NCBI RefSeq assembly: GCF_018320785.1
Contig: NC_054881.1
Coordinates: 20,894,275 to 20,958,274 of the forward strand
Source: Cheilinus undulatus
Lineage: Eukaryota; Chordata; Actinopteri; Labriformes; Labridae
DNA: 64,000 nucleotides
Direction of reading: 5' to 3'
Shown here piece after piece: positions 1 through 64,000 of the stretch. The first letter of the stretch is position 1. Each line of letters opens with the position of its first letter. The translations under genes and the position numbers were made by a program. The notes beneath the pieces were generated by a model, which was not told where the DNA came from, did no database searches, and saw nothing but the letters and a program-made list of their open reading frames with translations.

Positions 1-3000
1 AGGAGTCTGAGACGAGTCCGCAAGGAAATTGTGCGTCCCCACGATGCCCTCCGCCTCCTCAAGCAGCCTCGCGCTGGCACTCGAATGGCTGTGAGATCTG
101 CAGACTACATGGCACAGACCCTCCGTCTGCTGCACGAGAGGTCACCACATTCATAAACGCTCCTCAACGCAACAGGTAAGACACGCAGCAACCAAACAAA
201 GACAGCGCAGACAACCACAGTCATTATTAAGTTTTTGTGTGACAACCTTTCCCCATTCTTGGTTCAGGCTCAGAGGTGTAGGGTTTCTGGTGTCACGATG
301 TGCTCAATGCAATCACTTCAAAGTAATGTTAAGAACTAGACAAAAAAAGTTGTCAGACATGCGTGTGCATTGTTAGTCCTTGAAAAATGTCTTTTGTGTT
401 TTTTGTAGATTTGCTCACAAAAGAAGACCTGAAGAAGCTAGTTGAAATAACCGGATGTGCAGCTCGGGTCACTTTTCCAGAGTGTCGCACCACACCAAAC
501 ATTAACAAGTATCGCACAGCCACCAGCGTCTGCAACAACGTGTAAGAGAAAGAGATATTTTTATTTTAATAGAATTGCTCCTGTATTCTAACTTCTATAA
601 AGCTATTTGATATATGAAACACTTTAATTTTTTTACATACCTCAGGTTTAAAGTACATTTTAGTGCTACACATCATCTACACTATCAACTTTTTGTCTCG
701 TAGCCTTTCAAAACAGCAATGTGTTGTATATATGTAGAGAGAAAATGTATGTATAGTTTCCCAAGCTGAAATTGGGGCTCTGTGGACATGAACGGTTGCA
801 TGAAACTAGAGGAAATGCTTGTGAAACATCTTAGGCCATCCACTGCAGGTATTGAGTACACTTTCCTTGTTTCTCAAGCTGCATTTCTAAACTTTGTCAT
901 CTCTTACTTGCTTTTAGGAAAACCCTCGCTGGGGAGCTCCAACACCCCCTTCAACCGCTGGCTTCCTGCTGAATATGATGATGGCATCTCGAACCGAAGG
1001 CCTGGAACCCAAACAGAACCTTCAACAACTTCATGCTCCCACTGGTACGGCCCAGAAATCCCACACATTTGCTTTAGCTAACATAATTATTCAAAATTAA
1101 AACATTTCTTTCCTTTCTTCAGGTGCGACAGGTGTCAAATAACATCCTAGCCACAACAGATGCCGGTGTGGTCAGTGATGGAGAATTCTCTCACATGGTG
1201 ACCTTGTTTGGGCAGTGGAACGACCACGATGTCACCTTCACACCATTCTCCCCAAGCATCGTCTCCTTCAGCAACGGGATCGACTGTGAAGAAAGCTGCG
1301 AGAAAACTGAGCCATGCATCCCCATCCCGGTTGGTGTGACAGATCAAATCTCAATATATTGTGTTGCTTTCCTCTAAAGATTATACCTGTAACCTTTGAC
1401 TCACTGCAATGTACAGATCCCTCCTGGTGACCCCCGCCTGCCCACCGGTCCAGAAAGCTGTTTCCCTTCCTTCCGATCCGCCCCAGTTTGTGGAACAGGA
1501 TTCTCGGCATACAACTTTGGTGGAGAACCTGAAAAGAGGGAGCAGATCAACGCTCTGACAGCCTTCCTGGATCTCGGCCAGGTGTACGGCTCTGAGGAGA
1601 GTCTCGCCTTGAATCTTCGCAACCTGAGCAGTGATGATGGCCTGCTGCGCGTGAACACAGAGTTCAGAGATAATGGGCGTGAGCTGCTGCCATTCCACTC
1701 GATGGAAATGAACATGTGCGCCACTCGCAAAAGAGTCACCAATGACTCCAACGCCAGAGAGGTGCCCTGTTTTATTGCAGGTAAAGCATCATGCAACTGC
1801 ACTCAGTTATAAAGAGTTATAGATGTGTTCAATGCTTCTTAGACCAGTATTAAGCAGTCAGAGTACTAATAAGAATTTTGAGTGCCTAAATAAAAAAAAA
1901 ACAATTGAAAAAACTATAATGAAATGACCTGGTATGTTATAAAGAATCACTTATATCTGGCTTATAATCTTTAGATATAGTCAGTTTGAAGGGTATTTTT
2001 GTATTTGTGATGGGTCAGGGCTCATGTTTTGGTTCATGTAGTTGCACAATGAATATGTCAGAGAGGAGATAAAAGGCAATCTTAAACACAGAATTGATGC
2101 TGAAGATGTGAATCAGAAACAGAAATGATCTTTGATCAACTGTTTAAATCTGCCTGTTAGGTGACGTCCGTGTTGATGAGAACATTGCTCTGACTTCCCT
2201 TCACACACTGTTCATGCGAGCATAACCGCCTGGCTGCTGAAGAGATTAAACCCACACTGGGACAGCGAGACCCTCTACCAAGAGGCCCGCAAGATCATGG
2301 GTGCCTACACACAGGTAGGTACTCCTGAGAGTCATTATTTGCCTGAGGGTGTCATACACCCTTCTGTCTTTGACTGAGGATACCACGGTCTGTCTCTCTC
2401 AGGTGTTTGTGTTCAGGGACTACCTGCCTCACATTGTAGGTGGCCAAGCAATGCGCACTCTGCTGGGTCGCTACCCCGGCTACGATCCCAATGTTGACCC
2501 CAGCATTGCCAACGTCTTTGCAACAGCAGCTTACCGCTTTGCCCACCTGGCCATCCAGCCACTTCTGTCTCGTCTTGATGCAAATTACAGGGAGCACCCT
2601 CAGTTCCCCAGCGTCCCCCTGTTTGAAGCCTTCTTCACCCCCTGGAGAGTTATCTTTGAGGGTGAGTTATCCAGAGAAAAGTTTCCAAGTCATTACTGTA
2701 AATTGTCACCCTAATTTTATTTCCTGTCTTTACCTCCAGGTGGTATTGACCCCCTGCTCCGTGGTTTGGTTGGCCACCCTGCTAAACTGAACACTCAGGA
2801 TCACATGATGGTGGACGCCCTAAGAGAAAGGTTGTTCCAGTTTGTGCAGCATCTGGCTCTGGACCTGGGCTCTCTCAACATGGAAAGAGGACGCGACCAT
2901 GGCCTGCCTGGTATCTCTCGCTTTCTCTGAGTGCTCTGCTTTTTGAATTTTGAATTTTAAAGCTCTTCTTTCAGTCCTCAACCACGCTGCTTTTTCTTTT

Positions 3001-4110
3001 CTTTTTTTTTTTAACTCTTGAAGGCTACAATGCGTGGCGCCGATTCTGTGGCCTGTCTGCACCCAGAAACCAGGCGCAGCTTGCTCAGGTCCTGAACAAC
3101 ACTGACCTGGCCAGAAGGCTGCTGCAGCTCTATGGTACACCTGAAAACATTGATATCTGGCTGGGTGGAGTGGCAGAGCCGTTTGTGGAGGGTGGCCGTG
3201 TTGGACCTCTGTTTGCCTGCCTCATTGCACAACAGTTCAAGAAGATCCGCCAAGGTGACAGGTTAGTATACATGTATTGGAAACATGGTCTTTGAAGCAC
3301 TGGTCAACTGACTTTGACTAGTTCTGCCCAATACAACATCATGCTGTAAAATAAAATTCAGTTCTGTTCAAAAAGTGAACACATTTTGACTGAGGTGTTA
3401 AATAAATGCTAGCTGCACACTAAAACACAACCTCAAAAATAAATGCATTTCTAATAAAGTCTCACTATGTTTTCTTTGTCCCTGCTCCTCTTGTTTGAAT
3501 CAGACTTTGGTACGAGAATCCCGGCGTTTTCACCGCACGTCAGAGATCAGCTCTGTCCAGGGCTTCATTATCAGGGATCATTTGTGACAACACTGGAATC
3601 ACATCCATTACCCAGGACCCGTTCAGTGTGATTACACAGAGGAACCCACTTGTTAGCTGTTCCAGCATTACGAGACTGGACCTGTCGGCCTGGAGGGAGG
3701 GGTGTTCAGGTGAAACAGCACAGCACCAGACTCTTTGACCTCAGGGCAGGGGGGGCGGCACCATTTTCACAATCATTTGTCACCCACTGTTTAACCTCGT
3801 GTGTTTTATTTCTTCTCTAACCCACTTGTACGGAAACCGTTCTTCATGTGTGGTGTTTAATCTTGCAGACTCGGGTGGTAGCTGTAATGAAGTCAGTGCA
3901 GCAAAGGTCGGTTTTAAATACTAACAGTAGTTTCACATTTTAAGAGCACAATGTAGCCACACTTTCTGAAAAAAAGTGCACATTTAAATCACGAAACACC
4001 CTTTGAACTTAACATTTTGTAACCCCGGTGAAAGTGGTGTTGTAAAACAAGAACATTGTTGGAAAAACTTATTTGTACAGGTTTTAACTTGACCTTTTCT
4101 AAATGAACAG

Positions 4111-4179
4111 ACTGTGATGGACTCGGAATCCGCGGACCAAGAGGACCAAGAGGTCCTCCAGCCCCTCAAGGACAACAAG
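4111..4179 (+). CDS. Collagen-like exon, copy A (one Gly to Ala break)
   Basis: A 69-nt phase 1/phase 1 exon reading [15 protein letters not shown] then PPAPQGQQG. The Gly-X-Y register of copy B is broken by one Ala (GCC for GGC), and two Arg at Y positions have become Gln. Such a Gly change would weaken a collagen triple helix, which fits relaxed constraint on copy A. Confidence 0.75.
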
Positions 4180-4439
4180 GTACTTATTTTAAAGATTGCT
4201 TTCATACCTCTTTATTCATTTTCTACTGTATCTTCTCAAATGCTCACTGTTTTTAACAATATTCTGCTTTAGTATATTCTGATACCATAACATGTTCCTG
4301 ACACTGAGATATTCTGTAATATGTTTTTAGTGAGGCACTCCTCACTTACTACTTATGAAGGAGCCTGAGCTTAATATTGATGTTAGTACCTGAGCTAAAA
4401 AAAAAAAGAATCTAATTCTAAAGTCACTCCCCTGACTAT

Positions 4440-4726
4440 GGAAGAGGATTAGGGCCACTGAGACCATTTTTTTTAAAACTTGTGAGAAAAAAGTCAGAAT
4501 TCTGATATTAAAGCCAGAATTCAAACTTTAATCTCAGAAATCTGACTTTAAACTCAGGAAAAAGTCAGAATTCTAAAAAAAAAAAGTCAGGATTCTGAGA
4601 TTAAAGTCCAAATCCTGAGAAAAAAGTCAGAATTCTGCCTTCAATCTCAGAATTCTGACGTTTTCCCACAAGTAAAAAAAAAAATTGCGTCTCAGTTTTT
4701 TTTTTCAGTGGCCTTAATCCTCTTCC
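4440..4726. repeat. Foldback element with tcagaattctga array, copy A intron
   Basis: Inverted ends ggaagaggattagggccactga (left) and its near-complement at the right edge enclose A- and T-runs and a string of short related units built on the palindrome tcagaattctga with agtcagaattct spacers. The element sits in the intron between the collagen and C1q exons. It has no coding capacity, and looks like a non-autonomous foldback or MITE-type repeat. The partner copy is at 20,570-20,877. Confidence 0.65.
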
Positions 4727-4829
4727 TTACCCCTAAACTCTATCTAAAGATAGATTATTTCTATTATATTTAATTTTGGTGCCCACTATCACTGCTGTTA
4801 GGTAGGTGTCAGTAGCAGTAATATGTTAT

Positions 4830-5200
4830 GATACACTTTGTTGTCCCCTTGGGGAAATTTGTCTGCATATTATAACATATAAGAACAATAGCATCAACAA
4901 TCCACATGTACACAGTGTTGCACATGCCAGTGAAAGATGCAACCAGTAAATGAAGTGTATTACAAGGACTTGTATGGTAAGATTTTCATAGAAATGAAAC
5001 ATGGTGATAATTACAATGAGTAAAAGATAAAATACAGATGAAATATAAAACAGTAAAGTATAGAAAACAGAGATCACCATGATGTTGTCGCAGCATGCTT
5101 CATAAACATCAAAGTTCTTGACAAGTGAAACATTGAAATGTTTATGATAAAAGCTGATCCAAAGACAATAATGTGAGACCATAATGTCAGTCGAAACCAT
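4830..5200 (-). repeat. Possible Rex1/L2-like LINE 3' end, copy A intron
   Basis: On the minus strand this carries caaatttccccaaggggacaac close to its 3' edge, a string seen at the 3' ends of fish Rex1/L2-group LINEs. The rest is A/T-rich without a reverse transcriptase domain. It was present before the tandem duplication because copy B has it at 20,981-21,351. Assignment is by recall of the 3' end motif only. Confidence 0.4.
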
Positions 5201-5255
5201 ATACCATGATTTTAAGCAGAATGTTTAATGAATCTGAACTTGTGTATCTCTGCAG

Positions 5256-5701
5256 GTCCAGTAGGACCCCCAGGGCCCAGAGGTCCCCCTGGACCAACAT
5301 CACTCAACCTTAATGCTTCACAGCCAAAATCTGCCTTCTCTGTTCTCCTGGGCAAGTACATCTCCACCTCAGACAGAATCATCCATTTCCATCAAATCAT
5401 CTACAACGAACAGAACCATTACAGCCCAGAGTCTGGTATGTTTACATGTGTCATCCCCGGTGTCTACCAGTTCAGCTTTGTCTGCATATCCTACAACGGC
5501 GTAGTGAGCATGGACCTGTGGCGTAACAACAGGGTGGTACTGAACAGTTACCACACTTATCAGGGAGGTCGCCATTTGGCATCAGGGGACACGGTGATGC
5601 TGTTGAAGGCGGGAGACAGAGTGTGGGTGGAGGCCATAGATGGGAGCAGCAGCTTGAGCAGCAAAAGCTACCTGTCTGGACACCTGGTCTTCACTGTGTG
5701 A
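5256..5701 (+). CDS. C1q globular domain exon, copy A (open)
   Basis: Last coding exon of copy A; acceptor AG at 5254-5255, stop TGA at 5699-5701. In phase 1 it finishes the collagen stretch ([14 protein letters not shown]) and then encodes a C1q/TNF-like domain of about 130 residues. Family hallmarks are present: SAFSVLLG at the start, FTCVIPGVYQF in the middle, [16 protein letters not shown], and a C-terminal SGHLVFTV. The exon is 446 nt, which closes the frame exactly from phase 1. C1q heads form trimers and bind varied ligands in complement C1q, adiponectin and cerebellin relatives. This is the better preserved of the two C1q exons in the window. Confidence 0.85.
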
Positions 5702-7353
5702 CGCTAACACTTTATCTCCAGGCTTAAACTTCTAATACACCGGTGTTCTGTCTGCTTTGGAATCTCTTTTCATGACTTCACCTTTTTGTACTAAAATACA
5801 CGCACAAAAATCAGCTTTTATTGAATATCTTATAATTTCATGTATTATTTTTTTCTTTTTGGTCTATGAGGCAGACATGGGCACAACACACAAACTCATG
5901 TTTATGTACATGTTTTTATCCTTATGGAAACAAACAAATTTTATTTTTAATTCATCAAGCGACCTTATGAACATGAAATATGATTGCAGGAAATCTATAT
6001 TATTCTGTTACAGCATGTAGTCTTTCATCAGTGCCAAATTTATATGATGGAATTTGCTGGTGTTATAAGAGATAATTTTATGCACTGATGAAATCAAGCA
6101 TGCATTTTTAATGCTGTGTTGTGCTTTGACTGTGAGGCTAATTTTTACTGTAACTTTCATATTTATCTGTATTTTGCATTGAATTAATAAACTGAACTGC
6201 ATTGAATGTGCTTGTGTTCTATTCTTAATGATAAATCAGGAAGTATTTCATGTATAGTGGTTAGTGGCTATTTTTCTTGGGGGAGGGGGACAAAATAAAT
6301 TGAGTTTAAATCAAACATAATCAAATGGACACTGATGCACCCTGGGGATGTTATGTACACAGGCAAAAGAAGTTCAGTGCTTGCTGGTTCTCTACTTATC
6401 TTTCTTTCTATTTCATCTCAGGTGCCTAAAGCATTACCAAATTACCCAGTTAAACTAAATTGCTAATAATGTAAAACTAAATATACTTGAATAGATAATT
6501 AGCAAAAGATATTCTTTAAGTATTGAAAATAAAGAAATCCCCCGACAATAATCAACAAAGGTTGCCAACTGATGTAAGCAAACTAAATAAAAACTACAAG
6601 TAAATAACTCCTACATCATGGATACTTACCGTATGTAAATCACAGAGGTGGCAAAACAATAAAAAGCAGGTTAGCAAAAGTTGAAAAGCAAAAATTTCTT
6701 CATGTCCATGCATCCAAGTAAAAATTTTCTTTTTAATGCAGTACTTAAAGTTTAACTCCCATAAATCAGGATTCCCCAAGAGGATCTGGCTGCAGACGTA
6801 TATATTACCCACTCACTGTGACAGAAAGGGGCTGGTTTTCACAACAGCAGTATTTTATTATTAAAAATGGAAAATTTACTGAGGGGGATCAATTTGAATT
6901 GAACACACCACAAACAAAGGGAACCCCAAAGAGGGTTACGGTTAGGTGAAGAGGGAGGGGGGTGAAATTAAAAAGAACAAACTACAAACTAGAGAAAAAT
7001 CCAACAAGGGTAGCACATCACTTCCTGCCCCAACATCAAGTTCACCCCATTGTAGAGGTCATCAACAGGTGAGCCCAAAACGCCCCACTATAGATCTGCA
7101 GCCAGCTGCTTCTCGGATTCCCATGCAGATTTGGTCCAAAACAGTGAAAAACTACACATTTTCAGAAATACTGCATCATATATAATCTCTTTTATGCTGT
7201 AAAACTAATTTCTTTGTAAGTTTTGTCTTTATATATATCTGTCTATAAGAAATGCAGTCCCAAGCAAAAAAAAAAATCCATTCACTGATAGTTCCTGTAT
7301 ATAGAGCCATCTTTCCATAAATGCCTGATTCATGTCATGATATGACCAGTAAA
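5702..7353. other. Copy A 3' UTR and 3' flank
   Basis: Holds the 3' UTR to about 6,210 and then non-coding flank that matches 21,850-23,412. A segment at about 7,192-7,278, ending in an A-run, is absent from copy B. No gene is seen. Confidence 0.7.
6186..6191 (+). promoter_or_regulatory. Poly(A) signal of copy A
   Basis: AATAAA about 485 nt after the C1q stop, followed by a GT-rich stretch (gaatgtgcttgtgtt). It marks the likely 3' end of the copy A transcript near 6,210. The same signal sits in copy B at 22,334-22,339, so the 3' UTR was duplicated with the gene and is nearly unchanged. Confidence 0.65.
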
Positions 7354-9716
7354 GGGGGCTGAGGACTGAACCTTGGGGAACGCCTGCTTGGGGGGTGAAG
7401 GGGGTGGAGATGGAGGTGGAGACTTTGACTTTTATCTGGCGGTTGTTGAGGAGGCTTGAGATGATGGATTGGGTGGGTGAGGGGAGTCTGAGGTTATTGT
7501 CTAGAAGTCTGTAGATCAGTCCGTTATGCCATACTTTGTCGAATGCTTTCTCAATGTCAAAAAATATTGCTATGGTGAGTTGTTTTTTGTTGAAGTTCCG
7601 GTAGACGTCTTCTGAGAGTCTGAGTATGTTGTCTGTGGTTGTTCTTCCTTTCCTGAATCCAGCTTGATGTATTGCTAAAAGTCCAAGTGTGTTGATATGA
7701 AGGGTGAGGCGTGATGTGATGATTCTTTCGAAGAGTTTTCCAGTGTGACTGAGGAGGCTGATGAGGCGGCAGCTGGAGGGGTTGTGGGGATCTCTACCGG
7801 GTTTATGGATCATGGTGATGAGGGCAGATTTCCAGGGTGAAGGGAAGCGACCAGATGTGATGAAGGAGGTGAAGAGCTGTCCAAGGTGCTGAAGGTAGAT
7901 GACTGGGGCTTGTTTTATTAGGATGGTGTCTATGGTGTCTACTCCGGGGGCTTTATTTTTCATTTTCTTGAGGTGTTGTTGGATTTCCTTTGTTGTAACT
8001 GGGTCGGTGAGGGGATGGGGCTCTGTGGTGGGGTTTGCTGGGTTGGTCCGGGTTGTGTTGTGTTTGGAGATTTCCTTGTCGACGTGGGTTTTCCAGTTGT
8101 TGTCAAAGTGTGGCTGATTTGGACATGAATGGATGGTTACAGAATAGTGTGGCTTTGTCTGTGTTGTTGGTGATTATTGTATATGCAGATTTGAGATGTG
8201 GTGTGTTGTTGTGGTCCATGTCACCCTCGGTGGAGGGTGAGTTGTGTTTTGATGTTACTTTGTATTTTGTTGATTTCCGTTTTGGTGAGGGGTGATCTGG
8301 TTTGGATGTATTCTCTGCTGAGTTTTTGTTTGTGTTTGATGAGCTGAAGAAGGTGGTGGGGTAGTGACTGTGGTGGGGTTTTTGTTGATTTGAGGGGTAT
8401 GGTTTCTTCTCTGGCTTGGGATAGTAGTTGGCTGAGGTGGGTTGCTTGTTGGTCCAGGTTTTGGGTGGTGGAGGGGTGATGTCCTTAAGTTTTCCTTCTA
8501 TATATGATTTGTAGGTGTCCCAGTTTGCTTTTCTGTAGTTGTATTTCTTTGTTGTGATTGATTGGAGCTGGAAGGAGAAGGTGGTGAGTACTGGTAGATG
8601 GTCACTGGAAAGATGGTTGGTGGTGGAGAAGCTGTGGAGTCTTGCGGCCAGGTCAGGGGTGCATAAGATGAGGTCCAGCATGTCTGGGTTGCTGGTCAGT
8701 GAGGATATGTGTGTGGGTTCATTGGTGTTGATTATTGATAAGTTTGTGTCCTGTAGAATCTGTTTGAGTGCTGTTCCGTTTGAGTTGGTTTTATTGCAGT
8801 GGAAGTTGGTGTGTTTGGAGTTGAGGTCACTCATGATTAGAGAGAGGCTGGGGTTGGAGGTGGCTTTGAGAAGGGGGGCTGAGGGTTTGATTTCAGGGGG
8901 ACAGTAGATGCTGGTGACGGTGATGGTGTGATGGGAGTGGAGTTTGATTGTTATTGCGACGTATTCATTTCCGTTGAGTTCTTGTGATGAGAGACCAAAA
9001 TCAGTTTGACTGTAGTTGATGTTGTTTTTGACTAAGATGGCGGCTCCTCCTCCATGTCCTGTTTGGCGTTCTCTTCTGATGATGTGGTAACCAGGGATGC
9101 GGATGCGGGATGATTTGGAGAGAGGAGTTTCATTTATGGAGGCAATGGATATGTTCTTGGTGTTGAGTAGATGGATTAATTCTTCTTTATTTCCTCTGAT
9201 TCCTCGGATGTTTATGTGTAGAAAGGTGGTGAGTGACATTATAGAGGCTTTTAGGTAGGTGGGGTTTATTGGTTTTGGTGGATGGAGAGGTTTTAGACAG
9301 TGAAGGTGGTGTGTTTCCTAATGCTTTGGATTATTTGTTTGATTCTGTTGTCGTTCATTGAGAGTTTCTTCAGGTCATCACAGAGGTGGGTGAGGTGGGT
9401 GCTCTTTGTAGGGAGTAGACTGGGGATGTTGGAGGTGGATGTTTTCCTGGCTGAGGGTCCGGCTGGTGGGAGTTTGGTGGGAGTCGGGGTCATGTGTGAT
9501 AGGTAGACGGGACAGGTTTTGGAGGCGGCAGAGTGTGATCCAGAGCAGTTGGCGCATGTGGCTTCTCTTTTTTCTTTTTGGCATGTTTTATGGTGGTGGT
9601 TTTCTCCGCATCTGAGGCAGACTGTGGGAGTATTGCAGCTGGTGGATATATGGTTGAACTGTTGGCATTTGTAGCACTGACGGATGGTGGGTGGGGGCCG
9701 GGCCTCATCCACTCTT
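7354..9716 (-). mobile_element. Non-LTR retrotransposon (LINE) fragment, lacking 3' part of RT
   Basis: Minus-strand LINE. ORF1 remnant (about 9,716-9,293) has three zinc knuckles: CYKCQQFNHISTSC, CLRCGENHHHKTC and CANCSGSHSAASKTC. ORF2 starts at 9,239 with an APE endonuclease: INIRGI, the INET glutamate, GHGGGAAILV, SDLNSKH and SSDHLPV. The reverse transcriptase follows (about 7,963-7,354): NKAPGVDTI, HQAGFRKGRTTTDN, FDIEKAFDKVWH and GVPQGSVLSPL. It stops just after that box, so the YADD motif and the 3' end are missing. Frameshifts lie between endonuclease and RT (8,103-7,963). Knuckles plus APE suit the I/Jockey group (Nimb-like in fish), which is inference. LINEs usually lose the 5' end, so loss of the 3' end is odd and fits a duplication breakpoint at 7,353/7,354. 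Confidence 0.85.
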
Positions 9717-9758
9717 TACTGAAACAGGTCCATGTAAAAGCCGTCGTGGAGAAGGCCA

Positions 9759-9843
9759 GGACGTAGCAGGGCCGAGGACTGCTGAGGGTGAAGTCTTCAC
9801 AGAGGACGTAGCAGGGCCGGGGACTGCTGAGGGTGAGGTCCAT
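9759..9843 (-). repeat. Two-unit 45-bp tandem repeat
   Basis: Two units with a 45-bp period, each starting ggacgtagcagggcc on the plus strand (9,759 and 9,804). On the minus strand they follow an ATG at 9,843 and read in frame as LSSPRPCYVL twice. The frame runs into a shadow frame of the LINE zinc-knuckle region, so a real protein is doubtful. The repeat may belong to the LINE 5' region. Confidence 0.6.
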
Positions 9844-9879
9844 GGCTGGGGCTCAAGGAGACAGAGGTGTAGGAGCCAA

Positions 9880-12800
9880 TGAGCGCTACTTTATAAATAG
9901 GAACCAATCTTTATCTGGGCAGGTGTTCCGCCCGGAAGTAAAACAGTTTTTGACCGCTGAAGACACCGGCATAGTGAAATGTTTGTTCGTGTTGGATGAA
10001 TGTTAAATTACGATTGCTTAGTGCTCATAGGTGTTTTGGAGCAATAAATGCACAGATTATTGCATCGCAAGCTTTTGTCTCGGACTCTCTTCATCAGATG
10101 CGGTAAGGTTTGTCAGCGCGTCAGTTGGCTAAATCCCAGTGGAGCACCTCAGGGGCTTCAAGCATTGGCTTAGCCTCTAAACAACACATTTTAATTAAAA
10201 TCTGGATGCACAATTACAGACTGACTTTAATACATTTTATTTAATGTTTAAAAAGTTTCAGCTCTGTACACACAATCATGCAACACCAGTTCAATTTACA
10301 CACACAGATCTTGGTTATGAAAATGAAGTCAACTATTAATTCCTAATTCTTCAATAATAACACAACTAAATCCAATAACCTTTCTATTGCTCTGCTTCAA
10401 CAACAAAAATAAAAATCCCCAAACTTAATCAAATAAAAAAGAAACACAATGAAAACTTGGTTATGTTGGGCTAGAAATCTAAATAAGACCAAAGACAGAA
10501 GGGTGAAGTGCAGCCTGGGGAAGTGTGTGTTGAGAAGTTCTTCTTTTAATTTAATTTTGAGGAAAACATTTTAAACAAGAGGTTTTAGGGTGATTTGTTT
10601 ATGTTCAGACTCTCTTCAGTTTTCACTGGTTCCTGTCTAAATGGTATTTTGCCTTTGTCTGAAAAGAAGGAAACTATTTTTTGAACAAAAGACAAGATGT
10701 GACCTTTTGTTTCTCAAACATACTTTTTGTGTGGCAAGACTCTTGAAAGCAAGACTTAGAAAACTCTTTCAAGTTTTTGACCCTAAGCTCAGGTCATGTT
10801 AGTGCATAAAACTATTTTAAAAGCTGTCAAAGAGACTATATGACCCTTAATGTTTTTGATGTTTCCTCATATTAATACAGATTTCAGACTTTAGAACATG
10901 TTTGAGCTTCTTCAGTTTAAGGTATCTATAAAATGTCACTTCCTGCATGTTGGAAACTTCTTTTAACCTAACAAGTCTAGTAACAGGAGATACTTTGACT
11001 TTATTGTTTCCAAGTGTGTTATTTCCTGTTCACAGAGAAGGTTAGGCCTGTTCTGTTCAACTCTGTACACTGATTTATTGTCATCATAAATGACATGATG
11101 ACTCAAAGACAGCTCTGCTTCCTTGACTGAGGGGGATTATACTAACAACAACAAAACTGTGAGGCGTTGTTGAGTCATGCAAAAATCCCATATGTTTGTA
11201 TCCAAAAATACTTTTGAAAATGTTCTAATGGATGTGCACAACTTTTTGCGTAACAGCTAATAGCTGAGTTACCCACATGCAGCAGCAGGCTCCTGTCAAA
11301 TACTTAAAACTAGAGGCAGCCTTATTCAAAGAAAGAAAAAAAACAGTGCAGAGATGTGATTGCTTGCTGAAGTCTGGCATTGAGTAATGTTTCTGCCATG
11401 TTTCAGCTAATTTCTGCTTTTTTGACTTCCTTCACAGAGAACTGGGCAGGAGTGGTGCAACTTCCCTGAGCATGATACAAACCAAATCATTTTCTGTTTG
11501 AAACACAACCTCACATTTTGTTAACTACAGACAAACTTGACTTTGAGCTGAAATAGAAGATAAACAGAAAATTCCATTTTCACTAGAAAATAAATTTAAC
11601 ATTTTTTCTGCAAGGAAATAGTCACAATCGTCTTTAAATCTTTTTAAAGGTCGATTGAAGGCATTGGAGGATGATGCTTCGAGTTGTAGATGTTTTGACC
11701 AATGACTTTGTGCTCTGTGATTTGGGATTGGTTAGATCTGTGTTTATAACTGTTATATTTCATGTCTGTAACTCTGTTCATTGTGCTGCTGCCTTTCTTG
11801 GCCAGGACAATCTTGTAAAGGAGATTACTGATCTCAATGAGGTTTTCCTAATTCATTCTGCTATCGAGGGACAACAGAAGAGAAGAGTCAAGCTATTGAC
11901 GAAGTACCAGGCGCCTTTTGCTGGCTGAGCATAGCGGGTGAGAAGGAGTGTAGACCTGGATGAGGGATTCCAGGTTAACAGGAGCCATTTTAGTTACTGC
12001 TTTGTAAGCTATGATTAGAGTTTTGAATTTGATGCGAGCTGCATCATGGAAGCGAGTGTAGAGAGATGAAAAGAGGAGTGACATGAGCTGTCTGGGGTTG
12101 GTTGAAGACCAGACGTGCTGCTGCTGTCTGGATCATCTGCAGAGGTCTGAACGTGCATGCAGGGAAACATGCCAGTAATGAGTGGATTTTATTTACAAAC
12201 ACTTTAGTAATGCATTACTGCGGTTCAGACCTTTTCACATGATCTCTTGAACAGCTTTATTTCCCTGACTTACCTGGTGATGTCAGGAACCAGGCTATGT
12301 CACTGTCACCTTGACCAGGATCTCATCAACAGGCCCTGAATCTGACTGTTTCGGTTGTTTCGTTTCCTATAATCTGCACTCCCATTTTTGTAAACACTTC
12401 AAGTATTTCACCATTCTGTTTTCCCCCTGTCTAGAGATGAAGGTGATTCATATTTCATATTTTGTCGAGCTTGTAACTGCCTGGAAGTAAATATCAGCCT
12501 TATGTACCAATTTGTTTGTGGAGTTTTAGGCTAGATGTAATTAGATTAGTGTAAGTCTGTTCTAATTCATCCTCCTTCCATAAGTTATAAATTGTGTTCT
12601 TAGAAATAACGTTTTTTCAAACTTTAAAGTGTGTTTTAAGGGCTAAAGTTTTAGGTCTGAATAGTTCTTTTAGTATATTTTTGTGGGCTTCCCATGCAAC
12701 ACAGCACACCATTGATAGGAAAATAAATAATACCAACAGCCAATCTTTATCTTTTTAAAAGCGTAGGAAGCATTACTTTACATTAATTGATCCTGTCCAT

Positions 12801-15200
12801 CATTGTGCAGCACTATTTCTTTTATTTACTCTTACCATGGGGGAAGGAGAGTGCATGAACTATTTCAGAGAAAGAGAGGAAGATGCTCTGTTCTGGTGTA
12901 ACCCAGCCTACCTGTTAAGTGTGAAATGATGCATCTATAAATTACTTCCAGCACCCCTGTAATAAACATCCTTATTGTTTTAAATCTTTCTTTAGACTCA
13001 ACCACCATTGGATGTGCTGCAACACCTGCCTGTGCGTGCCAGCAAGTGGCTCTATGTGGTTCTTAAACTCCTGTCAGTAATACCGCAGGACATTTTTTGG
13101 AAAGTTTAACAGTAATGAATACTGGATACCATGCTCCATCTCTCCAGGTATCCTCCCAGCTGCCCCCTCCATGATGCACGTGGTCACCCCCAGAGTCTGG
13201 AACAGCCCACTGGGTCCTGGGCACCCAGTATACGGTGAGCTGGATCATTACTTGAGAGATCAGGCAACTCTTGAAATCACATAATGATCATTTCTTAGTG
13301 TGCATGAAAACATACTTACTTTAATACTGGAATTACTGTTTCAGAAAAGAGAAGCATACAAACCAACAAATAACCAAATGGGTTTACTTTTACTGGGGTA
13401 TCACTCCTTTTTTCAGCTCGACATACATCAATAGAAATGTCTTACAGGCAGGCCATTTCTTCTATTTTTTTAAATTTTATTGTTAAACTCATCAGTAATA
13501 TGAGTCTTTCCCATTTCATATACTTCCTCTAAAATTTTCAGCCAGTTTTTTGGTAAATCATACCCTAGATTTGCTTCATCCGTGCATCTTTTGACACATT
13601 TCCCAGTTTTGCAGTCAAGGAGGTTTTAATAGGACAGAAGTCATCAAATCCCGGACAAATTTGTGATTTGTATTCATGTTCAGGTGCGAGAGAAATGCAC
13701 CATTTGAGTCTTAATAGTGTCTCTGGAAATATCGATGTAATTTTAAGTCGTGTTGATTTGTTGACTAAAACTATAACTAATTATTGTTAACAACCTTTCT
13801 TTCCCTGTGAAAAACTAGGCTAAGACTAACCAAAAATTGATTTTTGATGACTAAAGCTGACTAAAAAAGTGAGTTTTGTTCTCGTAAAGATGACTAAAAC
13901 TTGAATCAAATGGAATTTAATTGTAGTCCCACATTCAAAATACATGATATTTCACCTCTGTGGGTAAATCTGTCAAAAAAACAAAGCATTTTTATCCCTT
14001 TTGCCTCTCAGCTTTAGAAAGCAGGGACCCCAGGGTTGGCAGGCTGCACAGAACACACTACCATCATTTGGTACCAGATTCAGGCAAGAGAATCGATGCT
14101 TGGACTTAAAGTTAAGCTTAAAATGTGACGACTTTTTATGGGCTAAAACAAGGCTAACATGTTTTTGAGTTTTTGTTGACTAAAACTAAAGGTACTGAAA
14201 GATTGATGGCATCTGGAAGTTTCCTTCTACATCTGTCAACAAGTCCAAGGCCTGAAATGTAAACACAGTGGCGCTGTGAGTTTCTGTTCCAAAGTCAAAG
14301 CTGGACCATTTGTTCTCCTGTAGTGTTAATGCTATGCCTTTATTTTGAATGTGTTCTGAATTTTTCTGCTATCATATCTATTGTCTTTAAAAAACAACAT
14401 GACCAGTGATGCAATAATCTCCTTAGCTTGCTAATCAATGAGGAAGACATTTCATGGACTGATGAACTTGTCAAATCACTCTTCCTTGTTTGTTATCAGT
14501 GACCATTTTACGTTCCAGTTATGAGAAAAGCTATTGTGTACATTTACAGCAGCTGCACCCAAAGACAAACTTACAGTTTCAAGGCACACTTGAATTTCTT
14601 GTCTTAAATTTTTCCTTATTGCTCTGCTGTTGTTCAGAAACTCTGCCCATTTTTTTATTTCCCTGAGGTAAATTTAATGAGGCACTGACTGGAACTCGTA
14701 AGTTTAATCTGACAAAAAAAAGCCAGAACTCATTTTAAAACTGGTAAACTCTTTTTTAAACATTGACTGCTCAGTATTCAATCACTATCACAATGAGGAG
14801 ATGTCAATACCTTCCTCTTTTTAAAGAAGACTCTAGATCTTCAGTTTCTGTGTGGTAATACTGAAGGTCAGGAGCCACAACATGTCAACATCAATAAACA
14901 AGTGAAAAAAAAGAACAAGAAAATGTCATAATTGTCTCATCCTTGAACTCTCAGTATTAAAGAGGTACAAAATATCTTGAATTTTCTTTAATGCTCCTTT
15001 AACCCATCAGAATATATTTCATATTTAAATGGCTTTTTACTGAAATAACAGGGGAAAAAATTAGCAATGATTACATTTTAATATTTGAGAGGTTACCAGC
15101 AATTCCTCATTGCGTTGGCATGTTGCTCAATGCTTTATCTACAGTACTCTAGATTACATTTTCCAGTGTGGTTGTTAATAACAAGTGATAAGAGTGAGGG
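9880..15200. other. Non-coding upstream region of copy B with old repeats
   Basis: No gene seen. At about 11,640-12,180 lies a common teleost interspersed sequence (motifs ttgaatttgatgcgagctgc and ggttggttgaagaccag). At about 13,115-13,235 is a piece also found near 32,925-33,025. At about 13,740-14,190 is a degenerate region rich in gactaaaact words. The rest is AT-rich unique-looking sequence. If the duplication model is right, this region also exists left of the window upstream of copy A. Confidence 0.6.
13115..13235 (-). repeat. Short interspersed repeat, related to 32,925-33,025
   Basis: Shares gctgccccctccatgatgca and ctgggcacccagta with the sequence near 32,930-33,010. On the minus strand both read YWVPR-QW with a following GG-rich stretch. 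The longer copy at 32.9 kb is joined to LINE-like coding sequence, so this is probably a short piece of the same element. Confidence 0.5.
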
Positions 15201-15212
15201 ATTTCCTTCAGC

Positions 15213-15384
15213 AGAAAGAGGAGGAAGAAGGAACTGTTTTTACTGACACTACCTTCACCTGGACACCCCTGTGGGCGAGGCCTCACGACCTCAGACAGAA
15301 TAAAAGGAGCAACGGGGTGAGACACAGCATCACTGACACCTGATCTCTGAAAGCATCTAAAATCTTCGCAGCCTTGACACACAG
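15213..15384 (+). promoter_or_regulatory. Promoter and 5' UTR exon of peroxidase copy B
   Basis: TATA-like taaaagg at 15,301-15,307 lies about 25-30 bp before the likely start site (about 15,330). A non-coding first exon ends at the donor CACAG|GTAACA (15,384/15,385). Upstream, gaggaggaagaaggaact (from 15,220) has the GAGGAA core bound by PU.1/ETS factors in myeloid promoters. PU.1 use is an inference from the motif and gene class. The matching promoter of copy A is off-window. Confidence 0.55.
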
Positions 15385-15494
15385 GTAACAAGATAATTTG
15401 ATATTTTTATGTTATATGGTCCTTAAAGATGTATATTTATGTCAGTCTTTTTGCACTTGGTTCATCTTTTTACATCTCTTTTTTTGTTTTAGAG

Positions 15495-18400
15495 ATGCAT
15501 CTCTCTGTTCTCTTTGTGCTGGGCGTCTCCCTGGTGCACATTCACTCCAAACCAGCAGGTACATCTTTAGGAACAATTTTCATGTTTATCTAAATTTGTG
15601 CCAGATTGTTTCACAGCACTGGCCTGGTTTATTCTGTCACATTTATGGAGTGTTTATCCTTTTTTGCAGGACAATATTTCAGCAGTAGTCTGGTTCAGCA
15701 GTGTTTTGAGGATGCAAAGACATTGGTGGATAATGCATACAAGTACTCCAGAGAAGAGTGAGTTTGTCTTATGTATGTTTGTGTTTGAAAGATGGACAAA
15801 TGCATTGAAGGATAGTTTTCCTTAGAGATTCCTTAATATGAAAGTCAGAGTATATCTGTGAGTTTTGTAAAGAAAGACAGTGATTTGTATTGTATGCAGC
15901 ATAAAATATGAATTCAAAATTAGAAATCAGGAGATTCTGTTACAATATGAACACAACTTAGCAAAGAATAAAAGGAGAATATTCAGGGTAGAAATGTACT
16001 AAAATGTTGTCATTTATTAATGTAAATCTGTAGCTTACTGGTTGAAAGAGAAATTTCAAATACTTTCTGTTTTTTAATTGTGTGTCTTTTTCTCCTTCAG
16101 GAGTCTGAGACGAGTCCGCAAGGAAATTGTGCGTCCCCACGATGCCCTCCGCCTCCTCAAGCAGCCTCGCGCTGGCACTCGAATGGCTGTGAGATCTGCA
16201 GACTACATGGCACAGACCCTCCGTCTGCTGCACGAGAGGTCGCCACACATTCATAAACGCTCCCTCAACGCAACAGGTAAGACACGCAGCAACCAAACAA
16301 AGACAACGCAGACAACCACAGTCATTATTAAGTTTTTTTGTGACAACCTTTCCCCATTCTTGGTTCAGGCTCAGAGGTGTAGGGTTTCTGGTGTCACGAT
16401 GTGCTCAATGCAATCACTTCAAAGTAATGTTAAGAACTAGACAAAAAAAGTTGTCAGACATGCGTGTGCATTGTTAGTCCTTGAAAAATGTCTTTTGTGT
16501 TTTTTTGTAGATTTGCTCACAGAAGAAGACCTGACGAAGCTTTCTGAAATAACCGGATGTGCAGCTCGGGTCACTTTTCCAGAGTGTCGCACCACACCAA
16601 ACATTAACAAATATCGCACAGCCACCAGCGTCTGCAACAACGTGTAAGAGAAAGAGATATTTTTATCTTAATAGAATTGCTCCTGTATTCTAACTTCTAT
16701 AAAGCTATTTGATATATGAAACACTTTAATTTTTTTACATACCTCAAGTTTAAAGTACATTTTAGTGCTACACATCATCTACACTATCAACTTTTTGTCT
16801 CGTAGCCTTTCAAAACAGCAATGTGTTGTATATATGTAGAGAGAAAATGTATGTATAGTTTCCCAAGCTGAAATTGGGGTTTGATTTTATGCACAAGGCT
16901 CTGTGACATGAACGGTTGCATGAAACTAGAGGAAATGCTTGTGAAACATCTTAGGCCATCCACTGCAGGTATTGAGTACACTTTCCTTGTTTCTCAAGCT
17001 GCATTTCTAAACTTTGTCATCTCTTACTTGCTTTTAGGAAAAACCCTCGCTGGGGAGCTTCCAACACCCCCTTCAACCGCTGGCTTCCTGCTGAATATGA
17101 TGATGGCATCTCCGAACCGAAGGCCTGGAACCCAAACAGAACCTTCAACAACTTCATGCTCCCACTGGTACGGCCCAGAAATCCCACACATTTGCTTTAG
17201 CTAACATAATTATTCAAAATTAAAACATTTCTTTCCTTTCTTCAGGTGCGACAGGTGTCAAATAACATCCTAGCCACAACAGATGCCGGTGTGGTCAGTG
17301 ATGGAGAATTCTCTCACATGGTGACCTTGTTTGGGCAGTGGAACGACCACGATGTCACCTTCACACCATTCTCCCCAAGCATCGTCTCCTTCAGCAACGG
17401 GATCGACTGTGAAGAAAGCTGCGAGAAAACTGAGCCATGCATCCCCATCCCGGTTGGTGTGACAGATCAAATCTCAATATATTGTGTTGCTTTCCTCTAA
17501 AGATTATACCTGTAACCTTTGACTCACTGCAATGTACAGATCCCTCCTGGTGACCCCCGCCTGCCCACCGGTCCAGAAAGCTGTTTCCCTTCCTTCCGAT
17601 CCGCCCCAGTTTGTGGAACAGGATTCTCGGCATACAACTTTGGTGGAGAACCTGAAAAGAGGGAGCAGATCAACGCTCTGACAGCCTTCCTGGATCTCGG
17701 CCAGGTGTACGGCTCTGAGGAGAGTCTCGCCTTGAATCTTCGCAACCTGAGCAGTGATGATGGCCTGCTGCGCGTGAACACAGAGTTCAGAGATAATGGG
17801 CGTGAGCTGCTGCCATTCCACTCGATGGAAATGAACATGTGCGCCACTCGCAAAAGAGTCACCAATGACTCCAACGCCAGAGAGGTGCCCTGTTTTATTG
17901 CAGGTAAAGCATCATGCAACTGCACTCAGTTATAAAGAGTTATAGATGTGTTCAATGCTTCTTAGACCAGTATTAAGCAGTCAGAGTACTAATAAGAATT
18001 TTGAGTGCCTAAATAAAAAAAAAACAATTGAAAAAACTATAATGAAATGACCTGGTATGTTATAAAGAATCACTTATATCTGGCTTATAATCTTTAGATA
18101 TAGTCAGTTTGAAGGGTATTTTTGTATTTGTGATGGGTCAGGGCTCATGTTTTGGTTCATGTAGTTGCACAATGAATATGTCAGAGAGGAGATAAAAGGC
18201 AATCTTAAACACAGAATTGATGCTGAAGATGTGAATCAGAAACAGAAATGATCTTTGATCAACTGTTTAAATCTGCCTGTTAGGTGACGTCCGTGTTGAT
18301 GAGAACATTGCTCTGACTTCCCTTCACACACTGTTCATGCGAGAGCATAACCGCCTGGCTCGTCAGCTGAAGAGATTAAACCCACACTGGGACAGCGAGA

Positions 18401-21400
18401 CCCTCTACCAAGAGGCCCGCAAGATCATGGGTGCCTACACACAGGTAGGTACTCCTGAGAGTCATTATTTGCCTGAGGGTGTCATACACCCTTCTGTCTT
18501 TGACTGAGGATACCAAGGTCTTTCTCTCTCTCAGGTGTTTGTGTTCAGGGACTACCTGCCTCACATTGTAGGTGGCCAAGCAATGCGCACTCTGCTGGGT
18601 CGCTACCCCGGCTACGATCCCAATGTTGACCCCAGCATTGCCAACGTCTTTGCAACAGCAGCTTACCGCTTTGCCCACCTGGCCATCCAGCCACTTCTGT
18701 CTCGTCTTGATGCAAATTACAGGGAGCACCCTCAGTTCCCCAGCGTCCCCCTGTTTGAAGCCTTCTTCACCCCCTGGAGAGTTATCTTTGAGGGTGAGTT
18801 ATCCAGAGAAAAGTTTCCAAGTCATTACTGTAAATTGTCACCCTAATTTTATTTCCTGTCTTTACCTCCAGGTGGTATTGACCCCCTGCTCCGTGGTTTG
18901 GTTGGCCGCCCTGCTAAACTGAACACTCAGGATCACATGATGGTGGACGCCCTAAGAGAAAGGTTGTTCCAGTTTGTGCAGCATCTGGCTCTGGACCTGG
19001 GCTCTCTCAACATGGAAAGAGGACGTGACCATGGCCTGCCTGGTATCTCTCGCTCTCTCTGAGTGCTCTGCTTTTTGAATTTTGAATTTTAAAGCTCTTC
19101 TTTCAGTCCTCAACCACGCTGCTTTTTCTTTTCTTTTTTTTTTTAACTCTTGAAGGCTACAATGCGTGGCGCCGATTCTGTGGCCTGTCTGCACCCAGAA
19201 ACCAGGCGCAGCTTGCTCAGGTCCTGAACAACACTGACCTGGCCAGAAGGCTGCTGCAGCTCTATGGTACACCTGAAAACATTGATATCTGGCTGGGTGG
19301 AGTGGCAGAGCCGTTTGTGGAGGGTGGCCGTGTTGGACCTCTGTTTGCCTGCCTCATTGCACAACAGTTCAAGAGGATCCGCCAAGGTGACAGGTTAGTA
19401 TACATGTATTGGAAACATGGTCTTTGAAGCACTGGTCAACTGACTTTGACTAGTTCTGCCCAATACAACATCATGCTGTAAAATAAAATTCAGTTCTGTT
19501 CAAAAAGTGAACACATTTTGACTGAGGTGTTAAATAAATGCTAGCTGCACACTAAAACACAACCTCAAAAATGAATGCATTTCTAATAAAGCCTCACTAT
19601 GTTTTCTTTGTCCTTGCTCCTCTTGTTTGAATCAGACTTTGGTACGAGAATCCCGGCGTTTTCACCGCACGTCAGAGATCAGCTCTGTCCAGGGCTTCAT
19701 TATCAAGGATTATTTGTGACAACACTGGAATCACATCCATTACCCAGGACCCGTTCAGTGTGATTACACGCAGGAACCGACTTGTTAGCTGTTCCAACAT
19801 TACGAGACTGGACCTGTCGGCCTGGAGGGAGAGGTGTTCAGGTGAAACAGCACAGCACCAGACTCTTTGACCTCAGGGCAGGGGGGGCGGCACCATTTTC
19901 ACAATCATTTGTCACCCACTGTTTAACCTCGTGTGTTTTATTTCTTCTCTAACCCACTTGTACGGAAACCGTTCTTCATGTGTGGTGTTTAATCTTGCAG
20001 ACTCGGGTGGTAGCTGTAATGAAGTCAGTGCAACAAAGGTCGGTTTTAAATACTAACAGTAGTTTCACATTTTAAGAGCACAATGTAGCCACACTTTCTG
20101 AAAAAAAGTGCACATTTAAATCACGAAACACCCTTTGAACTTAACATTTTGTAACCCCGGTGAAAGTGGTGTTGTAAAACAAGAACATTGTTGGAAAAAC
20201 TTATTTGTACAGGTTTTAACTTGACCTTTTCTAAATGAACAGACTGTGATGGACTCGGAATCCGCGGACCAAGAGGACCAAGAGGTCCTCCAGGCCCTCG
20301 AGGACAACGAGGTACTTATTTCAAAGATTGCTTTCATACCTCTTTATTCATTTTCTACTGTATCTTCTCAAATGCTCACTGTTTTTAACAATATTCTGCT
20401 TTAGTATATCCTGATACCATAACACGTTCCTGACACTGAGATATTCTGTAATATGTTTTTAGTGAGGCACTCCTCACTTACTACTTATGAAGGAGCCTGA
20501 GCTTAATACTGATGTGTCTACCTGAGCTAAAAAAAAAGAATCTAATTCTAAAGTCAGTCCCCCGACTATGGAAGAGGATTAGGGCCACTGAGACCATTTT
20601 TTTTTAAACTCGTGAGAAAAAAGGCAGAGTTTTGACTCCTGAAAAAAGTCAGAATTCTGATATTAAAGCCAGAATTCAAACTTTAATCTCAGAATTCTGA
20701 CTTTAAACTCAGGAAAAAGTCAGAATTCTAAGGAAAAAAGTCAGAATTCTAAGATTAAAGTCCAAATCCTGAGAAAAAAGTCAGAATTCTGCCTTCAATC
20801 TCAGAATTCTGACGTTTTCCCACAAGTAAAAAAAATTGCATCTCAATTTTTTTTTTCAGTGGCCTTAATCCTCTTCCTTACCCCTAAACTCTATCTAAAG
20901 ATAGATTATTTCTATTATATTTAATTTTGGTGCCCACTATCACTGCTGTTAGGTAGGTGTCAGTAGCAGTAATATGTTATGATACACTTTGTTGTCCCCT
21001 TGGGGAAATTTGTCTGCATATTATAACATATAAGAACAATAGCGTCAACAATCCACATGTACACAGTGTTGCACATGCCAGTGAAAGATGCAACCAATAA
21101 ATGAAGTGTATTACAAGGACTTGTATGGTAAGATTTTCATAGAAATGAAACATGGTGATAATTACAATGAGTAAAAGATAAAATACAGATGAAATATAAA
21201 ACAGTAAAGTATAGAAAACAGAGATCACCATGATGTTGTCGCAGCATGCTTCATAAACATCAAAGTTCTTGACAAGTGAAACATTGAAATGTTTATGATA
21301 AAAGCTGATCCAAAGACAATAATGTGAGACCATAATGTCAGTCGAAACCATATACCATGATTTTAAGCAGAATGTTTAATGAATCTGAACTTGTGTATCT

Positions 21401-21849
21401 CTGCAGGTCCAGTAGGACCCCCAGGGCCCAGAGGTCCCCCTGGACCAACATCACTCAACCTTAATGCTTCACAGCCAAAATCTGCCTTCTCTGTTCTCCT
21501 GGGCAAGTACATCTCCACCTCAGACAGAATCATCCATTTCCATCAAATCATCTACAACGAACAGAACCATTACAGCCCAGAGTCTGGTATGTTTACATGT
21601 GTCATCCCGGTGTCTACCAGTTCAGCTTTGTCTGCATATCCTACAACGGCGTAGTGAGCATGGACCTGTGGCGTAACAACAGGGTGGTACTGAACAGTTA
21701 CCACACTTATCAGGAGGTCGCCATTTGGCATCAGGGGACACGGTGATGCTGTTGAAGGCGGAGACAGAGTGTGGGTGGAGGCCATAGATGGGAGCAGCAG
21801 CTTGAGCAGCAAAAGCTACCTGTCTGGACACCTGGTCTTCACTGTGTGA
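15495..21849 (+). CDS. Myeloid-type heme peroxidase with collagen-C1q tail, copy B
   Basis: Secreted or granule peroxidase (EPX/MPO/LPO family) that would oxidise halides or thiocyanate with H2O2. Exons: 15495-15558, 15670-15757, 16101-16276, 16511-16643, 17038-17167, 17246-17452, 17540-17903, 18284-18444, 18535-18793, 18872-19042, 19156-19393, 19636-19841, then either 20001-20056 or 20243-20311 plus 21407-21849. All phases agree. Signal peptide [18 protein letters not shown]. Active site: Gln228, heme-ester Asp231, distal His232, Ca ligand Asp233, Arg391, heme-ester Glu394, proximal His489. Asn395 replaces the MPO Met that forms the sulfonium bond, so it is EPX/LPO-like. Gly320 stands where MPO has a Ca-binding Ser. 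The core to 19,841 is open; the plain form would be 750 aa and the C1q form about 903. The C1q exon as written has three single-base losses. Exact orthology (mpx or epx) is not settled. Confidence 0.9.
20001..20056 (+). CDS. Alternative terminal exon of peroxidase copy B
   Basis: Acceptor ttgcag precedes 20,001. Joined in phase 1 to the last peroxidase exon it reads [18 protein letters not shown] and stops at TAA 20,054-20,056, giving a peroxidase without collagen or C1q. A donor (AAG|GTCGGT) exists at 20,038/20,039. Using it makes a 38-nt exon that would throw the collagen exon out of frame, so the exon works best as a terminal exon. A weaker donor GTAATG after 20,015 would give an in-frame 15-nt cassette instead. 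Copy A has the same exon at 3,869-3,924. Confidence 0.5.
20243..20311 (+). CDS. Collagen-like exon, copy B
   Basis: A 69-nt exon, phase 1 on both sides, reading [15 protein letters not shown] then PPGPRGQRG. With the start of the C1q exon it makes 11 unbroken Gly-X-Y triplets. It splices in frame straight from the peroxidase exon ending at 19,841, skipping 20,001-20,056. Short collagen stalks of this kind trimerise C1q heads in the C1q/TNF superfamily. Confidence 0.8.
20570..20877. repeat. Foldback element with tcagaattctga array, copy B intron
   Basis: Partner of 4,440-4,726: the same inverted ends and inner palindromic units, but somewhat longer and with a different unit count. The difference shows the array has changed since the tandem duplication. 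Confidence 0.65.
20981..21351 (-). repeat. Possible Rex1/L2-like LINE 3' end, copy B intron
   Basis: Duplicate of 4,830-5,200, with the same ccccaaggggacaac end motif on the minus strand. Confidence 0.4.
21407..21849 (+). pseudogene. C1q domain exon, copy B (frame broken as written)
   Basis: Same exon as 5,256-5,701 but three bases shorter. One C is missing from cccc near 21,608, one G from ggg near 21,714 and one G from ggg near 21,762. The net change is -3, but a stop (TAG, to 21,654) falls inside the shifted stretch, so the product would end after about 60% of the C1q domain. All three losses are in homopolymer runs, as expected of long-read consensus errors. True decay cannot be excluded. 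Confidence 0.75.
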
Positions 21850-22333
21850 CGCTAACACTTTATCTCCAGGCTTAAACTTCTAATACACCGGTGTTCTGTC
21901 TGCTTTGGAATCTCTTTTCATGACTTCACCTTTTTGTACTAAAATACACGCACAAAAATCAGCTTTTATTGAATATCTTATAATTTCATGTATTATTTTT
22001 TTCTTTTTGGTCTATGAGGCAGACATGGGCACAACACACAAACTCATGTTTATGTACATGTTTTTATCCTTATGGAAACAAACAAATTTTATTTTTAATT
22101 CATCAAGCGACCTTATGAACATGAAATATGATTGCAGGAAATCTATATTATTCTGTTACAGCATGTAGTCTTTCATCAGTGCCAAATTTATATGATGGAA
22201 TTTGCTGGTGTTATAAGAGATAATTTTATGCACTGATGAAATCAAGCATGCATTTTTAATGCTGTGTTGTGCTTTGACTGTGAGGCTAATTTTTACTGTA
22301 ACTTTCATATTTATCTGTATTTTGCATTGAATT

Positions 22334-22339
22334 AATAAA
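22334..22339 (+). promoter_or_regulatory. Poly(A) signal of copy B
   Basis: AATAAA about 485 nt after the C1q stop, in the same context as 6,186-6,191. Likely 3' end of the long transcript near 22,360. Confidence 0.65.
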
Positions 22340-23412
22340 CTGAACTGCATTGAATGTGCTTGTGTTCTATTCTTAATGATAAATCAGGAAGTATTTCATG
22401 TATATTGGTTAGTGGCTATTTTTCTTGGGGGGGGGGACAAAATAAATTGAGTTTAAATCAAACATAATCAAATGGACACTGATGCACCCTGGGGATGTTA
22501 TGTACACAGGCAAAAGAAGTTCAGTGCTTGCTGGTTCTCTACTTACCTTTCTTTCTATTTCATCTCAGGTTCCTAAAGAATTACCAAATTACCCAGTTAA
22601 ACTAAATTGCTAATAATGTAAAACTAAATATACTTAAATAATTAATTAGCAAAAGAAATTCTATAAGTATTGAAAATAAAGAAAACACCCAACAATAATC
22701 AAACAAAGGGTGCCAACTGATGTAAGCAAACTAAATAAAAACTACAAGTAAATAACTCCTACATCATGGATACTTACTGTATGTAAATCACAGAGGTGGC
22801 AAAACAATAAAAGCAAGTTTGCAAAAGTTGAAAAGAAAAGATTTCTTTATGTCCATGCATCCAAGTAAAAATGTTCTTTTTAATGCAGTACTTAAAGTTT
22901 AACTCCCATAAATCAGGATTCCCCAAGAGGATCTGGCTGCAGACATATATATTACCCACTCACTGTGACAGAAAGGGGCTGGTTTTCACAACAGCAGTAT
23001 TTTATTAATTAAAAATGGATAGTTTACTGAGGGGGATCAATTTGAATTGAACACACTACAAACTAAGGAAACCTCAAAGAGGGTTAGGGTTAGGTGAAGG
23101 GGGAGGGGGGTGAAATTAAAAAGAACAAACTACAAACTAGAGAAAAACCCAACACGGGTAGCACATCACTTCCTGCCCCAACATCAAGTTCACCCTAATG
23201 TAGAGGTCATCAACAGATGAGCCCAAAACGCCCCACTATAGATCTGCAGCCAGCTGCTTCTCGGATTCCCATCCAGATTTGGTCCAAAACAGTGAAAAAC
23301 TACACATTTTTAGAAATACTGCATCATATACAATCTCCATTCACTGATAGTTCCTGTAGATGGAGCCATCTTTCCATAAATGCCTGATTCATGTCAGGAT
23401 GTGACCAGTAAA

Positions 23413-24264
23413 AGTAGGCCTTAAAAGCATCTGAAAAAATACATTTCTTTAAAGTTATAACTATTATTCTCCAGTTCTTAACTAACCTTCACATAAGAAA
23501 CTAATGCTTTCAAGTTTCTTCTTCACTTATTGTTTGGGGGTAAGAAAGTCACCTGAAAAATCAATCTTCATTGATTAGAGTTACTGAAAGAGCAGCTCAG
23601 TTAAATAGCTGACAAACATTTATTCTTTGTTCACTTGTGTCTTTATCATTTAAACCATTCTATTTGAATTACCACAACACTAAGGCCAGAACTTCAATCA
23701 GGAGTTAAAAACAGGGTAAAGATTTCACACATAAACATATAGATGAGGTGAGCTTACAGTACACTCTCCAGCCTACCTGGTCTGTACATGCTCACACTGA
23801 GAGGCATCAACAGGAAGTGTAGGTGAAAATGTATAAACTGTATACAGGAGGGTTCATGGGTGGAGATTAAGACCTGAAACTTCCTTAATAACATGTGACA
23901 GCACACTGTATACCATAGCGCTAGTGTCTAGCCAGCACAGTTAAGGAAACTGCTATCAAGGCTCTGACCATGGCAAAGCTTCCATTATCTTGAGAGCTCA
24001 CTTCCAGAACCCCAAGTAGAAAAACTGCAAGAGAGAGTTGTTTTTCCGTTTTTTCATTTTGGTCACAAAAACGGAAAAACAAATAACTTTTTTAAAAAGG
24101 GTCCAATTTTTTTTTTTTTTTTTTTCAATTCTGTTATTTTGATTTCTTCATTTAATGAAATACTTGAGGAAAAGAAAATCATGTGACCGTTGGGGAAGGT
24201 GAGCATTTCAAAATAAAAGCCTCCATGTCAAAATAAGAGCCATATAGTTGTTTTGGCTTCAGTC
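23413..24264. other. Intergenic sequence after the duplication
   Basis: Single-copy in this window and AT-rich. It has a T-run near 24,107-24,125 and, just before it, an imperfect inverted pair (gtttttccg / cggaaaaac, about 24,040-24,080). No gene seen. Confidence 0.6.
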
Positions 24265-24269
24265 TCACC

Positions 24270-26400
24270 TGCACCTGCAGAGCCTGCAAGCACAAAAAGG
24301 AGACGTGCCCCAGTATTTTTGGGCTAAGTGAAGCCACATCCAAGAATGCTGCACACTGCATATGCCACAGCCAGCAGAAGGAGGCAGCTGGACTGCTGAC
24401 TGGACAGCGGACAGGGGCAGCTGGACTGCTGACTTGGTTGCAGATGGAGGCAGCTCGATTCCTGACTGTGTAAGACTTGGGGAATTTATTGGCAAAAAGA
24501 TCTCCTCAGGAGGCAGAATGGTGGTGCTAGGAGCCGTCAGTGTTGGGTCCAGTGCCATCCTCAAAGCCCTCATCCTCCTCTCCACCATCATCATTGTGGT
24601 CTTCCAGCAGGTTGTCAGCTTCCTCTGAGTCAGGATGTACATCCTGTAATGGCTGTCCCGTCTGCTTCAGCAGATAGTCAACACCAATCAGCTCTCCTTA
24701 AAAAGAACAAATGCAAATTAGAAAGACTTCTAAAAAACATACCTTTTTTGCTGTACTATTAGTTTCTATTAAGAATTTTTCCCCTTGTATTTGGCAGGAG
24801 GCTGGAAGGAGCTGACATATTTCCTGCCAAAAACCTTTAAGTTGTTGGTTTTTATGCTATGCACAACATCTCCAGCATAGGTCAGCAAAGCAGGAGGCTG
24901 GCTGGTGACTGAGGCAGCTGCTCTGTCCTGGTTCCAGCGGCTGAGTCCTTCCAGAAGGTATAACTGGAAATTCAAGCCATTGGCAGTTGTTCCTAGTAAA
25001 ATGGCAACAAGAGAATTTTTTAGTTCAAATTACTGCAATAAAATAGCTTGAGCTGATTGTAAATAGATGAAATTATGTGTGTGCCACTAACCTGGGATGA
25101 ATCTCTGCAAATGCAGATGGAATGACTCCAGGGATGTACCAGGTGAGAACGATTCCCCCTCTGGTGGTGGTCCCGGTTTCTGTGTACAAAGATATCCCTG
25201 GAACATCCCGGATGCATTTGATGTGCCGCTGCTGAATGCGCCAGATATGCTCCGTCCTCACCTGGTCAAACAGAGGCACACCCAGGAGGTCTCTGCCTTT
25301 ACCCCCCATCAGCTGGTTTAACAGCTGGTTGATAAGACAGATGGTGGTGTCCTCTCAACGAGTTCTCAGCCAACAGTAGAAGGACAGATCTTTCTTTGTG
25401 ATTCGCCTGTCCGCCTAGCTGACACTGAGAACAGAGACCCCTTCCTGTTTGAGTTCCTCAGCCACTGCCCAGGGCAACAGCGCGACATCCTGTGGGTCCC
25501 ACTCAAAAAAACAGGAAGACAGGCAAGACGTGAACGTAGGATAGAGTGGATGGGCATCTGTGGTGCATCCAGCTGACATCCTACACATGATATGCCAAAT
25601 GTCTAACCTGATTCTGAGTCCATGCCAGTCACTGAACCTCTGCTGCAGTTTAGTGAACCCTGTGTCTGTGCAGCAGTGGGAGTCCACATAGAGGAGCTTC
25701 TCTGTATCTCTTTGTGAGATCTGCCACCATCCTGTCAAGTCCCGTTCCTTCGATCTCGTTGCCGACTGAGGTCAGCCAGCGTATCGTCCCCTTCCCGATC
25801 CCAGCAAACTTCTTTGTGATCTTATTCGGGACAAAAAAAGAAAAGAAAAAAACAGATAGAAAACACTGAGAAAATGATGATGGTTCACTGTTAAGTACAA
25901 GAAAGTATACGGAAGGGAAATCTGTTTTGACCTTAACCTTGGTAAATTTGTTAAGACTTGATAAAAACTTTAAAGATAAGTAAAGGAGGTCCTGGTCCTG
26001 CAGCAGGCCAATGACACCAATGTCACATGCGTATCTGTGATAACACATAGAAATTGATAATTAGTGATTCTATGCCTACTGATCACACTAACTTCTGTGT
26101 CAGGATGAGCCTGAACAGCTTCTGTTGCAGCAGGCTGAGTTGGTCCCGAACAGTCTTGCTGGTTGACAGATATGTGAGGCAACAGACTGTACACCTCAGT
26201 ACCTGGGTTACCAGCAAGTAAAAGCAGTCAATGTCCAACACTTTCTGCACATTTTTATGAATGCCGTAGCAAGTCAGCTGCACATTACACGTTGGACATC
26301 GCACGCAGACCCTCCACTGATTGTTTGGCACCCACACCATGAGTCAGTGGCAGAGAAAGTTCTCACAGAGGGCTGGGGACTGCTGAGAGTGCTTGGAATC
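24270..26400 (-). pseudogene. Decayed multicopy fish gene or transposon relic (DUF6729-like), with introns
   Basis: Minus-strand pieces in the order of a protein family that I recall as highly multicopy in fish genomes. They are MVWVPNNQWRVCVRCPTCNV (Cys-rich start), GTIRWLTSVGNE, DSHCCTDTGF then WHGLRIRLDIWHIM (a DDE/RNase H-like look), HPLYPTFTSCLS, VPLFDQVRTEHIW, ESFHLHLQRFIPG, TTANGLNFQLYLLEGL, and an acidic C-terminus (about 24,540-24,660). Frames shift between pieces, so it is broken. At least one clean GT-AG intron (about 24,993-25,091) splits RFIPG from TTANG. This copy therefore spread as DNA, not as a retrocopy. The family name is from memory; whether it is a transposase or a host gene family is open. 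Confidence 0.55.
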
Positions 26401-27164
26401 GGGCCGCGACCCGTAAGTTTGACCGGGACGTCGCGGACGACGTTAGCGTGACCACTCCTGATTTTTTTTTTTTTTGGGGGGGGGTTGCATTCGTCCATCC
26501 ACAATCCCCATGCAAGTTAAACTTCACATGATATACACTTCAGCAAACTTCAGCATCTTGTGTAAAGGCACATTTACATCGTAGTCTTTATTTCTTAGCT
26601 TTTATAATTTCATTGTACTGGTTGACTGACAACAACAGGCTTTCTACTCTAGATCTATTCTTTGAATGAATGAATTCTGCAATAAAACAACAGGAAGATG
26701 ATTGGCAACGCTTGTTTGGGTAAATAGGTAATTACATTTGTATTTACAGTAGACAATTGAAATACAAAAACAACATGGTCTTGCTAATGTAGCGTCTATG
26801 CTCGGCAATAAAATTTGAGCATTGCTGTGGTTTTGATAATGATAAGAATTCCTAGTTTCCAATTGTTTCATTTATTATCTCTGACAGAGCTTGGCTCACT
26901 GACTTGGACATCTCCGAATAGTCAGCAACGAGACTGGGCAGAGCAAGAGGGTGAGTTAGGGAGCACTGGCACTCGGCCATCCACACCGTGGCTGCAGAGG
27001 TTTGTTTGTGCCCTTTTTTTCTTTTCGCCCCTGCCCTTGAAAGAGTCTGTGCATGCCACTGAAGTAGACTCCAAACATTAAAAACACGTTGATAAAAAAG
27101 TCCATTTAGTGAAAAATGGCCAAAGTGGCCACACACTATGGGGGACCAAAAATGACAAAATTCA

Positions 27165-27370
27165 AAGTAAATAAATGTTGAAATAAATACAAAAATAATT
27201 ACGGATAGATATAAATGAATAAATCAATAAATATAGCAATAAATAAATACATGAATAAAAAATGCAAAAATGTCGAAATATTTGTCTTATTTGACTGTTC
27301 ATTACTAATTTATTTATTTATTTATATGCTTATTTATTTGTTTATTTTATATTTACGTATTTATTTCTTC
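27165..27370. repeat. AT-rich imperfect palindrome
   Basis: The left half is built of aaataaata words and the right half of tttatttat words, so the single strand could fold into a long hairpin. It may be a simple-sequence expansion or the remains of a MITE. No clear terminal repeats or target duplication seen. Confidence 0.45.
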
Positions 27371-29269
27371 ATTTTTACTTTTAAGTCCACATTTATTTAT
27401 GTGTACAGGTCTTGAAATTGCATTTCATTTAAATTAACAAGTTTGTTTAAAAGTCTTTAAAAATGCTAAAGTTGTGTGTGTGTGGGTGTGTGTGTAAATT
27501 CATGTGTATTTTCTAAAAGGATAAGTCAGAGGTGAATTAACCAGTATCTGTTGAGCTTATGTGCTATACTCAGTTTGTCCAGGAGATGGTGCTCTAAACA
27601 CACAGTGACAAGAAGTCTTAGTTGTGGCTAGGGTAAAAGAGCTAGGAACTGTTAAAAGCATATAAAAACACACTTAAAATGCGCAGAATACCAGCAGGTT
27701 ATGGAACAGTAAAACATCAGTGTATTTTTGCTAACTGTTAATTCACAGAGAGAGATTTTTTTTTTCAAACCACTTTTAGTTTCTCAATAAAAGTTTAACA
27801 GGATCAAAACAAAAATCTCATGATTTTACAATGAAATAAAATAAAAGTCTTAGTCTTAGTCTTTATTTCTACTCACCCCTCGAGGGCTTCAAACTCGAGT
27901 CGGACGGGCTCGAAGTCCTGCAGTCTAAATGTTCCATTCGAGTATCAATAAGCTTAATAATTCCTCCTGTAGATACTGTAGTTCCCCATGGTTACTTAAC
28001 AAGGCAGTGTGTGTCTGCATTAACAGTCTAATATGAAGCAGACAGCGAGGATGGAGGAAGTTCAGGAGAGAAAGTTACAGTCAGGAGTAAAACACAATGC
28101 AGCATCAAACTGCATGCACTGTTACAGACTGTGAGAGTAGAGACAAGTTTAGGTAACAGGATTACTTTAAACTATTTAACTTTAATGTTACCTTCGTTAC
28201 TATCACTCTCTGTTTGAGACAACTGAAGGATTTCTTTATTTACATTAGAAACATCAGTTAGGATGTGATTACACACGTGGATGTGTCTTATGTTGGAAAT
28301 ATCTTACTGTTACACTGGTTATAGTTATTTTATGTCAGGGTTATCAAAACTATGGCTCATGGGCCAACTGTGGCCCTTTTTCAATACATTTAAGGTTGTT
28401 TCTATTTAATTGGTGAACATTTTATTCATTTACATAAACGTGGCACTCTTTTTCATGGAAAAATTGTGGAAAGGTTAAAAAATGGAATTTCAAAATATTG
28501 AAATGGAATTTGTCCAAAAAAATGAACGGATTTCATGGGGCCTTAAAGGAGAGATTCACAGACGGAGAAACGGGTGAGCTGTAAGAAAATTTTCATATTT
28601 TATCAGCGCAACAAGTCCCTGAAATCGCACCCAGATCCACATATCACAATGACTCAAAGTTAGACATTATGATCTTCCAGACCTTTAGTTTAATATCTTT
28701 TCTCTGACTGAACCTCTTTGAATTTTAATTGATTACCCCGATCTAGTTATTGGCACGACCACTAACGCAGTAGCATGAACCAGCATGCAGACGTTTTCTT
28801 GAAAATACAATAAAGTATATACAAAGTATATAAAGTAAATACAACAAGAAAGACATACAACACTTTAAAGACCATTTTAGATAATAATGGACAAGAACAA
28901 CAGTCGGAGGAGTGCATACAGAGAGTGGGTCAGGCTGAAAAAGCATTTTTTGCTCAGACTTCTGGCACATACTGTATGCGCCATACATACTGTAGTTAGA
29001 TAAATTATTACGACATGCAGGCCTGCCCACAGAATTGATGAAGCCCCTGAAAACCCTAGAGAATTGACCCCTCCCCAGTTGTGATTTATTGATTAGATTA
29101 ATACATGTGTCTTGGATCAGTATTATTGGTGCTAGCATCCATTTATAACAGTTACTTTATTTTGGAGCTGAAAAATGTGTGAAGCTGTTACCGGGTTCTC
29201 ATGTTCAAATTATTTATTCATGCTAGTTTTCATCACTGGTTCCACCTATTTACCATATTTATTTCTACA

Positions 29270-29575
29270 TTCAACCCGCCTTTGCCACTTTTAACCACTT
29301 TTCACCATTTTTACTGCCAATTTTTGCCACTTTTAACCTATTATGCCAATTGTATCCCGCTTTTATTATTTATTTCCTAACTTAACCCATATTTGCTGCT
29401 TCATCCCTTTAGCCTCTTTTGCACTCTTTTTCCACTTATTTCCAGCCATTTTGCCACTCTTTAGCCATTTAAGCCACTTTCCAACTCCTTTTCACCATTT
29501 TTACCACCTATTTTTGCCACTTTTTAGCCACTCTTCATCCAGTTTTCTCTACTTTTACCCTTTCACAACTTTAGC
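29270..29575 (+). repeat. Degenerate minisatellite (gccacttttaaccacttttcaccattttt)
   Basis: Irregular repeats of 10-12 bp around ttgccactttt, ttaaccactttt and ttcaccattttt. Strongly pyrimidine-rich on the plus strand, with no coding meaning. Confidence 0.6.
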
Positions 29576-30999
29576 TGCTAGTTTTTAAAATTTTTTTGCA
29601 CATCATGGCTTAGCTGTGAAGTCTGACTTTACTTTTCAAATGGTTTATTCAATGTGTGCATCCACAATTATAACTTTACATATAAAAAGGTCGTTCAATT
29701 TTAAGAAAATGCCATATTGTACTACACCATACATAAGAACAATTTATTTTGTTGCTTTAATAAGGGTGGCGATTATTCAGGCTAAATGTAAGATAGTGTT
29801 ATCACAGATTAACTTTACAATGGGCCATGATTTTCCCCTGTGGGCCCCTTATTTAGCTGGGCTTCAGAAAGCTTACCCCTTTATCCCCCCTTATGGGCAG
29901 CCTTGATGACATGAATTTAAGCACGGAAAAGGACCTTGTTATGGATTGAAAGGGAAATAAGGAAGGTTAATGTTTGATAACACAAGGCATCCGCTGATCC
30001 GCTGAATGCACTAATTTTGGACTTTAATGCAATTGATGCATTAATGCTGAGAGGCCTTCTTGTAACATATTTCATGAATGTCATATTCAGTGTCTGACAA
30101 AGGGGCGGGGCAACTGAAGACTCCATTTCCCTTAATAAGTGGTTGACCCGTGTGCCCTATCTCTGTGCTATCTTCAGTCAGCTCTGCTTTTATCTTAAGA
30201 AAGGCCTTCACCTAGCTCGTTATATTTAGGCGTGAAAGAGAACTTTTGCAGATTTAGGGATTTGTAGCTCATAAGTTGTAACATTTATTACCATTTATTA
30301 CTCCTTGCAGTAGGCTTATACGATGACAACTTGTCAGTGTGTTCAAGAGTGTGTCTCTGCTGCCAAGTGGCCATAAAACTAGTCATATGCTAACTTTGAC
30401 ACTTAAACTACTGTCATCAGTGAAATATCAACAACCTGATGTAACTCACTGCTCTGATGTGTGATTTATTTCTTTAGTTACAACAAAAGATAATAGTGTT
30501 AACGTCCCACCAAGGAGAGAATTGTATAAATCACTGCTGGAGATAAATAAGACATCATTTTAAAGTGACAAAAGGAAATAAATCTCTTCAGCAGCAGATT
30601 TTTGCTCTGCATCTCTGTTGTTGTAGGCTAAGTGGAGGTACAGGGAGTGAAAAATATCAGCATGAATAATCACACAATGTCAAATATTCTGGCTTGTGTC
30701 TTATAAAGCGCTCCTCCTCCTGGTTGTGGAGAACATAGTGCGTGTGCAGAGTGCCACGTAGTCCACCAGACAGTGTGTGTGGTGGCTGACTGTGTGTTGT
30801 GCAAGCCCTAACTTGGAGCTCCAAGTGTAATGGAAACCCAGTATTTATGAAAGAGGAGAGAGTTTTTGAATCGTCTGTTTCTGTCATAGGATTTTGAGCT
30901 GAACTTGACCTTATTTGAATAGAGTGAGTTTTGCAGATGGGAGGATGGAGGGAAAGTCTTCCACCAAGAAAGAAGACTGTTTTAAAAAGAGATTAACAG

Positions 31000-32330
31000 A
31001 CGAGGAGATGTTATGGTGTAAAACTTGCAGGGTTTAAGTAGAAGGATATGTCAGAGGAGTGCTGGGATTAGATTAGAAAAAGCAGGCTTTGTTAGGGGTT
31101 TTTAAAAGATGTGTGTGGTTTGCTTTCAATGATGAGATCATAATAATGACATGAAAGTGAAAAATTTGAAGCAAATGAGGAAGAAAAACCTCCAAAGCTG
31201 AATTTCTTACAGGTTTTGAAGGGTTTTTTGTGATAAAGGTATGCTGTTTTTATGAAAGCATTGTGATTAAAATACTGAAGTCTCTGAAATGTAGACACTC
31301 TCTGCTTTGAATGCCTAAACACAGACTTCACGTCTCAAGCCGGATGGCAAAAGTTTGTCTGATGCTTACTCAGTGATGGCACTAAATGATTGGTGTTGGT
31401 TTTATGGTAAATTTAGCATCATATAAGGATGCTTAACTTCAAATTTTCCCTCTGCAAAATGACATGTCTCACGTAGGAAACCCCGTCACTGCTTTCCCTC
31501 TGTCTTCCAACAAGTCTGTTGATTTATTTAAATTCTTTTAGCTCAATCGAGTGCCCAGAAAGTCAGGAATGGGGGTGAAATCCAGCAACGTGGACAAAAG
31601 AACTCAGCTAATTCTTTGCAGATGTGTCTGTGAGCTGTTCGAGGGAACACTGTGCTGCCCTCACCAGAGAGAAAAAGGACTCGGCACTGAGAGTTCAATG
31701 AATTACGAGCAAAAAAACACCAGCGACCCAGTACAGCTGGTTCTGACTGTCTGTCTGGTTTTCCAGGGAAGAGAAAGGAGTCAACTTGGGAGCTAACGCA
31801 CATACTTTCCACTCCCTTTAGGAAGTTTTGGTATGCAGAATCACAGGAGTGTATGTTGCTCATTTTCAAGGCAAAAACATATTTGGCCATGAAAGGTACA
31901 TGCATTACTTTTTACTGGAAACAAATCTGACATAGTTGAATGAAAACAAAACTCTTGGAGTAGCTTTGGTAATAGTCAACAGTATTTCTTTAATTCTTTT
32001 GACATTTACAGAGTCTCATAAAATCGTTCTTTCATTGGTGTTGGTATCCTCATCCTGTCTGTATCAAATGTTTCCACTTATCTCTGACTCAAATAAGTCA
32101 TTTCAGAAGCTCACAAAACTCCACCTGGCTCTGATTCACCCTTATAGCTTACACAGGCCGTGTGACTGTCAGATAAAGCGTGCCCTCCGTTATCCAAGAA
32201 CAATGCAATGGGTTAAATGTAATTTACAGCATGATTTAATCTGTTTGCTCTACAATTATAGAAGAAGTCTGCAGACTCAAGAGTATTTTTAGTCTGACCT
32301 GTATCTCTTTCATCACACCCACAGCTTCCC
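31000..32330. other. Intergenic, nothing recognised
   Basis: AT-rich non-coding sequence. Short open frames lack domains, splice structure or any recognisable family. Confidence 0.5.
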
Positions 32331-32336
32331 AGCCAG

Positions 32337-32440
32337 ACTGTATAAAACATGGACATACTCTCACTGAAGTCACCTGTTGGTCACTGCATGGACGAAGCTC
32401 AATGATGGTGGGGGCCATGTTGGAAATGCAGGCGCCACTC
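32337..32440. repeat. Interspersed repeat with tgtataaaacatggac
   Basis: Shares tgtataaaacatggac, tactctc and the ctgttggt that follows with 36,210-36,250. The string is one I recall as widely scattered in teleost genomes. Its class is not clear from this window. Confidence 0.5.
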
Positions 32441-32829
32441 AACTCTTGGCCTATTTGGGAGAAAATCTTTCAAACTATCTTGTTCTTCTCCATGCCTATG
32501 TGGTCATGCATTTTCTCTCAGTAAACTTAATACAAGATGTGGAAGTAGTTCTGGTGCTTTAGAACGTGACTTGAACCTACAGTATTACCAATGGCCAGAT
32601 AAACTATTTCTCAGATCTATGGTATGGGATATAGTTCACCCATATGGCCAGCGCCCCATTCATCATGTCTGGGAAGGGCAGAAACTTTCAAAAACTGTCT
32701 CAAAGGGTGATTTCACAAACACTGTCACATTCATCATCAAAACATGATGTACTTCTGCACTGCCCGAGAGAAGAGATAAAACACAAGCTTGACAGGCAGT
32801 AACAGTTGTTAATCAGGTCAGGTCAGGTA

Positions 32830-33245
32830 TTGGAGCATGTTAGTTCAGCTCTTTGCTTTGTCCTGTACTACTCTGGCTTCCAGATTGCCATCCTCCAGGC
32901 CTGCATCAGGCCCATGCCTCCTCTCTTCTAGTATCCTCCAAGCTGCCCCCTCCATGATGCAGGCAGTCCCCCTCCGGCATCTGGACCATCCCACTGAGGC
33001 CTGGGCACCCAGTACGGGGTGAGCCCAGGAAAGCATACCAGGTGCGCCATTCCTGTATCAGGCAACTGACCCTTTCCATCCCTGCTCTCCTGAGCACATC
33101 TGCATAAGACACATAGTCTTGCCAATGTCACCCAGTAGTGAGAGTATGGCAAAATTGGAAGAACCAAGGACTGAAAGACTCTGACTTTTGTCTGCATGCT
33201 TAGATATTGGGAATGCCACACTGTCTTACCAGACAAGTGTTGCAA
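32830..33245 (-). mobile_element. LINE remnant (region after RT)
   Basis: The minus strand reads LSMQTKVRVFQSLVLPILPYS, close to the MSLQTKLRVY-SCVLP-LLYGSE motif that follows the reverse transcriptase in RTE-type and related fish LINEs. Broken frames continue through YWVPRPQWDGPDAGG. No endonuclease or RT core is present. Its right part is shared with 13,115-13,235. Confidence 0.5.
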
Positions 33246-33249
33246 GACA

Positions 33250-35060
33250 GCAAACTGATTACAAGTCTGTGGTTGATCTCAGCCTTGCAGACGCTCATTG
33301 ACAGGCCTTACCTTGAATGTCAAGGGGGCCAGTCAGATTGCAACCCTCTAACTCAGTTCTCACCTTTCAGGTTGCAGTTTGCACAACAAGGAGGAAGCAC
33401 AAGGAGGTAGTTTTCAGTATAAAAATCCTTTTTTGCTTTTCTGATGCTATATTTATACAGTTAGCCTCAAATAATTTACATCTGCTCCCAAAGGTTGATG
33501 GTTCTAAGATTGGAATCGTATGCAACCTGTTCAAAGACACCAAATAAAAGGATGAAGGAAGGAAGGAGAGCATCAAGAAATGTGGATTTGAACAAAAATT
33601 GCCAAATTTAATAAGAATAGGCTTTGCAAGAGATTTATGAGAAAGGAAATGAAATCAACCCATCTGTTAGAAGTAAGATAGGCACATGGTGAGAAAAACT
33701 TTATTCACCAGAGAACTCAACAGTGCTTTGAAAAAGTTTTTTAAAAGTCACGCAGAGCCTTGTTTCCTTGCTTCAAGTCTTAGTAGCCAAGACTTAGAGT
33801 TGGATTAATGAATGTGCAGTGTTTATCTTCTCAGTATCCTCACTCATTTTGTAGGATTTTGAATTGTTTGTAGAGTTTCTATTCTTTGGTAAAACACCAA
33901 ATGGTGTCTATCACCCAGCTGTGGATTTACACCAGTGTGAGCAGCTGAAGGGGGTTTATCGTTTTCTTTAGTCACTGGAAAGATAAAGGTAAAAATACAA
34001 AAATAGCTCTTTCTTACAAAAAAGTGTAAATCCAGTGAAAATAACTATAACAGTGCAGCTTGACTTTTATGGATTCCTACCGTTATCTTGACTTGCAAAG
34101 CTGATGGATTGGCCTGAATCCATGTCAGTCATCAGGCAAAACCATCTTGCAAACTTCAGTTTGAACATTTGTGCTTGGTTTGAGACAACAGAACCAATCA
34201 GCATCATTTGAAGAGAAAGAATCAGTGGATAGTGGCATGGTTGTTGTTGTACTGCAAACCTGTAAACAATGGCTGCCAGTGAAGAAATTTAATTTCGCAA
34301 AGCAGATGGATATGACAGTGTGTCATCAGGCAAATCCAACCTGCACAGCTCCAATCCACGTTTGTGACAGACACAATCCAGGTCATTTCAGAAGAATGAG
34401 GCAGTAGCTATGGGCAGGATTAAGTTGTCCTGAGAGCTGGTTGCAATGCCCACCACCAGTTTAGCAATTTAAGATGATAAAATTATACTTACTGATGACC
34501 ATTGAAAAAGTGTATGGATGTCAGCTGTTTCTTTGTTAATAAAATTAGAAAATAAAAAAAACAACAACAAAAACAACAGTGTAATATCATTAAGTAATGT
34601 TGTTTCAATGCATCATGGTCCTGCTGTATAAATGTTAGTTATTGTCCTTATGGCTGTTTACGCTAATGGCATGGACAACTGAAGGGTCGTCCCATTTCAT
34701 AGGGGGAGATTTCAGCACTCTGTTTCCAGGGGTAAGGGGACACTCAAATCATGGGGTAGTGATAGGACTGAGCCAAAATCTCCAATATGTACAGAAAGCC
34801 ATACAATGGAACAGCTCACTGTCTGAGTTCTTCTTTTTGCAACCAACAAAACCACAACAACAGGGGGCGCTAAAAAGTACAACTCATTTGTCATAACATC
34901 TGTTTGAAAGGACCTGGTTGTAGTATGACATTACCACCAATATTTTCCTGTAGTCACAGCTTATTACTGCTCCTGAACACAAATAAATCTGAGTTTGGTG
35001 ATGCTGCTTTTAATTGCTTAATGTAAATTAATTGCTCCTGTGTGCAACAATGGATAAGCA
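33250..35060. other. Intergenic, old repeats only
   Basis: No gene. Near 34,160-34,210 is a short teleost-type repeat (ggtttgagacaacagaaccaatcagc). The rest is unassigned. Confidence 0.45.
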
Positions 35061-35078
35061 GTAAAAAGCCTATCATGG

Positions 35079-35247
35079 GGAGCAGGTGGCCTAGTGGTTA
35101 AAGGCGCTCCCCATGTACGTGGGCGGCCCAGGTTCGAATCCGGCCTGAGGCCCTTTACCACATGTCTCTCCCCCACTCTTGACCCTGCTTCCAACTCTAT
35201 CCACTGTCCTCCTCTATCTAATAAATGCCCAAAAATAAATCTTTAAA
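35079..35247 (+). mobile_element. tRNA-derived SINE with perfect target-site duplication
   Basis: The 5' head ggggagcaggtggcctagtgg holds an A box (tggcctagtgg) and is followed by a B box (ggttcgaatcc) at about 35,131-35,141, as in a tRNA gene. A short body then ends in aaataaatctttaaaa. A 16-bp direct repeat aaaaagcctatcatgg flanks it (35,063-35,078 and 35,248-35,263). The perfect duplication suggests a fairly young insertion. Confidence 0.85.
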
Positions 35248-36204
35248 AAAAAGCCTATCATGGTTTGTTTGAAATGACTCAAATGATACTTATTCTGATT
35301 ATTGCACGCAGTGACCCTGCTTTTTGGTTTTGTTCCACCTATTTAGAAATATAAAAGCAGAGGCAAAGAAAATACTTGGTAGTGTCACACATGAAGCAAC
35401 CAAAACGTTCCTAAAACCGACAGAAAAGCTTGTTTTCTTTCAGGATGCAATCACTCAGAGTAAAGGCTTATTGAGCGTAAATGTTTCCCCAGGCTTTTTG
35501 GTGGTGCTCAAAATAAGCTAGTTTATATGACGTGTCATCCGACCACAGCTAAAAAAAAAAAAAAGAGAGAAGAATTTAAAGCTGTTGTGGACGACCACAC
35601 TGGAACATGAGGCAAAGATGGTCGTTATGGAGAGAGGTTACACGTGATAATTGTTCAAATGAGGATTATGGCACGTACTTCTGCCTGTGCTTTCTCTTCT
35701 CATTGGTATTTATGGTGTTCTCTTGTTTACACATTCAAGAAGTGTAAAGGACTGTTTGAAGAAACCCCTTCCTCTTCCACACAGCTTGCCAGCAAACTGG
35801 AGGGATAGAAGAGAAATCATCAGGTTCAGAAAGTGAAAAAAACCTCTGAACTCAGCTGCTCATTTCTTACATTAGAGAAAAGATGTCACAAATGCTTTTC
35901 CAGCATCTGATAAGCTCTTCTGCTGATGTAACCTACAGAACATTGTTGAGCACTTTGGGAAATCCGGTTACTGACATCCTGGAGCAGACTTAGAGAGGAG
36001 ATTGATACCATCTGTGTGAACAGTATCAATCTCCTCATCGAACTGTCTGCCAGAAAGTAATTCATCAGATTTCCCTTTAAATTATTGCTTTGGATGTTAG
36101 AGGCTTATAGTTTAATGTTTACAAATCAGAGGACCAACAGTAAAAGTGACAACAAGGGCTTACCCATCGCTTATTTTAACCACCAAGATGCCTCCTAGAT
36201 GTAG

Positions 36205-36250
36205 ACTGTATAAAACATGGACGTACTCTCGCTGACATCATCTGTTGGTA
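36205..36250. repeat. Interspersed repeat with tgtataaaacatggac (second copy)
   Basis: Matches 32,337-32,385 over gtataaaacatggac, tactctc and ctgttggt. It abuts the LINE remnant that starts near 36,250. Confidence 0.5.
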
Positions 36251-36560
36251 GGTGCACAGCAGTAAAAAACCATATCATCAGCATAATGTGAAAAGAAGAA
36301 TTGGAAAGATTCTGTCACAGGCAATTAATGTATAAAGTAAATGACAGAGGACCCAGTACTGAACCTTGTGGTACCTCAGAGGAAACACTCTCTAACTGAT
36401 CAGCCTGACTTCTGCCAGTAAGATAGTTGGCAAACCATCCAACAACATGCTCTGAAACCGAGTAGCTTTTGAACGATCCAGTAAGATGAAGTCAACCATA
36501 ATATCAAAGGCCTTAGGGAAGTCGTAAAAAGAGACAGCATTGCTTGCCACCTTTTCTAAG
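36250..36560 (-). mobile_element. L2/Rex1-like LINE remnant (reverse transcriptase core)
   Basis: The minus strand shows DFPKAFDI, ILLDRSKA, then RVCPLRYHKVQYWVL (a decayed SSEVPQGSVLGPL) and a decayed YADD region, in the order of the RT fingers and palm. Several stops and frame changes. Only about 300 bp survive. Confidence 0.6.
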
Positions 36561-36740
36561 GGTCTCCAGAATGTAAATGGTGCCTGACACTAGAGCGGCC
36601 TAAAGCTGAGCACAGCAGGGTTGCATGTGGCATCCTTGTGCACTGTGAGGCAGTAAGAGAAAAACTTATAGTGGGCACAGTGCTCTGTGATGACACCTTA
36701 ACCTGTCCAATAGGAGAGAAGATCAGCCTTAACAGAATCA

Positions 36741-37480
36741 TTCATCCATCCATTTTCATCTGCTTATCCAGGGTCAGGTCGTGGTGGCAGTAGGCTCAGC
36801 AAGTAAACCCAGACATCTCCTGAGCAACATTTTCCAACTCCTCTTGGGGGATTCCAAGGTGTTCCCAGGCCAGATGGGATATATAATCCCTCCAGCAAGT
36901 TCAAGGTCTACCCTGGGGTCTCCTCCCTGTTGGACATGCCCAAAGACCTTCACAGAGAGGCAACCAGGGGGCATCCTGATCAGATGCCAGAACCACCTCA
37001 ACTGGCTCCTCCTGACGTGAAGGAGCAGCGGCTCTACTTTGAGATCTTTCCAGATGTCCGAGCTCCTCACCCTATCTCTAAGGCTGAGCCCAGCCACTCC
37101 CCTGAGGAATCTCATTTCGATCGCTTGAACGCGCAATCTTGTTCTTTTGGTCAATATCTAGAGTTCATGACCATAGGTGAGGGTTGGGACAAAGATCGAC
37201 TGGTAAATTGAGAATTTTGCCTTCCTCTTCACCACGACAGTGCGGTACAACATCTGCAATTCCGTTGATGCTGCCCAAGTCTGCCTGCCGATTTCATGGT
37301 CCCTTCTACCCTCAATAATGAACATTCCATGTCCCCAGAGTCAGTCTCTGACACTGAGGGTCAGAGCACCTAGGTCCTACCCTTTGCCAGCTGCCCAGCC
37401 TGCAAAGCACCCTACCCCTATCAGCCCTGCAGGTGGTGGGCCCACAGGGTGGTGGCACTTCCATGTTTTATTTTTCTTTC
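36741..37480 (-). mobile_element. Fish LINE 3' portion (Rex3/RTE-like)
   Basis: The minus strand reads RVQAIEMRFLRGVAGLSLRD, then SQLRWFWHLIRMPPG, a C-terminal block of a very common teleost LINE. Its 3' end is at the left, with tail words atccatccattttcatctgcttatcc at 36,744-36,769. Part of the frame is open (37,154-36,774), but there is no endonuclease or RT core. The clade is named from recall of the C-terminal motif. Confidence 0.65.
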
Positions 37481-38549
37481 GACAGAACCCCGTGGAGATA
37501 CGCCCAGCCACCAGATGAAGAAATGTAGCTCCTCCATAGTTCATGGGAAGGGTGGGGGTGGGGGGTTGACAGGGAAAAATAATAATGAAGAGTGGGAGTA
37601 TTAATACTTTTTTTTTCCTCCACTGTGTTGGATCATTTCTGTACTTTACAATGTCAAGAAGACCAAAATGTTAACAGTGAACAGTTGTAAAACTTGCACT
37701 CTTTGATAAAGTTTTTCTTTAAGGGAAAGAACATCAGATAACATTAAAGTAAATGGAGGAGAAACTTATTTTGGTGGTGTCCCGCTCTCATAAGCTCTGC
37801 AACATAAGTTAAAAGACCTGCCAGGACCTCAACAAAGGTCATTTTGAGAGAAATTTCCCACACTTGTGCTGACCAGGTGTGTTAAAAAAACAGAAGATGC
37901 GTGGGAATCTTTTCTATCTTCACAATAAAATGCTGACTAAAACTAAATTATAACCTATGTTTTCCTCATCTCAAGAGCTTTTTTTCTTTGAGTCCTGGTG
38001 TGACTCTCCCCTACAGACTGTTAAATTGCTCCCAGCTCCTGGAAGTGGTCATTGTAGAGCCACAGCTTCTGGACGAGCATAAAGTCTCCTCAATCCTGTC
38101 TGGCCCTGAGAATTTCCCAAACCCACAACCCCTTCTTCGCTGCTCTCCTCATCCTCAAAAAAAAAAACAAATAAAGGGCTTTCCTCCAATGAGTGGAAAG
38201 AGAGATTTTGCATCCAAAAAAATAAGACAAAAATATCTACTTTTATCATTACTGCTCAATCATTCAATCAAGCTTTGAGTGGCACCAATATAGTGGCTAC
38301 TATATTCATCTGTCAAAATATGCAATTGCCAAGAATCATGAAATTATACTGTATTTTGTTAAATGATCTTAACTATTCCTTTTCGGTGCATTCTAGACAA
38401 AAATTTAGAAAATACAAAATCTAAAGTAATTATACAAGAATGGGAGGGACTGAGGTGAGACCGTATTAACCCTTTTTAACAACTACAGTACCTATACCTA
38501 CCTGTCAATTAAAGTGGAAGTATTAGTAGTCCTACAATTAGTAAAATGA

Positions 38550-39709
38550 GGATCACCTGAGTACAGTCCATGTGACTGTAGTATAAATACACCTGTGTCT
38601 GGAATGTCCAGTCACTGGTTAGTCAGTATCCCTGGCTACCATTACACCATGAAGACAAAAGTCTAAGTCAGGGGATAGATACAAAAAATTAATTTCCAAG
38701 GCACTGAAGTTTAGTTAAAACCATCATCAAGAAATGGAAGGAATATGGCACTTGTGTAAATCTACCTCATAAACTGAGTGACTGTGCAAGAAGGACACTA
38801 GTGAGAGAGGCCACCAAGACACCTATGACTACTCTGAAGGAGTTACAAGCTCCAGCAGCTGAGACAGGAGAGACTCTGCATATGACAACTATTCTTCATT
38901 AGTCAAAGCTTTATGGGAGAGTGGCAAAGAGAGAGAAACTGTTGAGGAAAACTCTTTAAATCTCGACGAGAGTTCGTCAAAAATCATGTGGAAGACTAGT
39001 CCATTGGAAAAAGTTCTTTTGTCTGATGAGACCAAAACGGTACTTTTTATCCATCAGACAACACACTATGTTTGGTGGACACCAAACACTGCACATCACC
39101 ACCCATCATCCCCACTGTGAAGCACAGTGGTGGCAGCATCATGCTGTGGGCTTGTAAAGGTAGAGGGTAAAATGAATGCAGCAAAATATAGGGCAATTTT
39201 GGAGGACAATCTTATTCAGTCTGCAAGACAACTACAGCTTGGGAGAAAATGTATTCTCCCGTAAGATGATGACTGGAAGCATACCACAAAAGCTGCACAG
39301 AAATGGTTTAAAAACAACAAAATGAATGTTCTGGAGGGGCTGACTCAAAGCCCAGATCCGAATCCAATAGAGACTTTATGGTTGGACTTGAAAAGGGCTG
39401 TTCACACCTGCAATCTGATGAGCACGCCTGACTGAGACCTATCCACACAGACTCAGTGCTGTGATTGCAGCCAAAGGTGCATCTACTGAATACTGACTTG
39501 AAGGGGCTGAGTATTTATTCAGTCACTTATTTTACAGTGCATATTTTATCTAATTGACGTTACTTCTGAAAAAATGAAATCTGATTTCACTTTAAAAAGT
39601 TTTTAGTTGTTTTTGCCAGAAAAGGCAAACTATATTGATCATGCTTGATTTATAAATTCGATAAAAGGGTCAAACATCCAAGGGAGTGAATACTTTGATT
39701 GGCACTGTA
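38550..39709 (+). mobile_element. Decayed Tc1/mariner transposon
   Basis: Transposase pieces in order: a start near 38,649 (accatgaagacaaaagtctaa), SDETKT (first catalytic Asp region) near 39,021, VVAASCCG near 39,130, and VLEGLTQSPDPNPIETLW-DLK near 39,330-39,390 with the PNPIE box holding the last acidic residue. Several stops and shifts. The right end, tactttgattggcactgta at 39,691-39,709, is a typical Tc1 terminal repeat; no matching left end was found, so the element is truncated on the left. Confidence 0.75.
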
Positions 39710-41500
39710 CATCAGACACTCTGGAGAAAACTTGGATACTAATCACTATGATCTGCCCTCCAGTGCTGGTTAAAAAAACACTATTTAACTACATCAGTAG
39801 CCACATGGCCCTGCAACTTTTACTTTACATCTGTTACTGAGGATGTAACAACACTCAACTGAAGATAAGGTGCTACAACACCTTTATCTCTTTTAGCAAT
39901 TTTATTTAAAAAATATGAGTCTGAAATCATTTTTATTAAAATAAATATAAAAGAATGTTAAGAATTGTGCCGCTCTATTTGCTAAATCACATTGCTTGGG
40001 CTATATTTCTTGCATTTATCGGTCACTTGCAAGAATTGCACAATATTTTTGTCCTGTCTTTTTCCTTCCCACCTTGGGCATACAACCCTGTATTGAACAG
40101 GAAACATTAACATGTTTGTTTCTTCTGTCAGGACTGTATATCTGTCCTCTTTACCATCTGACATCAAACAAGAGGAGCCAGAATCAGATAATTCCCTCTA
40201 CTTGTGAAAAAGAGTATTGCAGTGTCTGTTGTATTTCTGTCAAATCAATTTTAACTGTCCAAGTTTGTATTGATTTTAATTGTAAATCAGCATATCCTTA
40301 CATCCTTGTCATTTAACTTAAGTCATGCCAGAAGAGACTTTTGATTCCTTCTGTCATTTTCAGTTTATCTGTAGCTTTATTTGAGTCACTTGGCCAAACT
40401 CTCATACTTTTATAGACCTTTGTGATCTGACAAACTGTAAAACCCTTGTTACCATTTGCTGAGGTTTTGCAGCAGCTTTCCTGTGGTTGATTGTGTAGAT
40501 GCATGAAAGAATTTCCCGGTTCGCTGAACTGAGGAAAGTGCAAACCTCAGATTAACTTTCCCAAGCTATGCATTAAAGCTGTGGTGTTTACAGCAGGGCA
40601 GTGATTTGTCCAGGCTGCAGAAAATGACTTCTTAGAGTGGGAGTGTGGGGTCACCAATCTATACTGTACACTTTCTATACACAGACAGTACTGATCACCA
40701 CAGTCTCATTTGTTTAACACCCAGAATAGACTTAATACGACCTTATAGAGAATGACATACTGGGGATGCACGTGATTAGACTTTCACATTGTCAGGAAAT
40801 CTTCAGCCCAGACAGGAGAGGTTTGCGGGAGATGTTTGATGTTGCATGACTGTCAGAGAGTGATGTTTAGGTTTGTGAATCCTCCTATGAGAAAGTGTAG
40901 TGTAGAGGCGTCTGGCAGAGTGTGCTGCAATTTGGTTTGGAGGTTCATCCAACAGTCAGGAGAAAAGCTATTTATTATGAGACTGTTGATACAGCAGAAA
41001 GTGAAGAAATGAAATTATTTGCTAAGAAGTGGGTCAGTTTATTCGGGGAAATCCATTTCACAAGATGGTTTATGACTAATTTGTTTATAATTGTACAATT
41101 TCAATGTAGCGGCGTCTTCTTTTTTGACTGATTTTCTCTGCTTGTTGTTGACTTTCAAAGGGTCAGGCCGAGCAGTTATCAAACACTCTTGGCTGTGCCT
41201 GATCAGACATAATGTATCCTTCCCCTGGTTATATGAGCTCCAGCAGCTGACTTGTGTAACAGATTCCCAAACTCTAAAAAGCTGAACTCCTCCTCCTTCT
41301 CCTCCATCATCCTCATCTCACTTTGCGCATCCACAGGCTGCAGCAGCAGAGCGATATGAGTTTACACGGATACATTCAAACGTAGCTTTTCTTCCCTGCT
41401 CTCTGAAAATCCTTCAAATAGAGATGAGGGATTTTTGAGTTTAAGGCATCTGGAAACCCCCGCCTCATTTGAAATATTTGCTTTGTCACATTCAATTTGC
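39710..41500. other. Intergenic region and lox 5' flank
   Basis: No gene seen before lox. From about 41,280 the sequence becomes richer in CT/CAG words (ctcctcctccttctcctcc, gctgcagcagcagagc), a likely 5' UTR or proximal promoter. Two tiny upstream frames precede the lox start: ATG at 41,356 to TAG at 41,385, and ATG near 41,422 reading MRDF then stop. Confidence 0.5.
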
Positions 41501-41513
41501 TTTAATTTAGATC

Positions 41514-50576
<9,063 letters not shown>

Positions 50577-51030
50577 GACATGACAGCCATTCACAGCATG
50601 TTCTGTTAAGACAATAATGAGGACTGCATATGCAAGTTAATTTGTAATTGTTAGACAAACATTTTATTTAAAATACTTCATGTAAAAAGCAGTTATCATC
50701 TGCTACAATGCCAGGTAATGTTTAGTTCTTCTTTCTTGTGTGTGAAGGCAGTTCTTATCCACTCTCCTCTTCTTACTAATGCGCATAATTCTATCAAACT
50801 GCTTCCTGTATTTTCCATGTCTTTTTATTCAGTTGTACTGTATGCTTGCATTTTTTCACCTACAAATACATAAAGTTAGAAGCTTATAAATGCCAAAAGC
50901 AGACATAAACTAGCTCTCTCTCATTGTTAAGTCAGGTGTATCACTATTTTAAAATACTGAAAAAAATATTTTTTATATTTATAAGCAACAGAAGAAACTC
51001 TACTTAAAAGCTTTTGTGATATGTGGTGGA

Positions 51031-51036
51031 AATAAA
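51031..51036 (+). promoter_or_regulatory. Poly(A) signal of lox
   Basis: AATAAA about 455 nt after the lox stop, followed by a T/GT-rich stretch (gtttggatgttgtctattctttttcc). Likely transcript end near 51,055. Confidence 0.65.
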
Positions 51037-51159
51037 AACAGTTTGGATGTTGTCTATTCTTTTTCCTTTCTTTTTTAACCTTTTGTTTTCAACTTAGCTT
51101 TGTCACGCACACTAGATACCTTAAATGGATATAGACACCATCAAAAAGTAGATTTACAG

Positions 51160-51725
51160 ATGAAGACAAAATTATTTACCCCCCACTATGAAAATTTCGT
51201 TTTTCCCAAGTAAAACAGAACAAGGAATTTTTAACACAGCTTTTCCAAACATTCGAGTCTTGTTCTGGATGTTTAAATTATTTTATTTTGTACACAGGTA
51301 CTAAATTGTTTAAGAAAAACCGAAACTTACCAGGGTCAAAATTATTAGCCCTATTTAGAAGTGACCTTATTGTTGAGCTACTGTACAAACCACTGTGGTG
51401 CGATGATGTGCTTTAACTTTGTAATGCCCTAAAACGTGTGTAATCAAGTTGAAACTGAGGCTTACCTTCCAATTTACATTTAGTATTAAAACTTCAGTAA
51501 GGGTTTTAGCCGTCACTGGAGAAAGCATGGCAAAAACAAAAGAAATCAGTTTAGACTTGCAAAAAAGGATTGTTGATGCTCACAAAGCAGGAGAAGGATA
51601 TATAAAGTTATCACAGCGTTTCCAAGTGTCAAGAACTGGAGAGGGTAGTATGAAGAAATTCAATGAGAGTCACACAGTCCAGAAAAAAAGCCTGGCAGAG
51701 GTAGGAAGAGAATGCATAGAGGAAT
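51160..51725 (+). mobile_element. Truncated Tc1/mariner transposon
   Basis: Starts with Tc1-type end words (gacaaaattatttaccccc). It holds an open transposase N-terminus from 51,527, MAKTKEISLDLQKRIVDAHK, then KLSQRFQVSRTG, the first helix-turn-helix of Tc1 transposases. It is cut after about 65 codons and joins other repeat sequence. No catalytic domain remains. Confidence 0.7.
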
Positions 51726-51784
51726 AATACATAATAATAAAATAGTAATGGAATAATACATAGAGATGCAAGGCGTCTGAACAA

Positions 51785-52101
51785 ACTGGTGAAAAAAAGC
51801 TGGCTCTGTGGTCGGAATCAAGTTGAACTCATTGGAGGATGAGGTGGAGAGATGCACAATGAAGAAGGTGGAGGCCATTCTGGGGAACATGAATCATCCA
51901 CTTCATATCTCCCTAAATGACCAAAGAAACAACGGTGGTGGACGGCTCCTCCCTCTTCACTGCAGGACAGAAAGATAAAGAAAATCACTCATACAATCAG
52001 CAATGAGACTATATAATTCTACCATAAACAGATGAGACTCCAGACAAATGAATTTCCCTTTGGGGATATATAAAGTTATTGTATTGTATTGTATTGTATT
52101 A
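51785..52101 (+). mobile_element. LINE 3' end with (TTGTA)n tail
   Basis: Carries caaatgaatttccctttggggatata followed by four or five attgt units (about 52,078-52,101), a LINE 3' end with a short microsatellite tail as in Rex1/L2-group elements of fish. The upstream part has an open stretch coding for the last residues of an ORF2. It is inserted beside the truncated Tc1. Confidence 0.6.
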
Positions 52102-53440
52102 ATACAGCTGGGTTTCAATCTGCATGAATGCCTGCTTATTTACATGATTACTTCTATAAGATTGGGAACTTGCTGGCAAAGATTTGCATATTTACAAATC
52201 CAACAGCTCAGCCAAACAATTATATTGCATTTTCCACACAAATATGCTGCCTAGAGTACAGTATTTGCAATTGAATTACCTTCAGAAATAACCACACTGA
52301 GACAGTAACATATCTAAAAATATATAACTAGCAATACCACAAGGATGGCTGCATCCTTAGACCTTATAACAAAACTATGTATGATAGAATTCATTTTAAA
52401 ATGTTACATAAGATAAATAGGGAAAAATTATCCCTGATAATCCTCAATAAAATGTTTTTAGGATACCTAAAGTGATATTTTTATGTAATCAGAAATGACA
52501 TTTATGTAATTAAGTTGAGGTTTTCACACATATTGTATTTTCATTGTTTTGCATATCTATTCAATGGAATTTGTTTAATCATTTATTTGATGTTTCATTA
52601 TCATTATGTCTTGCTATTTAGAAACTTTGAGTACCTTGAATCTAAGAGGGAACCCTACATATTAAGACACACTGATCTTTTGACGTTAGTATTGTTTATT
52701 TATATGTATGTAGTACAAAGAAACACTAGATTTCTACATACTGGAGAGCATTCTAAAAACAGAATCCCATGTAGGCTGCCACTGTGATGCAATGCAGTCT
52801 GGGTAGTGATGTCATGTGGTTGCATTGTTCTTCCCTCACCTATCTGACTGTACTCACATCTTTCTACTTGACTGTAACTTCTTCCTCCTTGTCCTCTTCA
52901 CAACCCCTGCACAAAGATCATGAGGTTTTTCAGGATGAAACTATGCAGGAAGAAGAATGCAACTATAAAGAATCATTTCCCACATTGCATTTCTCAATAA
53001 TGGCAGCCTACAATTTTTTTATTATTATTATTTTAGTTTAAACAACTTTTTCATACGAATAGAGCTGAACAAGCCAAATTACTCCAATCAAACGTTGCAG
53101 TGGGAGGGATGGGTACAGTATTCTGCCTTGAATCAGTGATCTGGTTTAAAAGGTTCTATTTTACAAAAAAAGGCAGCCAACTTTTACAACAAACATATAA
53201 AAGACACTAATTTTAGGCAAGTAAAGTCATCATGATTTTATATGAAGGGTTTCTTTTAAAATGTGCCATATAATCCCAGTCTCATGATGTGCAGTATCCT
53301 CCGCTCCACCAGGGGGCTCTACTGAGACTCTGTTGATCCTGTTTAAATTCAGTGATTTTATCAGGGAGCCACAGAAACTGGAGTAAACCACCAGCAGAGT
53401 GTTTGTGGGTGTATTTGAGTGTACGAGTGTCACAGGATTA
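52102..53440. other. lox-snx24 intergenic region and snx24 5' flank
   Basis: No gene seen. The last 150 bp before the snx24 ATG hold no clear TATA box. Confidence 0.5.
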
Positions 53441-53476
53441 AATATTTACCACTGAAGTGTCACATTTTCTGTCAAA

Positions 53477-56400
53477 ATGCATCCGGTCAGAGTGTCGATC
53501 CCGTCGTTTCGATCGGAAAACAACCCGATGGAGAAAGGATTCACGGTGAGCTGCTCAGAATAACCTCTGTCTGCATGTCTGTCTGTGTCGTCTGCTGCTG
53601 TCATCAGTTTTAACTCACAGGTTATTTATGGACTCTTAGAGAAGAAGCTTTAGTCTGCTTAAAAACGAGAAACAATCAGTAAAAATGTCGACGTTAATTC
53701 ATTTTTCTGTGCGTTTGACTGTCTAGTGCAGTGAATCCAAAACCAGGAGGGTTCACTCCTTCTTTTTATAGATTCAAACAATGTCACTCTCTAAATCCAT
53801 GATTCATATTAGACACAGAGAAAGCTTTACGTCTGCATGTTAGTTTTATGTCTTGTTTACATCGATAAGACCAGTGAATTCCTGTCTAAAGAGAGCTAAA
53901 GGGCAGCCGTGTTTACCAACCCACGCAGAGGATCAGAGATCATCCTCAGCTGTCTGACATAAACAAAGACTCTTTATTTTAACCCGTGACTGTTAAAGAA
54001 ACATTTCAGTAAGTGTAAATATTCCTTTCAAAACAGAATAAATCTAACTCTAAATGGGAAGTATATCAACTAAACCCTGCATTTATAAACGTTGGAGCAA
54101 TATTAACATCTGAGCTGGTCTCTAACACAATTGAAAGCTCCAATAAAAGAATAATGAAAGGTAAACAATGACAATATCTGTTTGGATATCATTGCAACGA
54201 ACATAATCTCCAGATTAGTGGCTCTCACCTGGTGGTTCGGGACCCAAAAGTGAACTGCAGAGCTGTTAGCAGTAGACAATGTATGGGAGCCCAAAGCGGA
54301 CATACCTTACATTTTATGTAACTCTATTTTGATGTGATAACCATCAAATCTTGGATGCTTTAGAGATCTTGTCTTATTTATCTAGCTGTCAAAAGATAGC
54401 AAAGATGGTTATTAGGGATGCATGATATTTGATTGTTGCCCATGTTCAATATGCCAGTATTTCCAAACTCATTTTGTTGATACCATTATATACACATCTT
54501 ACTTTATTGTAAAGATCACAGAGTCTCTCTTGTACTAGAATTAACATGTTATTGAAAATAGTCTCTTTCTTGAACAGCAGGATTGCAGGGTGGTTCCTCA
54601 GAACAGTACTGACAGTATTACCCATGTCAACTCAAACTGTCTTTCATTATTGACTTTCAAGTGTGAAACCTCGATTTCAGGGTGTGTAGTACCATCTATG
54701 TTCCTGCTTATTTTGGGAAGAAGGGGATATCTACTTACACGCTCTCATGGACCAGATTAAGATGTTGCTTTCTATTTTCATTCCTAAACTAAGATAACAA
54801 AACATATGTCAGACACTGGCCTCTTTATTGGCATTCGGACATGAAAGATGTAAAAAAATACTTAAACAGATTTTTTGGCTAAACAAACAATATTCAAGTA
54901 TTACCTTATTTTCCAAAACTCGCTCATTTAAGTTGGGCTCATCTGTTCAATAAGATTTAAAACTAATGGTTTTATTTTAAAATTTAGGTTTTTTATCACA
55001 TATTCCCTTTCCTTTGCTGTTTTGGACAGTGTTTTCTTGATGTGTTTTTCCCTCAGTGTAAATTTCCTGTTCTTTCCAGGTTGATTTAACTATTAATGTT
55101 TCATTCTGTTTTGCGAAATGCAGTCTTTGTTTTTTGTCATCGGAGTTGCATGAACAACTGTGCCGTCATTTAAAAGTTGTTTCCTAATTCCTGACGGGAA
55201 CAGTAAGGTCTTTGCCGTATCAGCAGCTTTGTCAGAAGAATCAAGCAGACTGAGGGAAGTAAAAGTCTGTTGAAGGATGTTGAGCCTTATCCCTTTTTTA
55301 AGCACATTTAAAGCTGTTTCCTCTTGGTAACTTGCTGACATCGGTGAAAACTGAACAGATAGGGGACATTCTGATGATAAATGTATTTTACTTAACTTTT
55401 CCTTTTTTCCCTCTCTGTCAGGTCTTTAAGATTGATGTGCTGATGAACGGCAGACAGCACAGTGTTGAGAAACGCTACAGTGAATTCCACGCTTTGCATA
55501 AAATGGTGAGTTTTAGAGCTAACAAACAAAGTGCATCTTTCTTATGAGGTCACATTCCTAAACCTTAGATTATCAATAGAAAAAAAGATTACATGATTGT
55601 GCCTATTAACAAGCATATTGATAATCTTTTTCCACTGATATTTGAGCTGTGAAAGCATTTAAATGTACACCTTTGCCTAAAATTAAAAAAAAGAATGCAT
55701 TAATTTAGTATTAGTTTTTTTTATATAATATATGTACAGTGCTTAACAAATTTATTAGACCACCACCAAAGGTAAGGTTTATGCCACAGCTGCCTAAATG
55801 AACAGCATTGGTACTTACCAAAATCATTTTTGATGTTTCTGCAATGGTTAATGCACCAATATGTAGAAGATCTTTAACCCAAATGATATTTTTAATGCTG
55901 AAATATAATTATTATTGTTATCCATGAATTTCAAATTGACTGATTTACAAAAAAACTGAAAAAATAGTAAAAGTACTATTTTACTATAGTAAAAACACAT
56001 TATTATTTCTTGATTAATTTGTCAAATTATAGTTATTTACTTGCATTCCTGAACAGAAAAATGAGTTTTAGTGGTTGAATGTTATGCTTGATTCATTTCT
56101 GACTTCTCAGAGAAGCCCAGTGAGCCGGCTCAAATTTGGGTATAAAAAGGTGAATTCAGTTTGAAATCCCTCATTCCTGTTCAAAATGGTAAAACGTGGA
56201 GAGCTCACTGAAAATGAAAGAGTCCACATTAAAGCACTTCATGATGCTGGATGGTCTCTGAGACAAATATGACAGGTGGTCTGATAAATTTGTTAAGCAC
56301 TGTATATTATTAGAAACTTGATCAATGGGCTGTTCCATCAAGTAAAATAAGTGTGCATGGACTTTTTTGGACCCTTTAGGCCTCCATCTTCATCTAATTT

Positions 56401-59400
56401 TAGAACGTAGAACAGTTTATGGTTTTCTTAAAAAACACACACACACATTTGTTTGTATTTTAAAGCCAGTGATTGCAGTGCCAGCCATAAAAGTGAATAT
56501 AATAAGAAGTGATTAGTTCTTATATTGCTAGTCAATGTTTGACCACACTCAACAAACTTATTTGTTTGAGATTAAAGATGTAGAGGTCAGTTCCTGTTCC
56601 CTGCTTCACTGCCTGAATTAGTTTTGAGTTGAACTTCTCTTCCTCTGCAGACTTCCACAGAACAAGCAGAAGTTCAGCTGATAAAATAAATGGAGGCTGA
56701 ACGACAGTTAGATGTTGCATTGAGGATCCTAATAGTGTTGGCACACTAAGAACAGAGCTATTATGTTATTAGTAGAGCTGACAACTTTACCATGAAATTT
56801 GTAATGAGCTTCATAATTAACACAACTAGATTTTAAATTTGAGGGGAGCAGATGGCCTAGTGGTTAGGTTGTGTCCCATGTACGTGGGCAGCCTGGATTC
56901 AAGTCTGACTTGTGGCTCTTTCACCGCATGTCGATCCCCACTCTTTCCAGCTCTATCTACTGCCCTAACTATCTGATTAAGGCATGAAAGCCCTACAGTA
57001 AGTAAAAAGAAAGATAATAAATTCATACCAAAGGTGACACAAATTAAAGGCTCAAAAATGTGAAAAATTCACAGGCAAACATTACGACCTTAAATATCAG
57101 CAGATCAACCATATAGTGAAATAATATCTAAGGTGACGGGCACTTAATGACAATGGATTATGTTTTATAGCTCAATGAATAGTCTGATAAGTGATCATAT
57201 TTGTTTGTTCAACCTTATATGAAAATTCAGAGTTATACCATGTGAATTTGTCACATAAAAACTAAAAATAAAGTTTTAATTGGTGTTCAAATTTGACTGC
57301 ATTAAGTAGGACAGCAGGGGGGCATTGAGCTCCTTTTTAAGTGTACCAGGATTTTTGCAAACAGATTGAACAACCACTGAGCCATCTTTTTACAGATCAG
57401 CTGAAGTAAAAAGTAGTAAATGAATCTCTGAAATACAGAGGAACAACTTATCTAAAGCTTTGTATTAACAAAAACAAACTAGATGTAAAACTCAATTCAG
57501 TTTTGAATCTTGTACTGATGAACTGGGCTGATGTGTGCCTTTCGCTCAACTCAGCTTCATATACTTAGAATCAGGTCCATATAATATCAGGAAACTCGAT
57601 TTATGACCACATATCAATATCCACAGTCCAGGAAACAGTATGGATCTTCGTCGATACCAGATATCTCTTATTTAAATGGATCTTTGTCTGCTTTCCCCCT
57701 GTTTTCATCCATTTTTTTTCCATTGAACAGACAGTTGTGCCGTTTTGCCATTCAGTCCAGGCTGTTAAGATGCTACTTTAAAACTTTTAACACTGGGTGT
57801 GCAGGTGACTTCTAGCGCTTCTGCAGACAGCCTCAAGTGGACACCAGAGGAACTGCAGTTTTTTAAACTTCCACACTGGCTTCATTTTTCTGTCACAGCG
57901 GTTACTACTTGGCCATGCCCCATATACAGAAGTTATAGTCATCCAGGCAGCAGCCCAGGTTCAAGTCCAAACTCTGGCTCCTTAATTGACCTTTGGGATA
58001 TATGAAGTTGTCTGAATCTGAATATGAATCTAAATATTCCCCGCTCTGACTCCTAATTTCATACTCTATCCACTGTCCTGTCATTAAAGGCACAAAGCCC
58101 CCCAAATATAGTGAAGCAGCTAACAACCCTGCAGTGCTTAAATACAGCCTTAAAGTGCTGCTATCACAGATATGAATTTATCCAATTTGTCAAGGAGTTT
58201 TAACATAATTGATGTTTTTAAATCCCTCCAGCTAAAGAAGAGTATAAAACCACCAGAGATTCCCTCAAAACATGTGAGAAATTGGGTTCCCAAAGTTCTG
58301 GAGCAGAGGAGACAAGGTCTGGAGCTCTACCTGCAGGTACTCACGCAGCACACATTGATCTGCCTGATTTCTGGGACTGATCTCTAAAAGCAAACATACA
58401 AACTCAGCACAGATGTCGAGGGATTAAAGAAACTGTCAACCAGGAAGAAGTCATGGAGGTCACAAGGAGCAGCTGTTGTATACAGCTGCTCCTTGTGCAC
58501 GCTGTAATTTGCTTTTGTTTTGTCTCTTTTCGCAGACTATAATTATGGAAAATGGGGTTCTTCCAAAGATATTCCTGGATTTCCTGAACATCCGCCATTT
58601 TCCTTCAGTGCCAAAAACAGAAAGCTGTGGGTGAGTTCAAACTGTGGATTTTCCATGAAATAAAACAGAATTAAGTTGAATGTCTCTTTGCTACTGGAAG
58701 AATACAAAGTTAAATTTAATTTTTTTCTTTCAGGTCGTTCGATACGGTATCGGAGGAATCGAGGTAAGATGCTTCTCTCAGTAAGATCTTTAAATATTTT
58801 GACGGTGACACCATTTTTACCGTTTTGCTTTTATTTACAACCACGAAAGGTCTGAAATAAAACAATCAAGATTCAACTAAAGTGCAACTTTCAACTTTAA
58901 TATAAGGGATTTCATAAAAAATGGTATTTAATGTTTAGGAATTACAGCCATTTCATCCACACTACCTCCATTATCAGGAGCTAGGAATGATTTGTAAAGC
59001 TGTAAAGCTCTGTCCTGTCAGTTTAGCAGTATATGTCTGAATGTGGGCAGAGAGTCTATCTCTGTATACTTCAGGATTCATCTTACTACCTCTATCAACG
59101 GTAACATCATCAATAAACAGCAGTGATCCTGTTCTGTTGGCAGCCATTAGTGCCCGTGCTGTAACACCATCTCCATCATGGTTGACAGATGATGTATTAT
59201 GCTTTGAATCAGGAGCTGTTCCTTCCTTTCTTCAGACTTTATCCTCCTCTGACGCAAGTTTGTCCTGGTTTCATCTGTCCAGACGCTCTGATTCCACACC
59301 TTGGGGGGCTTTTTTAGATGTTTTCTGCTCAAAACTGGACATACACTGTGTGATTTCCAGTGTTCTTTATAACAGCTGTACAGCCTCATGTGCGACTGAA

Positions 59401-61199
59401 TCTGTTCTGACTCATGTGTTCACCCTATACGGTGAGACTGTCGTTTGCGATCTGAATGCTCACACTCTAAGAGTTAAGTTGGAACAGACTGTAACAAATT
59501 TTATTGGAGTTTTTTTTTTAATAAGTCTCGTACATGGAGGTTGAAGTCTTGCCATTCTCCTTTTGTTTTGCGCCTCAAAAACACAGGAGAAAACCGCTTT
59601 CACAAATATCTCTCTTTAACTCAAACAGGATCGCCAGCAAACACAACTAGCAATCATATAGTAACAAATATCTGTGCCAACTGGAGGTTCACAAGTAGGC
59701 CTATTTCCTGCCTGTCCTGCTGTTTTCATAGGGATTTAAGATGCTGTCTTACAGTTTACAAAGGAAAAATGCCCCGAAGTTGAGGATTCTGCTCAAGGTT
59801 CTGCTCCAACTGGGTGATTATATGCAGCCATACCAAAAAAATATAAAACATCCCAGAAATCCATCCAACCAGTCAGAAGCAGTTGGTTGGGCTCTGGTTG
59901 GCTGTTGTGTCCCCATATGTTCTGCATTACAGATGGCACTAGATCACACCAAAAGTCAGCATGATTTCCAAGCATGTCTTGCGATTTAGAACTGGTGTCT
60001 GAAACATCTGAAAATTGCACAGTGTACACCCAGCCTTAGTCTTATTCTGCTCATCTTGTTGTGAAGTGCTTACATTTATAAGGGCATCTCTTGATTGTAG
60101 ACTGACAACAATACACCAACTACCTTCACAGTCTTTTCAACGTGTTTAGATGTTGTGATGGGGTTTTTCTTCACCAAGGATTCTTCCATCTATCTGTTGT
60201 TCCTCTTTTATCAGACAAATAAATGTAGATAAATAAATGAGATGGGTTTTTTTACCAATACATGTTTCAGCTTTCATCTACAGTCTTTCTCAGAAGCATC
60301 TTCCTGACCGTATCAGCCATTCTTTCAAGGCAGATTCATCTGTCATCCAGTTTAATTGTGCCTGTGTTCATCCAGGCCTTTTCATGTTATTGATATACTA
60401 TATAATACTGCAAGTGTATTCTTTCTTTTTGAGAATGTATCAACTTGTTGGTTTGACCACACCTAAAATTTTTGTTGTCTTATAGATTTTTTTCAGACTG
60501 TTGGTTGCCTTCACTTGGACTTCATATTTAAAGCTCTAGTCAGCTACAGAATAAATAAATGCTATATTTTTGTAAAAACCCTTCAATTAAAGCAGAAAGT
60601 CTACACTTAAGTCATATCTTGATTGTTTTATTTCAAATCCTTTGTGGTGGTAAAAAATATGATTAAAAAAAGGTGTCACTGTCTGAGTATTTAAGGACTT
60701 AACTGAATTTCCAAAGCCATTGTATGAAAAAGTATGAAAATTCTAAACTGGCTTATAATATTTCATACCAACTATATCAAGAGACACTATTTGTTCTGCC
60801 TGTGAACTCCAGCCCATGTTTTAGTGGCAACAGCTAGTTACACATCTTCATCCTGTTCTTTTTAATGCCACCCAGAAACCTTCTGACTTCCTGTTTTTGG
60901 ACTTTTTCAGTAAACTTTCACACCAGCCGGTCCTTCTGTTTCTGAGAGACCCCTTCCTGCTGCCATCTTCACACGGTGAGTCAAGGATATGCATAAATCT
61001 GATCACAACATCCACCTAACTTTGACTTAACTCTGAGAGCACAGTTTGAAGAAAAAAAAAATCTGTTGTATTAGGTTCTTATGGCAAAAAGTAATCTAAT
61101 TCTTTATCTTCTCTCCTTTTGCTTTCAGACACATTTGCTAATGTGGTGATCGAAGGTGTGGTGCACGGCGTTTTCTACCCTGATCTTCAGCCGAGGTAG
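53477..61199 (+). CDS. snx24: Sorting nexin 24
   Basis: Small PX-domain protein that binds membrane phosphoinositides; by family it acts in endosome or Golgi traffic. Exons: 53477-53545, 55422-55505, 58232-58336, 58536-58630, 58734-58763, 60911-60975, 61129-61199, with phases 0,0,0,2,2,1. 172 aa against 169 in human. The protein starts [14 protein letters not shown], then [20 protein letters not shown] (PX core with RYSEF, Arg41), [12 protein letters not shown] and [13 protein letters not shown] (the second basic patch), [40 protein letters not shown] and a C-terminus FYPDLQPR. These match human SNX24 block for block and differ from SNX22. The first exon is three codons longer than in human. 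No lesion seen. It lies 2.9 kb after lox on the same strand. Confidence 0.96.
53546..55421. other. snx24 intron 1
   Basis: Non-coding 1.9 kb intron. Contains the hAT-type repeat fragment at 54,205-54,300; otherwise nothing recognised. Confidence 0.6.
55737..56302 (+). mobile_element. Internally deleted Tc1 element with intact ends in snx24 intron 2
   Basis: Inverted ends cagtgcttaacaaatttat at 55,737 and its complement ending at 56,302 agree over about 27 bp with one mismatch, and TA dinucleotides flank both (55,735-55,736; 56,303-56,304), the Tc1 target duplication. Inside, a start at about 56,186 reads [20 protein letters not shown] then AGWSLRQI, the transposase N-terminus, before a stop and the right end. 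At 566 bp it is a deletion derivative that kept both ends. Confidence 0.85.
56838..57015 (+). mobile_element. SINE, same family as 35,079-35,247
   Basis: Head ggggagcagatggcctagtggttag, then catgtacgtgggcagcctgg and a worn B box (ggattcaagtc), with the same body words (gcatgtcgatccccactctttcc). More diverged than the copy at 35 kb, hence older. In snx24 intron 2. Confidence 0.75.
57930..58110 (+). mobile_element. Degraded SINE copy with inner insertion
   Basis: Retains caggcagcagcccaggttcaagtc (B box region) and, after an extra stretch of about 55 bp, ccccgctctgactcctaatt, ctctatccactgtcct and aaggcacaaagcccc from the SINE body. The 5' A-box part is lost. In snx24 intron 2. Confidence 0.55.
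58985..59420 (-). mobile_element. Tc1-like remnant in snx24 intron 5
   Basis: The minus strand reads [17 protein letters not shown], like the SDE(T/S)K-NLF region around the first catalytic Asp of Tc1 transposases, and the order of words before and after fits a fish Tc1-like repeat. Frames are broken and no ends were found. Confidence 0.45.
59421..60910. other. snx24 intron 5, right part
   Basis: Non-coding, AT-rich. Nothing recognised. Confidence 0.5.
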
Positions 61200-64000
61200 A
61201 GCTGCAGAGACGACTCTGAGGGCATCTCCCCATGAACAGATGCTCCATATTTTGCACCATTTTTAGGTGTTCATCAGCAAGGGCGTAACATGTTACAGCA
61301 CTGAGCCTCATTTAGATATTCCAAAGCATACAATTCTCATCCATACATTAAGCTTAAAAAGGGATAAATAACTGGAACTGGAAAGTCACAGGCACTTAGG
61401 CTTATTTAGTTAACACTATAATATATCTGTCAGCATTAACATGTCATTTTATATCAAACTCTTATAGGGGTTTACTTGTTAACTTGCTTTTGTGATATTA
61501 GCATAAAGAGGTCATTATTTTAAAATAATATAGCTTTATATATAAGGAACAATTATTCTAATTACTTTTAAGATGCCAACTGTAGAAGAACCAGACTGAA
61601 AACACAGATAACAGTTGGACTGTAGGACAGTTTGTGGGACAGCAAATAGACCAGCTGACAGTGTGGAGGTGGGTCATGCCCAAACAGGCTGCTGCCACTC
61701 CCTTGATGCATCATGGTTGGTTAATTTTTCTCTGAGTCACCAAATTTAACCATATCAGAGAAAAACAAATAGCAGCAGAAGGGGGGAACATCCTACACTG
61801 TAAATAAGTTGAGTTCTATAAAGACATTTTCACACATGAACTCCTGAACATTTCTCAAAAATGTCAGGCCGACTACCCCTGAAATCTCCCTGAGATAAGG
61901 TCTTTGCATATTGAGTGAACAGCCACATATTAAGAAAGAAATAACATCTTAGGTTGTGCCTATCATGTTTGAACAATGACACTGAAACTTTTGTCCATTA
62001 TTATTTTTTTCAGAACAGCTTTGATTTTCAGTGTGCAAAGACCTTTTGGGAAATTTTGAGGTTTGTGCACATATTAGAACGCTATAAGTTTGTCCCTAGC
62101 AGCAAGACCTATTTTGGTGAGCATCAGATATTTGCAAAGGTCTATGATAGAGCTCACAGTGGTGTAAGTGGGCTCTGTGGTCGCATTATTGATTAGCATG
62201 AGGTTTGAGGCACAAGGCAGGCAGGTTAAAGATGGGAAAAACTGCTAGGGAGGGATGATGTGTTACGGGAAGTTTATGATTTTCACCAGTTTTAGCATTA
62301 CACATTTATTTATTTCATTATTTTTGAATTTTCAGATACAAAGGCTGAAAAAATACGCATATCAGTTAATAAAGGACATTTATTAGCTGGTCTGAAGGTG
62401 TTTTCACACTGCATTACTTTGACAGCACTGTAACAGAGCTCCCCTCTCTTTACACCTTGAGACATTCAGACTGATAGCTCAACACCGTGATGTTCTCCTG
62501 TCTATCAATTCATAGTTTATTTTGGCTTTGCAAGACAGTTGAGAGAGCATGGCATGGTAAAAGCTCTACATATATTCAAGTAGTGCTGATCCTGTTTTTG
62601 CCTCTGTTACTATCTCCAGAGCCGGCAGAGAGGGGGATCTTCCTTTACACAGCAAATGTCCCAGGGGCATAATTATCACAGCTTCTACAAATTGGGTGAT
62701 AGAAAGTCTGGTCATGTTGGCCATTGATAAAAGCAACCCATCTGGGTACTTTGCCCAAACAATGCCAGCTTTGGCCCTTTCTGGGTGAAAACATTCCATC
62801 CAAATTAATGGAGGTAATGGGAAAGATGGGTCTTTATGGATTTAAATGAGGTTTAAAAAAGAAGTTCACGTTGGGCTCAACCTTAAGCAGACATAATGGC
62901 CTACAGAGGTGTAGAGAGCTCAGTTCTTTTCAATTTGAAGCGATAAGAGTATTACATTTTCATATTTATTGTCATCAGCCCTGGACTGAAGCTGACTTAT
63001 GTGACATCCCCTGAGGAAGATTATCAATTTCCTGCAGCTTAATTTGGGGCCAAATAGTCTTAAAGCACTTCTTATTTCTGCAGTTGTCCTCCTCGAGGGC
63101 TTACACAGGCTCTCATGTCAGAGTGGATTAGGTGTAAGATGAAGGCCTCTGATTTATTTGAAGGACAGTTCCAAAAATAAGTATAGCATTTGAAAATAAT
63201 TTCACTAACAATAATGAAAGTTTGTATGTTCATTCAAATAAAACACAACCCTTGTATTAATCACAAGTAGGTAGGGAATTTTCTTCTAACACCTAATAAA
63301 GGCCAGTAACACTAATACCGGTAATGCTCTATGTCATAATAGTTTTAATACTTAAAAAGGTAATATTTTTCATTTGTGATGATTAGAGGAGTATTCACCC
63401 ATTACTAAAGGGATGCAGACAGTGTTAATGTGAAAAGTGTTTATTCAATGATAGATGGCGATTTAAAGGACTTAAACCAGTAAAACTGTGCAATATGTAA
63501 CAAAAAACACACTGTCTTTATATATCGCTCCTCATCTGTGAAGATACAAATCATCTCTAACACTCACAATGACTTGTTTATATCAGACTTTATATTACAT
63601 ATCATGAATTATGACAACTCTCTTCATGTGACTGGACCTCCACTACAGCTACATATTTTGATTAAATGTATCCCGATCGATCAACCTCAACTAACCTGAT
63701 CATGATTTTATGTTTCACAAGGAAATCACTTCATAGAGATCATCACAAAGATTTATATGTATTTATAACTTTTATCATTGTACTGTTTCAGTGTTGTTTA
63801 TGTGCCATAGTGTCGACCTACAGTGAGCACTGGAACTGTAGCACTTTAACATGAAGCGTACTGACACAAATAAAATTCATTATTTCCTCAAACCTGTTGT
63901 TTTGGACTAAATATTCTTTTTTTTTTTTAAATTAAAACACATCAATGTTTTCAAAAATGGTTTCTTTATTATAAAAAATGTCTAAAAATGGCTTCAATTT
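61200..64000. other. snx24 3' UTR and/or downstream intergenic region
   Basis: No coding sequence supported. The first convincing poly(A) signal on the plus strand is AATAAA at 63,869-63,874 followed by a GT/T-rich stretch (cctgttgttttggac), so a 2.7-kb 3' UTR of snx24 is possible. The signal could equally belong to an unseen gene or be chance. No other RNA gene seen. Confidence 0.45.

What the first reader, a model, noticed from the sequence alone, without database searches (positions are those of the whole stretch)
19636..21849. Heme peroxidase fused to a collagen stalk and a C1q head
The last peroxidase exon (ends 19,841, phase 1) splices in frame to a 69-nt phase 1/1 exon of Gly-X-Y triplets and then to a C1q-domain exon that opens with more Gly-X-Y and ends in SGHLVFTV. 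No signal peptide or start precedes the collagen exon, so a separate C1q gene is unlikely. The chimera would place a hypohalite-making enzyme on a trimerising, ligand-binding complement-like head: a possible targeted oxidative effector. I do not recall this domain order from mammals; novelty in fish is not established. Splice and phase logic is seen in the sequence; the function is inference.
Basis: partly seen in the sequence, partly recalled or inferred. Interest (0 to 1): 0.88.

Follow-up and report, generated by a model that had tools for sequence, protein, structure and literature searches.

The report
Peroxidase joined to C1q binding head
A gene for an immune-type oxidant-making enzyme appears to run on into a short collagen stalk and a C1q binding head; a distant intact copy elsewhere in the genome has the same design, but the copy pointed out here has a broken head in this assembly.

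Summary
The gene structure is real. At 15495-21849 (+), 14 coding exons encode a signal peptide, a full myeloperoxidase-family peroxidase, 11 unbroken Gly-X-Y triplets across two exons, and a C1q exon. The C1q exon at 21407-21849 is out of frame: three 1-base deletions relative to copy B, stop at 21652-21654. And it is one of three tandem copies, 91.5-99.5% alike by aligned block. As assembled 0 of 3 is whole: A has a stop and a deletion in its C1q exon, B a whole C1q but broken peroxidase exons, C the reverse. Assembly error and real decay cannot be told apart without reads.

The strongest evidence lies elsewhere: a divergent paralogue on C5 (peroxidase 64.9% identical) is open through 13 coding exons plus a fitting signal exon, in the same order: peroxidase, linker, 11 triplets, C1q. 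The two heads are reciprocal best matches outside their own loci. The fusion is most likely ancient. Nine paper searches on it found no description. A secreted, trimeric, C1q-aimed haloperoxidase is the best reading; function is inference.

The parts
15299..15306 (+). TATA-like element AATAAAAG upstream of the coding start (possible promoter)
   Evidence: motif scan; weak, function not tested
15495..15558 (+). copy C first coding exon: signal-peptide-like [21 protein letters not shown]
   Evidence: AG/GT edges and phase
15670..15757 (+). copy C coding exon 3
16101..16276 (+). copy C coding exon 4
16511..16643 (+). copy C coding exon 5
17038..17167 (+). copy C coding exon 6
17246..17452 (+). 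copy C coding exon 7, with GQWNDHD
17540..17903 (+). copy C coding exon 8
18284..18444 (+). copy C coding exon 9
18535..18793 (+). copy C coding exon 10
18872..19042 (+). copy C coding exon 11
19156..19393 (+). copy C coding exon 12
19636..19841 (+). copy C coding exon 13, last peroxidase exon; An_peroxidase for the whole protein 622.3 bits, residues 144-704
20243..20311 (+). copy C exon 14: CDGLG + Gly-X-Y, 69 nt, phase 1/1
21407..21849 (+). copy C exon 15: Gly-X-Y then C1q; frame broken by three 1-base deletions relative to copy B, first stop 21652-21654
22334..22339 (+). AATAAA downstream of exon 15 (candidate polyadenylation signal)
   Evidence: other AATAAA/ATTAAA occur nearby
3..3709 (+). 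copy B peroxidase exons 4-13 (first 3-175, last 3504-3709; exons 2-3 lie 5' of the window); exons 4, 6 and 9 carry frame-breaking deletions
4111..4179 (+). copy B exon 14 (collagen, with one Gly to Ala: GPPAPQ)
5256..5701 (+). copy B exon 15: intact Gly-X-Y + C1q ending SGHLVFTV*
   Evidence: Pfam C1q 94.1 bits

Best explanation
This is a secreted myeloperoxidase/eosinophil-peroxidase-family haem enzyme whose last peroxidase exon splices in frame into a collagen-like stalk of 11 Gly-X-Y triplets and a C1q head. Shown by sequence: gene structure, reading phases, domain content, and the same order in an intact paralogue on C5. The fusion most likely arose once, before the C17 and C5 genes split, and was lost in the C5 tandem sister. 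The C17 locus was later triplicated; as assembled, each of the three young copies has a damaged frame, by assembly error or by real decay. Inferred: three chains join through the C1q head and stalk, giving one particle with three enzyme domains and a trivalent head. The head would bind microbial or damaged surfaces, so that hypohalous acid is made at the target rather than diffusely.
For: Spliced model with consistent AG/GT edges and phases. Alignment to myeloperoxidase over residues 26-730, E 1.7e-222. Pfam An_peroxidase over all 530 model positions. C1q over model positions 1-127 in copy B (94.1 bits) and 1-124 in the C5 paralogue (92.6 bits). C5 gene: 13 coding exons (44692353-44703405) with AG/GT edges and one open frame; a phase-1 signal-like exon MRWFLCLLVAAFYLMHLDA at 44690788 fits upstream. 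Of these 13 exons, 8 have exactly the length of the C17 exon (88, 176, 130, 207, 161, 259, 171, 238 nt), four differ by 3-9 nt, and the last is 488 against 443-446. Peroxidase identity 359 of 553 positions. The heads of C17-B and C5 are each other's best match outside their own loci: 82.6 bits vs next 70.7, and 82.4 vs next 68.3. In an unrooted tree they are split from 8 other C1q heads with 95% support (8 of 113 matches sampled). Distal GQxxDH, Arg and Glu of the haem-linkage motif, and proximal His are present in C17 and both C5 genes (roles recalled).
Against: No transcript or protein was seen. 0 of 3 C17 copies reads through the whole chimera as assembled. Synonymous:nonsynonymous differences in exons 2-14 are 11:26 (A-B), 16:40 (A-C) and 5:15 (B-C), no sign of purifying selection among the young copies. 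The C5 sister gene ends without a tail, and no Gly-X-Y run of 5 or more was found after it. In C5 intron 14 several ATG frames have a phase-1 GT, the most hydrophobic at 44701400 (1.92), so a separate start there is not strictly excluded. Targeting, trimer formation and activity are not tested. Pfam Collagen scores are below that model's cut-off (22.0 and 22.9 vs 27.2). The C17 stalk cysteines are not shared by the C5 gene.
Confidence: 0.72

Rival explanations
1. The C17 copies are decaying duplicates (pseudogenes or half-genes). The C5 gene is the only working peroxidase-C1q gene, and copy C makes at most a peroxidase with a stalk and part of a C1q head.
For: Each of the 3 copies has at least one broken exon. 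Copy A has a TGA from two adjacent substitutions plus a 1-base deletion in its C1q exon, and a 138-base partial exon 13 repeat. Nonsynonymous differences outnumber synonymous ones in all three pairs. Small indels are as dense in exons as in introns (10 of 22 in 43% of the bases, P 0.83). For copies A and C the indels fit an assumed 1:8 indel:substitution ratio (6 vs 89, P 0.96; 4 vs 28, P 0.48).
Against: Copy B's indels do not fit it: 12 of 3 bases or fewer against 7 private substitutions (P 8e-8). Copy C's peroxidase exons 2-13 are all open.
Confidence: 0.45
2. The frame breaks are base-calling errors in near-identical copies that polishing could not resolve, so one or more C17 copies really encode the whole chimera.
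For: 11 of 11 short exon gaps are deletions private to one copy; 10 of them are 1-2 bases in runs of 2-5 identical bases or two-base repeats. Exon 15 of B and C differ by 3 deletions and 0 substitutions in 443 bases. Copy B's indel excess. The C5 chain, outside the array, shows no frame break.
Against: Deletions in short runs are also common in nature. Copy A's stop is by substitution. Copies A and C show no indel excess. The read type of the assembly is unknown here.
Confidence: 0.5
3. Two neighbouring genes: a plain peroxidase ending after exon 13 by read-through ([12 protein letters not shown]) and a separate C1q-like gene with an unseen start.
For: Reading through the 19842 donor gives a short tail and stop. 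The C5 sister gene ends DLSPWKEDIE* without a tail. Three AATAAA/ATTAAA lie in intron 14 (20662, 20754, 21096).
Against: No clearly hydrophobic start with a phase-1 donor listed in C17 introns 13/14. Phase-1 joins are kept at both C17 and C5. The glycine register crosses a splice junction. The same order is found at two loci with peroxidases 64.9% identical.
Confidence: 0.06

Closest known systems
Myeloperoxidase / eosinophil peroxidase / lactoperoxidase (vertebrate secreted haem peroxidases)
   Same: Alignment over propeptide, light- and heavy-chain regions; distal GQxxDH, Arg...Glu haem-linkage motif and proximal His kept.
   Different: Adds collagen stalk and C1q head after the usual C-terminus. 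Asn in place of the Met of MPO's SSEM motif (its sulfonium link is recalled). Gly for Ser in the LTSFVDAS loop (recalled as a calcium ligand).
Adiponectin, C1q/TNF-related and C1q-like proteins
   Same: Short collagen stretch before a C-terminal C1q domain. Among solved structures the head's top match is an adiponectin chain of 442 residues matched in 3 stretches (195.9 bits); among shorter chains collagen X (73.0) and adiponectin (71.2) are close.
   Different: Those have no enzyme domain (recalled); here the N-terminal part is a full peroxidase.
Peroxidasin and dual oxidase (modular animal haem peroxidases; architecture recalled)
   Same: The principle of a peroxidase joined to other modules.
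   Different: Different partner modules and a different peroxidase subgroup; no C1q (recalled).
Teleost myeloperoxidase as described in flounder (PMC9908613; three passages seen, one in the abstract)
   Same: A fish leukocyte peroxidase.
   Different: Reported as 770 residues with signal peptide and a peroxidase domain; the words C1q and collagen occur 0 times in its main text.

Membership tests
MPO/EPO/LPO haem peroxidases | full-length An_peroxidase domain | tested here: met
   Pfam PF03098 622.3 bits, profile 1-530
MPO/EPO/LPO haem peroxidases | distal Gln/His, Arg, haem-linking Asp and Glu, proximal His | tested here: met
   [22 protein letters not shown] aligned to MPO; residue roles recalled
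Myeloperoxidase proper | Met next to the haem-linking Glu (sulfonium link) | tested here: not met
   MPO RSSEM aligns to RVDEN; also N in C5-1 and C5-2
MPO/EPO/LPO haem peroxidases | hypohalous acid production | not testable with these tools
   needs expressed protein
C1q/TNF superfamily | complete C1q domain | tested here: inconclusive
   met in copy B's exon (94.1 bits, 1-127) and the C5 gene (92.6 bits, 1-124); in copy C only profile 1-44 in frame
C1q/TNF superfamily | collagen triplets before the head | tested here: met
   11 unbroken Gly-X-Y triplets in copy C read directly and 11 in the C5 gene; Pfam Collagen 22.0 and 22.9 bits, below its 27.2 cut-off
C1q/TNF superfamily | trimer formation and ligand binding | not testable with these tools

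The most novel reading that the evidence does not exclude
Fishes carry a class of soluble pattern-recognising haloperoxidases: a C1q head trimerises three peroxidase units and docks them on microbes, so that oxidant is made at the bound surface, uniting complement-like recognition and oxidative killing in one polypeptide.
Probability: 0.35. Interest if true: 0.85.

Novelty: new variant of a known kind. Interest (0 to 1): 0.6.

Why it matters
If made as predicted, this is an enzyme that carries its own complement-type recognition head, a simple answer to how a diffusible, self-harming oxidant might be aimed. It would also mean that fish genes called myeloperoxidase or eosinophil peroxidase may not be plain counterparts of the mammalian enzymes, which matters because peroxidase is used as a granulocyte marker (recalled). 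Even if the C17 copies are dead, the intact C5 gene makes the question directly testable.

Tried and rejected
A cryptic exon at about 20001 in intron 13 was rejected: its 38 nt end in phase 0 and do not fit exon 14 (counted by eye). A self-standing C1q start in introns 13/14 was sought and not found. Two haplotypes put in by mistake do not alone explain three copies in a row, but partial assembly artefact remains open. Exon enrichment of small deletions (11 of 16, P 0.043) was dropped as an argument: that count took in a 5-base exon gap while leaving out long intron gaps and insertions; with all indels of 3 bases or fewer it is 10 of 22 (P 0.83), with deletions alone 10 of 15 (P 0.07). Assigning the enzyme to MPO or EPO failed: copy C scores EPO heavy chain 592.7 vs MPO heavy chain 562.6 bits, while the C5 gene scores MPO 555.7 vs EPO 545.7. 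Paper searches on the fusion gave no description of it; of their hits I saw passages of PMC9908613, PMC6167799 and PMC13337447, the rest only as listings. A trout liver proteome (PMC6167799) lists 'Eosinophil peroxidase' and 'Complement c1q-like protein 2' as separate accessions with near-equal induction (3.915 and 3.917); not used as evidence. The species was not established; one guess (humphead wrasse) was searched in papers and not taken further. C5-1 was not modelled exon by exon; its ending was read by eye. The structure prediction was never ready.

Full report
What was checked. I rebuilt the whole gene from splice edges. Fourteen coding exons, 15495 to 21849 on the + strand, begin after AG and, except the last, end before GT, with matching phases. 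The product starts with [18 protein letters not shown], a signal-peptide-like sequence. It aligns to myeloperoxidase from residue 26 to 730 (E 1.7e-222) and then continues [42 protein letters not shown]. The 11 Gly-X-Y triplets run across the exon 14/15 junction, where a glycine codon is split, so the join keeps the collagen register.

The head is out of frame in the copy named by the finding. In the frame fixed by the stalk, exon 15 gives 81 residues and then a stop at 21652-21654. Compared with the second copy at 5256-5701 of the same window, it lacks one base in each of three runs of 3-4 identical bases and has no substitution in 443 aligned bases.

A tandem array. Adding 40 kb on the left and comparing the region with itself shows three copies: A (5' of the window), B (across the window start to 5.7 kb) and C (15.5-21.8 kb), 91.5-99.5% identical by aligned block, their C1q exons about 16 kb apart. 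Exon by exon: A has a TGA as the first full codon of exon 15, made by two adjacent substitutions, a 1-base deletion in the C1q part, and a 138-base partial repeat of exon 13. B has frame-breaking deletions in exons 4, 6 and 9, a Gly-to-Ala in the stalk, and an intact C1q exon. C has an open peroxidase and a broken C1q exon. So 0 of 3 copies encode the complete chimera as assembled.

Errors or decay. There are 11 short exon gaps, all deletions private to one copy; 10 are 1-2 bases in runs of 2-5 identical bases or two-base repeats, one is 5 bases. Counting all indels of 3 bases or fewer, insertions included, B has 12 against 7 private substitutions, improbable under an assumed 1:8 ratio (P 8e-8), while A (6 vs 89, P 0.96) and C (4 vs 28, P 0.48) fit it (the ratio is my assumption; longer gaps left out). 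Small indels are no rarer in exons than in introns (10 of 22, exons being 43% of the bases, P 0.83). The synonymous:nonsynonymous counts 11:26, 16:40 and 5:15 in exons 2-14 give no sign of purifying selection among the copies. So copy B points to uncorrected errors, copies A and C are compatible with decay, and only reads can decide.

The independent test. The genome search lists 56 exon-level peroxidase matches and 113 C1q matches (lower bounds). Comparing their coordinates, a C1q match lies just downstream of a peroxidase in the C17 array and at one place on C5. There 13 coding exons from 44692353 to 44703405 have AG/GT edges and one open frame. Upstream, at 44690788, a phase-1 signal-like exon MRWFLCLLVAAFYLMHLDA fits. 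The protein runs peroxidase, acidic linker exon (63 nt), 11 unbroken triplets, and a C1q domain (92.6 bits over 1-124 of 127). Eight of the 13 exon lengths equal those of C17 and four more differ by 3-9 nt. Its peroxidase is identical to C17's at 359 of 553 positions. A neighbouring C5 gene, identical to it at 429 of 553, ends DLSPWKEDIE* with no tail. The unrooted four-gene tree joins the two C5 genes with 100% support. The heads of C17-B and C5 are each other's best match outside their own loci and are split from eight other C1q heads with 95% support in an unrooted tree (8 of 113 matches, those already fetched). The simplest history is one old fusion, a split into C5 and C17 lineages, a C5 tandem duplicate that lost the tail, and a late triplication on C17. 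Two independent fusions are possible but less simple.

How it would work. From family knowledge (recalled): C1q heads trimerise and such stalks form triple helices, so the product should be a trimer carrying three enzyme domains on a stalk of about 9 nm. In copy C two cysteines lie just before the stalk (RCSDCDG), a common place for interchain bonds (recalled); the C5 linker has none. Catalytic motifs are kept, the MPO-specific Met is Asn, and a calcium-loop Ser is Gly (roles recalled). The head's best solved-structure matches are adiponectin and collagen X, which do not fix its ligand. Aiming of hypohalous acid at bound surfaces is the role that best fits the parts, but no step of it was tested here.

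Known or new. Ten paper searches were made, nine on the fusion and one on a candidate species. I saw no paper describing a peroxidase-C1q protein; most hits were seen only as listings, and passages of three papers were read. No vertebrate collection other than this genome was available, so automated annotations of the same architecture in other fishes may exist.

Verdict. The architecture is real in the gene structure and is supported by an intact divergent paralogue. The named copy is damaged as assembled. The function is a good hypothesis. It is a new domain combination of known parts; interest 0.6.

Noticed in passing
window 7232-9715 (-): Non-LTR retrotransposon remains (reverse transcriptase, endonuclease, and a zinc-knuckle match below its cut-off) downstream of copy B; the block 4715-9950 that holds them also matches downstream of copy A, whereas the match of B to C ends at 7189/23337.
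   Followed up: partly
window 41511-42206 (+): 232-residue open frame that resembles the lysyl oxidase propeptide from memory; no Pfam match.
   Followed up: partly
window 51425-51724 (+): Sleeping Beauty-type transposase HTH fragment (45.3 bits).
   Followed up: no
G000:C5:44683420-44683584 (+): Lone peroxidase exon fragment between the two C5 peroxidase genes, a likely relic of a further copy.
   Followed up: no
5' of the window, -12264 to -11921 (in L010): Copy A's exon 13 holds a 138-base partial repeat including a second splice donor.
   Followed up: partly
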